From Arenicola marina (Eukaryota > Annelida > Polychaeta > Arenicolidae), in contig OZ025249.1 of the NCBI GenBank assembly GCA_964019135.1, forward strand, positions 6,622,039 through 6,686,038: 64,000 bases of DNA. Direction: 5' to 3'. Position 1 is the first letter of the stretch; each line of letters opens with the position of its first letter. Below the pieces are notes generated by a model. The model was not told the origin of the DNA, made no database searches, and saw only the letters and a program-made list of their open reading frames with translations. The position numbers and the translations under genes are program-made. This document shows, one piece after another, positions 1 to 64,000 of this stretch.

Positions 1-878
1 GTCTTTTACGATTTTGTGCATTGATGTGCCTATCGTTTTGGTTTCGCACGCATTGTATTTGGCTCTAAATGACTTATAGCTCAGCCAGGGCTAAGTCAGG
101 CGGGTGTCTCTAACGCAGGGAGACAGACTGTGAGCGCGCAGAACCCAGAATGCCTGTAGACTCAACATAGGCATTGAATACAATCGCTATCTGTGGAAAA
201 TGTTGTGGGATGACCACTATATTTTTGGGACTGATTTTGAGCTTGTGTAACTTTTGCTAACTGACTATTGACTGTATCAGCCACAGCGCCATCATTTATA
301 GAACCACCCTCCACAGCCTTAGTTCCCAATCCCGCTCATGAGCACAGTGCACTTGCGCACAGTGAGACAGGTCGCAGTCACCAGGTGATTGTTTTTGTCT
401 GTGCCCATAATCTGACGACGCGCCGGATGTGGAGGGAGAACTGATCGCGCCTTTCATGTTATTAAACAAGTTATAAATGACGTAAGGGACTCACCATTAG
501 AATCTGTAAAGGGGAATCGGCTAGAAGATTTTGAAAATATGTAAGTATTTAGTTGGCAAGAGTTAAAATATGTTTTTGTCTAAAGGAAGAAACCTTTTTT
601 TTAATGAAGCCTGATATTATTTGTTTTGTCGAAAACGCGTAAATTCCATTAGCCACAGTAAATATGACAGCAATGGCAATGTCATACGAAGAGTGCAAAC
701 TACGTACCAACATCATAATAGAAAGGATGTCAAATTCGGCCATTCTGCATGCATACAACTACCTTGAAATTTATGTCAATGGTGCGATCGACGCTTTTGC
801 TGCCAGCAAACCCAGAAGAAAGGTATTCCGCTTTAACCTACGGACGATTTCTGGGGACATAGGTATATATTTGTTCAC
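1..878. other. no gene recognised
   Basis: I see no exon, RNA gene or clear element. Short open frames lack any family resemblance. The missing first exons of the downstream acetylcholine receptor gene could lie before the window, but none can be shown here. Confidence 0.5.
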
Positions 879-1117
879 TGACTTATTATCTAGGGTGTCC
901 TATTTATTATCTAGAAGGACCAACTTGAAATCTAGGAGGATCGACTTATTATCAAGGGGGACCGACTAAATATCTAGTGGAATCGAGTTATTATTCAGGG
1001 AGACCCGGCTTTTTATCTAGGGAGATTGACTTATTATCTAGGGAGACCCGGCTTATTATCTAGGGAGATTGACTTATTATCTAGGGAGATTGACTTATTA
1101 TCTAGGGGGCCCTACTT
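879..1117. repeat. 20-bp minisatellite
   Basis: About eleven imperfect copies of a unit reading roughly GACTTATTATCTAGGGAGAC. The first copies are the most diverged (ATCTAGAAGGACCAACTTGA type) and the last ones nearly identical, as expected when an array grows from one side. Confidence 0.9.
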
Positions 1118-4100
1118 ATTCTATATTAGAATAATCAAATGCATTGTTTCCAGTGGAAGGATAACGTAGTGAGCGACTGTTTGTGCATAGCACCTGTTGG
1201 ATCGCAGGTTTATTTATTATGTCCGTTCCCGTCTTTCCATCCGGTGTCTCGTGTTAGCTGCAGCGATTCCGATTCATCAGTCGCCAATGACAGCCACGGA
1301 CTGAGGCATCACGACAGGATACAGCGCGGAATGATGTAATTAATAGTTAATAGTTTTCTTTTTATTTCTATGGAGACCAATGAATGAGGAAATGAGTGGG
1401 AATGAGCAACGGACCAGTTAGCTCAGAGGTCCCTCCGCACAAACATGGGCATCTGGTCCAACATGGCCGCCTTCACTGCGCCATATTGTGGGGAAGAACC
1501 GTGGCATTGTGGAGTTACGAGATGCGGGCGTCGCTACAAGTGGTGGGAAGTAAAACTCAAACGGCTGAGACATCAGAGAAGATGCTTTCCCTACGCCGTT
1601 TAAATCAACCATTGACACGAGTGTAATTCCGGTGCCCCCCCCCCCCCCCAACTCCCCCCACCACCACCGACACACCTCCACCCCGTCCCACGTTCTGGCC
1701 CGTCAGCTGGCTGGTAACCCGAACCCCGTCCCGCTCCCCCACTTCCCCTTTTCACCGTTGCCTAACGGCACCCCCCCCCCCTCACCCCCCATCCCCCCCG
1801 TTATGCCCTGTTTGGGGAGCATAGATAATGGTGACCACCAGGGGTCTTGGAAAGATTGGCAAAAACCTTGCGACCCGCAGTCTGTGTCTGGCTGGTTCCC
1901 CTTCACATGCCTGGGTGTCGCCGGGCTGCCGTCGGCGAGCCGTGGGGAGACCGCCGACAGCCAGCCAGGCGGGCGGGAGGGGCCGCCGTGTCCCCAGACG
2001 GCCACTGTATTTGTAGCCTCAAGACGCCATGGATACATCAGGCAAAACCACTGCGCAAGTCGTAATTAATGACGCGTTTTTGCGGCGAGTTGTGCGCTGA
2101 GGACTGTCCGGCATTCATTGTGGTCGGTCCCTATTCTTTTGCCCGCTTGCCGTGCGTTAAATATTTCTTCTTAACTTTTCTCTCCAAGTGTTCATGAGGA
2201 AACGCGTTTTTTGGGGCCAATTCATAAAGTTTTGTCTAGGTCTGATTATTTCTCGCCTGCCGCCCTGTCGCTGGCCTCTGGTGGCCGTGCTGCGGCGTGG
2301 GCGGGGCTAGGGTGAGGGTGGGGAAGGGGGGCGAGGGGGGGGGGGGGGTGGTCTCTCATCAGACAGGCCATACTCTATAGACGGAGAAATAAATAAAGAG
2401 AAACCCCAACCGTCTAAATCCTTCCTCTGCGGATAGAGTGCCCAGACACCTCCGTGGAGGGAAGGCTGTTCAAACTTGATATTAACAATCATTTCCCTCG
2501 GCAGAGGAAATACCTTAATCTCGTACCCACCTCCTCCCTCCTCTCCCCCAGCCATCCACGCTCACTTCAACGTAGTTATTGGGTCGACGTTTCTAGTCCT
2601 CTCATATTCGCTGTCATACTACCGGCTTTAGGCCGTACTAATAAGCGACACTCGAGAAATTGATTCGGAGAAAAAAAGCTCATATACCCCAGTTTTTACA
2701 TATGAAGCGGATATGCGAGACACAAACATAGTGCAGATCGGCCATTTTATCACTGTCCCGCCCAGCTGGTATGAGGTATGTATGCACTCAGACATATCGT
2801 TCCCGATTTAGTTAATGACTGTCTCGGCCTCCTGTCGCTAGGCACACCCTCGTCACCCCCCAGGAAGGACTTCCATTACATGGTGTGTCCCTGTTCCCCA
2901 TTGCTAGTAGACTTACATGTCAAATATGAACACTGATGACGTGAATTTGGAAACAAGTTATGGATCCTGCTTGATGGGCTTTCATTCCCGGTGAATCGGT
3001 TCCCCATTGACATTAATGCGCAATATGTCACCGTGAAAGCACAATCGATCAAACATAGACACGGTTTATTACAGATGGTGCCAGGGGGCGCCACCATCTA
3101 GGCTGGCAAAGCTCCATCCCGTAGTTTGCAGGCGAGCGGTGCATTTCGCAGTGTATATATATTTCGCTGAGACAGCTTGAGGCGTGTCTTCGGTCCGCAC
3201 TGAATGCAGGCTTAATGACCGTCACTGGCCCCCCAACTTCCTCATCTCCGGTGGGTTTCACGACCGGTAAATACACAAGTGACCATATGCCACGTGGACA
3301 ACCTCTGTGATGGCCGCCGACTAAACCTCCGCTTGAGCCCACGGCTAATGGGGGCTTGCCGCCCAACCTCCCGATTATCCCCACCCCCTCACCCTCCCTC
3401 CTCCCCTACCTACCTACCCACCACCCCCCCCCCCCACCTCACCCCCCCCCAATGCCACATCCGCCATCGAGGCTTGCTGTTTCATCAGGCGTGGCTCTGG
3501 GAGGGGATCAGGCCCGTGGAGTGGAGTCAGTGGGCGGAGATGGCGGCCCCCGTATCGGTCCTGGACCGGGAACGCCGTACAGAGTCACAAAGGATATAAT
3601 CAGTCATTTTTTTTTTGCTTCATGGTCGCTGGAGATATGTCATTCGGCAAACAACATGGCTGGTCCGGCTGTCGCACGGGTGCCGTCGTGTCGGGCACCC
3701 TGGTGTCCCGGGCGACTGGGTAAGAGGCTGGAACAGGGAACATGGCGTAAACCTCTGAGGTTCCCAGCGCGGGGCAGTTGAGGACTATCTGACGCTGTTA
3801 TAGCGGCCGCGAACCGCAGCTTGTAGACTGACCGGGCTAGAACCCTTGGTGATAGACGACAGACTTACCCCGTGACGTGTTAACGATAGTTTAATGTTAT
3901 GATATCGCGTGATATATTACGCACTGACGGAGCCAGGATTGGGTAGGGAATGGGGTGGCTCTTGGCGTCCAGTTTTTGACTGGTAGAAGCAATTTCTTGC
4001 AGATTGTACCCCATACTCCCCCCCCCCCCCGTGGTGGTGCTCTCCTTACTTCCTGGTGGACGGATGCCCCCACCTCAGGCACTGCGCATGCGCTGCACAT

Positions 4101-5740
4101 CATTCAGCGGTGCCCACCATACCGAAGCACACCCTGAGACCCGAGCTCTGCCTTCTTATGGGCTCTTTCCTCTCAAGTTTTATTTCTGTTACTCGCCATG
4201 TTTTGGTCCTAAACATTGGCCGGGTGGCACCCAGACGACAGATGCTCTTAAAGGGATAAGAAGAAATTCTGGGAAACTCGCGGCACCTCAGGGCCGTTAC
4301 CAAACACCCCCCCCCCCCCCCCTCCACACCACCACCACCCCTCCTATGCTCTTCGTCAGAATGGTCTTTCACTCCCCATACCATTTGAACTTTTCTCTCA
4401 TCGTCTTCATTGGAGGTAAAACATAACGCAGCAATTCTTGGGCCGAAGGAAAGTTACTTTAATGACGGCAAAACTGTTATGATTTATAGCGTTCAAATCT
4501 GACGGCAAGTCTCCAACACCGCATTAAGTCACTCACCCAGGCAGCTGGCCCCATCAGCCAGCCCGCCATCTGCTCTGACCGGGGAGATGGCAGGAACACA
4601 GATCCCTCAGCAGCCCCCCCTCCCCTCGCCGTCACTCCCCACCCCCCCCCACCTCCCGCGGCTTCCCTCGGGGACGCTTGTCGTCACTGCAGGTGTCACC
4701 GTCGGGGTTTCAGCGAATGCATCACGCTGCCAAGTGGCGAGACGGCGACGGCCGTTGGATGGCGCTGCGGTGGGCTTCCTTTCCTCGGACTCTTCCCGTA
4801 GCAAGGCGGGAGGAGACATGATGCAGCGTGCACTTTAGTGGGGGGTGGAGGGTGGCATGGGGTCGCGTGGGCCTGCAACGGGCGGGGTTAGGGCGTAGAT
4901 TCCTTGTGGAGCTACTCGCAAAGGCAGAAGAACGACATCGCTTCAATGATGCGATCAGTCACTCAAACACAAAAACTGGCGCAGAACAGATATTTAGTTT
5001 TTTTATTTCAATGATGATGGGTTTGTGGCCTGTTCACTTTGCCTCGGGATATTGTTTGGAGGGGACAGAACCATTGGGCAGGCGTGCTTGGTTGATGGTT
5101 TCATAATAATCCAATCTCGGCATCGATCGTGTGACGGTTATTTGGTGGGACTGACGGTTACACACCGAACAATGGTGCGTATAGTGTGGTAAGGGATATC
5201 ACATGGATATAGCAGCAAGTCACCGTTATAGGTCTAACAGTTCGGTATTGGTGAACACAAGGCCGAACCTAAGGCTATGCTTTGTCACAAAACGTAAAAA
5301 ATTTCGATAATTAATAATTATATTATAATAATAATGTATATTTATTCAAGCATTACCAACTTACCTAATATAGGATAGTATGGAGTTGACAATTAGTTTT
5401 TTTTCCATTATTGCAAGAAAGTGAACGTTGGCAGTCAAGTAAGGCCTCACCCGCTTCACGCCCCTTCCAAACCCCCGGCCCCCTCCGCCTACTGCCCCAC
5501 CCCCCGCCTCATTGAAGAGTACATCACCGTCCCGCCAGTCAGCTGGCTCCCCGTCCTGTTCTCAGCAGCCGGTTGGAATAGGTCTGAGCAGCGCACGGAC
5601 TACCTTAGCAAGGGCGGAGACGTAGGATTCTCTCACCTGATGGAGCATGAATTTCCGTGGCGGTGCCCTTAATCCAGGGCTGGCAGTCAAGCCGTGGCTG
5701 GCAGCCAGTGCCGGCCTTACTCGGGGCGACAGAGGCTTGG
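1118..5740. other. gene-free stretch with homopolymer-rich islands
   Basis: No exon was recognised on either strand. The stretch has several C-runs and G-runs (near 1636, 1770, 2340, 3425, 4018, 4310) and GC-rich islands near 1650-2300 and 4560-4900. Open frames in these islands are low-complexity proline-rich reading of C-rich DNA and are not supported as genes. Confidence 0.5.
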
Positions 5741-5743
5741 CGC

Positions 5744-5902
5744 AGGCAGTGCCGGGGAGGCGGGGCCGGGGAGGCGGGGCCAGGGAGGCGGGGCCGGGGA
5801 GGCGGGGCCGAGGAGGCGGGGCCGGGGAGGCGGGGCCGGGGAGGCGGGCGACGGAGGCTTGGCGCAGGCGGGGACGGGGAGGTGGGGGCGGGGAGGCGGG
5901 GT
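5744..5902. repeat. GC-rich minisatellite running into the gap
   Basis: Repeats of about 14-15 bp of the type GGCGGGGCCGGGGA, with G-runs spaced for possible G-quadruplexes. The array is cut by the N-run, so its true length is unknown. Confidence 0.85.
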
Positions 5903-6102
5903 NNNNNNNNNNNNNNNNNNNNNNNNNNNNNNNNNNNNNNNNNNNNNNNNNNNNNNNNNNNNNNNNNNNNNNNNNNNNNNNNNNNNNNNNNNNNNNNNNN
6001 NNNNNNNNNNNNNNNNNNNNNNNNNNNNNNNNNNNNNNNNNNNNNNNNNNNNNNNNNNNNNNNNNNNNNNNNNNNNNNNNNNNNNNNNNNNNNNNNNNNN
6101 NN
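5903..6102. other. assembly gap (200 N)
   Basis: Exactly 200 undetermined bases between a GC-rich array and a CT-rich array. The round number suggests a placeholder, so the real distance is unknown and an exon could be hidden here. Confidence 0.98.
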
Positions 6103-6149
6103 ACTCCAATGTTGCATTTCGTCGTTGGCTGATATGAGCGCACCAAGCC

Positions 6150-7655
6150 CCTTGACTCCCCAGACCCCTCCCTCCCCATCCCCTCCCCGTCACCCCCCCC
6201 CCTCCCTCCCCGTCGACCCCCCCCTCCCTCCCCATCCCCTTCCCGTCACCCCCTCCCTCCCCACCTCTCCCCGTCACCCCCCCCCATCCCTCCCCATCCT
6301 CTTCCCGTCACCCCCCTCCCTCCCCATCCTCTCCCCGTCACCCCCCTCCCTCCCCGTCACCCCCCCCCTCCCTCCCCATCCTCTCCCCGTCACCCCCTCC
6401 CTCCCCATCCTCTCCCCGTCACCCCCTCCTTCCCCATCCCCTCCCCGTCACCCTCCCTCCCTCCCCATCCCCTCTCCATCACCCCTCCCTCCCCATCCTC
6501 TCCCCGTCACCCCCTCCCTCCCCATCCTCTCCCCGTCACCCCCTCCCTCCCCATCCCCTCCCCGTCACCCTCCCTCCCTCCCCATCCCCTCCCCGTCACC
6601 CTCCCTCCCTCCCCATCCTCTCCCCGTCACCCCCTCCCTCCCCATCCTCTCCCCGTCACCCCCTCCCTCCCCATCCTCTCCCCGTCACCCCCTCCCTCCC
6701 CATCCCCTCCCCGTCACCCTCCCTCCCTCCCCATCCCCTCTCCATCACCCCTCCCTCCCCATCCTCTCCCCGTCACCCCTCCCTCCCCATCCTCTCCCCG
6801 CCACCCCCTCCCTCCCCATCCTCTCCCCGTCACCCCCTCCCTCCCCATCCTCTCCCCGTCACCCCCTCCCTCCCCATCCTCTCCCCGTCACCCCCTCCCT
6901 CCCCATCCCCTCCCCGTCACCCCCTCCCTCCCCATCCCCTCCCCGTCACCCTCCCTCCCTCCCCATCCCCTCTCCATCACCCCTCCCTCCCCATCCTCTC
7001 CCCGTCACCCCCTCCCTCCCCATCCTCTCCCCGTCACCCTCCCTCCCCATCCTCTCCCCGTCACCCCCTCCCTCCCCATCCTCTCCCCGTCACCCCCTCC
7101 TCCCCATCCTCTCCCCGTCACCCCCTCCCTCTCCATCCCCTCCCCGTCACCCCGCCTCCCTCCCCATCCTCTCCCCGTCACCCCCTCCCTCCCCATCCTC
7201 TCCCCGTCACCCCCTCCCTCCCCATCCACCCCCTCCCCTCCCCCATCCCCTCCCCGTCACCCCCTCCCTCCCCATCCCCTCCCCCGTCACCCCTCCCTCC
7301 CTCCCCATCCCCTCTCCATCACCCCTCCCTCCCCATCCTCTCCCCGTCCACCCGCTCCCTCCCCATCCTCTCCCCGTCACCCCCCCCTCCCTCCCCATCC
7401 TCTCCCCATCACCCCCCCCTCCCCACCCTCTCCCCGTCACCCTCTCCCTCCCCATCCTCTCCCCGTCACCCCCTCCCTCCCCATCCCCTCCCCGTCACCC
7501 CCCTCCCTCCCCCACCTCTCCCCGACACCCCCCCTCCCTCCCCATCCTCTCCCCGTCACCCCCCTCCCTCCCCATCCCCTCCCCGTCACCCCCCGCCTCT
7601 CTCCCCATCCTCTCCCCGTCACCCCCCTCCCCCTCCCCAACCCCTCCCCGTCATC
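6150..7655. repeat. polypyrimidine minisatellite, about 1.5 kb
   Basis: Tandem units of about 24-30 bp built from CCCTCCCTCCCCATCC and TCTCCCCGTCACC blocks. One strand is almost pure C and T, so the long proline/serine open frame across it is a product of composition, not a gene. Such tracts can form triplex DNA and are hard to sequence, which fits the gap beside it. Confidence 0.93.
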
Positions 7656-7942
7656 AGATTTCATAGCCGGATTGTTGCACTAAGCAGTATCAAATGGAGC
7701 AGTCAGGGGTGCGGCCAGTGGCCAGGGCGAACATCTGTAAAGACTAATCTCAGCCGGCTTCGGCCTCTCGATGTGAAAAGTAACATCAAACAAAGCGGCC
7801 TCCATGTTACACCTAATTGGGCATTCCCTTTAATTCGAAATCGACTGGTAAATAGCGAAGGATCTACACATTACTTGGCACTACACTACACTGCGTTATG
7901 TTGTTGCTACGTGTTGTACAACCCGCGCCGTGCGCTGTTCGC
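7656..7942. other. unique spacer, nothing recognised
   Basis: Unique sequence between two arrays. No coding or structural signal was seen. Confidence 0.5.
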
Positions 7943-9150
7943 TCCCAGACAGATCCCAGATAGCTACAAGACAGCTGCAAGACAGCTACAAGACAGTTTC
8001 GCAAACAGCTACAAGACTGCTACAAGACAGTTCCCAGGCAGTTTTACAGCTACAAGACGGCTCCGAGAAAGACAACTACAAGACAGCTGCAAGACAACTC
8101 CGAGACAGACCCCAGGCAGCTACAAGACTGCTACAAGACAGATACAAGACAGCTACAAGACAGCTCCGAGGCAGTTGCAAGACAACTACAAGACAGCTAT
8201 CAGACAGCTACAAGACAGCTATAAGACAACTCCGGGACAGTTGCAAGACAACTACAAGACAGCTACAAGACAGCTACAAGACACCTACAAGACCGCTACA
8301 AGACAGCTGCAAGACAACCTCAAGAATACTCCAAGACAGTTCCCAGACAGATGCAAGACAGATACAAGACAACTCCGAGACAGTTCCCAGGCAGCTTTAC
8401 AGCTACACGACAGTTGCAAGACAACTATAAGACAGCTCCGAGGGAGCTGCAAGACAACTACAAGACAGCTCCGAGACAGCTACAAGACAACTACTAGACA
8501 GCTACAAGACTGCTACAAGACAGATACAAGACAGCTACAAGACCGCTCCGAGGCAGTTGCACGACAACTACAAGACAGCTATAAGACAGCTACAAGACAG
8601 CTATAAGACAACTCCGGGACAGTTGCAAGACAACTACAAGACAGCTACAAGACAGCTACAAGACACCTACAAGACCGCTACAAGACAGCTGCAAGACAAC
8701 CTCAAGAATACTCCAAGACAGTTCCCAGACAGATGCAAGACAGCTACAAAACCGCTCCGAGGCAGTTGCACGACAACTACAAGACAGCTATAAGACAACT
8801 CCGGGACAGCTATAAGACAACTCCAGGACAGTTGCAAGACAACTACTAGACAGCTATATGACAGCTATAAGACAGCTACAAGATAGCTACAAGACAGCTT
8901 CGAGACAGTTCCTAGACAGCTACAAGACAGCTACAAGACAGCTTCAAGACAGCTCCAAATACAACTCCGGTACAGTTCCCACACAGTTACAAGACAGCTA
9001 CAAGACAGCTACAAGACAGCTACAAGACGGCACCAAGACAACTCCGAGACAGGTCCCAGCCAGCTACAAGACAGCAACAAGACAGCTACAAGACAGCAAC
9101 AAGACAGCTTCAAGACAAGATCAACACAGCTTCAAGACTGTTCCACATCC
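7943..9150. repeat. 11-bp minisatellite, about 1.2 kb
   Basis: About 110 imperfect copies of AGCTACAAGAC, with variants such as AGTTGCAAGAC and AACTCCGAGAC. Longer blocks recur (for instance the segment ending in CTACAAGACACC near 8270-8345 is repeated near 8640-8730), showing secondary amplification. Eleven bp is close to one helical turn. Because 33 bp equals eleven codons the frames stay open, but the predicted KTATRQLQDSY-type peptide is not a recognised protein. Confidence 0.93.
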
Positions 9151-9760
9151 AACACCCCTGAAATGTTGCAGAAGCCGTAGGAACCAACAAAGAGACTGGC
9201 TTCTTTGTATCGGTTTTAATCAAGCTCCACTCCCAGCTTGGCTCTGGCCGGTGACTCGGCCCGCCCTGGCAATTAACAGACAGGGAAGGACGAGTATTTG
9301 CTGTTGATTAACACCACTACCATTCCGCCAATCCGCCGGCTTGGCTTTACGGGGAAAGCACTTGGGGGTGAAGTTGTCGAGTAAGATTTGTTGGTCATTA
9401 TTCTTAGCCACGAGTGTTGACTCCATTCTGCTTCACAATTATTCAGTTTTAACCCTGTAGCAATAAATTGTCGCAGCAGTAATGCCAGAAAGGGGGATGC
9501 TTGTGCCTTGCTGTTTCATTGCAAGGAAGCAAAGCCTCTGACTATATATTGAGTCCCTGTACTTCGTGATCAACACAGTGGGACGCTTCTCAGGACGATG
9601 GATCACGTTGGCTTAAGTAGGACGCTTTGACCTCTGAAGGTCATATGGTGGCAATGGGCAGGGTCGAGCTAGGGAGAAGCCATGTCTCCGAGTGTAAGTA
9701 GTAAGTCTTTACTTCTTGCAAAGAAAAACAGTGACAACTTTGATCGTCAAGAAATACTTG

Positions 9761-9845
9761 CACAGGTGGGATTCGAGTCAAGCACCTGCCGCTTGGGCTG
9801 GCCTGATCAGAACACATTCGACAGGTTAGCCACCAAGCCAAGGGG
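9761..9845 (-). repeat. tRNA-derived SINE-like fragment
   Basis: On the minus strand the sequence reads GGTGGCTAACCTGTCGAATG, then about 50 bases later GACTCGAATCCCACC, resembling the internal A and B boxes of a polymerase III promoter in the order and spacing of a tRNA. The arms do not pair as a functional tRNA, so a SINE head or tRNA pseudogene is more likely. A related 40-bp stretch occurs at 27570-27620. Confidence 0.5.
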
Positions 9846-9973
9846 TCTTTTCCGGTCATCATATTCATCCCAGGCCGCTTTTATTGATATTTCATTACTA
9901 TTAAATGATATGTAATAGCATACTTGCAACGTAAAGTAGGCCTACCTACATGGCGGGGGCGGGGGGGGGGGGG

Positions 9974-10025
9974 GCGGCGCGATAGCTCAGTGGGCTAGAG
10001 CGCTCGCATTGAATGCTCTGCCTTA
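9974..10025 (+). repeat. possible tRNA-derived fragment
   Basis: GATAGCTCAGTGGGCTAGAG matches the D-arm and A-box region of many tRNAs, but no B box or closing acceptor stem follows. It is best read as a SINE head or a tRNA remnant. Confidence 0.35.
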
Positions 10026-10606
10026 CGACGCTGTGCACCGTATGATGTGCATTGTGTGGAGTCATCTTGAGGCAATGAAAATGTCACCCGAACGTAAACG
10101 ACATCCATCGTTTAATATGTTCAACAGATTGATCTGATTGTCTTGGCTTTACCGGTGATTGACACAGTAGCATGCCACTGTCCTGCTATGTCGAATGAGC
10201 CTATATAGCTGCGTCGTGGGGGTGGGGGGGGGGGCTGCTTGCTCTTAGGTCGTTGAACCTACTACCAAGCCATACATATTATGTTCCTTCAGCTCACGTT
10301 ATCTTACCATGGCGGTGTTCATGTGTTACACGGGGTGGACCTGGCCAGAACTTCCTGATTAGATAGATGCCACTATGAAACCTATAAATTGCGTATTCGA
10401 CAAATGGTTATTAATTAAATAGCCATCGTTTTTACACATCGGCTTTCTGATAAATGAGCTGATAAATATAGAAGGATTAGCGGTACTTTTGCACACGCCA
10501 CAGATCTGTAACGAGGGTTGAGTTCCTACATTCTTGTTTTCATTATTGTATGTGTGATTGTACCTTTCAGTTTGGCTTAATGCGGTTTGTTTTGTCTACT
10601 TCACAG

Positions 10607-10651
10607 GACGAGAAGAACCAGGTCCTCACCACCTTCGGATGGCTGGAAGTT
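10607..10651 (+). CDS. nAChR 45-bp exon
   Basis: Encodes DEKNQVLTTFGWLEV between acceptor TTCACAG and donor GTGAGT, in phase 0. The 45-bp length and the DEKNQVLTT start are hallmarks of the third exon of nicotinic subunit genes. Confidence 0.93.
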
Positions 10652-13600
10652 GTGAGTATTACCGTGTCTTATCGTGTGATGGGACAGGGTGGCGTCGGTT
10701 GGCAGTAAGTCCAAGGCGAGGAAAGGGCGTCGCTCCAAAGTGAGGTGGGGAATTATTGAGGTACCACCCACCCGGCAGCAATGAATTCGCCATGCTTATG
10801 TTATGGCAAAGTAGAGCCCCGAAAGAACAGTTCTGGCAGTGGGGGGAATGGAATGGGAGATACATGTGTAAAATGACCTTTTTACCGCTGTTAAATTATT
10901 TAAATTAATGTTCAAACGGATAGATCGTTAATCGGCAACTCTGCGGACGAATGGCTACTATGCCGATACAACCCCGTTATCAGGGAGAATATGGAGACAC
11001 CACCCCACCCGCCACAGTGAATTCGCCATGCTTAATTTATGGCAAGCTGCCGATCAAAGATGATCTTTCATAAATAATCTTAATGGCCCTAAGACCGCTG
11101 TTTGTAAACTTTTATTTATCAAGCCTACCTAATTAAAGGAGAGCCCTGCAAAAAGTCACTACCAGAACCCTATTTCAGGTAGTGGGGACAATGAAATGGA
11201 AGAGATATGTACAAACGGACTTGCATATATCAGACGACACAAATACCTATGGTGTTTGTCCGGCCAATATCAAAATAAAGCAGATAGATAACAATTTGAA
11301 TTGACCATTAATATATAATGCCTAAAACATTATTGCAGCAGTACTAATTACTGACAATTTGTGAAATTAAATACAATATGCTATAACGTTAGATCTTGGG
11401 GAAAGATAATATTTTGTACTTTACACTGTTTGACTTACCACAGTGGCTGGCCTCACAGATCGTGCGTATGTTATGAAATATGTAAATCTGGCGCGTTTTG
11501 GCTAGAATTATGTATCTCAGGCGGGGAAAGCGTGGCTCCTTGTAACACATTAATTATACCGTCGAGATTTCTTTCGCAATCAACAATACCAAGATCTGAC
11601 AATTTGTAATTTGACAATGTTACTGTATTTGTCAAAGAGAAAAAATTCCCAACAGGTGCGAACTTGCTCTGCGAGCACCTGTAACCATTATAACGCATGT
11701 GTACAGGTTTTACACCCCGAAGCATACAGTTACGCTCACGTCAGATTGATGCCGACTAGAAATAATCATATGAGTAAAAGAAGATTGATGTAGATGGACG
11801 TAGAAGGAGATGTAATGTATCTGATTAATTGTTCATGGTATTGAGGCAAACCTCGCCACTATGTGAACGAATGGTAGTACACCATATTGTGCCTTTATAT
11901 GCACCTCCCTCCCCCCCCCTCCCCCCACCACATTTTGCCCCCTGTATCAACCATTATCTACCCCTCCCCCGCTCCGCGGGTGCCCAGACTTAACCCCTCC
12001 TCTCCCCCACCACCCCTCGTCATCAAGTTTCGCAATCGTCCGTTTCCTTGGCCGTCAGTTATTGCCTTTAGTGTCCCCGGAATCACCGCCCCCTAGACAA
12101 ATATCTGGATCCGCCACTCACAAGCGTTGTAGTGTGAGATGGTCCCCGAGCCCGTTTGACCCAGCACCCAGGTAGTTTTTCAGTCATAAGCGCAAAAATT
12201 CCTCAAAACAAATCAGAAAACTTTAAATCACAACAAAAGCCGCAAATCCCTTCCCTTGCTAACCAACCAAAGCAGTTTTTCAGTACCCACTGACCTAGGA
12301 TTGACAGTAAGACCCAGGCATTCAAAATAATCCAAAGTTTGCCGCCACTGTTCATAACCCACGGTGGCTGGCCTGGCTTGAGTATGCATTAATCCGGTTC
12401 TAGACTGGGTAATAATGTGTGGGTGCCCGGATCGGAAGCTGGTTTCAGCCCCACACCCCACACTAACTCCCAAGATCCTAAAATACCAACCGTCATCGGC
12501 GAATTCTGCAACTCCACATTGAACAAGGCAGATATAACAACCTGAAGAGCTGTCAGCTTGGAAATAATGGGCATGTAGTTTCATAATCATGTCACATTTC
12601 CTTCCTATGGGAAGTGATGGGCGTTAGGAGTTAGGAGAGTAATGTATACATTTCAATACCAGTTTGCTAATACATGTGTTTAACAGTACGTCAAGATAAT
12701 AAAATATTGGAACCGTAAGTAAGTAAAATGTATGGCGGGCCATTCCAACATTTATTCCCTTCTTCTTGATATCAATAAAATTAATTCTTGATATTAAAAC
12801 ATCAATTTTTGATATTTAAACATCAATTCTTGATATTAACCATCAATTCTTGATATTAAAACATCACTTCTTGATATTAAAACATCAATTCTTGATATTA
12901 AAACATCAATTCTTGACGCATGCTTCAATAATGAAACCTCGCCCCGGTAGTTTAAGCAAGGCAGTCATCGTATTTTCATCAAGGCCGTGTGTGAATATTG
13001 TTCTTCTTGACATCAAAATGTCATTTTGGGTATCAAAATTGAATTCTTGATATGATAAATTAACTACGTGATTGAATTTTTAATATGAAGAATGGATTTC
13101 TTTATTGAATTTTTGACATCATGAATAGAATTATGGACCTCATGAATAGAATTCTTGACATCATGAATAGAATTCTTGACATCATGAATAGAATTCTTGA
13201 CGTCATGAATAGAATTCTTGACGTCATGAATAAAATTCTTGACATCATGAATAGAATTCTTGACATCATGAATAGAATTCTTGACGTCATGAATAGAATT
13301 ATTGACATCATGAATAGAATTCTTGATATCATGAATAGAACTCTTGACGTCATGAATAGAATTCTTGACGTCATGAATAGAATTCTTGACATCATGAATA
13401 GAATTCTTGACATCATGAATAGAATTCTTGACGTCATGAATAGAATTCTTGACAGCATGAATAGAATTCTTGACATCATGAATAGAATTCTTAACATCAT
13501 ATAACCCATATATGACACCATATAAGAAGCAAAAGTGAAAAACATATTCATGGTCATATTCATAGAAGATTAATGTTGCGGCCCCTGGGGGGGGGGGAGG

Positions 13601-16600
13601 GGAGAGGGGGCGGCTAAGGGAACCTCTGAAACGTGAAATGCCTGATGATGCTGCGATGTGCTAAGAAAATCTGACCATGTCGCTATAATGCGGCTTCTAT
13701 TATTTTATGTTGTAGGCCATTTCGCTAAAATGCGGCTTCTATCCATTTATGCTCAGCTGTAAAAGCTTTTAGGAGGCTTTTTAATGTTGGCATTACAGTA
13801 ATATGGGTGATTTAAACTCCCGCAATTGATCCGTTAAAAGGTGCCATTAAATATTAAAGGCGAGCCTCATGTCCTGTCATAAGTATCGCCCATTCCATGT
13901 TCTTGGGAACAATATTCCGTCAAAGGGAGGGGTTTTATTAAAAGATTACAGTTTCCAAAGCCCAAGACTACTAATAGTCTTGAGGTGTTAAGGTGGGCAG
14001 CAGTCAGTGTCATCACACCGGACACGGGGTCTCAGGGTTGGGGATGATGTGAGGGAGTAGGGGGTGTGGGGGAGGATGGATGAGCTTGGTGGCAGGACTA
14101 AACAAATATATTACGTCCAACTCGAGCCCAACCGGAGATGGCTGTGCATGGCTTGGAGCTTGTCACGTCTCCACACAATAGGGGCCGCTGCCTTCCCGTC
14201 ACACTGTCTCAAGTGCATCTCTTGGTGCAGGTCACTCTACGCGGTCGTGACCCCTAGCGGAATTGAAGTGGCGCCGTGTTGTCGATGTCGTGTTCGGGCT
14301 TGTAATCAAGGGGCACGTATAAATACGTTCAAACACATTCATTCATTACATGCATTTGAATGTTGTATATCCGAATGTACGTTATTTGAATGACATGTTT
14401 TTTTAAACCTTTTTTAATTCATAAGGCGAACAAGACCGTCATGAGAATAAGACATACAAGAATGTCAAAATGTGCAATCCCCATATGTAGCCATCTACAA
14501 GATATACTAACAATACATTTACCAGAAAATCTATTTCGCGAATAGTTGATAGATTGGGATTTTGCAACGCATAACGTTTTGTTATTTAGTTTCGCGTGAC
14601 ATATCTCAATTTTCGTTTATTTGTTCCTTTGCAGCACTGGCAGGATGAGTTTCTGACGTGGAACGCCAGCGACTACGGCGGTCTGTCGCGGATCATCGTC
14701 CCTCCACAGCTCATATGGCTGCCAGACTTCGGCCTGGAGAACAGGTAGAGGGCCCGCCAGACGGACATGTATACGGCGGGGGATGGCTACCAGTCGGCTC
14801 ACTTTCTCTCCGCCCGCCCCACCATCTGGCAACGGTTACCCCCTTCTCACCCGGCTCCGCGGGCTACAAAGCCGCAGTGCCATTGAGTCATTGAAGCTAA
14901 AATGCTAAACACGCTTTCTATGTGCGACAGGGCATGGTACCCAACCCCCGAACGGGGCGTGCCACCCTTACGGACGCCGGGAGGGCCCCTCCCACGCACC
15001 CACCCCCCTCCCCAGCGATGAATCAGCCCCAGCCACGACCCCACCCCAGCCACGACCCCACCCCAGCCACGACCCCACCCCAGCCACAACCCCACCCCAG
15101 CCACGACCCCACCCCAGCCACGACCCCACCCCAGCCACGACCCCACCCCAGCCACGACCCCACCCCAGCCACGACCCCACCCCAGCCACGACCCCACACC
15201 AGCTATATACGACCCCCCCTTAAGAATCCCTTTACCGGCACGACCCAGCCACCTCGACCCACCGACCCACCGACCAACCGCCCCAACCGCCCCAACCCAC
15301 CCCAACCCACCCCAACCGCTCCAACCGCCCCAACCCACCCCAACCGCCCCAACCGCCCCAACCGCCCCAACCGACACAACCGCCCCAACCCACCCCAACC
15401 GCCCCAACCGCCCCAACCGCCCCAACCGACACAACCGCCCCAACCCACCCCAACCGCCCCAACCGCATCAACCGCCCCAACCCACCCCAACCGCCCCAAC
15501 CGCCCCAACTGCCCCTCCCCCTCCCCCCCCCCCACCCCAAACGACCTCTGCCCCTGTGTCGGATCTGCCATCGTATCCGGATGTACATTTAGCTTACCGG
15601 GAATCTGGCCATCTGTCTTCATCTGTCGCCATCCTGTACGACTGGACCATTCGGGATTTGTCCTTGCGCTGTAACTTTCGGATATTCGGGATTCGTCTTT
15701 GTGACGTACTTTTCGTACTATTCGAGAGTTGTTTCATTTAACTTTGGGGTAGTAGCCCTGGCACCGCCGTCTGGAGAACGTTACAGTCACTCTATGTCAA
15801 TGTCCCGGGGGTTTTCTGGCCCCAATTTAGTCTGCATCTGCACAACATGGGCTTAAAACAGCAACATTTCATGTTACTGCGTTTGTGATTGTGAGCTATT
15901 CGGGAAAAGTCTTGTACTGTAAGTTGGGATTTTGGCGATGTGTCATCAGTGTCGGCCTATCTCAATGTGCATGCGGAAAGTTTGTCTTTTTTTACCTGCG
16001 TTATGTCGGCTGAACTCGTACTAAACGGCCCAACCCGAGGTAGGGGGGACGGGGCGGGGCGAAATAACGGTCAAAGAATGTTTGATATCTAGAACCCCCT
16101 CCTCCCCCCCCCCCTCTACATGGATCACTGATGGGCAATGGGACAATGTCGTTTTAGGCCCATTTTGAGCACACGATGGGCTAAATTATGCCAAGAAACC
16201 CACGCGCACAATCGGGGATCCTTACCTAAATTTTGCCTCAACGTGAAATAATTAGAATCCACACAATTAATCCACACGGTTAATCAGAGAAACGGATATT
16301 TTGTCAGATAAATAATTTGGACTTATTAAGACGTAGATGACTTCTTTTAGCTCCATCGTGAAATTTCTGGCGTTTCGCACGTAGCCCCCAGATATCGGCA
16401 TTTTCCATAGACAATATTGGCGGTTATATCATACATGCAATAGCGAGAACAGCTTGGCAGGCTTCATATCCTCGCCAGACATATTGCATGTATGACGTTT
16501 ATATACATTCCACCGTCGTATCTTAAGCATAGCGCCCCAGGCGTATCCATAGTATATTCGATATCATTTCTACAAACAAAGTCGCGGGTTTGCTTGAGAC

Positions 16601-19600
16601 GGCCTGGGTGCACCCCCTCCCCTCCCCTCCCCTCCCCCACCCTCCTGCCCCCTCTCCGGGCCCCCTTCGCCTCCTAGAGCCAGAACTGTAACTACCCCAT
16701 CCCCATCCTCACATTGAGTGTCCACCTGACCACGCTTTCAGACACTCCAATCCCTTTCGCTGTCAGGCCGCTCGCGAGTGGGCGCCCCCAGATAGCTCAC
16801 GGGAGGCTCTAGTTGGCTCTATGTATGACATCCACTCCTCCCTCACAAAAGCCGCTCGAGGTGATGGGCGCTCGGGGTTTGCTGCCGTTTTAACGGCTGA
16901 CGGCGACGACGTCGCGTGCTAAGGCCCTATTTTCGCCCGTCATGTCGGTGGTTTCTCGCTCGGCCACAAGATGGCGTAATGCTGGCCGAAGTAGACGAGG
17001 GAGAGACAGGACGAGAGGGAGAGTGGTGGGGGTGGAGGGTACTCTTCCCTTTTTACGATCACGAGGCCAGACTTATTAGCACAGCTGACCGACCCCTGGC
17101 CAACTAAATGGAGTGAAGTAGCATGCAAACTATCACTTCGCTGTCGCCCCATCGGCTTTCCCGTGGAGAGGACACCCTTGCCAACCAGCCCTGAGCAGAC
17201 CAACGGGGCCACCTGGCGATCTGCGCCCATTAAACAAATTGACAACCCACTAGTGCATCTCGGTTACAAATAGGAAGGTCCACCAATCCGGGGTTTACAA
17301 TCATTTTATTTAACGAAAAACAACAGTGGAGGTGCAGGATCGACATCCTTCATAAGATTATCTCATGTGATAAATCTGGCCCATCTAGATTCGGTTAAAC
17401 GTAGGTCCCACCAAATCAGGGTGTGCGACCCACATATATAGATTTCGACCCCAAGAAAGTTGCCCTCTCGTTATATTTAACGACAAACAGTGGATGTGCG
17501 GGGTTAATATCCTACAAAAGATTACCTTGGATGATACATGTGGGTGCCTCCCAGCCTCCTTAAACCCCTGTAACGGCCTCTGCAAAATAATGCGTTACAA
17601 GAAATGACATTACTTCATGGGATTAAAGGCAAATAATACTTTGCAACGTTTTGTTGTGTACGGCCCTTAAAGAGGGTTGGGCCATTGTGATGTGATACAT
17701 ACATGTTCAACACTAGAATAATATGCCAGTATATATGGGTGTGTGGGGATGGGGAGGGGGGGGGCTGAAAAGCTTTGTTAGTTTTTACTAACAATTTTGT
17801 ATTTAGAAATGGGATTTTATCCGTTCTCACAGTTATGCATGTATGTTCTTCCTGCCATCCGTGCAGAGCCATTTTAGTTGCTCTTGCTATCCATATTATT
17901 TTTAATGCCTGTTACTATTGCAAAACGTATTGCTTGTATAATGATCCATGTCTCTTGCTATGATTAGCCATGTTTGTTTTAATATCGACTCTTGTCTGTT
18001 TCTATGATGACCGTGTATGTTTCTATAGTTATCCTCGTCTGTTTCTAAAGTCATCGTCGTCTGTTTCTATAGTGATCTGTCTCTGTTTCTATAGTGATCT
18101 GTCTCTGTTTCTACGGTGACCCGTGTCTATCACTGGTTCTATAGTGATCATTGTCTGTTTCTACAGTGATCAGTGTCTCTCCTCACAGCGCCGAAGCCAT
18201 CTACGATGACCAAGCGGACCGGAAATTCCGGGCTGGCGTCGACAGTGATGGATGGATCCAGTGGGTGCCCGGCGGCAAATTCGTCACTTCCTGTCAGCTG
18301 GACATCACGCTTTATCCATTCGACAACCAGCGATGCGAAATGGATTTCGTCGACTGGACCTATGACGGGCGCTTCGTCAACCTCCTCAACGGTACGGACC
18401 GGATAGGCATGGACGTCTACAAGAAGCACGGCGAGTGGGATATCGTCCACACCGAGGCCATGAAACTAGACCAATTCTTCGATTCGGACCCCGGAATTCC
18501 TTTCCCGACGGTGAAATTTGTGCTTCATTTAAAGCGGAAACCCAAGTTTTACATGATCAACGTGGTGGCGCCGTGCATCCTCATGTCTATCCTGGCACTG
18601 CTGGTCTTCTACCTGCCGCCGGACTCCGGCGAGAAGGTGTCGCTGGGCATCACCGTGCTGCTCTCCTTCTCCGTCTTCCTGCTCCTCATAGCGGAAAACG
18701 TGCCCAAGACATCGGATTGTGTGCCGCTGATAGGTGAGTGGGACCCGAAGTCACGGATCATCCATTTCAATTCGATGTTGTCAATAAGTGCCATATTTTT
18801 GAATGTTGTATTAAAAATAGTTATAGATTAATGCACAAAATTCACGCATACAGTATAAAAGCAAAGGGTTAAGTATTATTTATTATTAATCGATTCAAAA
18901 ATAAAATATTGTATGTATATAATCACTATGCTAGGAATATATTAATTGTGATTTCGTTTAATTTGGTAACGTACAAAAATACTGTATGTGTATAAAATTA
19001 CTATGCGTTAAGGGGTGAATCACCAAAAGTGATACTGTGTTTTGCAATGAAAATAACCTATATATTAAAATGATATTACCGATGTGCGCGATGTAAGTTC
19101 GAAGTAAGTCCCCATTCGTTATGTGTGGGTGGTGCACAGCTGTTGCCAGACACCTGCACGGTGGCAGTGAATTCACCTCAAGACTGTGATGACCGATGAA
19201 CGCAAACTTAATCCCTGCTTACGTGACAACGGTGACTGACAGCCTCTGTGGTTATCCGAGTCGATTTCCCGCAGAGATTGCCCCATTTTTTATTTGCCGA
19301 CGGACCGCAGCTGATACTTACTTGCCCGCCTTCCGCCGGCCAATGAGGCGTTGATATTGATCGCTCCTCATCCGTCCGACGGCCTGCGCTGTGATCCCCT
19401 GAAGGTCACGTGGTCTGGTTGATGCGTCCCTCCCCGTAAACAAAACACGCTTCAGATGTCGTTGGAATGGAATACACATAGGAAGCGAGGACAGGGTCAA
19501 AGGGGGCTTAAAAATTATGCGATTCCCTTCATCCGGAGGTGTTAGGATTCCATCTGTCATTATGTCAGCAGCGGTCTTTATCTTCATATGGATCTACAAC

Positions 19601-22600
19601 GCGCCACGTGTACCCTGGGAAGTAATTTACCCCGGTGGCGAGGGTGGCTTGCCCATCCGCCGGCCGTCTCTCCTCGTGTCATGGTAACCCCACCCCTGTA
19701 GGCCCTACCTCCCCCCCCCCCCATTCCTCCATGTCCTACTCTGCCATGCCCAAGACCCATCTCCCCTCGCTAAAGCCTGTCCTCTTATCCTAGCCCACCT
19801 CTGACCTCTCTCCAAGAACCCTCTTTGCAGCCCACCACCATCTCCCTCGTGATCCCTCATCCTGCCCTAGCACCCCCTCCCCTCCCCCATTCTCCAACCC
19901 TTACCTCGCCCTACACTCTCCCCCACACACCAGTTGGGAAGATCAATGTGGAAAACTACACTTCTGAGCGGTTCTGGCTAGACAAAATAATCAGTTTTGT
20001 GGACTTTTGGCCCTGGGTAGTATGCATCATGTATGCGGTCTGGTCAGTTATCTGGCAGTCCATTTAGCGATGCGAGCCGATACTGGGAGGTTTTTAAAGG
20101 TATTACAACTCGCGGAGCTACCGTTACATCTGTCAGTGAGATCATTTCAGAATACATTATATCAAAGATAGTGTATAACTTATTATACACTATCCTACAT
20201 TATATTGCGTCACCTTCTCGTCCACGGGCGGTGACGTCATCGGCAGAAGGTGCAGATCACCATTGTTAAAACCTCGAAGTCGTTGTCCCCAATGCATATA
20301 GGCGGAGGACAGGACCATTGCGAAATAGGCACCTAATGGGGAAAATGGGGTCGCAATAGATTAGAAGAAAGTGACGTCCTATCGAGGAGAGACCTGGGCC
20401 CGGGACACGTTCCCCGTATCGATTTGTACCATTTATCGCCCACATCCGGCCAAGCCGGGGACCCAGTCCGGTGACATAATCAGCAGAGGGCGCTCGTTTC
20501 TCGTCGTCTAATATTTCCTATAGTGTAGTAGTTCATGTTCCTATGAATAGTTCAGTACAAAATCACTTAAGGCTAGAGCCGAATAAATTATGTAGGCAAC
20601 TTACTGTATATACTTTGTCTCGACCCAGAATATTCAGTTTTTATGCATATATATTTTTGTTTCAACTTTTCATGCAAAATACACTATATATATAGATATA
20701 TTATATATAGATATAACAACATCAGTCTAACAGTAAGGCATTAATTACTGATTCAATATATAAGCAATGTTCTCCAAGTTTCGTTCATTTTTATATTTCA
20801 CTATTTCTCTGTAGATATGATAGCACAGGATAGTAGGCTAGTACCCCACTATTAAGACCATCTACGGAAACTGAGCCAGGGTGGTCTCATTAGCGGGGTG
20901 GTCTCATTAGCCAAACTTCCCCAATAACAACAATTAGTGTTAATCACTGGGATTATCACTGATACCAACAATGGGGTGGTGAGATGCAGGGGGTGGAGGG
21001 GGGGGGTGGCGGTGATGTAGTAAAAGAATGAAGTGTAGTCTCCGGAACACACTGCATATATGAAAAATTGATGAAAATTTAACGTCCTTTTATTCGCATT
21101 CCGGTATTGAATTCAAACTGTGAACACCTTCAGCCTCAATCAAAATCAAGTCAGATATAATTCAATGAAGCCGAACGGCTTGGCCAGTTTACAAGCAGTT
21201 GATCACTACTACCATGCCTGTTGAGCGCTATCAGTGTTTAATCTGTAAAATAAACATGTCACTAACAAAGCCAGAGTCTGATACAGCAGATCAAAATAAC
21301 CACGTGTGTTACTGTCTTTATACGCATCAATATTCATACATCCAGCGCAATCAATGCCGTACATCAGTCGACAAGTAAAATCAGTAAAATAAACATGTCA
21401 CGAACAAAACACACAGAGCCCGCGGCCGTGTCCCTGATGATGTGTGTTAGTTTTGGCAGTCATCAATGCCCACGAGTGCATTTTTATTGTCATTGTTTAT
21501 TTCGTACCAAAGGATACAATGAGTACATCAGGTGGGTAAGAATATCGCTTAGTTCTTGCTTGTTTAAAAAGGCGGGGTTATGTAAATCATTTAAAACTTC
21601 TTTGATGAACGAAGTATCACGTAAAAGATGTTCATCCATACTAGAAAGGTAAGCATGGTGTAAACATGGTTTAAAATCAACATTCAAAGAGTTAAAATAT
21701 GATGAATTAATTCTTTAGTTTGCCATTATGGGATTTAGAGACTTCGACATATTAGAATCACTTCTCTGGAGGGCTAAATTCGATAAAAGTCGCACCACTT
21801 CATTGGTGTCCCCAAGGCAGCCGGAAATAAAATAAGACAATCGACAAGGTAATTCTAGCAGCACTATGAGACAATCCGCGATTAGAGGTAACATTTGGCT
21901 ATGGGTAAGTGGGGGCAAATTAAAAAAATCTTCCTGACGGCTTATAAAAAAAAGTGCAGAAAAGTTTGGAAAATGCCATAAAAAAAGTACAAGACGCTCA
22001 AAACAGCTGCCACTTTGTCTGGTTGAGTTCCATTGAAGTTGATCTGGTCTGATATGGGTCTGGTCTTCGTGGTCTTAATGCCCGATTAGCGGGGTGGTCG
22101 CATTGGCGGGGTTCAGGCCAACGTTAGAATATAGGCAAACATTCGAGACTGGGAAAAAGTGCTCTTAATGGCGGGGTAGTCATATTACTGGGGTGGTCTT
22201 AAAGCGGGGTCCCATCTTATAATGTAGCCTAATTAATACTTGTTTTACTATTTTGGTTCTCCAATAACAACCAATATTTATTGGTGCAATATGATATAAG
22301 TGACATAACAAAGTGATTGACTTATTATAAGCGAACCCAAATATAATTTTGGCTTAAATGTGTTTTTATATTTAAAACATCGCCCAATGTAATCCACACT
22401 GCCTTTGCCTTCAAAGATCGTATGTGTTACGGTGTGAGTCCCTTTACACATATTACACATATTGTGCTCTCGTTTGTTCCATTTTAAAACCACATGGTAG
22501 ATAACGATTGAACCACTTAAAATTAAACTCTACGATTACAGACAGGATCATTAATATCTAAGATACGATTCCTCTAGAAGCTAGAAAAGTCATGGCCGGA

Positions 22601-25553
22601 CATCTGCACGTCATCCCGCCATCGTTGTTCAGCAACTGGATTGATAAATATTTGATCAACATAGGAAAGATACAATTCCCTAGTTTGTGTATAACTTAAT
22701 ATTTGGTTGCGAAACTAGATAATACGCTATTTAATGCTTTCATAAATGGTTTGAGTGATTCTGAATATTCTGATTTGCGCGTCTCACATCAAATGCATTA
22801 CAAACTAGATCGAACTAAATTTCATGGAATATCCGATATTTATCCAGCTTGTCTTAATTCGCATTAAGACAAGGAGGCATGGCTAAGCTTGACCGACCGA
22901 CGCCATTGCAGTTTTAATGGTCGTAGGTTTCCAAGGTCATGTCCGCGTCTGTTTTATATATAGCTAGACTATGGGTCCCCATGACCGATTCTTGACTGTC
23001 CCACCAATTGTATTACGCTTAAGCAACAAACCTTGTTACATGAAGATTTACTTCCACTATGGTAATCCGTCATCTGTTCCTGGCGGAGCTTGGTCGCTAT
23101 TCGTGTCTTCGAATTATACTAATCCGAACCGTTCCATAGTGCGCCGCCCTGACTGTGAGCAGACCCCCCGCCGCCCCCCCCCCCCCCCCTTCACACACCT
23201 CTCCCCGAAATCCTGCCACCCTGACCGGCTCTGATCCATGACTTACGGTCGCCGGGTCAGCTCTGCAATGACCACGTGACCCATTGCTCTCGGCGGCACC
23301 GCCAATGTAAGCGGCGGAGGACAGATATTTACCCATAAATAGCCCCCTGCTGCACTGAAATGTAGGCGGCTACCATAGGGGGTCGTGTGGAGGTGGGATG
23401 GCCGCATAGCCTCCTGCCGGCCATCCGCATAACCTCCTGTCAGCCAGCGGCATAACCTCCTCCCGGTCAGTGGCATAACCTCCTCCCCGGCCAGCGGCAT
23501 AACCTCCTCCCGGTCAGGGGCATAACCTCCTCCCCGGCCAGCGGCATAACCTCCTCCCGGTCAGTGGCATAACCTCCTCCCCGGCCAGCGGCATAACCTC
23601 CTCCCGGCCAGTGGCATAACCTCATGCCGGCCAGTGGCACAACCTCTTGGCGGCCAGATGCACAACCTCCTGCCGGCCAGCGGCACAACCTCCTGTCAGC
23701 CAGCGGCACAACCTCTTGTCAGCCAGCGGCACAACTTCTTGTCAGCCAGCGGCACAACCTCTTGTCAGCCAGCGGCACAACCTCCTGCCGGCCAGTGGCA
23801 CAACCTCCTGTCAGCCAGCAACATAACCTCCTCCCGGCCAGTGGCATAACCTCATGCGGCATAACTGGCCTGCGTACGCATAGAGAATGCAATAAAGCGA
23901 GTTCTTAGTTTTGCATTACCATCTGATTAGAAAACTCGTTGTTTGTAAATTATATTTTATTTTGTTCTGATTAATTTTTTGTCGGTTTGTTTGGGTGGTG
24001 CGTGCGTGGGGGGGGGGGTGGGGGGATGGCATCAATGTAAAGGCGAGATGCGTGGGGGACGAAATAAATACTGTTTCTGGTCTATGTTATACGGAAATGT
24101 TCTCATCGCGTAATGTGCTGATCCCAGTCTCCAGGAATCACTTGATCATATGGTCTAGACACGTAATGTTACAGTCAATTGTTGTCCCAGGCAACCTTCT
24201 CTTCCAGTCGACCACACGCCATCTATATGTTAAGTAGCACTTCTGGATGCTCGTCAGGCCCTCTTGCCTCTCGTGTCGGGCTTATCGGCAGACAGTAGGG
24301 GACGAAATACAAGACTTGAAACAGTCGCCAGAATGCAATTACCAGTAAATTGATCCTTCTTTCTTACTTGGCAAAGGGAGAGGAAGATTCGCAATTATAC
24401 GAAACGAATCGGCGGGGAAAAATACAAATGGATAAGAATATAACTATCAGGGGTAACGAAAACTGTCGCCTCATTGGCAGCAAAAACTGCGGAGTAAGAT
24501 TTGCAATTATATCAACGGTGGCGAGGCAAAGGGAGAAGTGTGGTAATGGTTATTAATCAACGGCGCTGAAACAGTCAGAACATAATTGAACGTGATTTGA
24601 GGAAGGCCTAAAGCGCTACGAGAAAACAAAAACGGGTGAAATACTAGGCAAAACTATCATGACAAAAACGTTTAACGGTTGTATGCGTCACCGCTCAATT
24701 GTATTTGGTTTCCGGCGAGGCTGGTTCTGTTAGCGATGGGCGACATCTAAATGGTGTTTTATCGGCGCCGACGCCTCCGCCATGGCTTGTGTTATTTCTC
24801 TTCCTTTCGTCCGTCCTTTTAGGTATCTACTTGACGATGGTGATGGTGATGACGGGCTTCTCCATCGTGATCAGTGTCATCGTGCTGGACTTGCACCACC
24901 ACGAGCCCACCACCCCCGTCCCCCGCTGGCTCGGCCGCCTCGTCTTCGGCTGCATGGCGCGCGTCCTCTGTATCTACACGCCCTACAACAACGAGCGATC
25001 CAGCTTGTTCCAGATCGCCCACGGGCGCACGCGCAGTGAGCGCGCCTGCCGCGAGAACGGCACGATGGATGAGGAGGAGCGGCTCGAGTCCAATAACATG
25101 GACCCCATGCACGACCTGCACCACGGCGGCGGCGTTGCAGGCGGCAGCGCTCCCGGCGGGGGCGTCGGCGTGGGGGGAGGGGGCCTGGGAGGGGGCGTGA
25201 GTGGGGGAGGAGGGATGGGGGGTCTAGGGGGTCTAGGGGGTCTCGGAGGAGGTGACGGCATGAACTCGTTCGTCAGAGGTCTGTACGATGAACTGGAAGC
25301 TATCATGACGCCGCGCAAGCGCAAACCGCTCTTCGACGAGATCTTGCAGCATCTTCGCGATATCACCTCCAAGATGCGACGCAACATTCGTCGGGATCAG
25401 ATCCAGGAGGAGTGGAAAATGTTGGCCAAAATTATCGACCGCTTCCTGCTCGTCATGTTCTTGATCGCCATCACCGCCCTGACTATATCCATCCTGTACA
25501 TCTACCCGAGTCTGGCCGAGCCAGCCGACGACTTCGTGGTCAACGCTTCCTGA
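10607..25553 (+). CDS. nicotinic acetylcholine receptor, non-alpha-type subunit (5' exons missing)
   Basis: A pentameric ligand-gated cation channel subunit of the plasma membrane. Exons 10607-10651, 14635-14744, 18189-18733 and 24823-25553 join in one frame to give 476 residues ending at TGA 25551-25553. The 45-bp and 110-bp exon sizes are the classic sizes for this family. Visible family marks are a WQDEFLTW loop, LIWLPD, a Cys-loop with exactly 13 residues between cysteines (codons 18292 and 18334), the M1-M2 run with FYLPPDSGEKV, the M3 end VLDLHHHEPTT and a C-terminal M4 after EEWKMLAKIIDRF. No adjacent cysteine pair is present in loop C and the usual loop A tyrosine is glutamate (GLENS), so it should act as a complementary, non-alpha subunit. 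M2 keeps the acidic rings expected of a cation channel. The signal peptide and first strands are not in the visible exons; they lie upstream or in the gap. Species-level orthology is unknown. Confidence 0.93.
10740..11280. repeat. diverged direct duplication of about 250 bp
   Basis: Two adjacent segments (about 10740-10990 and 10985-11280) share GAATTCGCCATGCTTA followed by TATGGCA, and further on a G-rich block then GATACATGTGTAAA versus GATATGTACAAA. This is an old tandem duplication in the first visible intron of the receptor gene. Confidence 0.6.
12766..12915. repeat. about 20-bp AT-rich minisatellite
   Basis: About seven copies of CATCAATTCTTGATATTAAA in the intron. The CAATTCTTGATAT core also recurs singly at 13010-13080, leading into the next array. 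Confidence 0.85.
13117..13500. repeat. 21-bp minisatellite with palindromic core
   Basis: About eighteen copies of ATGAATAGAATTCTTGACATC, each with a GAATTC palindrome. Since 21 bp is seven codons, both strands stay open across the array (MNRILDI on plus, MSRILFM on minus). Neither is a recognised protein. Confidence 0.92.
14635..14744 (+). CDS. nAChR 110-bp exon
   Basis: Begins HWQDEFLTWNASDYGG and ends LPDFGLEN plus two bases. The conserved loop D tryptophan and the WLPD motif are present. The usual loop A tyrosine position appears as glutamate. It is exactly 110 bp, the conserved size for this exon. Confidence 0.95.
15015..15200. repeat. 17-bp C-rich minisatellite
   Basis: About ten copies of CCAGCCACGACCCCACC in the intron downstream of the 110-bp exon. 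Open frames on both strands come from the low complexity. Confidence 0.9.
15265..15520. repeat. CCGCCCCAA-type minisatellite
   Basis: A mixed array of 9-10-bp units (CCGCCCCAA and CCCACCCCAA) with higher-order blocks of about 65 bp. The asparagine/proline-rich or glycine/tryptophan-rich frames are not genes. Confidence 0.9.
15521..17999. other. intron sequence, mostly unrecognised
   Basis: Intron of the receptor gene. Apart from a diverged direct duplication at about 17275-17580 (shared core near TTTAACGACAAACAGTGGATG) I see nothing that can be named. No alternative receptor exon was found. Confidence 0.5.
17998..18186. repeat. about 20-bp pyrimidine-rich array abutting an exon
   Basis: Eight or so diverged copies of GTCTGTTTCTATAGTGATC. 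The last copies merge into the pyrimidine tract and CTCCTCACAG acceptor of the exon at 18189, so the array supplies the 3' splice-site environment. Several units contain TTCTACAG, which is itself acceptor-like. Confidence 0.8.
18189..18733 (+). CDS. nAChR Cys-loop, M1 and M2 exon
   Basis: Covers the Cys-loop (18292-18336), the conserved WTYDG motif with the loop B tryptophan, loop C without the paired cysteines (DSDPGIPFP), M1 from about 18547 to 18615 and M2 from about 18628 to 18700. M2 retains serine 2', leucine 9' and glutamates at both mouths, as in cation channels. Ends in phase 1 at ATAG before donor GTGAGT. Confidence 0.96.
18734..20838. other. intron sequence, nothing recognised
   Basis: AT-rich intron with a TA-rich patch at 20685-20720. 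No exon or named repeat was identified. Confidence 0.5.
20841..22213. mobile_element. decayed DNA-transposon-like element with AAGACCACCCCGC ends
   Basis: The left end reads GTACCCCACTATTAAGACCA and the right end, in reverse complement, GGACCCCGCTTTAAGACCAC, giving imperfect inverted ends of about 20 bp. Both flanks contain further copies of GCGGGGTGGTCTCATTAG-type motifs (20885, 22085, 22170, 22190). Inside, the minus strand has two short frames (21918-21715 and 21687-21490) with protein-like composition, which I cannot assign to a family. The target duplication is not resolved. Confidence 0.5.
23398..23860. repeat. 23-24-bp minisatellite
   Basis: About 20 copies of GGCATAACCTCCTCCCGGCCA, shifting to GGCACAACCTCCTGTCAGCCA in the right half. 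Two sub-families lie side by side, showing regional homogenisation. Confidence 0.93.
24823..25553 (+). CDS. nAChR M3, cytoplasmic loop and M4 exon
   Basis: Starts with M3 (IYLTMVMVMTGFSIVISVIV), ends M3 with LDLHHHEPTT, then carries a cytoplasmic loop with a glycine-rich run of about 45 residues (25124-25259). It finishes with the amphipathic helix before M4 (25335-25445) and M4 (about 25446-25505). The stop TGA is at 25551. The glycine run is unusual for this family and probably arose by local repeat expansion. Confidence 0.95.
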
Positions 25554-26680
25554 GGTGACGCTCCCTGACCACCGAAACTACGTGTTTGTGTTCTCAACGT
25601 GACCATAACCCAGTCATCTTGAAGTATTATAGATAGAACACGCCTCGCATTATGACACCAGGGTTAATGCAAAGAGACCCTGTGCGTTATCATACCCTAG
25701 TGATATTACCGGAATATCGTGTCGAGATTAACCGTTCAACTCTGTGACATCTCTCACGAAGACGAGTTGGTGTCGAGCAGATTTCGCAAAGGATTCTTCT
25801 CTGTATGCTGCTGTAATAACCTCAACAGTGGTCCCATACCAGTTACACATCAAATATATATATTATATAATTCAAATTCCTGTTGATTAACATGCTTCTT
25901 TTGTATTGAATGAGTAAATACATCAACTGGTCTTGTCGAGGGAATGAACTTTATGACTGCGGGAAGATGTTGTTACGTCGTTTGTTATTCCTGTATGTGA
26001 TCTGTGCATGTAAGCGCTGGATATATTACATTACATTAGATGATTATTGGTTTCTCCGCTTGATCGCAATTTCATGGCGCGCTCTTCAGTAACAAAGCCA
26101 GATGTTGATGTGTCCATGGCGTCGACTAACTGAAGAAATCCATGGCACAGATAGCATGTGCCTGAACAAAGCGTGTTACATTTCATTACCATATTGTCAA
26201 CTAACCATGTCACTTTCAGTGAAACCACGATTGTAATAATTTCAGATCGAACTGAAGAAGTAAATAATTTCAGATCGAACTGAAGAAGTTAAGACAGCAT
26301 CTAAGGTGTTTGTTTAGATTGTTATAATGCTAATGATAATCATGATGGCTCCTTTCATACCGTGTGATTGGTTGATGCATATTGGTAATCTTTTATCGAT
26401 AATTATTAGGTTACTAAACACAACCTAATAATTATCGTCCATAGTAATTTGAGGACGCAGACTAGATGTTTCCCGATCTGACCAATAGATGATTCTGCAT
26501 TAACGTTGTAGTTCCTTTACTCATACTCCGTACATTACTATTCCAATACCAAAACAAACGCAACTCAATTGACACTATATATGAACAGCGTAGGATAATG
26601 CTAGCCCAGTCTGCCCTATGATCTGCCAAGTGATGCGTTTACTAGACTATTATAAATTGTGTCATATTCACGGTACAATG
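25554..26680. other. 3' untranslated region and intergenic DNA
   Basis: Downstream of the receptor stop codon. No confident polyadenylation signal can be chosen. A 25-bp direct duplication (ATTTCAGATCGAACTGAAGAAGT) lies at 26239-26290. Nothing else was recognised. Confidence 0.5.
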
Positions 26681-26684
26681 GAAT

Positions 26685-27092
26685 AGTGTGAACACTGCAG
26701 CCTATGGCCGGGCCCCACAGTGATGCCTGTCAGTAAATCACATTGAGTGTGAACACTGCAGACTATGGCCGGCCCCCACAGTGGTGCGGGTCAGTAAATC
26801 ACATTGAGTGTGAACACTGCAGCATATGGCCGGCCCCCACAGTGGTGCGGGTCAGTAAATCACATTGAGTGTGAACACTGCAGCATATGGCCGGCCCCCA
26901 CAGTGGTGCGGGTCAGTTAATCACATTGAGTGTGAACACTGCAGCCTGTGGCCGGCCCCCACAGTGGTGCGGGTCAGTAAATCACATTGAGTGTGAACAC
27001 TGCAGCCTGTGGACAGCCCCCACAGCGGTACGGGTTATCAACAGGCCGGCCATAAGCTGCAGTGTTTACGGGTCAGTAAATCACATTGAGCT
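26685..27092. repeat. 61-bp tandem repeat
   Basis: About six copies of a unit carrying AGTGTGAACACTGCAG, then GGCCGGCCCCCACAGTGGTG and CGGGTCAGTAAATCACATTG. The central copies are nearly identical and the edge copies diverged. GTGAACACTGCAG and GGCCGGCC are partly palindromic. Confidence 0.93.
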
Positions 27093-27569
27093 AGGTTCGT
27101 TGATGCATTGTAATCTATATACCACGGAATGCGAGCGAACGTTGCACGACTGATTCCATTGTGATACCATCACTGTACAATTCATTGTTCAACTTGCTGA
27201 GAAGCAGGGTGTAATAAAACCTGTCTTTGTTATAAATGAATTTGTTTTTATACCAGACAAATAATTCTACTTACGTCTACAGGGCCGGGAAACGGAACAA
27301 TTTCACGTTATGTCAAACGGGGTCACGATTCTCATTTACTGCCATGAAGAAGGGACGAGATTGAATAGATTCCTAGCGCCTTAACGTCCCCTGCACCCTC
27401 AACGGATCTATCATTAGTGAGTCTTTTCTCCTGCTTCAGCTACATCGGTCTCCACTAATAGGAGGGCACTGGATAATGGATGTGGATAAGTTTACGTGGC
27501 GCATGCTGGCTCAGCATTATCCTCTAGCATATGAAGAAATAGCTATTGTATTGTTATTGTGGACTAGCA

Positions 27570-27625
27570 TGTAGAGCGTTTGACTTGTCGAGTGTGTTCT
27601 GCTAGGCCAGCTCAAACGGCCGGTG
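27570..27625 (+). repeat. SINE-like fragment related to the one at 9.8 kb
   Basis: CTTGTCGAGTGTGTTCTGCT followed by AGGCCAGCTCAAACGGCCGG matches the minus-strand copy at 9761-9845 over about 40 bases, on the opposite strand. It is a short dispersed repeat copy. Confidence 0.5.
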
Positions 27626-27697
27626 TAGCATGATAACTTGTCGGGCTGACGTGGGCGCATGCGCAGCGCATGGGCTTGCTGTAATAGCGCATTTATG

Positions 27698-27768
27698 TTA
27701 GGGTTAGGGTTAGGTTAGGGTTAGGTTAGGGTTAGGTTAGGGTTAGTTAGGGTTAGGGTTAAGGTAAG
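27698..27768 (+). repeat. interstitial telomere-like TTAGGG repeats
   Basis: About eleven consecutive TTAGGG or TAGGG units, some lacking one T or one base. TTAGGG is the usual animal telomere repeat. Degenerate internal runs like this arise by break repair or old fusion. Confidence 0.9.
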
Positions 27769-28539
27769 AATTGGGGTTCTGGTTAGGGCTAGTTGCATGA
27801 AAGAAGCGTGGCCGGACAGGTTATCACGGCCGGACAGGTTATTATGTTACACCGGTTCATGGTTTTGAGTGGAAATGTTGTTTATGCGGAATGAAGACTC
27901 CGGGCCTTTCGTCGCCAATAGTAGGGGATTACTCCCGCCAAAGACATTGCTCCTCTCTACATTGACCCTTCCCATTATCGCGATAGACCTACGGAGGTCG
28001 CAGCGTGACTGTATTTATGCGCACCATGTACTGTCATGCAGTAATATCTATCATACATTGCCAACCCACATCGCTTTCGAGACAACAATTGTCACTTAGA
28101 AGTTGTCGTACGCAATCACCCTGGAAATGTGTGTACGAACATCGATGTCCGTCCATATGAAGAATGGAAATCTGTTATTAACAAAAGTCACATGCATTTT
28201 ACCGGGCCATCGACTTCATTTTTAAGACGGGGAGAGCCCCAAGGCTTTTTAATGGATAGTTATAATATTAAATATTAGGACTCTCTCTGCCTGTTTATCT
28301 CTAACCATTTTTTTATTGCTTACAAGTTTAGTTGTAAGATGTCTCGCACAGTAAGGAGATTACCAGGTTCACAATCATGATACCACTACAACAGGGAAAT
28401 TTATTCGGATCCTGGGGGCCGACCCGGCCCCGGTCCCTCCTTTTAGGGCCGAAATTTATATAATTTATATCATTTAACATATGAAAACCCAAACCGCCCC
28501 CACCCCACCCTATCCGGCATATGACACAGGAGGTTGGAG
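27769..28539. other. no gene recognised
   Basis: Intergenic. A G/C-rich block at 28405-28440 resembles the one at 29115-29170 (both near GGATCC and CCGGTCCC), which suggests a short dispersed repeat flanking the LINE remnant. Confidence 0.45.
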
Positions 28540-29112
28540 ATGTAAATATGTTTTTAGGTGTATTCAAGCAGCGTCTAAGTGACATCGCTCTCCAAGAATG
28601 GTTTAATGACTCTAGTCAGACCCCAAAGCTAGATGGTTACTGTGGCTTTAAACAATCCTTAGTATATGAACCTTATTTGTCAAGTGTGTGTATTCGCAGC
28701 TATAGGATTGCCTAATCACGGTTAAGATGTTCAGCACATCCTCCAGCGATCGAGAGTCACAGGGGACAGGTGGAGAGGAACCTTAGGTTTTGTAGTTTTT
28801 GTCTAGATAGTGGAACAAGAGTTATCGAAGACGAGTATCACTTTCTTTTAATCTGTCCCCATTATCGTCATATTAGAGCTGAGTATTTGAGTAGAACAGT
28901 TATGTATCCATCGCGAGATAATTTCGTTAGACTTCTTTCTTCCCCAAATCCATCTGCTCTGCGCAAAGTTGCCGCGTATACCTATCATGCATTTAAGTTC
29001 CGAAAACAAGCTTTGTACATGCACAGCACGTGAACAATGTACTGCACCGAGAATTTGTTGTAACTGTTACCATGGGCCCATAGCCTGAAAGGTATGAATA
29101 CAGATTATTATT
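28540..29112 (+). mobile_element. 3' end of a non-LTR retrotransposon (LINE)
   Basis: Translation gives the tail of a LINE second reading frame: QEWFNDSSQTPKLDGYCGFK in one frame, then RFCSFC and IEDEYHFLLICPHYRHIR, the C-terminal zinc-binding motif common in animal LINEs. A TAA after AIGLP-like sequence and a frame change near 28713-28745 break it. The 3' part ends in GGGCCCATAGCCTGAAAGG and an ATTATTATTA-type tail. It is a 5'-truncated copy, typical of LINE insertion. Confidence 0.75.
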
Positions 29113-32100
29113 ATATCTGGATCCGACCCCGAAACCGGTCCCCCTATTCAGATTGTCTGGATCCGCCCCTGTACAACACGGATTGACATGTAGAGAACGT
29201 CCAGTGGATAACAGATACCGTCGTGGAAGGCAATAGATTGCCAAAGTCTGAAACTTGCCACTATTATCTGCACGTTCAGTAACCCTCCGTATTAGCATAG
29301 CAGAGTTCGACTGTGCTGGCCAGATGCGTGAATAACATTACGTGCCTATAACAAATCTTCAGATTAATCGTAGAACCCCCAATAAGGGGTCTGTCCTTAA
29401 CACCGGACGCCTGAGAATATCGCCACCTTTGTCATCGTACTCTCAGCATATAGTTCTTGAAACCTGTATACCGATAGAAGCATACTGTTCACGGATGGAA
29501 GACACGACCCTAGGAGTGACGGTTATTTCCCACTCTCCCGGTCGGGCCTTGAAGTGAGTCATTGCGATCCTTTCTGTCCAAACCATCTTTAGCTTCCGGT
29601 CTGGCGCAGACGGCCTGCCACACACGGCGGTGGGCGTCGCGTGGGGAGGCGATCATCCTCTGCATCACATCACACAGGTAGGCTCTTACCACAAGCGGTG
29701 CAGCTGTCGAAGGCTCTCAATGTCTTCTATTCTGTCAGTTTTATTGACGATGCAATGATAGGAATACAGTAGCGTTTTGTGTTTAAATCCATCCATTGCA
29801 TTTGTAATGTACCTATGGATGAAATGCTATGGCATATTATGTTCGTGCCAAGTTCATTGGATACCCACGCTATTGCAGCAAGTGTGGGCTGCTGACGAAA
29901 TGAAAGGCAACATCTAAAGACGGCAGACGGTCACTCAGTTCAGTTGCCCATTATTATATGACATCATTGGCTCTCACCGTGCCGAGCTTTACAGCTTGAA
30001 ACCTTTCTCATTTACATCCGTTTCACAACTGTCTAGGGATCTCTTCTTCCTTCAAAGACTTCGTCTAAATTGATCCGCACAGTAAAAGAATCCATAACAA
30101 CGACAAGGCCACAGTATGTTACAACACTTCTGGACTCACCAGGCCCAGGTCGATTTCCGCGCATTTGCTTTTCTTTTTTTCTCGTTGTGCCCTGATTGAC
30201 TCTGCGGGATGTGAAACACATCGCTCCGGTCACGTCTGCGTTCTCCTCCGATTGTTTACGACTCCAGTCTGATTAAATGGGAGGGACGTCTTGGGCTGAA
30301 TTTTCGGTCGTTACGTTCCAGGCGGATCCCACTCCAACCAGATGAAGGGACGGTCCACAAGTTCCGCTCAAGGTATCAAAAGCGGGAGGCCGATATTGGA
30401 CCGTGAATCATGCAGGGGGAACCCATACTAGCGCTACAGCGGCTAGTAAACCATGACGTATAAAGCCTTATGACTGCGCTATCTCGGCGAACAACGAGGA
30501 CGCAACCATAATATCCCTACAGGTCATAGTATGTGTCTCACCTTTGGTGGCATTATTGCTGAACAAGGGAGCCTCCCTGGTCGAGTGGTAGTGCATTCGA
30601 CAGAACAATAGGTCCCTGTCTGGGCATATATAGGGCATATATCATCCCGACCAGTCATTGTCCACGGTGGCTCCTTGGCCTAATTCAGCCCTCGTATGCA
30701 CAAAGCGGGCCTCAAACCACAATCATCCCGTTTCAAATTTGAAGGTTCTTTTACCCTATAGCATTGTCTGTATACAACAAAGACATGATCTTACACGTTA
30801 CGGGTTCAGTTTCAACATTTGCAAAACAGAATAGTTTTGTATTGTCATAGTTACTCCCGGTGGGTACTTAATACATTGCGGCGGGCGGGGGGGTTTCCGC
30901 GGTAAAGCCCGCCTGTTTCACTGCAAAATCCGCTCGTCCGCATCAAGGGGCACCCGAGGACCCCTCCCCCTCCCCCCCTCCACCAGATTCGTATATTCGC
31001 GTTCCTGATATCTACTATGGCGTAACGCCCTCTGCCGGGAGATCAGACGCGCAATTTTGTGTAATGGACCTCAGCACACTGATTTCACCCGCATGTTCAA
31101 ACTCTTCCCACAGAGGACGCAACTTCTCACTTGCCGTATAAACAACGACTGCAACGCCTCCTTGCGGGGGAGAGTCATAGTGTTGACGGCTGCTTCAACA
31201 GCGAAGGCGCGTCCATCCAATCTGATGACCCCCCCTCCCCCCCTCGCCCCCCGCCAAATAGTAAATTTAGGATCACAGACAGAACATAAAAAGGATAAGT
31301 CCGTCTTTACTTCATATATCTTTCATCCAATAGCGCTAAAGCACAGGATACCCAGGCCCCTGGCGGAGGCGAGTGGCGTCTCCCCAGGGTATGGTGTAGC
31401 GTGTGTGGGTGGCAGGCGAGGGGGAGTGAGGGACACTGGCCAGGACGCGGGGTGAGGGGGGGGGGGTGGGAGGGAGCGCCACCCGACACCATCCGATGCC
31501 TCCCATTAATTCCAACGTCCACCAAATTAGATTAGTGTGTGTCTTGGAAGGGCAAAGAGATGCACAGACAATTAGACTAAAGTACCATTTCTAACCTGCG
31601 GGCGTCTAATTGGGTATTGGTGTTGGCTGATAAGCGTTACGTTTGCGCTGAATCCCGCCACTGGCTTCAGGCAGACGGACCTCATATTCCGGTAATTCTC
31701 ATCAGCTAAATAGTTCTACAAATGCTGTTTTCGATTTCTATTTAATGCGAGCCCATAACGGAACGTTCGCCAGGGGGCGCTTTCAGCGATGGCTTGAAGT
31801 ATATATATTAATCTTAATGTTTTTTTGCATGGGATTTTCCGGGTTATTAACCAAGTTAATAATGAGAGGGGCGGGGGATATCTTTTCTGATCTCCGCGAT
31901 TGGCATCCAGGAATTCTTGGGATTCACGATTAGTTGTTGGCAATTTTTGAAAATCGTTAGCCTGATTCAGACCCTTTCTCTATTTGCCGAGTTTCGTTAT
32001 ACTAGGAGATTCGATATTACTGTACATAATTCTTGAAGCCCACCCCCCCCCCCTTCCCCTCTAATAACGGGTGGCTTGTATTAAGGCAATAAATATCCAG

Positions 32101-33061
32101 GTCTTCTCCAGTGTCTCAGTGATGTTTGACACCCTATGTGTAAAAACATCGGTCCGAGCTCGTTACTCCAGGTCACGCCAGACGCTTTGGACCCGCACCG
32201 GAAGTGTCGCCTCACGTAAGACGGACAATTACTCTCGTTTGGCAACAAATGGGGCGTCAGAAAGAATCGGGCGAAACTTCAGCGCCGACGACAACAAAAA
32301 GTGGCAAATGGATTTCGGCTGGAGTACTCCCAGGAGTGTGCAAGGGGATTGGTGGTCGGGGCCAGTTCTAGGTGTCCCTCGGACTCGACGAGACGCTTCG
32401 GGTTGTGAACTCAACCTTAAGTCAAACGATACGCAGCTAAGTGCGTGGAATGGGGGTCAGCCGTCGTCCTTAGGAATACAAAAAAACACAGGTCATAGGA
32501 AGCGCAGCACTCGGTGCAAGTGAATTAATGGCCCGCAGACCCCGTGGCATAATGAACTTTATGTGAGCTACAAAACCGCTGAACTTATTCGTCCATTAAC
32601 GACTGTTTTATCGGCCGGCGCCGGCAGAAGTAATATGTGATGTTGTAATTTAACAGAGAAGATTTGTCATCAAAGGCCTGAACACTCTTTAACGCATCAC
32701 GGTCAAATCAGTATGGACATATATTATGGGGACTTTGGAATCAAATGTCCGAATCATCCCGGAGAGTGGCGATGTGACGTGATGTGATGTGATGTGGCGA
32801 TGAGGTCAACATGTTGAAGTGTACTAATCATAAAGCGTGTTACAATGGCGATGAAAGAAGAGTAAGCTCTGAGATTAGGCAGTTCGCTTGGAGGCTATGC
32901 ACGTTTGAGGGGGTTATGCAGATCTAATTGGTGACCGTAAACCCGCTCGGCCAAAGCAGTCTTCCTTATTAGAGGGAATTACACGCAACCGCTGTCTGGA
33001 TTTTTTTGTATCAACTTCTCTTCCGAACATCTGTCTTCGTAGAAATAACATAAGTAGCTTA
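29113..33061. other. intergenic, no gene recognised
   Basis: No exon was found on either strand. A copy of a dispersed repeat lies at 30855-30990 (see separate entry), and a degenerate tRNA-like stretch (GGTCGAGTGGTAGTGCATTC) at 30578. Confidence 0.5.
30855..30990. repeat. dispersed repeat, copy A
   Basis: Shares ACTTAATA, TCCGCGGTA then AGCCC, ATCAAGGGGCACCC and CACCAGAT in the same order as 51240-51470. The two copies are in the same orientation and differ by deletions and G-run length. Confidence 0.6.
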
Positions 33062-34817
33062 AGGGTAGCTCACACTGTGCCGGTTCATAGTCCCGGTTTA
33101 CCCCGGTTCTGAAAACCGGGGACAACCTTGGACAACCCGGTGCAACCGTAGCGAGTCCGTAGTCAATCCGGGGTAATCCGGGGTGTACTGTGGTGAACCG
33201 TAGGTCGCCCCGGTGGTTTTGAACTGTTCAAAACTACCGGCATGAACCGAGACCGAGCCCCGGTATTTTCAAACCGTGTGAAACCTTAGTGCCACCGTAG
33301 TACAACCGGGCTTCACCGTAGTACCACCGTGCAAGCTACCGGGGCTATCCGTAGGCAACCGGGGGTGACCGTGGCGTTCTGGGGCCACGGTGAGTCACGG
33401 CAGCACTAGGTTAGTATAAAAGTGGGATAACATGTGTTTCAAATCACTTGGTGCTTCATCCCTGGAAGGAGACGCATCATAGCTCTTGTCGCCAACAACT
33501 TGAACAGACTGCTGGAACAGACTTCAGCTGATGAACTGGCAACTGCAGTTGAACAGACAGCAGGCTACAAACAACATGGCGATGCTCTAAGTTATTCAAC
33601 AAAACAGAAGAATGAAAACAATAAGGGCCAGAAAACAGAGAACTGTGTGGGTGACACCTTGGGCCGAGAGGCGAGTGACACTTGGGCAGTACACACGTCT
33701 GATGAACGAATTGTGTGTTGAAGATGTTCCAGAACTTCCTACGTGTGGATTCAGAAATGTTTAAAGAACTACTCCTACGACTGGAGAACAGAATCACGAA
33801 GCAAGGCCCATGGTTTCGCAAGGCTCTAGAACCTGGGTTGAAGTTGAAGGCCATAACACTGAGGTACCTAGCCTCAGGTGATAACTACCACTCACTCGTG
33901 TATGGCATCCGGGTACCTGACAACACCATTTCGCTGTTAATTCGTGAAGTGTTCCATAATTGTATCGGTGCTCTGGATGGCAAACACATAGCCGATAGGT
34001 GTCCAAACAAAGAGGAATCAATCTATTACAACTACAAGGGCTTCCATGCGATCATCCTCGTGGCTCTGGTGGACGCAGACTACAAATTCACCTGGGTGGA
34101 CGTTGGTGCCAATGGATCTTCCGGAGATGCCCAGGTATTCAACAATTCACACATGAAGGAGGCCATTGAGGAAAGAACCATAGGACTCCCCCCTCCCAAT
34201 GCACTGGCTGGGGATGACAAGGACATACCATACTTCATAGCTGCTGATGACGCCTTCGCCATGAGGACCTGGCTCATGAAACTCACTAATGATGAGCGAA
34301 TCTTCACTTACCGGCTGTCTAGGGCTCAGAGGATAGTTGAAAACGCTTTCGGCATCCTAGCACACACGTTCAGGTGCCTGCTGACAACCATGAGGCAACG
34401 CCCTGACACGGTTACCGTAGCGTCACCGTAGTGAGACCGTAGTGAAACCGTGGCACGACCGGGCACAACCGTAGTACTACCTTGGTGGACCGTAGCATAA
34501 CCTTGGTGGACCTTAACATAACCTTGGTAAACCGGGACAAACCGTGGTGATACCTTAGTGGTACCTGGATGAACCTTGGCTTACCGTGATGATCCGTAGT
34601 CAAGCCTTAGTAAGACCGTAGTAGCACCTGCATCCACCGTGGTGACACCTTGATGTACCGTAGCATACCGTACCAGCACCGTAGTAACACCGTGGCCTAC
34701 TGTTTTCGCGTCAAAATGTTGCGAGATGGCCCCGGTTCGTCCCGGTATGTCGACCGGGAAGAACCGGGGAGGACCGGAGTAAACCCTAGCCAACACCGGC
34801 ACAGTGTGAGCTAGGCT
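33062..34817 (+). mobile_element. PIF/Harbinger DNA transposon with decayed transposase
   Basis: Inverted ends start AGGGTAGCTCACACTGTGCC on the left and AGCCTAGCTCACACTGTGCC in reverse complement on the right (about 23 bp, two mismatches), flanked on both sides by TTA, the usual Harbinger target. Subterminal regions (33075-33410 and 34405-34720) are packed with ACCGTAGT, ACCGTGGT and CCGGGG motifs at about 11-bp steps. The transposase remnant lies between them. The second gene typical of this superfamily, a Myb-like protein, was not seen. Confidence 0.85.
33715..34431 (+). pseudogene. Harbinger transposase (DDE_Tnp_4) remnant
   Basis: 238 codons resembling the HARBI1-like nuclease: NFLRVDSEMFKELLLRLENR near the N-terminus, then CIGALDGKH, YYNYKGFHAIILVALVDADY, GSSGDAQVF, FIAADDAFAMRTWLM and YRLSRAQRIVENAFGILA. 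The DDE motif blocks are visible. Compared with the family, a stretch of some 30-40 residues is missing before CIGALDGKH, the loop after RTWLM is shortened and the C-terminus runs straight into the subterminal repeat. An upstream frame (33434-33721) seems to hold part of the N-terminus, out of frame. Hence it is most likely non-functional. Confidence 0.85.
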
Positions 34818-37800
34818 TTAGGGATTTAAAAAGAACAAATGATGTCAACATTGAAAACAAGTGATGTCCAAACGTTGACGAGATGCATTGCATTGTTGTT
34901 TTGATCATTTATACGTATACACGTTAATTTGATTGGGGTACCATGCGATATCACCATTGAACGGCTCAATTTGCGAAGAGTAAAGAGTAAAGAGAAAAGT
35001 GGACACCTTAGCAGGTTAAAATGGTTGAAGGCGACTGACATTCCTTCCCCCAACGTGATGACGTTCAAATAGCGCGGTCTCCGGTGGTGACGTCCTTTAG
35101 AGGTGTTTTACGTGCTTACCGAGGTTATGTTATATTTTCCCGCAGCTTCTGTCATGTTTACTGACTTTTTTAGTCCTTGTATTGCGTGTCACACTAAGAT
35201 TAATGGGGTGGGAGATTCGTGCTACGTAGGCCTATCAAGTCTTCAATCTTCCTTTTCTCGCAGCACTCAATACGTCCGTATTGTGATGTGAAAACCATTC
35301 ATTTTTATCTTATGTGATATAGATATTTTGTGCCAGACGGTTGCGTCCTTTGAGTGACAACCGTAAACGATTTGTGTCTTTGGGGCAATGGGTGGCGACA
35401 GAATAATAACTATAGATTTATTACTGCACATTGCGGGACATGTTTAGCTCCAGGGAGGCATTATCTCCCCGGTACAATGGGCAATATACCCGTGTACACA
35501 CTACCCTGCACAACCCATAAGACGGACAAGCTTCCTCTCAGTGCTAATGTCATTCTGCGCCCCTAGTATATGACGAGTGTCGAATTCTTACACTGTTTGT
35601 CATTTGATACTCATTAAAACGGAAATTGTGTTCTCTATAATTTTAAATAATATCATAGGGTATCCCTTACATAGCTGTAGTACCCACAGATAACACTGTA
35701 GCTGGAGAAGATGAATGTCATTTCTCATCATTTGCGAAATATAGAGAAATCCGTTTCCAGTAGCTACCATGTTTAATGAGCTAAAAAAAATCCAATCTCG
35801 GCCCGTTTGTATATAATGTACACAGTTGCCTTAGTCTTATTTGTGTGTGTATTTGTGTTATGTTCTATGTACCGAGAGTCCAGGACCCATGTTTTACAAC
35901 GAAGACCACTAATACTACTTCAAACAAGAACCTACCCATACTAATAGAATAAACTGAAAGTTCATTCGGTAATACAATCACTTCTACTTGACGAATAAAA
36001 TTAATAATATCTAACGCGCAAGAAAAGTTGTCCGCCATCAGTAATGATTAAAATAGAAGACTTAGGCACCATTTCATACTTCGATTACCCATCTATTTAT
36101 AAAATGCAGGACACCCCATCAGCATCGGACATCTTTGAAAGCTGCATTTATAACGATCTATCATCATGCATAATGTAAATGCTGCATTTGTCATGCACCC
36201 CATGACCATTTCATGAATTCTCTTTTCTGTCGTCCAAGGCACTCTTCCTTCCTTTACCCCTTATTTGCTCTCATCAAACAAGTCGCCTCCACTGTTCTTT
36301 GTGTTCACTCGTTTGGTAATCCCTAGTCCCTACCCCCCGTCCCCTTCCCTCCCGCACACCCCACCCTTTCCCGTGTCACAAGACACACACATAAACCCAC
36401 TGAGTTGCCTTACATTAGGCCACACTAATTGCGTCTCACAGCAGCTGCGAGGCTCACAGGGGCAGCTCAGGCCTGGACTGGACTAGTGGTGGTGTAGGTC
36501 ACTGAGGTACCCTGAACAACAGAACACATCAAGCTTCGACGACCAGCAGGCCATCATGAGCCAGAAAGGTCTCCCGAAGTCAGCTTGGTGGACTCATTTG
36601 ATTTTTTGTAAAATCCTTTATTTATTACCAATCAACGTCAATGTACATGCGCTAGTAACATAAGACTGATAAAACAGAAAATATTATATTTAAAACAGAA
36701 GATAAGATATAATTCATGTAGCAATTTGCATGCGTAGTTAAGCCGTGTTTATTTATTTGTTCCGTATTGTCTAATTCATGCTTTAAAAACCGAATGCGGT
36801 TTTTCTTATCATTCAATTTTTCAAATTTATTATTATTTATCAATATACATGTATATATTTTATATATGATGAAACAAACAACCGAAATCACTACATCTTC
36901 ACACCTGTTTCCGCAGCAAATTAGAATTTGATCTGGTATTAAATTTCTTCCAACAAGGTCAGATACAGCCTTCACATTGTGGAAATTTTAATAGTTAAAC
37001 TCGGAGAGTAGTGATCTGGAATATCGATCACTTTTCTCCTTCAGGCAACGCCAATTTCAAAACCTGCGTTCTCCCCACACGAGTCATGGAACGCTTTAGA
37101 AGGCAGGGTTTTTTTCTTACTTACTTCCTATAATATGCTGTTGAGATGCGTTGACTTCAAAGAAACAAGAGATAATTATTACCAAACAACAAATTTAAGA
37201 CAACTATTTAATACCGTACCAAATCAAAAGATTTTAGACTATTTATCTGCAATAAATCTAGTCAAATATATGTGAAATCTAGTCAACATATACTGCCAAA
37301 CAGTACATTTATCTGTATTAATCTGGTTTTAGAAACCAACATAAACATTCATGGTTTTATATTCTGACAATTTCTTGACTGTCTTTTCATCATTCTTTAC
37401 TTTTTCTCTACTATAATACTTCATATCCTCAGGGTTTTATACCTATTGGTCGTTTCCGCATTGACTGCATTCATGGTTTTATTCATATGTACTTGACCCT
37501 TTATCATTTTTGCAATTGTTTTATCTTCAATATCACATGTATTAATTTTCAGGGTTTTAGTATTGACTACCGAGTCATTTAAATTTTGAAGAACCAGTAT
37601 GGCACGATATAGCCTTATAGGCTAAAAGTGCCGTTAAACCCCAATGAAATCAAAATCAAACCTACAATATGCATATGAAAATGTTAATTTTTTGCATGCA
37701 GCTGTGAATACGTATAATGAAGTTAGTCATCATGCATACAGCTGTGAGTACGTGAGTAGGCCTATGATGTCACAATACACACAACTGAATATGCAGGCAT

Positions 37801-38721
37801 GATGACGTCACCATGATGCACACAGAGCTGGTACCACGTGTGTATGATGAGATCAGACGTTCTAATTGGTAACCCCGTGCCTCCCCCCCCCTCCACCTCC
37901 CCCCAGACCATACTAAACATGATAATTTATTCAGAAAAATAAACGTACAATGTGAGTTAGAACATTTCTTTATATCCTGATGATTTAAAAACGAATGTGC
38001 TGTGGAAACTTGGATCTCTGACGAAGTCAAAGGCGATATGCATCCAATCGCTCTGTTCCACGCAACATCGGTTTAAAGGTGTCCACAGGAACCAACCCTT
38101 TCATCAATCACAAATCTGAAATCAATATATCGCACTTTCCGGGCGAAGAGGTACGGACGCAAGCATAGACACTGTTCCTCGTGTTATCTATGTTTACCGC
38201 CCGCCATATCATGTCGACCGAGGCAATACATACATTCTGAGTAGTTTTAACAACGTTCACATTGTTTTTCCCCGAGGCAGGGTTTCCACTTGGCTGGAAC
38301 TATCCACATTGTCAAAGGAAATATCTGTCTCTGTTAGTTTGTTCATTCTTTAGGTCAGTTGCCCATTTAGTTTCTTGTAGTATAATTTTCCACCAACACG
38401 TCTGCTTTACTGGGGGGGAATCATAATTGGAAGCGATGTACGTGGACCTATGATGTCAGTGAGATATATATGGGCAGTACGTAGATAAACGATATCTGGC
38501 AAATGATCGAAAAATATACTAAGCTTAGTCGCTACGCCAGCGATGGAGACCGTAATCTGGCAGAAGGTTGGCGATGAAAGAAGCTACATACTCATATACT
38601 GATGCACTTGATCAGAAAAGAACACCCATTGGTTGCCAGATGCAAAATCTGCATGCATTATGTCATTATGCCATGACCGACAAACTATCATGAATTTATG
38701 TAATCATGTTCTAGTGGACCA
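34818..38721. other. intergenic, no gene recognised
   Basis: AT-rich DNA with no recognisable exon. GTGCCGTTAAACCCCAATGA at 37630 has the look of a short-element tail, but no body could be defined. Confidence 0.5.
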
Positions 38722-39157
38722 CAGGGGCGGATCTAGGAATTTGCCAAGGGGGGGGGGGGGGGTTGCTCTCTGAAACTTCCGACCGAGGAGTATGCGCTCT
38801 GAAAAACGTCCGACCGGGGGGGGGGGGGCCAGGGCGGGCAAGCCGACTTTAACAGTGCATGTTCAGGCTCCCAAGGGGACTGTTGCACTAAAAACTTGCG
38901 ACGGTGGGGGCGGGAGGGGGGGGGGGTGCTCTGAAGACTTGTGACCGCGGAGGGGACAGGGGCTCTGAAAAACTTGCGACCGGGGGGGGTGCTCGGAGAA
39001 CTCGACTTTAACAGTGTACGTTCAGCTTCCCAAGGGGGGGGGGGTTACTCTCTAAAGACTTGGGACTTTAACATGTATGTTAACATGGATGTTGTATGTT
39101 CTTGCTCCCAAGGAACCCCCCTAAGCCCCGCCCCCCACCCCCCTAGGTCCGCCACTG
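38722..39157. mobile_element. G-rich hAT-like non-autonomous element
   Basis: The left end is CAGGGGCGGATCTAGG and the right end, in reverse complement, CAGTGGCGGACCTAGG. These inverted ends are widespread in hAT-type miniature elements. TGGACCA flanks both sides (38715-38721 and 39155-39161, overlapping the right end by up to three bases). The interior has four or so repeats of GCTCTGAAAAACTTGCGACC followed by long G-runs. There is no coding capacity. Confidence 0.65.
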
Positions 39158-40918
39158 GACCAACCTTCAATATGTTACAACATGATAAATAGATAATATG
39201 ACAACTAAAGTGTTTATTGCATAATTCCTACCAAATATATCTAGACGCCACGGAAACTCTCCCCAGCTAACAAGCTAACGTCAAGACAAGGGTTTTCGGG
39301 TTTGGTTTTGGTTGAGGTAACGTGAAAATGTATGTTTTTTTTTGCTTTTCCCGAACGTTTTCTGATAACATTGTCCGACATTCAGTCCAGTATTAAAATT
39401 GTGTGCCTTCTGTCAGAAACGACTGCGTATAGATCTATGATGAATCAATCATAAGGATGATTGACAAATACAATCAATTACATGACATTTAAAAAAAAAA
39501 ATTTACCATATGAGTTGAGGACAAAATCTAGGCATAGCTCTATTCCTTATCTATAAACTGAGGCACGTCTGAACAATTGTTTATCTGTAGTTCGATACGT
39601 ATCCTCACAATACATGACCTGCCATACTATTTAATAGAGCAGACGATGTTGCTTTTACTGTTCTCTTGCTACTTCAAGATCATTCAACTGCCACCTTATT
39701 GGTTCAAAATCAAGGTCAAGTTGGAAAAGTCTATGGCGTCATTTGACGAGAGTACCAAGGTTGAATGCAATGGTCAGGGGCAAGGGGTCAGGGGGTAGTG
39801 GTTGATCTGCTGTACCCACTTTTGCAGGAGGCGTTTGCTTTCGTGCAGTGAACACAAATTTAGCATTAGGCCTAATTGATACTATAAACTGATTTCCAGT
39901 TCACTCTGGGTAACTTTAGTTATGTTTCGATGATTAAAAACAGAGTTAGTAATAAAACGTTACAACGGAATTCAAACCTATGACCCCTCACAGAGATGTA
40001 AATAGTATCGCCCAGTGACGTCACAGTAAACAATGAATGGCCATCAAGCCGATCGCCTGCTTCGAAGCGCAGCAAGCAACGTTGGCCTATATTTTAATTG
40101 CAGGTGTCTCAGGAAACGTGAGTTGGTACACACTAATTTCGCCCCAACTATAAGTTCATACAAAACTGTTTTTCACACAAATCAGTGAATATTTTCTCGT
40201 AAATTCAGAAATTTCGATGTCTGAAGAGTTTTCGTGGCGACTATAGTGTGCAATAAGAAGTAGGGAATGTTGCAAGTGGTCTATTTGTGGCTGTATGGTA
40301 TGGGGAAGGGTGTAGCATAGAAATATTGTACGTTAGTGGTAACTTAAGTAATCAACATGTGGACATTGTTTTTGCCCTTGAACACGAAGATAAATTTGAT
40401 AATATATAAATGATTTGAGTGTCAATCAGCATTCGCAAGATTACAGAATATATGTCTTTATATTCTCTTTATATTCTCTTTTATACCTGCATAATTATGT
40501 CTGTGCTCAAAGGGAGAAACAACAAATCAGCTCATCGGTTGACGAGAACAACCTTCTTTCAGACAGATCAGCGTGTTATTTGTGTGTGGCACTGAATGTG
40601 AAAACGACGACAGAGAATGAACTGTCTGACCTGGCTGGTCTGTTGTTACCAAACTACTCACTGACCAAGCACAATAGCCATGTCATTATTTGAGCAGATC
40701 CTTTGTCTTAATTCTGTCCTGGTCCTCGTTACTGGTGAATTGCTCACCCGGCAACCGACAGTCTAGACCACCGTCTGGTCTGCTTAAGGATACATGATGC
40801 AGTTTTTTATGTTTTCACCCACGTTTTTATAATGTTCACACCATTTGAGCCTTGAGGAGCATTATATCCTGAGCTCCAAGATAAAAAATAATGTCACCAT
40901 GCTCGTTATAGAGCTAAA
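39158..40918. other. intergenic, nothing recognised
   Basis: No exon, element or array could be supported. Short open frames have no family resemblance. Confidence 0.5.
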
Positions 40919-40920
40919 AA

Positions 40921-41092
40921 ACACCCAGTCCACACCGCTTCCACGGCCCGTTAACATGGCGCCCAGTCCATACCGCTTCCACGGACCGTTAACAAGGCGC
41001 CCAGTCTACACCGCTTCCACGGCCCGTTTACATGGCGCCCAGTCCACACCGCTTCCACGGCCCGTTAACATGGCGCCCAGTCCACACCTTGT
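40921..41092. repeat. about 39-bp tandem repeat
   Basis: Four copies of a unit containing CCCAGTCCACACCGCTTCCA and CGGCCCGTTAACATGGCG. Copies differ by a few substitutions. Confidence 0.92.
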
Positions 41093-41361
41093 GCTGCAGC
41101 GCACACCATGAAGCCAATTTGAAGTTGTCCTCGCCGCATAACATGGCATCCCACCATTATGATAAATCATATCCACTATCGCAGGATAAGTATGTAGGCC
41201 CATTATGGATTTCTGGGCTGAAAGCGTTCCGCCATAGCTTGTGCGATAGGACGCTGCATTCTTTAACTTTTTTTTTTAAAATTTATTTTACTGTTAAAAA
41301 ACCGCAACGAAGAGATATATATGAATATACTTTTTGTTTGAAAATGACCTCCATCCTCGGC

Positions 41362-43195
41362 CCAGCCAGTGTTACAGTCAATTGGCTCAGCCAGTGTTAC
41401 AGTCAATCTGCCCAGCCAGTGTTAGTCAGTCCGCCCAGCCAGTGTTACAGTCAGTCCGCCCAGCCAGTGTTACAGTCAGTCAGCCCAGTCAGTGTTACAG
41501 TCAGTCCGCCCAGCCAGTGTTACTGTTAGTCCGCCCAGCCAGTGTTACAGTCAGTCCGCCCAGCCAGTGTTACAGTCCGCCCAGCCAGTGTTACAGTCAA
41601 TCTGCTCAGCCAGTGTTACAGTCAGTCCACCCAGCCAGTGTTACAGTCAGTTCGCACAGGTAGTGTTACAGTCAGTCCGCCCAGCCAGTGTTACAGTCAA
41701 TCTGCTCAGCCAGTGTTACAGTCAGTCCGCTCAGCCAATGTTACAGTCAGTCCGCCCAGCCAGCGTTACAATCAATCGGTTCAGGCAGTGTTACAGTCAG
41801 TTTGCCCAGCCAGTGTTACAGCTAGTCCGCCCAGCCAGTGTTACAGTCAGTCCGCTGAGCCAGTGTTAGTCAGTCCGCCCAGCCAGCGTTACAGTCAATC
41901 GGTTCAGCCAGTGTTGCAGTCAGTTCGCCTGGCCAGTGTTACAGTCAGTCCGCCCAGCCAGCGTTACAGTCAATCGGTTCAGCCAGTGTTACAGTCAGTT
42001 CGCCCAGCCAGTGTTACAGTCAGTCCACTCAGCCAGTGTTACAGTCAGTCCGCCCAGCCAGTGTTACAGTCAGTCCGCTCAGCCAGTGTTACAGTCAGTC
42101 CGCTCAGCCAGTGTTACAGTCAGTCCGCTCAGCCAGTGTTACAGTCAGTCCGCCCAGCCAGCGTTACAGTCAGTCCGCCCAGCCTGTGTTACAGTCAGTC
42201 CGCCCAGCCGGCGTTACAGTCAATCGGTTCAGCCAGTGTTACAGTCATTTCGCCCAGCCAGTGTTACAGTCCACTCAGCCAGTGTTACAGTCTGCTCAGC
42301 CAGTGTTACAGTCAGTCCGCCCAGCTAGCGTTACAGTCAGTCCGCCCAGCAAGTGTTACAGTCAATCCGCCCAGCCAGTGTTACAGTCAATCCGCCCAGC
42401 CAGTGTTACAGTCAGTCCGCACAGGCAGTGTTACAGTCAGTCCGCTCAGCCAGTGTTACAGTCAGTCCGCTCAGCCTGTGTTACAGTCAGTCCACCCAGC
42501 CGGTGTTACAGTCAGTCCGCCTAGCCAGTGTTACAGTCAGTCCGCCCAGCCAGTGTTACAGTCAGTCCGCCTAGCCAGTGTTACAGTCAATCTGCTCAGC
42601 CAGTGTTACAGTCAGTCCACCTAGCCAGTGTTACAGTCAGTCCGCCCAGCCAGTGTTGCAGTCAGTCCGCCCAGCCAGTGTTACAGTCAGTCCGCCCAGC
42701 CAGTGTTACAATCAGTCCACCTAGCCAGTGTTACAGTCAGTCCACCTAGCCAGTGTTACAGTCAGTCCACCTAGCCAGTGTTACAGTCAGTCCGCCCAGC
42801 CAGTGTTACAGTCAGTCCGCTCAGCCAGTGTTACAGTCAGTCCGCCCAGCCAGTGTTACAGTCAGTCCGCCCAGCCAGTGTTACAGTCAGTCTGCACAGG
42901 CAGTGTTACCGTCAGTCCACCTAGCCAGTGTTACAGTCAGTCCGCCCAGCCGGTGTTACAGTCAGTCCGCTCAGCCAGTGTTACAGTCAGTCCGCCCAGC
43001 CAGTGTTACAGTCAGTCCGCCCAGCCAGTGTTACAGTCAGTCCGCACAGGCAGTGTTACAGTCAGTCCGCCCAGCCAGTGTTACAGTCAGTCCGCCCAGC
43101 CAGTGTTACAGTCAGTCCGCCCAGCCAGTGTTACAGTCAGTCCGCTCAACCACTGTTACAGTCAATCCGCACAGGCAGTGTTACAGTTAGTCCTA
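41362..43195. repeat. 25-bp minisatellite, about 1.8 kb
   Basis: About 73 copies of CAGTCCGCCCAGCCAGTGTTACAGT-like units, with variants CTCAGC, CACAGG and CACCTAG in the middle. Because 25 leaves remainder one modulo three, all three plus frames read the same SVRPASVTVSPPSQCYSQSA peptide cycle, so the overlapping long frames are artefacts of the array. Confidence 0.95.
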
Positions 43196-43623
43196 ACATG
43201 TCGAACGGGGCAAGTTGCTGATCCAGTTTATAAAGCACAGTTTGGAATAAAAATACTGAGAATCTTGGAGTAATATCGCTTTCTTTTTCTCCATAAAATA
43301 AAGTTACATATAATAGGTCCTTATAATAAGTAATAAGTCCGTTATGCTTTTCCGATGCATACTTCGTGCATTGGTGGATGCGTTATATCATATTGCGATA
43401 TTACACTAGAACAACATATATTCAAGCGGAACATGAGCATCGCCTATCAAATTAAATGCCTACGTTGACCACGACAGGCTTTTCGCCAGCATGATCACAA
43501 CCTACTAGGTGACAACACAAGTTTGAGAGAAATAATGTGGTCAATGTCTTGTTCTTATTACTGTATGAGCGACTGGTTAGCTTGGGCCTGGGATTTTTCA
43601 GTACGAAGTTCAAGTTCAAATAT

Positions 43624-43686
43624 TTTGTATATTATATTATATTATATTATATTATATTATATTATATTATATTATATTATATTATA
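43624..43686. repeat. (ATATT)n microsatellite
   Basis: About twelve perfect pentanucleotide units. Confidence 0.95.
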
Positions 43687-43789
43687 GTAGTATAGTGATA
43701 TATACAGGATGTACCAACAATAGCAAATATCGGGTTGGCCCAGCCCTACGGGCTTACAAGTCACTCTAGTTTCAGGAATCTAGCATAAT

Positions 43790-44650
43790 CTCTGGTATTA
43801 TGCGGTATTATTATGCGGCCCTTTATCTTTTCTAAACAATGTCTGGTGTTTTGCTAATTGACGCGAACAATGGTTAAACATTAGTATGTGATCTCTATCT
43901 GAAGCTACTGAAGGTAGGGTATCGACTTTGGCGCAAGTGCCTCCAGGCAAGCCCGCTTCTCTAGGGGCACAATGGTAACAATGTTAAAATCCTTCGACGC
44001 ATGCTCCAACATTTGTTCGCGAAAATATGACTGCAACAATCTAGTGTTGACACACTTTCTTGATGTCAGAAGATAGAACAAGGTATAAAGAATACGTAAG
44101 CACTATTATTGTCGCGCCCACATTATAATAAAAGCTACAGTCGATTCCCTACTAACGTCGAAGGATTTTAACATTGTTACCGTTGTGCCCCTAGAGAATC
44201 GGGCTTGCCTGGGGGCACTTGCGCCAAAGTATCGATTATGTACATTATACAACCAGTCATTCCGAAATTCGTTATAAAGGTCACATTCCAATACAAAGTG
44301 AAGATCATCTTCTATCACGTTTTATTCACAAAATAAACATATGCGTTCTTCTCGCGGTGTGTTGTTAAATCGTCCCTCACTCAATCGAAATTGCATTTTA
44401 TTTCGAGTCATGTGAACTAGCCGTCGACCATGCAGTCCAGGGTTTTGCATGCAGTGAAACAGTGATAATTTTGGAAATAAAGCAGTGTTCGCACATCATC
44501 CAGCAGCATATCTTATGGTATTTACATGTGGTACAAATATCGACTTTTGACATTTGAGATCCAGCATGCTGCATGGCTATTCTATGAGAACTTGTGGCTA
44601 AACATTCTCAGCTTGCCGGTTGTGTCCATAACTTACAACGCAACTTAAAC
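43790..44650 (-). mobile_element. LINE 3' end, split by a MITE
   Basis: On the minus strand the part above 44228 reads MTRNKMQFRLSEGRF, NNTPREERICLFCE, then a TAA and NVIEDDLHFVLECDLYNEFR, the C-terminal zinc-binding motif of a LINE second reading frame. Below 43928 the frame resumes with LPSVASDRDHILMFNHCSRQ. The 300-bp element 43928-44227 separates the two halves and carries a target duplication, so the LINE is the older insertion. The outer limits are approximate. Confidence 0.65.
43928..44227. mobile_element. MULE-like MITE, 300-bp copy
   Basis: The ends are TTGGCGCAAGTGCC with long inverted repeats (at least 70 bp, to the GGATTTTAACATTGTTACC motif). The flanks GTATCGAC and GTATCGAT form a roughly 8-9-bp target duplication with one mismatch. 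It belongs to the same family as 53219-53270 and 58894-59618 and has no coding capacity. Confidence 0.85.
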
Positions 44651-44919
44651 TTAAATGGTAACAATGGTGCGTTTTAGCGCCGCATGTTGTCTATGTTACG
44701 TTCTGCAGTAAGTTAAAGTTCCATTTAGTCATTGTCAATAATTATTGGCAGCATCTCTCCATCACTGTTTTTCCCGCTTCTACGTTTAAATTCATATAAC
44801 ATCCAAGCGATAATTCCAAATGTTTACTAAATTGTGCCAGAACATTGGCTCCAGACCAACGAGTCTCCACGCCCTACCTGTCCACTTCGACCCCAACCCT
44901 TAGCATCCCTGCCTCCCCA

Positions 44920-45414
44920 CTACACCGGTCCACTACCCGCCCCCTCCCCGCCCGTCTCCCCACCCCCTTTGCTCTGCCTGCCGGCCAACTCCCCACCCAT
45001 CCCCTCCTCACCCGCCTCCCCACCCGCCCCCTCATCACCAGCCTCCCCACCCGCCCCCTCATCAGCAGCCTCCCCACCACCCTTGCCCTCCCCACGCGCC
45101 CCCTCATCACCAGCCTCCCCACCAACCTTGCCCTCCCGTCCGGCTACTTCCCCACCCGACTCCCCACCACTCTTTCCCTCCAGTCCGGCCTCCTCCCCAC
45201 CCGCCTCCCCACCCCCCTTGCCCTCCCGGCCGGCTGCCTGTCGCGCCATCTGCCGGAAGAGGACGACCGCCTTGACCGCCGTGGCTGGCCGCAGCTGGCT
45301 CTCCCGCCTCTTCAGGTCGTCACGGTGCAGGTTGATGGGCAGCCAATTCTCCACGAAGTCCTCCTTCAGCAACCATAGACGGCGCTGCAGCGACTCGTGG
45401 CAAGTCTGCGGACT
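44920..45414 (-). CDS. iGluR C-terminal tail exon
   Basis: Acceptor CCTCAG then SPQTCHESLQRRLWLLKEDF and ENWLPINLHRDDLKRRESQL, a basic, helical stretch. A low-complexity tail of glycine, glutamate and alanine follows (45240-44923), ending SGPV and TAG. A slightly later acceptor (start 45405) is also in frame. The tail DNA is a minisatellite of CCCACCCGCCCCCTCATC type, so tail length may vary between individuals. Confidence 0.85.
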   Translation of the reverse strand, partial: SPQTCHESLQRRLWLLKEDFVENWLPINLHRDDLKRRESQLRPATAVKAVVLFRQMARQAAGREGKGGGEAGGEEAGLEGKSGGESGGEVAGREGKVGGEAGDEGARGEGKGGGEAADEGAGGEAGDEGAGGEAGEEGMGGELAGRQSKGGGETGGEGAGSGPV

Positions 45415-45577
45415 CTGAGGTCCAGAAAAGAACCTTTTGAAGTGGGTGCGCCCCAGAATATTTACATCGTCTAAAGATACTGTGCGCATATATGGTATAG
45501 TTATATTATTATATTCTAAAAAATGCTCGCTTATATGGTTTAGTTATATTGTCTGTGCATAAAATATTAACATCTGC

Positions 45578-45633
<56 letters not shown>

Positions 45634-48600
45634 TAGTTTGTTTTGTTTTTATAGTTCAATACGTCGGCCACGTTGCCGTTTTTGTTTTGACATCATCTGC
45701 GTTATGACCTGCCAACCGGACGCTGATAGTACCCACACATATCTGAGGCTAGCTTCACCATTTCATTGTCCAGGAAGGTTTCTTCGCCCAATGAATCCTT
45801 TATGCGCACCAAAGTGGCCTGAAACACCACATTTCCTTTCCCACAGACATGAGTACTTCAAGCCCTGCCGACTGTGCCATCAGGACGACCCACACGCCGA
45901 AGCCATGACTTACGGTGGGTCCGTCCGCTCTGACGCGCATCAGGGCCGACCAGAACCACTCAAAGACAGCCACCGCCAAGCAGATCCCGAACCCATAGTA
46001 GATGATCCAGAAGACGCCCCACAGGGAATCCATGCTGATCTCCACCGTCTCCGCCTCTATCTCGCCGTCGTTGGTCGCCTGGTCGCACAGGGCCGTCTTC
46101 ATGATCCTGATGAGCGCCATCGGGAATGATAAGTAACTAACATATGTAAATATACTTATATAAATAGATATAAATAAAAATCGAGCCATCTCTGCATTAT
46201 TGCTGCAACATCATTTTACATAGGCTACACTGCATGTAAGACCAACACTTTACTATGTTCCCGGTGCCCGACAATAAGATTCAAATTCGAACATATGTAT
46301 ATTTTTTGTAATAAATGGTAGTTGGCATAGTAAAAAACGACGCCATTCAGTGTCGTGTGTCACCACTTATTGTCTAGGGTATCCATGAATCCGGATTCCC
46401 GCAGCAGGTAGATCACGAGGGTCAGCTCCTCGGTGTACAGGGAACCCTTCGGCAGACCAAAGCCATAACCAACGTTAGCAAAGCCAGAATCCGCCATTTT
46501 TAGCCGGCAATCCTGACCTGAAAGAAATAAAGCTTCACGTAGTTAATTATTTATATATTTTCATTCACACATGTGTCTTTCATGGCAAATTTAAAGTAAA
46601 ACATGGTGCTGTACAATATAAAGATTATGCAGCGGAAATTCCTCACCATCAAGATCTCAAAATTCTAAAAAAAAACGAAGGTGTTTGGAGCACAACAAAT
46701 TATTCAGAGATTCTAGGTTTGTCAAGGTTGAAGTATGGGATTCAAATCAATGGGAACCTTGTCGAAATCTCGACATCGACAGGACGCTGAACGCTATAGT
46801 TGCAAAATGGCAATAACAAAAATAATATCATTAATCGCTATATAGTCTTTGCCTACCTTCCCAGTATGTTACGCCTGGCATGTCGTATAACATGGCGAAG
46901 CTGCCGTTCATGTGGATCGTGTGGTCCACCAGAGACTGAGTGGTGTTGAAGTAACTGTTCCACTCCCTCATCTGGTTTGCCATCTCTCTGGGGAAACATC
47001 CAACATGATTCATTTAATTCCCCGTAAATAGGGGTAAAGAAGTATTCATTCATAATGGCACGAATTGCTGGGCTACGTTTAGACAAATACGAAATCCGAA
47101 TTTCCTAGAGATTAATTCGGACTTAGTTAACCATTTGTACGTGGCCTCAACTGTTGCCAAACTGTACTAAATATGCTACAACTAATTACAGGTATGTGTG
47201 TCTTCATTTTGCCAATATTTTTGGAGTTTTTGAGATTTACAAGAAAATTTACGACACTCGTAATGGTGTACGGCGTTGTGGGAAGACGTGGGAAGTTGAA
47301 AGCCTTACAAGTAAGGTGATCGCTGGGCACTGTCGAAGAATTCCTGCAGCTGGCTGTCCAGCAGTGTGCCGTAGGTGACGCCTGTCTGCTTGACCAGGTC
47401 CTCCACGGAATTGATCTGCTCTGCCGAGATCTTGATGGTGAGGAAGGCCGCCAGGTTGGCGGTGTAGGATGCTGTTATGATGAGTACTGCCAGCCACCAC
47501 ACCGCCGCCGCGATACGAGCTGTGTACAGATAAGGGGCCGTGATGATGAATACCTGCACACCACCCGCCAGCCCCCCGCGATACCAGCTGTATACAGATA
47601 GGAGACCGTTATGATGAGTATCTGGACCCCCCTCAGCCCCAGCCCCCTCCCCCCCCCACCGCGATTCGCGCTGTGTGCAGATACCTGGCCGTCATGTTCA
47701 CTATCGCCACCCCCGCCGGCATGCGACCGGTGTACGGATAGGAGTCCGTTATGATGCCAGGACTCCGGGTGTGCTGGAAGAGGGAGGCCATGGACAATAT
47801 GTAAGGACTCACCTAACCAGGACTGTGGGTGGGTCTCTCCGCCCTGCTGTAAGAAGGAGGGAGGGCGTGGACACTATGTAAGGACTCACCTAACCAGGAC
47901 TGTGGGTGGGTCTCTCCGCCCCGCTGGAAGAGGGAGGGAGGGCGTGGACACTATGTAAGGAAACACCTGACCAGGCTTGGGTGTGTCTCCCCGCCCCGCT
48001 GGAAGAGGGGGGGAGGCCATGGACAATATGTAAGGACTCACCTAACCAGGACTGTGGGTGTGTCTCCCCGCCCTGCTGGAAGAGGGAGGGAGGCCATGGA
48101 CAATATGTAAGGAAACACCTGACCAGGATTGTGGGTGTGTCTCTCCGCCCTGCTGTAAGAAGGAGGGAGGGCGTGGACACTATGTAAGGAACCTCCTGAC
48201 CAGGACTGTGGGTGTGTCTCCCCGCCCCGCTGGAAGAGGGAGGGAGGCCATGGACACTATGTAAGGAAACACCTGACCAGGCTTGTGGGTGTGTCTCCCC
48301 GCCCTGCTGGAAGAGGGAGGGAGGCCATGGACACTATGTAAGGAAACACCTGACCAGGCTTGTGGGTGTGTCTCCCCGCCCCGCTGGAAGAGGGAGGGAG
48401 GCCATGGACAATATGTAAGGACCCACCTGACCAGGCCTGTGGGTGGGTCTCTCCGCCCTGCGGGAAGAGGGAGGGAGGCCATGGACAATATGTAAGGACT
48501 CACCTGACCAGGCCTGTGGGTGGGTCTCTCCGCCCTGCTGGAAGAGGGAAGCCATGGACCAGAGCAGCCCGTTGTGGAGACTCATTCTGGCCTTCTCGTG

Positions 48601-51600
48601 GAACCACTGCTTCATCTCGTAGTAATCCACGGAGCCGTCCTCGTTGAGGTCCATCGCCTCGTGTTCGTGTGCGTTCTCTATCTGAGCCTTCTTTCCTAGC
48701 GAGTTCAGTCAAAATAATAAAACTTGAGCAAACAATACTTGGGCTTAATGGCATAATTATGCATATAATAAAAGCACACTCTGGCGTGGATACCAAACTA
48801 AGTTTTCTTTATCAGTCTTTCTACAACCCTTGGTAACAGTGATTTACAGCACAGTTTGGTGCTCCTTAATTATAGGCCCGCTAGGGCACTATAACAGTAA
48901 CATTGTGCTATGCCATCTTCACTGATGTAGCGCCTCACCATGGTAACCGTAGGGACTCAGCTTGTCCAGAACACATATGACCACCCCGACGAGGACCGCG
49001 GTGCCCAGGGTGAGCCCCCAGAGCTCGTGGCTGAGCGGGGTGAGGAAGGACCAGGGGTCGTAGCCTTTGCCGGGGTGCACCCCAATCAGGATGCCCAGCT
49101 GCAGGTCTCGGTAGGGCTTGGTAAAGGAGATGACTGACTCCCGCACCGAGCTGATGGTGAAGGCACCCACGGCCAGGTCAGCTTTCTGCACCAAGGTATA
49201 GACATGAAGCCTGCTGAACCACGAGCTGCCATGTCCAACGTATACGCAACAGTTTCTGTACATGTATCATTACGCAAATGACTTCAGGTGAACCAACCTT
49301 TAACTACTAACAAAAACACCACTAAAAAACTTAGTTGTAGCAGCTTAGAATCATGTTTACCAATGACAATTGGCCTTCCGGGCAACATTTTTGAGACGAA
49401 TAAATACATGAAACCGTACTTTGTTCCAGACAGTTCGGTCCGGGTTTTAAAATCTGGGTCCAGGAAATGTGCTGAGGCATTGCGTGTTAAATTTCGCGAA
49501 GCAGCAATCTAATTCCAAGGTACTGGCTTCAAATAAAGATGTACTATGCTGGGTTTAGAATTTGTGTTACACAAATCGTAAACATGAACTCTGAGCTTTT
49601 TTCCAAATGTTGAGCCTTTATCTAAGTAATATCAATTTATATCGGCCCAAAATATACAAAAGGAAACTTATCGTAGGAGAAAAAATCTATCAGCTTTGGC
49701 ATTAATTGTTCAATTTATTAAGGTCCAAACTGAAATAAAATATGCATTACCGGACAATGCTTGTACATCATAATTTATTGATATTGTTCTGATATGGATA
49801 GTTTATAAACATATATATATATATTGATTAGGATAAACGTTATTATGCATGTGGGTATAAAGAAGATGAATACTATGTCCTGGCCTGGCTGGAGGGTTAT
49901 AGTCGGCATCCTGCTAGTCGCGTTCCCTTACCGTGCGTCCATTCTGATCCGGAAGTAACTCAGCGATCAACCCGTTCCATTCCTTGGTGACGTCATCACG
50001 TGAGCCGTACTTCTTATCCTCGACCTCGTGAATGACGAACGTGAACTTCAGCTCCTCAGCCAGCTTCTTCAGCAAGTCGATGGCGTATCCATAGTAACAC
50101 TTGTCGCCGCCGCACACAGCATCCTGAGTGAACTGGTTGGTTTCGTGCTTCGCGGAGATGAAGACGAAGGGAGCATCCTGCAACAGGGCAAAGCATATCA
50201 AATGCAGAAACAACTGCTTAGATCATTTCTGCAAAACGTAGGAAAAAAGAAAAGCGTCATTCGAGCAAGTAGTTAGCACTTCAGTGACATCGTGTTCATA
50301 TGTTCGCCTTGCTATTTGCCTGAAGGTCAGTGGATATTCTTACACATTGAAGCATAAGGGCTGGTGACAAGTAGGTCAAAAAGTAGCTGCCCTCGGATCA
50401 TTTTAAATGGTTACAAATGGTTTCCTTTGAAAGTAGACTTTGATTTGAATGTTGGACGTCTGACTACGGCGGACTGAGAATAACTGTAAGTGGACTGACC
50501 GCCACGGTGACCACCCGGAGCGTCTTGTTGGTCAGGTCGCCGACATAGTCACGGACATCATACATGAAGCGCCCGCCCAGCGACAGCAGGCCGGTCACGT
50601 TCAGCTCCATGCCGACCTCATCGCTCCACTCGCCGTGCTGAACGCCGGACGATAACTCATAGGCTTAGTCTCACGGAGCAATGAAACCAAAGAATACTAG
50701 GAATCACACCTACGCCCTAGGCCTACTTCACAAAATATTTATTAGCACAATCAATTAAGACGAGGAATGTTATGATATATACATTTCTAATGATTTATCT
50801 TTGGTTTAACCGCGATATGCCGTACCTTGGTCCAGCCGCCATTGGTTAGGCTGAGGATGTCATAGCTGTGACGTAATGGCGCTCCCTCCGCCGTGAACTC
50901 CAGATAGCGCATCACGCCGTCCGTAGACACCTGATGGCATCCAAACCAACATTACTGTCCTTAAATCATATCACACGGCTGTGGTTCATAATGTTTACAG
51001 GTGCCACTGTCTCAGCATTTAACTGAACTTTTGTACTCTCCTTCATTTGTTGTTCCATCTTTCTCTTCCTCTTACTACTTTTCACTCGACTAACTAGTCT
51101 GGATCATGGCCCCGGTCCAATCTCCACCGCACACACAACTTAACTGACAGGTTGTGGCGCCCCCTCCAGGGGGATTGTCTTCAGCACAGGTCAATGTGCT
51201 GACGTCACCGCAAGGTCGGTGGCAGCCTGGCTGGTGTGGGGGGGGGGGGTACTTAATATATTCCTGTTTTTTTTGTTGGGGGGGGGGGGGGGGTCCGCGG
51301 TATAGCCCCCCTTTTTTCCCCGGCAAAATTCGGTCGGTCGGGGCGTTTTACCACCAAAATTTAAATTATCCATTGGGGTATCTTTTTTATCAAACATGTC
51401 CGCTCTCACTGGTATCAAGGGGCACCCGCGGAACCCTCCGCCCACCACCATCCCCACCAGATGTGTATAACAGTAGCCCCGCCCCCTCCCTTCCGGAAAT
51501 ACAGGTTTCTTTACCGCTGTAGATCGCACTCCACATTGGTTTTGTTCTTACCGTCTTCAAGTAGTCGTACATTTTTGGTCCATACGGCCAGACGATGGCG

Positions 51601-54600
51601 GGAATCTGCTTGCAATCGTGACTATGTATCTCGAAATTCGAGCCGCCTGTCGCTAGCATCCTGTGAAGCGCGTGGGCCAAGGTTACGATCGAGTCGTAAT
51701 AGGCCAATGGCCAACTCTGAAGTGAGAGTTAGCAGGGGTTATTACGTGATACGTGTAGCTCTAGTGTGTTGTACATCGTGGTACCAAATAAACTAAGTCA
51801 CGTGGGCTACAGTCCATGGTCTTGAATTACATAGCGAAAACACTACACCAGAATATTATTTTAATTAAATGGCTGATGAACAGATTGATGAAGGCAAGAA
51901 ATAAGTCATGCAAAATTAGATAAATATCTAATCAATGTCGCAAATGAAGGCGTGGGTGTAAGATTTAATTATTAGCATGACAAAACATGCAGCAGGTAGC
52001 TGAGTACGGAAGCGTCTTAGGACTGTACAATGAGTGCACTATTTTATTACACTTGAAGACAAAATCTCGAAAGCCGTGTTTTGTCAATGTACAACTGAGC
52101 ATTGTGAAAATAAATTGCCCTGAATCGCTTTCGTACGAAACACATGAACAATGTAATTCCATATTGCTGCGTCAGAAGCATCGCTTGAGTATATCATTAT
52201 GTATATCATATATATCAATATATCATTAATCCTCATTATATGCATTGATTTCACTGATATACTGATCACAAACAATTACATCATGGATATTAACTCTTAT
52301 TGTGGGGAGAAGTTCTCACCGGAAGCGGTGAGAAAACCATAAGGGGTGGACATATAACTCACAGCAACATAATAGACAGTTTGGCAATCGATGCAGAGCT
52401 TAAAATAAAACGGAAAACAATGGAGCATAGCTACGACGTAAATATGGTCGATGAGTGTATTAATTATTATAAGACAATCTACCAGTCAGGGTTAACTAAT
52501 AAGGGTGAAGCGACTGTCCACAATTACCCCTGGTCTGGTCCAGCCAGTCTGCATGGTGTATGACATCACAGACGATGAAAGCTATGTTAATACATTATTA
52601 GATAGGTTCTGGCGGAAGCATTTGACAATGTAATTGCACACCCAATATGATATAAAATAATCTCTACGTCTTTATGCATATTATATATGCGGTATTCATG
52701 TTGATATCCAAATACTTATACAATTCCGACATAGTTCTGACAATGTCCCAGCCAAACTAATATGAAAGCGCAGACTTCTTGGGATCTGGTTGAGCTGGTG
52801 CTGCTGTGCTATCTGTGTGGCTGTGTGTCAATATTTTTGACCGCTATAAAATTTTTCGCATGCGTTGCTATGACAATGATAGCGGTGATGTCGCCGCCTC
52901 TGTTTGGGTTGGAAATCAGCGTCAGTTAGCAAGTGGGCAGGGAGTTAGCGAGGGAGTGGTCGGGAGTGGACGTGTTTCACTGAGAGAGGAAGCTTAGGAC
53001 ATTGATTAAACGGATACAAAGCCCCGCAGAGCAAGGGGCTTGCAGCAAGTTTTCAAACTGCTGCCAGGTAAGTTACGCACCGTTGTCGGAGTTGTAACTT
53101 GTTTTATTATTGAGTTTACGGGTTTAAATCAATCATCGAAACTTTGACCACTGCGTTTTGCCTCATTGCCTTCGCCATCGCGTGTTAAAGCCAAGACAGT
53201 CTCGGAACATATGGTGCCTTGGCGCAAGTGCCCCCAGGCAAGCGGGCTTGCCTGGGGGCACTTGAGCCAATATGGTGCCGTGACCAGGATACGGACTTCG
53301 CCGGGTAGGGTTATGCCGCCTATGTGACAGCGTCCACAACAACCCACCACTGCCATTGAACACTATTAGTATTACTACAGTGTGTTCGGTTGTTAATATA
53401 GGTGGTCATTACTAATATTTATAGGTTTTTGATGATATATTGTCTCAATTGGGTTTAACATAGTTAATCTTATGCCATACATTTTTTTCCAATTGGGTAT
53501 GTCATATTTTAGGAGGTATTGTCTTTTCTAACCTTAGCTCGTTCCGAGACGGTCTTGGCTTAACAAGTTATGGCGAAGGCAATGAGGCGAAACGCAGTGG
53601 TCAAAGTTTCGATGATTTATTTTACCCTTAAACTCAATTAAAAACACAAGTCACAACTCCGATAACGGAGTGTAACCTACCTGTCAGCAGTGAGAACGAC
53701 TGCTGCCAGCCCCTAGCTTGCTCCGCAGGGCGGTGGATCCAGCTAAAATAAAAGTCCTACTTCCCTCCTAGCTTGCTAGCTGGAAACCCGTCCTCCCGCA
53801 ACGCCGCTGACTGACTAACTGACTGCTAAACTCAACCCAAGCGGTGACATCATCGCTGTGGTTGCTATAGCAACTCACGCGAGCAACTACAGTATGGCGC
53901 AAAAGTATGGACCTAAACTACCGCACTGCTAATAATATTAGCAATATTGTTATTAATCACATAAATACATTACTATCTACACGTATAACAGTTCAAATGC
54001 GTGCTACAGTACTGCACAACCGTAGCTAACGGCAGTCAAATTTTACCGAAGAGATCCATACGTCTCATCTCAAACAGATGTTCTAAACAAAACAGTCTAA
54101 CTGTGTCTAACTGTGCACGTTTGAACTGACCTCCGCACGGTGTTGCATGGCAAGTTATGTCAAAGCGTGACGGTGACACAGAGGGTTATCCGTGTATCCA
54201 ATAAACAGAACGAAGTCCTGCCCTGAAATGAAATTGCCTGGCGATAACACGCTTACCTCAATTTCTCTGTCTGATGCGTTGCCCGCGTTGCCCCGATTCC
54301 AAGCTTCTACAAAGCGTGAGAAGAGCTGGCCGTCATGGCTGGTGGGCCTGGGTCCGATCAGACCAGCAAGGTACGGTCGTGTCTCCAGGCTCTCAGCAAA
54401 CGTCGTCTGTATTGATACCCACATATTTACTTTGTATATTCCTTTGTATCTTAAACACAAGTTCTGTTCTGACCGATGTTTCCCTGAATAGAATGCCATC
54501 GAGTAAGATCATCTCCAGCAAAACAACTATATACGAAACATGTATACCCACAGACCTGACTGGTGTCTTTGTTCGGTGTGATAATACGACATTCGTGATA

Positions 54601-56695
54601 CGCACAAGAAAATGTCATAGATGCTGTTTCGAGCTAGTTTCGTTTCTACATTAATTACCGATGCACATTTATACCAAACGAGTGTATAAATGTATGTTAT
54701 GAGACATTTAAGAATTAGTTTCAATATTTGCCGTAGCCACGTAATAACTTACGTATCCGGTGATGCCGTCCGTGACTACCCAGACCCACCCCTCATCCAG
54801 CATGCCCATCTGAAAAGCCTGGTCCAGGATGAACAATCCATGGGCAGCCAGGCAGTTCAACACCACAACACGCGAACCTGGGGGTAAACGCAGCCATCAG
54901 GGAACAAAAAGATATCACTGAGGGTGCGGTAGTCTATGGAGGCGTAGCGGGATGACATACTAGGGGTCAGGTGGGTGGGGGGTCCAGCGTCCAGTGTCGA
55001 TTTTTCAAAATTCTCAGTGTCAAATGTCGATTTTTCGTGATGATCCGTGTCGCTTTTTGGGTAACTTCAGTGTCGTCTTTTTTTTCTTTCTTTCTAAAAT
55101 GCCAAAATCTGTGTCGATGTCGCTTTTTCAGATCCATAGTGTCGGAATTTGGGGGTCAATGTCGAATGTCTAATATACCTGTGTCGCGTGTCACCATTTC
55201 CCCCTCCCAGACCCCTCATACTTACATAATAACTGATCTGACCCTTGATCCACTTGAGGTCAAAACCGTTGGTTACCATTATTACCAAAGGAAGTATCAC
55301 TACTGGCTAGGGATTGATGGGGAAGGACATCTTGGCCCAGAGACTGGACAGGTAAGGAATAACCTTTACGGCCTAAGAATAAGCAGGTATTACATGACTG
55401 GAAATGATCTCCACTACCTAAGGGATGACATTCGATTTGTATGTCAATTTCAGGAATAAAAACTAAAGGCACAATAAATTTAATGAAATATTGCTTATAT
55501 CTAAACGTAACTGAAATGTTCATATAGCAATTTAGTTGGTGCATGTGCCAATATTTCTCTGATCAGTTAGCCTGTATGTGGCACCTGCATCCATTGGGAG
55601 GCATAACCATATATTGGACACATGGATCTTTTTATCTACTTCGCTTATTGCTGGTCGGTTAGTGGCCGCGGTAAGTGACCATATACTGATTGTATAGCAC
55701 GAAAAATTCACCAGCTGCCATTAATAATGGATCTTCAGAATCAGGCAGCTAACTCCCTTGCTTTGCTTCATTTATGTTGTGTCGGCGGGAGGGCGTGCTA
55801 TGCGAGATGGATCGCGATATTGTGACTAATGAAATATTCACCAGGCTACCTGGCAACTGCGGCCAATGTGACTCCAAAGCGTCCCCGCGGAGCTGTTAGC
55901 AGATTAATTTATTAAAAGGGTATCACCCCCCGGGGGCGGAACCCGCGTCCCCTTGGACAGCGAGCCAGTGACTGTGTGTGTGTGTGGGGCGGGGGGGGGG
56001 GGGGTGGAGATCACCTCACCTGAGCCTTTGATGTTATCTAGCTGGATGGATGCGTTCACCTTGGCAGGATCCGTGGTTGCCATGAACTGCTGCACGCTGA
56101 GCACTCGCCACTTGTTCACGGCCGCCTCAGCTTGAAGCTCCACCAAACCATTCAGTCCTGGACCGACACAGACCCAGATGTTAAAACGCTCAGTGTCTTC
56201 GTTCCGTATATTCATAATTTCCCATACCTTAAATTGCCGCAGACATGTTCTGATATAGATGGAGTCCGCGGCAGTAATGGAATATGTTGCATTGATAATT
56301 TATGGGCCTATATAAAAGACGCAAACAGAAAACGACGTAATAAATGGCCATTCAACATCTGTTTAGCATAGAATAATATGTCATGGGCGGAGCTACAACA
56401 TCTACCCAGCATGTAAATGATACTGATGATGACAATGATTATAACGATGCTGATAAAGAAAGATGCTGCGTAGAGAATATATAAAACTCGTATGTATCCA
56501 TGGTGAAGTTTGTAAACAAGACAATGAAAAAGTTGTAAAAAGTGTTAAATAAAATCAGTCCGCCATTGACCTACCGTAATCAGTGTTGTCTGTCAAAATG
56601 GCGACGGTGTCCCACCGGAAGTAGTTGATGAGATCAACGATGACCTTGCTCTGCATGGCGTCAGAGGCCATCAGCCTCAGGAGGTGGGGATCTAT
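44920..56695 (-). CDS. ionotropic glutamate receptor with EF-hand in the M1-pore linker (5' end not found)
   Basis: Fifteen exons on the minus strand, all with GT-AG sites and compatible phases, give one 936-residue frame: 56695-56575, 56157-56020, 54877-54753, 54406-54257, 51716-51552, 50930-50826, 50637-50500, 50177-49932, 49185-48939, 48695-48504, 47519-47309, 46987-46857, 46517-46364, 46106-45914 and 45414-44920. In order they encode the amino-terminal domain (lacking about its first 100 residues), ligand-binding half S1, membrane helix M1, an unusual EF-hand linker, the QQG pore loop, M3 with SYTANLAAFLT, S2, M4 and a Gly/Glu-rich tail. S1 keeps the key arginine (SSVRES) and S2 has aspartate at the amino-group contact (MLYDMP), but the S2 threonine contact is leucine (DSQLQEFF). 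It is a plasma-membrane ligand-gated cation channel. Subfamily is uncertain; a clade lost in vertebrates, such as the Epsilon group, is my guess. Confidence 0.94.
45578..45630. repeat. (AT)n microsatellite
   Basis: Uninterrupted alternating AT of about 50 bases in the last glutamate receptor intron. Confidence 0.97.
45914..46106 (-). CDS. iGluR M4 exon
   Basis: WIMKTALCDQATNDGEIEAE then VEISMDSLWGVFWIIYYGFG and ICLAVAVFEWFWSALMRVR: the disulphide-type cysteine, the linker and M4. Donor GTAAGT after ADGPT. Confidence 0.95.
46364..46517 (-). CDS. iGluR S2 end exon
   Basis: GQDCRLKMADSGFANVGYGF then GLPKGSLYTEELTLVIYLLR, the conserved GYG-PKGS turn and last S2 helix. It ends LDNK plus TG before donor GTGACA. 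Reading through would meet a stop at once, which supports the splice. Confidence 0.94.
46857..46987 (-). CDS. iGluR S2 exon
   Basis: Encodes EMANQMREWNSYFNTTQSLV then NGSFAMLYDMPGVTYWE. The aspartate in LYDMP sits where AMPA receptors have glutamate and NMDA-type subunits aspartate, contacting the ligand amino group. Confidence 0.94.
47309..47519 (-). CDS. iGluR M3 and start of S2 exon
   Basis: RIAAAVWWLAVLIITASYTA then NLAAFLTIKIS is the M3 gating helix with the near-invariant SYTANLAAFLT motif. It continues with VEDLVKQTGVTYGTLLDSQL and QEFFDSAQRSPYL of S2. The serine/threonine pair that contacts the ligand gamma-carboxylate is replaced by glutamine/leucine. Acceptor TACACAG, donor GTAAGG, phase 2 out. 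Confidence 0.95.
47520..48503 (-). repeat. intron composed of tandem copies of its own exon edges
   Basis: From the donor side, about nine 75-77-bp units (starting TATGTAAGGA on plus at 47799, 47875, 47952, 48027, 48104, 48181, 48258, 48335 and 48412, the exonic unit being 48489) each repeat the exon end ATGGCCTCCCTCTTCCAGCA, then GGGCGGAGAGACCCACCCAC and a GTGAGT-like or GTGTTT donor. From the acceptor side, three to four units of about 55-85 bp (47537-47603, 47604-47687, 47688-47743 and a stub to 47762) repeat the following exon's first 45-50 bases plus its CTGTATACAG acceptor. The two arrays meet near 47762. Confidence 0.93.
48504..48695 (-). CDS. iGluR EF-hand linker and pore-loop exon
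   Basis: After M1 this exon reads GKKAQIENAHEHEAM, then a perfect 12-residue EF-hand loop DLNEDGSVDYYE (48651-48616), then MKQWFHEKARM and the pore loop NGLLWSMASLFQQGGETHPQ. EF-hand calcium-ligand positions 1, 3, 5, 7, 9 and 12 are D, N, D, S, D and E, with glycine at 6 and valine at 8, and amphipathic stretches flank the loop as E and F helices would. The Q/R site is glutamine (CAG at 48540-48538). Donor is TCAG then GTGAGT. Confidence 0.95.
48616..48651 (-). other. EF-hand calcium-binding loop
   Basis: Twelve codons that fit the EF-hand consensus at every key position. It lies in the cytosolic M1-pore linker, which is about 41 residues here against roughly 25 in AMPA and kainate receptors. 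Only one EF-hand is visible, whereas these motifs usually pair. Confidence 0.9.
48939..49185 (-). CDS. iGluR end of S1 and M1 exon
   Basis: KADLAVGAFTISSVRESVIS carries the arginine that binds the ligand alpha-carboxylate. The usual proline of the PLT motif is alanine. Then come FTKPYRDLQLGILIGVHPG and M1 (ELWGLTLGTAVLVGVVICVL), ending with SPYGYH and one base of the next glycine codon. Confidence 0.95.
49932..50177 (-). CDS. iGluR ligand-binding S1 exon
   Basis: 82 codons beginning DAPFVFISAKHETNQF, with a CGGDKC cysteine pair, then YYGYAIDLLKKLAEELKFTF and EWNGLIAELLPDQNGRT. It matches the S1 helix and strand pattern of ionotropic glutamate receptors. Confidence 0.95.
50500..50637 (-). CDS. 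iGluR linker and start of ligand-binding S1
   Basis: Encodes HGEWSDEVGMELNVTGLLSL and ends NKTLRVVTVA, the first beta strand of S1. Donor GTCAGT. Confidence 0.92.
50826..50930 (-). CDS. iGluR amino-terminal-domain exon 6
   Basis: Encodes VSTDGVMRYLEFTAEGAPLR and SYDILSLTNGGWTK. 35 codons, phase 0 on both sides. This is the closing strands of the amino-terminal domain. Confidence 0.92.
51228..51472. repeat. dispersed repeat, copy B
   Basis: Same ordered blocks as 30855-30990 (ACTTAATA, GTCCGCGGTATAGCCC, TATCAAGGGGCACCC, CACCAGATGTGTATAA), with longer G-runs and an extra 80 bases in the middle. It lies in a glutamate receptor intron. Confidence 0.6.
51552..51716 (-). CDS. iGluR amino-terminal-domain exon 5
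   Basis: Encodes SWPLAYYDSIVTLAHALHRM through GPKMYDYLKT, including the YDS-V helix of the domain. 55 codons, phase 0 on both sides. Confidence 0.92.
51790..52840. other. iGluR intron, nothing recognised
   Basis: AT-rich intron with a TATATCA-rich patch at 52195-52260. No exon or named element. Confidence 0.5.
52848..53915. mobile_element. long-inverted-repeat (foldback) element, about 1.05 kb
   Basis: The left arm from about 52848 to 53207 and the right arm from about 53540 to 53915 are inverted copies. The best-matching inner part includes CATCGAAACTTTGACCACTG on the left and its complement near 53590-53630, with GTCTCGGAAC at the arm tips. Outer parts are diverged and interrupted by indels. 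The centre (53280-53540) is single copy. There is no coding capacity. The ends and the target duplication are not exactly resolved. Confidence 0.75.
53219..53270. mobile_element. 52-bp minimal MULE-like MITE
   Basis: Two 25-bp inverted ends (one mismatch) separated by GG only, beginning TTGGCGCAAGTGCCCCCAGG. It is flanked on both sides by the exact 9-bp duplication TATGGTGCC (53210-53218 and 53271-53279). It is inserted inside the foldback element. Confidence 0.92.
54257..54406 (-). CDS. iGluR amino-terminal-domain exon 4
   Basis: Encodes TTFAESLETRPYLAGLIGPR through NAGNASDREIE, exactly 50 codons. The LAGLIGPRP motif corresponds to the GLIGIRP strand of many receptors. Confidence 0.92.
54753..54877 (-). 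CDS. iGluR amino-terminal-domain exon 3
   Basis: Encodes SRVVVLNCLAAHGLFILDQA through GWVWVVTDGITGY, the conserved WVxTDG strand of the domain. Phase 1 in, phase 0 out. Confidence 0.92.
54980..55200. repeat. degenerate GTGTCGATTTTTC repeat
   Basis: About ten diverged units of GTGTCGATTTTTC, spaced irregularly at 15-25 bp, in a glutamate receptor intron. Confidence 0.55.
56020..56157 (-). CDS. iGluR amino-terminal-domain exon 2
   Basis: Encodes LNGLVELQAEAAVNKWRVLS through SIQLDNIKGSG. Acceptor GGTCCAG, donor GTGAGG. Confidence 0.9.
56575..56695 (-). CDS. iGluR amino-terminal-domain exon (first visible)
   Basis: Encodes DPHLLRLMASDAMQS and then INYFRWDTVAILTDNTDYG, a typical mid-lobe segment of the periplasmic-binding-like amino-terminal domain. 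It ends in phase 1. Earlier exons (signal peptide and about 100 residues) were not found up to the divergent gene at 58351. Confidence 0.88.
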
Positions 56696-58350
56696 CTGAG
56701 AACCCATGAAATGTATTGTTGTAGCATTGGTAAACTTGAGTCATACGTGAGCTAAGCTGAAACAGTGGTTCGCCCTGACATGGAAGAAAGTAGGACGCTG
56801 CAGCCACAAGTCAGTTTAGTTCATCTTCAGATTGCAAGAATGAAGTTGTGTTTCGCATCAAGGCGCGTAGGCTACTTCGCATGGATTATGTGTCCTTATA
56901 CAGACGATAATGGTCATTTAAGTGTGGAATAGGATAAAATGGTTCACATTATTGGATACTGAAAGGATATGATACGCAGCGATGTTGCCATGGTGTTTGA
57001 AACAAGTCACACCCAGTGCGTTGTTGATGGATAGGATATGCTTTGCAAACGAGTTTCGTGGGATTCACGAGAAAGAAATTGATTTCTAGTGTGATTATAG
57101 GATATAAGGAAATGTCGGTATGTATCTTGCATATGAATTACATATGATCTCAAATTCAGTTTTTAAAGTGGATTTTCTGATATATGCTTGTTTTCATGAG
57201 AAATTTGTATATGTTTTTGCTGGGGCTTTCCGTCGGGCGTCAAGCTTCCAGTTCATCATCCATTGTGGTTGTGACCTATTTCAGACAAGCTCACTTATTG
57301 CTCATGATTGGCATTGACTGCGATGGTCGATTTCGTAACAGAAGGACGATTGTTCAACAGAAAAATTGTTTGGTCTCCTTGAGTCAATCGCAATTTATCG
57401 GCTCGCTAAAACAGTACATTCGTGAAAAATAATGCACAGTTTAGACAATAGAATGACGTCATAGCAGTACTTTAAAATTATTTAATGCAACTTAGTAAAT
57501 AATGGGCGCACTATATGTGTTAGATTTGATCCTGATCTAACTTGGCTACACACTCCCAATTTCTAGCCATGAATCCATGGCTATGGTTGAAGAATCATTT
57601 TTCAGCCCACACAGCCTAGGGTTCTGGGCTACCCAATATCCGACTAATATGTTTTATATTCGGGATAGCATTCTTTTATATTATTCTATTATTGCATAGA
57701 AGGCAACTCGTTACTTAATTGACACATGTGCCTGTTGCGCAGACGTTTTCTTCACTGTCCCCGGGTAAACATGTTGAGCACCGCTTTTTCGATTTTCGCA
57801 CAAACTGGAAATTTAATTGGCTTCAACTGGTTTATTGCATATCAGCATCACAGTGATATCAGGTATTTTTGCGATATTGTGTCCGCTCATATAGCTGGCC
57901 GTGATCACTTGACATTGTCCTTGTTAAGAATTGCTTTGGGTGCAAAAATAACATAATTATGTTATATACTGTTGCAGGCTTCAGAATCATGCGGTCCTAA
58001 AAATGTACGTCAGTAGAGAACATATTGACCACACACCGTACGTTATTAGGCCTAGCTATATAATTAATTACTATCAACGTTTTCCACGCAAGTATAAGCG
58101 ATAAAGGCGCAGCTAGGTAGTTTGTTATGCCTCACCCATTGTATGATTTTGGCGCTGACATCATAGTGGAAATAATTAAAAGTTCTGGAAGCACAAGAGG
58201 ACATGCGAACAGGAACGGCTGTCAGACTACGAAGCGGGAGACTACCGCGGGCGTCTGTACGCACTTTTTTTGGGGAGGAGATGTAGAATAATTCCACGGA
58301 TGACGCCCATTGACTAAATTCTTCGCTGTGGAGGCGCGGTTGGATTCAAA
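56696..58350. other. 5' flank between divergent genes
   Basis: This stretch should contain the promoter of the hinderin gene and either the 5' exons or an intron of the glutamate receptor. I searched both strands by eye for a signal peptide exon and did not find one. The 100 bases before 58351 lack a clear TATA box. Confidence 0.45.
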
Positions 58351-58405
58351 ATGGCGCAGGTTGACAACCATTTCCGTCCAATGGAAGTTTATTGGACAAC
58401 AGAAG
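58351..58405 (+). CDS. KIAA1328: hinderin exon 1
   Basis: Encodes MAQVDNHFRPMEVYWTTE plus one base, donor GTATGT. A bona fide first coding exon is inferred from the frame match to the next exon, not from transcript data. Confidence 0.7.
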
Positions 58406-61400
58406 GTATGTGTTGAGACTTGCCAATTAATTATCTGTTGTATAACCTGTGTCACTGATTGTTAAGGGGACTTTCCTTATAAGACTGTGAGCGATACAAT
58501 AAGTAAGCATTTATATGCAAACTTTCCTTGAAACGTTCCAATAACACGTATTTTCGCCCACATTCTCAACCATTACAGGCTTGAACTTGTAGGTCAACAA
58601 ACCGCCGCGGCCACATAAGCTTATCTTGTTTTATTTTGGTTGTACGTTGCTCTCCCCTCCCCTCTCATGACCTTTAGCTGTGCAGAGCCTACCTTACCTT
58701 TCTACACAACTATCTCCCTCATTATAAGGGCTCAACATTAATGCAAGTAAATTTGTATGTCAGACAAATAAATACTTTTCTGTACTTGTCAGACAAGATC
58801 ATTTGGTTTCGATCCTTTGCGGGACAAATGGTTACAGTCAACTCATCACATAGTTATTTTGTGAACTCAACACAGCTTTATTTGGTACTGGTGTTGGCGC
58901 AAGTGCCCTGAGGCAAGCCAGCTTCTCTAGGGGCACAACAGTAACAATGTTAAAATCCTTCGACGTTGGTAGGGAATCGACTATAGCTTATAATGTGGGC
59001 GTGTACAATAATAGTGCTTACGTATTCTATATACTTTGTTCTATCTTCTGACATCAAGAAAGTGTGTCAACACTAGATTGTTGCAGTCATATTTTTGAGA
59101 ATAAATGTTGGAGCATGCGATTTTCCCCTACCAACCGCCATGCGTATGCAGCGCCACCTGGCAAATCTCGCCGCCATTTGAACCATTTGTAGCCTGGGTC
59201 CCAAACTTTGTAACAGTCAATGACCTGTGAATGCGGGGGGGGGCTGTTCTCCTTAAGATTAAATGAGTGACTGACAAGGCCCTCTAGCTGAGAGTCATAT
59301 GCTAACGGAGAGGAGGAACCAAGTCGCATTCACAGGTACCGGCATCTGGCAAAAACAAATTTGGCGGACGGCTGGTCGGGAACAGTTGTGTGCTCCAACA
59401 TTTTTTCGCGAAAATATAACCAAAACAACCTAGTGTTGACATACTTTGTTGATATCAGATGATATTAACAAGGTATATAGAATATGTAAACACTATGATT
59501 GTTCGAGCACACATTATAATAAAAGCTACAGTCGATTCCCTACTAACGTCGAAGGATTTTAACATCATTACCGTTGTGCCCCTAGAGAAGCGGGCTTGCC
59601 TGGGGGCACTTGCGCCAAGTACTGGTGGTGAAGACTGGTGTGTATAATGCGTAAAGCTAGTAATGGAGGGCTGCAGAGATGATTTACACCTATTTTAACT
59701 GCTGGATGATTTCAATTAGTGTCCCCCCCCCCCCCCCCCCACACACATTTTTCCGACTACCCAGCTATGTTGTTGCTATAACCAAATGGATGATATAAAT
59801 GGCATCAGTATCCATTCTAGGCCTCGGATTGATCCTTACTTTCCAATTTTTTCACTACTTAGTTTATGTTATCCCTACTTTCCTACTTTTTTTCACTCAC
59901 TCTCACTTTATACGGTCTCACTTCGCAAAAAGACAGCTTAAATACTGATCAATCTTCATTTGAAGCTGCTGATCAAGCTGATTGGGTTTCCCTGTCTTTA
60001 CTGCTCGTAAAAATAAAAAATATATTATTTAAGTGGGCTGAAATATACTGTTTAACAAATATTTCAACACAGACCCCGTTCAGCGATCGGTGGGTTGCCG
60101 GCATGTTTGATCAACACTTGCCCATTGCCTTACTAGGTAGCGTAACCTGTCGCATACAGTCGGGGATATCAGTCGATATGGTGCAAACATGGCTGCCTCC
60201 ATATTTGATATGTAATATTACATATATGTGTATGTTATGAGGTCCTTTCGGAAAAGACGATTACGTGACAATTTAAACAATGTCAATTGGACATCTATTG
60301 CCTTGAAGTTTTCTTTCGAATTCATAAAGTTTGGCTTTCCCTTCGAATATGACTACTGCTTTAAGTGTCTTTTCACAGTGATACATGTCTCATTTATGCA
60401 GATTAAATTGTTGTGTAATCTTCTATTCCCGAAAAAGTTGCCAAAAGATCTAATAACGGAAACATGTATGTAACATAATTTGTTACACCATCTAGTGAGG
60501 CAATGGGCATGTGTCTATCCAACATGGCTTCAGCCCAACTGTTGCTGATCGGGGTCCGCATTGATATACCTTTTGACAGTTAATACACCTGGTTAAACAA
60601 GATATTCTTTCATTGTTATGAGCAGGAAAAACATTTGAAACCAAATCAGCCTGATCAGGATTTATTGACAGTTAAGCTGTCTTTTCGCTATAAAGTGAGA
60701 CCACAGTTTGTGTTGTTTTTTTCTAAGATTTGCCATGTGACATGGAAGGCACCCATTGTTTAAAAAAATTCAAGTACATCAGGATCACCCCACTAGTGTT
60801 TGATTGATGCCCCAAAATATGTAGAAAAGGTGTAGCTATTTTTATCAAAATTCCCTTCTTTTCTTTCGAGTGTCCCAACCTTTTCCTACTTTTTTGGCCT
60901 CAGTGGCTCTATCTTATCCCGATTTTCCCGAGGGGTCAATCACAGGCCGGCCATTCTCTTTCAAAGGATCCCAAATTGAAAATTGATACGGATAGGGGAG
61001 AGACGGGTCTTAAAGCGTATGAAGGCAGGGAGGGTAGGGTGTGGGGTCCCCCCTAGGTGTGGGTGATGGGGGAGGTGTTAGAGGCTGAGGGATCCCTTCC
61101 TGGGTGACTGTGTGAAGGAGAATTCGTCTGTCATGGTGGGACTGGTGGTGGATCCATGCTATGGCATGTAATACATTGGTTTGTAGCGTTTGTCTACATA
61201 TCAATAATGCACAATTGTTGCATCATAATTTGTTTGCAGTTTATCATTTTTCTTGCACAGTTTCAGTGAAAATGCTTCACCAGTTTGCACACAGCAGCAC
61301 ACTTTGACACACTAAGCAGACTAAAGTTAAATTACTTACAGCAAGTTTTACAGATCACATTCGGTACCCTAACCTGTCAGGGTAAATATTAATGCAATAA

Positions 61401-63957
61401 TCATATTATTATTTGGAATAATTTTGGCTGATTAAAGCATTACTCGTATTTTTCTTTCAGGTGTCAATGACCCAGGAAATTGTAAGCCAGTGAAGATGAA
61501 GTCAAAAGTGAAGGGGCGAAAGACCAAGGAAGTGAAGGCAACAATTCCTAGCAAGCAACCATTGGTCCAGGACTTAACTCCCAAAAAGATGGCTCATAAT
61601 AAAGGACATGAGGTGAAGGGCATTTTTTCTTTTCATTTAAACTGATATGCACCATTGTTCTTTGATATAAAGATTAATTTTATGTTTGATTTTAAGATAA
61701 AATTAAAATGTTATCGATTCTATAATACAAATATAAACATGGAACAAAACTATGGTATTTTCGTTTGTACCCCTCACATATTTTTGCCTAATTTCTTGTA
61801 GGATGATAGAAAGTCTGAGCTGTCTTCCAACATTTCGAAAGCCTCTCTAAAGGATCTGTGTGCAGAGGACAAGCAGAGGGTGGCTAATCTTGTCAAGGAA
61901 CTTGCACGGTAATAGGAAATATTGCCAACCCCAAAATATACCAAGGACCTGCCTAAATATCAAAGGTGGAGCAAAGTTTCCATATCATTATGGTTATTAG
62001 AAAGCTATTTAATATCAATCAAAGGTTAGTCAGCTGGCACAGAACTCTTTAAAGTTACTCATAGAAAGCCAGGGACGTCTTTAAAGGAATGGATGTTGTT
62101 CGACTGCTACCAACACTTCTCACCCTATACCGGTATATAGAAGGCGTTGAGTTTGATTTGATACAGAGTTGGTGATGAGCGGGAGAACGCCCTCCGCCAA
62201 GCCGAGACGGAGAGACAGGTGTTTGAAGGCCAAATCAAAGAACTGGTCCAGCAACAGGATCAAATCCTCAAAGAAAGAGAAGGTAGCTTCTATTTTCAAT
62301 AGAATATGGTGCGATTTTGCCAGTGGCTGTAGTATATTTGCACTGAAAGTGGAGGGGCAACATACATTGAGTATCGGCATTAAAATATGGATATATATAC
62401 AGTTTTTTAACACTATTCCGTGTGTTGTTTATTGTGTCCTGAATACCAACACCATGTGTATGTTTTGTCATACAAGCTCTCCACATGTTTTTTTGTTGCC
62501 GGACAGGGGTACGTGAACAGTTGTCGCAGTGCCAATCGCTGCTGGCTAGGTACCAGGAGCGACTGGCGGTCGCAGACCCCGGACCGGCTTCCTCAACAGT
62601 AAGTCAGAGGCCCATAACTCTTATCAAATGAGTTTAACGTAACACATAGCGAGCACGCATAGATGAAAATCATAGGCCTTGTTAGTTTCTTTGCCGTCCT
62701 TACACAGAGGATGGTCTCTGTCCTTTCCAAATGTGGTCTGATAACTGATTAGTGAAGCAGCGTTTCTGATGCGATAATCATACGATGGTGAATAGATATG
62801 GATCTCCGCTTAGTCCGGGTTCAGGCTCGTCGTGTGGTGTAATACTTACCTTATCTTTGCCCAGACGCGTAAGACGGCCGTGGCCCCCCAGGGAGATCTG
62901 GACGCCGGTACCAGGACCGCCGCGGGTCCTGACGAACTGGATCCTGACGACCTGGATCCGGAGTCCACGCGTCCCTTCACCAAGCTGATAGACACGCTGA
63001 TCGCCAAGGAGAACCTGACGGCCTCACAGACCAATGAGCTGGGCAGCAGCGACATCGTCCGTATCGGGGATGCCGGACGTCATCCTGGCACAGCGGGACA
63101 CGGACGAGGGATGGCCGGGGCGCCGTCGGAATGTTCGCGCGTGTCTGGATCTCACCCCCCGTCCGGCGGTCCATCCCTTGAGCACCCCGCCTTCAGGGGA
63201 CTGCCGCAGCAGGAGACAAGATCCGTGCATCACCAATCCGGCCGGATGCCGTACCATGTCTCGGGCAATAATCCAGAATTTGTTGCTCCCCATCTGGAAT
63301 CTCTGGGATACAGTTCCTCAATTCCGGAAGAGGATTTGCTTGTAAATAGGGCGGTAGAGTTCAGCGATCCCGGATTCATAGAGCAGTACAAACAGATGTC
63401 CGCCATGGACAGAAAGAAGGAGTTACTAGTCCAAAAGAGAGCTCTGATAGAGGAGCAGCAGCGACTCAAGTTCATCCTGGCCGAGCAGGAAGCCATGTTG
63501 CAACTGAAGCAGAAACAGCTCGATAAGCAACATCTTCTCCAGCAGAACAGGCTGCAGCACTTTGAAGTCACGGGCTCTTTCCCTGCCCATGCTATATACG
63601 CTCAAAGAGTTCAGACGCAGGATCCCATGGCGCAGTGGAATCCTTTTCAGCCTGGCTCGTCTGGTCCTGCTCTGGATCAAGGAGGGATGAACTATATGGA
63701 GCCGAGAGCTGGATACCCTCCACCGCACAATGACAGGAGCCATCTGGTTCCGGATCCCGGCCACGGTTTACATGGCTATGGCCATCCGTATCAGCCGATC
63801 CTGACCGAACAGTCTCTTGCTGATGCTAACGGATATCCAGATTCTAGTGGGGGATTCTCCGGTGTACCTTATGCGGAGGTTGGCCTCCAGAATCCAACAG
63901 ATCAGCGGCTTGCTGATTTCTCCGAAGGTTTCTCGACGGGACCGAGCTCCGTGGATG
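58351..63957 (+). CDS. KIAA1328: hinderin (KIAA1328) orthologue, 5' part
   Basis: Six exons on the plus strand: 58351-58405, 61461-61612, 61802-61908, 62167-62282, 62507-62598 and 62865-63957, in compatible phases (538 codons so far), continuing past the window. The central exons read SLKDLCAEDKQRVANLVKEL, then a coiled coil with RQAETERQVFEGQIKELVQQ and ILKEREGVREQLSQCQSLLA. From memory this matches the conserved block of vertebrate hinderin (SLKDLC-EDK-R-ANLIKELARV). A second coiled coil follows at about 63400-63560 (RKKELLVQKRALIEEQQRLK). Hinderin was described as a partner of the cohesin subunit SMC3, but its cellular role is poorly defined. The start ATG sits in CAAAATGGCG, a good initiation context, and is the first ATG of the exon's frame. 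Confidence 0.78.
58894..59618. mobile_element. MULE-like MITE, 725-bp copy
   Basis: Long inverted ends of about 210 bp, starting TTGGCGCAAGTGCCC and sharing TAAAATCCTTCGACG and TGTTGGAGCATGC blocks with the 43.9-kb copy. The flanking 9-bp duplication is exact: GTACTGGTG at 58885-58893 and 59619-59627. The centre (59115-59395) is unrelated to the shorter copies. It lies in hinderin intron 1. Confidence 0.92.
59628..61460. other. KIAA1328: hinderin intron 1, remainder
   Basis: AT-rich intron with one C-run at 59721-59740. No element or alternative exon was recognised. Confidence 0.5.
61461..61612 (+). CDS. KIAA1328: hinderin exon 2
   Basis: GVNDPGNCKPVKMKSKVKGR through MAHNKGHE, a lysine-rich, probably disordered segment. 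Acceptor TTTCAG, donor GTGAAG. Confidence 0.78.
61802..61908 (+). CDS. KIAA1328: hinderin exon 3 (conserved core)
   Basis: DDRKSELSSNISKASLKDLC then AEDKQRVANLVKELAR, the best-conserved block of the family. Phase 2 out. Confidence 0.85.
62167..62282 (+). CDS. KIAA1328: hinderin exon 4 (coiled coil)
   Basis: VGDERENALRQAETERQVFE then GQIKELVQQQDQILKERE, heptad-rich. Acceptor ATACAG, donor GTAGCT. Confidence 0.85.
62507..62598 (+). CDS. KIAA1328: hinderin exon 5
   Basis: GVREQLSQCQSLLARYQERL then AVADPGPASST, end of the first coiled coil. Donor GTAAGT. Confidence 0.85.
62865..63957 (+). CDS. KIAA1328: hinderin exon 6 (long)
   Basis: 364 codons without a stop: a linker with DELDPDDLDPESTRPFTKLI, a second coiled coil at about 63400-63560, then a Gly/Pro/Tyr-rich disordered region. 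The donor is taken at GGATG then GTGAGA (63957/63958), but the frame remains open to the window end, so read-through is possible. Confidence 0.75.
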
Positions 63958-64000
63958 GTGAGAATGAACCAATGAAATGTAAATACCTGCTTATTTCATG

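Follow-up and report, generated by a model that had tools for sequence, protein, structure and literature searches.

A 984-nt intron in an AMPA/kainate-like ionotropic glutamate-receptor gene, encoded on the minus strand of the 64-kb stretch of DNA that we analysed (the window), is built almost entirely from tandem copies of its own two exon borders. We consider it very probable that an intron which already existed at this site grew when the sequences spanning its two splice sites were duplicated in tandem, with minisatellite-like turnover of the copies. Repeats of exon-intron borders have already been described in lancelet genes, where they are called "mirages", and the receptor intron is a clear and unusually complete case. 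The preliminary description of this DNA had offered growth of a decoy-rich intron by duplication across both splice sites as one of its readings; our analysis supports this reading, and the phenomenon is known from accounts of lancelet genes (PMC3087553, PMC3902484).

Seven exons of the receptor gene, from 50177 to 45935, join to 451 residues with no stop codon; the exon borders were set by eye, and the seventh exon was cut where an M4-like stretch ends. The Pfam Lig_chan domain matches a joined 217-residue peptide (E = 1.1e-30), and GluA2 chains are the nearest solved relatives of the joined peptide (best E = 4e-36). The intron follows the pore-loop exon, as had been proposed, and its limits are exact, with GT at 48503-48502 and AG at 47521-47520. 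It begins with GTGAGT, ends with CACAG, and is placed between the pore loop (...SLFQQGGETHPQAWS) and ARIAAAVWWLAVLIITASYTANLAAF, just behind the selectivity filter. Coordinates of the individual features are collected in the table. A search of Rfam gave no matches at gathering thresholds, and no relatives were found in a collection of viral contigs. Two further regions on the same strand may belong to this gene. The first, at 44923-45543, is a possible C-terminal tail that carries a repeat with a period of 45/90 bp (GGGEAGGEEAG-like), which leaves the reading frame open throughout and has no Pfam match. The second, at 56558-56740, is an ANF_receptor-type fragment (E = 1.4e-11) and is perhaps a piece of the amino-terminal domain.

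Table. Features of the border-derived intron and its flanking exons in the glutamate-receptor gene (positions within the window).
Feature	Position	Strand	Evidence
Upstream exon with EF-hand-like insert, pore helix and filter QQGGETHPQAWS	48504..48695	-	spliced frame, tblastn, GluA2 alignment
Third intron of the stretch of seven exons (984 nt, phase 1)	47520..48503	-	
Intron head, 17 nt, with the real donor CAG/GTGAGT (9/9 consensus)	48487..48503	-	
Nine full donor-edge units (exon tail with 4-nt insertion, and intron head)	47796..48486	-	
Tenth donor-edge unit, truncated and lacking 13 nt internally (by eye)	47757..47795	-	
Degraded acceptor-edge copies: three exon-head copies, two acceptor-like decoys (CTGCACACAG, CTGTATACAG), and blocks of the CATCATAAC type	47533..47756	-	
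Intron tail (TATCTGTACACAG) that contains the real acceptor	47520..47532	-	
Downstream exon of the M3 region (ARIAAAVWWLAVLIITASYTANLAAFLT...), with the template for the acceptor-edge copies at its head	47309..47519	-	spliced frame, tblastn

The template for the donor-edge array is the last 56 nt of the upstream exon. This exon tail aligns to the intron with a score of 93, the maximum among 500 shuffles being 27, and Tandem Repeats Finder reports an array at 47780-48549 with a period of 77, 10.0 copies and 91% matches. Where about nine copies of 75-77 bp had been described, we count nine full units, eight of 77 bp and one (unit 7) of 75 bp, together with a truncated tenth; the exon's own copy of the unit begins at 48559. 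The 17-nt intron head, bearing a few substitutions, recurs in each of the nine full units, and each also has a 4-nt insertion that neither the exon copy nor truncated unit 10 possesses. No two of the ten sequences (exon copy plus nine full units) are identical, with 1-16 differing columns per pair (gap columns counted singly). Their similarities form a mosaic: units 2, 3, 4 and 7 are alike, as are units 8 and 9, while unit 5 is nearest to unit 9 and the exon copy is nearest to unit 1. A mosaic of this sort would be the pattern expected from minisatellite turnover. The motifs earlier ascribed to every unit turn out to be somewhat less regular. GGETHPQ from the coding stretch QQGGETHPQ is kept in eight of nine units, and a 2-nt deletion falls there in the remaining one; the pyrimidine tract is followed by CCG instead of CAG in one unit; and the donors, described as being of the GTGAGT or GTGTTT type, comprise three GTGAGT, four GTGTTT and one GTGGGT, with GT lost in the one that remains.

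Three degraded copies of the downstream exon's head lie in the intron beside the real one (81, 74 and 60%; repeat search, family D2), which agrees with the three to four copies noted previously. The acceptor-side copies are much weaker than those on the donor side and exceed shuffles only modestly: the best local score of the exon head against the intron is 34, and 300 dinucleotide shuffles reached at most 29. They carry a TATCTG-type intron tail. An acceptor-like sequence of the CTGTATACAG type, thought to stand at each copy, precedes two of the three, as CTGCACACAG or CTGTATACAG. The two arrays abut directly, the truncated donor unit passing into an acceptor-type CATCATAACGG block. Truncated unit 10 and the adjoining copies are open in one frame (tblastn E = 2.7), for which the chance is 1 in 3; an old continuous exon would also explain this open frame.

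BLAST pieces of the two exon edges cover 83% of the intron, and the larger uncovered runs measure 88 and 32 nt, the former containing weak edge copies; the statement that the intron holds almost nothing else is thereby borne out. Most of the intron sequence derives from exon, but such an origin is not clear for the 17-nt head and the ~13-nt tail that the units contain. Among the six introns of the gene stretch, the edge-copy score rises above shuffles (200 mononucleotide shuffles) only in the 984-nt intron, and no exon-edge copies were found in the other five introns tested.

The outer donor is the sole donor with a 9/9 consensus in the 4,401-nt stretch 45800-50200, where the remaining sites of at least 8/9 number four and are all donors of the array; array donors score 6-8/9, and one of them lacks GT. 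Ten donor-side decoy acceptors have 16-18 pyrimidines per 20 nt versus 13 at the real acceptor and 9 and 12 at the acceptor-side decoys, and AG is in place in nine of these ten and shifted by 3 nt in the other. The silence of the decoys is not self-evident, since by simple consensus the donor-side decoy acceptors out-score the real one and four decoy donors reach 8/9. The decoys are nevertheless probably silent, with the outermost donor joined to the outermost acceptor, because the outer donor is the sole 9/9 site and successive units are spaced only 39-46 nt apart. These spacings would be the introns between would-be micro-exons of 31, 32 or 34 nt, and the shortest other intron among the six measures 243 nt. 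We infer that splicing of the units one by one is poorly feasible and that the outer sites are preferred under exon definition.

Additional candidates for a role of RNA structure or editing were considered. Masking of decoy acceptors by hairpins was rejected: several of the predicted folds do pair the pyrimidine tract, but the predicted fold stability of the exon copy and the nine units is no better than that of shuffles (z from -1.28 to +1.05). A search for an exon-intron editing duplex of the GluA2 kind found no inverted repeats in 47200-48800. Edited GluA2 reads MRQGCD. A change from CAG to CGG, present in four of the nine units, was considered as the edited Q/R codon written into the genome, and this lead was dropped because MRQGCD in edited GluA2 places the change on the next glutamine.

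The exon upstream of the intron contains a further peculiarity. In the M1-M2 linker it encodes a loop, DLNEDGSVDYYE, which resembles a canonical EF-hand loop and falls at a gap in the alignment with GluA2. Pfam EF-hand models remain under their cut-offs for this insert (best E = 0.013, 15.4 bits versus 25.4). Single-sequence structure prediction (pLDDT 74.5) gives one helix in which an EF-hand is not seen, and a PDB fold search returned seven matches at E <= 10 and none at E <= 0.001. A literature search combining ionotropic glutamate receptor, EF-hand and M1-M2 loop retrieved no papers, and the main text of one receptor paper (PMC6307864) mentions none of EF-hand, intron, selectivity filter, QQGG or RNA editing. 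A calcium sensor beside the pore would be notable, if real.

The anatomy of the intron suggests the following route. At the start, a spliceosomal intron would already have been present behind the pore loop of the glutamate-receptor gene. On the donor side, the exon tail and 17 nt of intron head would have been duplicated in tandem; on the acceptor side, ~13 nt of intron tail and the exon head. Both arrays would subsequently have turned over in the manner of minisatellites and the original intron body would have been lost, so that the present intron would represent almost solely copies of its own borders. The outer splice sites would still be used, the perfect donor bounding a 192-nt exon as compared with internal would-be exons of 31-34 nt. 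The effect of the array is probably neutral, or a low-level leak, and the copies would presumably have no function of their own. The fact that the 17-nt intron head is present in all nine full units indicates that amplification came after a donor, or an intron, was in place, and this favours growth of an existing intron.

It is also conceivable, though unlikely, that the intron arose de novo or was relocated. In that case tandem duplication of the exon would have supplied a donor, a branch point, a pyrimidine tract and an acceptor, and the copies between these signals would have become intron, following the Rogers model and its amphioxus extension. The small amount of sequence other than edge copies fits this scenario, as does the presence within the exons of a pyrimidine-CAG stretch (CTTCCCTCTTCCAG) and a branch-point-like TCATAAC (a role judged by eye), which recur as intron signals; a model of intron gain from mirages has been published as well (PMC3087553, section 16). 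The single frame left open through truncated unit 10 and its neighbouring copies gives a further, slight reason to retain this scenario. It is countered by the 17 nt of non-exon sequence in nine of nine full donor units and by the TATCTG-type tail of the acceptor copies, and the idea put forward in the preliminary description, that intron gain might here be caught in the act, is not shown, on the same point: full units already hold the intron head. The position of the splice site, 36 nt from the Q/R-equivalent A versus 25 nt in GluA2 (PMC3391646), would be compatible with gain; intron sliding or an independent older intron could also give this 11-nt offset, and all three fit. We regard as doubtful the fuller version of this scenario, in which the intron would have been gained or moved by boundary duplication with signals lent by the pore-loop and M3 coding sequence, and mirage turnover would have shifted or replaced an older intron to give the offset from the GluA2 Q/R-site intron. 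If it is true, an intron consisting of its own edges alone would be the end state predicted by the published amphioxus intron-gain model.

A second reading from the preliminary description saw in the units a reservoir of micro-exons or alternative donors that could diversify the channel or switch it off at its filter. The units do possess a pyrimidine tract and AG, eight of nine have a GT donor, and four decoy donors score 8/9. When splice paths were modelled (minimum intron length 50 nt, up to four micro-exons, listed sites only), 51 of 372 were open and in frame, a count that includes the plain path and has no neutral expectation beside it; every in-frame alternative lengthens the stretch from pore loop to M3 by 22 residues or more. 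The claim that one micro-exon shifts the frame and three restore it holds only where 34-nt units are spliced to the real acceptor, as pairs that include the 32-nt unit 7 restore the frame, and single units do so too through an upstream decoy acceptor. The inter-unit introns would be only 39-46 nt long, one donor is dead, and the folds resemble those of shuffles. There is no clear coding constraint: the copies differ by seven kinds of codon change, counted from the in-frame CAGCAG block, of which three are synonymous and four non-synonymous (P = 0.17 versus a neutral expectation of 79% non-synonymous). A coding role for the copies is not supported, and the reservoir, weak at best, strikes us as improbable. 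Short similar repeats are also easily misassembled, and one amphioxus mirage is described as seemingly misassembled in a draft genome (PMC3087553), which raises the question of whether the number or order of the units could be wrong here. The exon copy and the nine units are mutually distinct and the arrays adjoin exons of an open gene, which makes an assembly artefact very improbable.

Minisatellites are abundant across the whole window, where Tandem Repeats Finder reports 45 partly overlapping rows. Very long ones are located at 41360-43193 (25 bp x 74), 6165-7653 (29 bp x 51) and 7947-9138 (11 bp x 108). On the plus strand, an array at 17995-18180 consists of about eight TCTGTTTCTATAGTGATC-type units of 22 bp, six of eight with an acceptor-like TTCTANAG, and ends immediately ahead of a Cys-loop receptor exon (Neur_chan_LBD, Neur_chan_memb); no exon copies were detectable in this array (score 19, shuffle maximum 20). 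An open reading frame for a DDE_Tnp_4 transposase (E = 1.9e-20), which we presume to be Harbinger-like, lies at 33706-34431 (+).

The receptor intron adds an ion-channel gene to the genes named with mirages, which in the accounts given by PMC3087553 and PMC3902484 together are Adh3, globins, troponin C and PGBD5. Ten decoy acceptors whose pyrimidine tracts surpass that of the real one, and four decoy donors close to perfect, lie within this single intron, a natural test bed for splice-site choice in a channel gene. It also illustrates how border copies can take the place of an intron body, which bears on intron growth, sliding and origin. Our literature search, which had most subscription journals outside its reach, found no mirage in a glutamate receptor, and the 984-nt intron is not treated in the portion of a further receptor paper (PMC12226733) that was consulted.

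Amphioxus mirages are described as tandem repeats over exon-intron boundaries, among others in Adh3 and the globins BflGb6 and BflGb9, with haplotypes that differ in length, inner units that are homogenised, RT-PCR said to suggest undisturbed, regular splicing, and a proposed model of intron gain (PMC3087553). According to the same account their units measure 10-160 bp, and 5' and 3' boundaries are both liable. The receptor intron resembles them in its minisatellite-like boundary copies, many with AG/GT, and in cluster borders that escape homogenisation (PMC3087553). Here the tandem unit spans the exon-intron boundary on the donor side and on the acceptor side, the AG and GT signals are retained in the units with some broken, and the 4-nt insertion and mosaic similarity indicate concerted evolution inside the cluster with its borders excluded. 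It differs from the amphioxus cases as described in that amplification has affected the two borders of a single intron, whose copies together fill almost all of it, and in its glutamate-receptor host. Lancelet PGBD5 is similar in that its imperfect tandem repeats of 60 and 108 bp extend over 5' and 3' splice sites, with apparently fewer copies (a triplication of 108 bp is named; PMC3902484). Introns formed from internal tandem repeats have been reported in human (PMC2812944). In the potato RdRp gene, splice signals likewise came from duplication across an exon-intron boundary; there the duplication made a new intron, as shown against relatives, whereas the receptor has many copies inside one intron (PMC4974935). 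Finally, intron 11 of vertebrate GluA2, the Q/R-site intron, lies in the homologous region just behind the selectivity filter (PMC3391646, PMC4761006), and differs in its distance from the Q/R-site A (25 versus 36 nt) and, by our own count, in phase.
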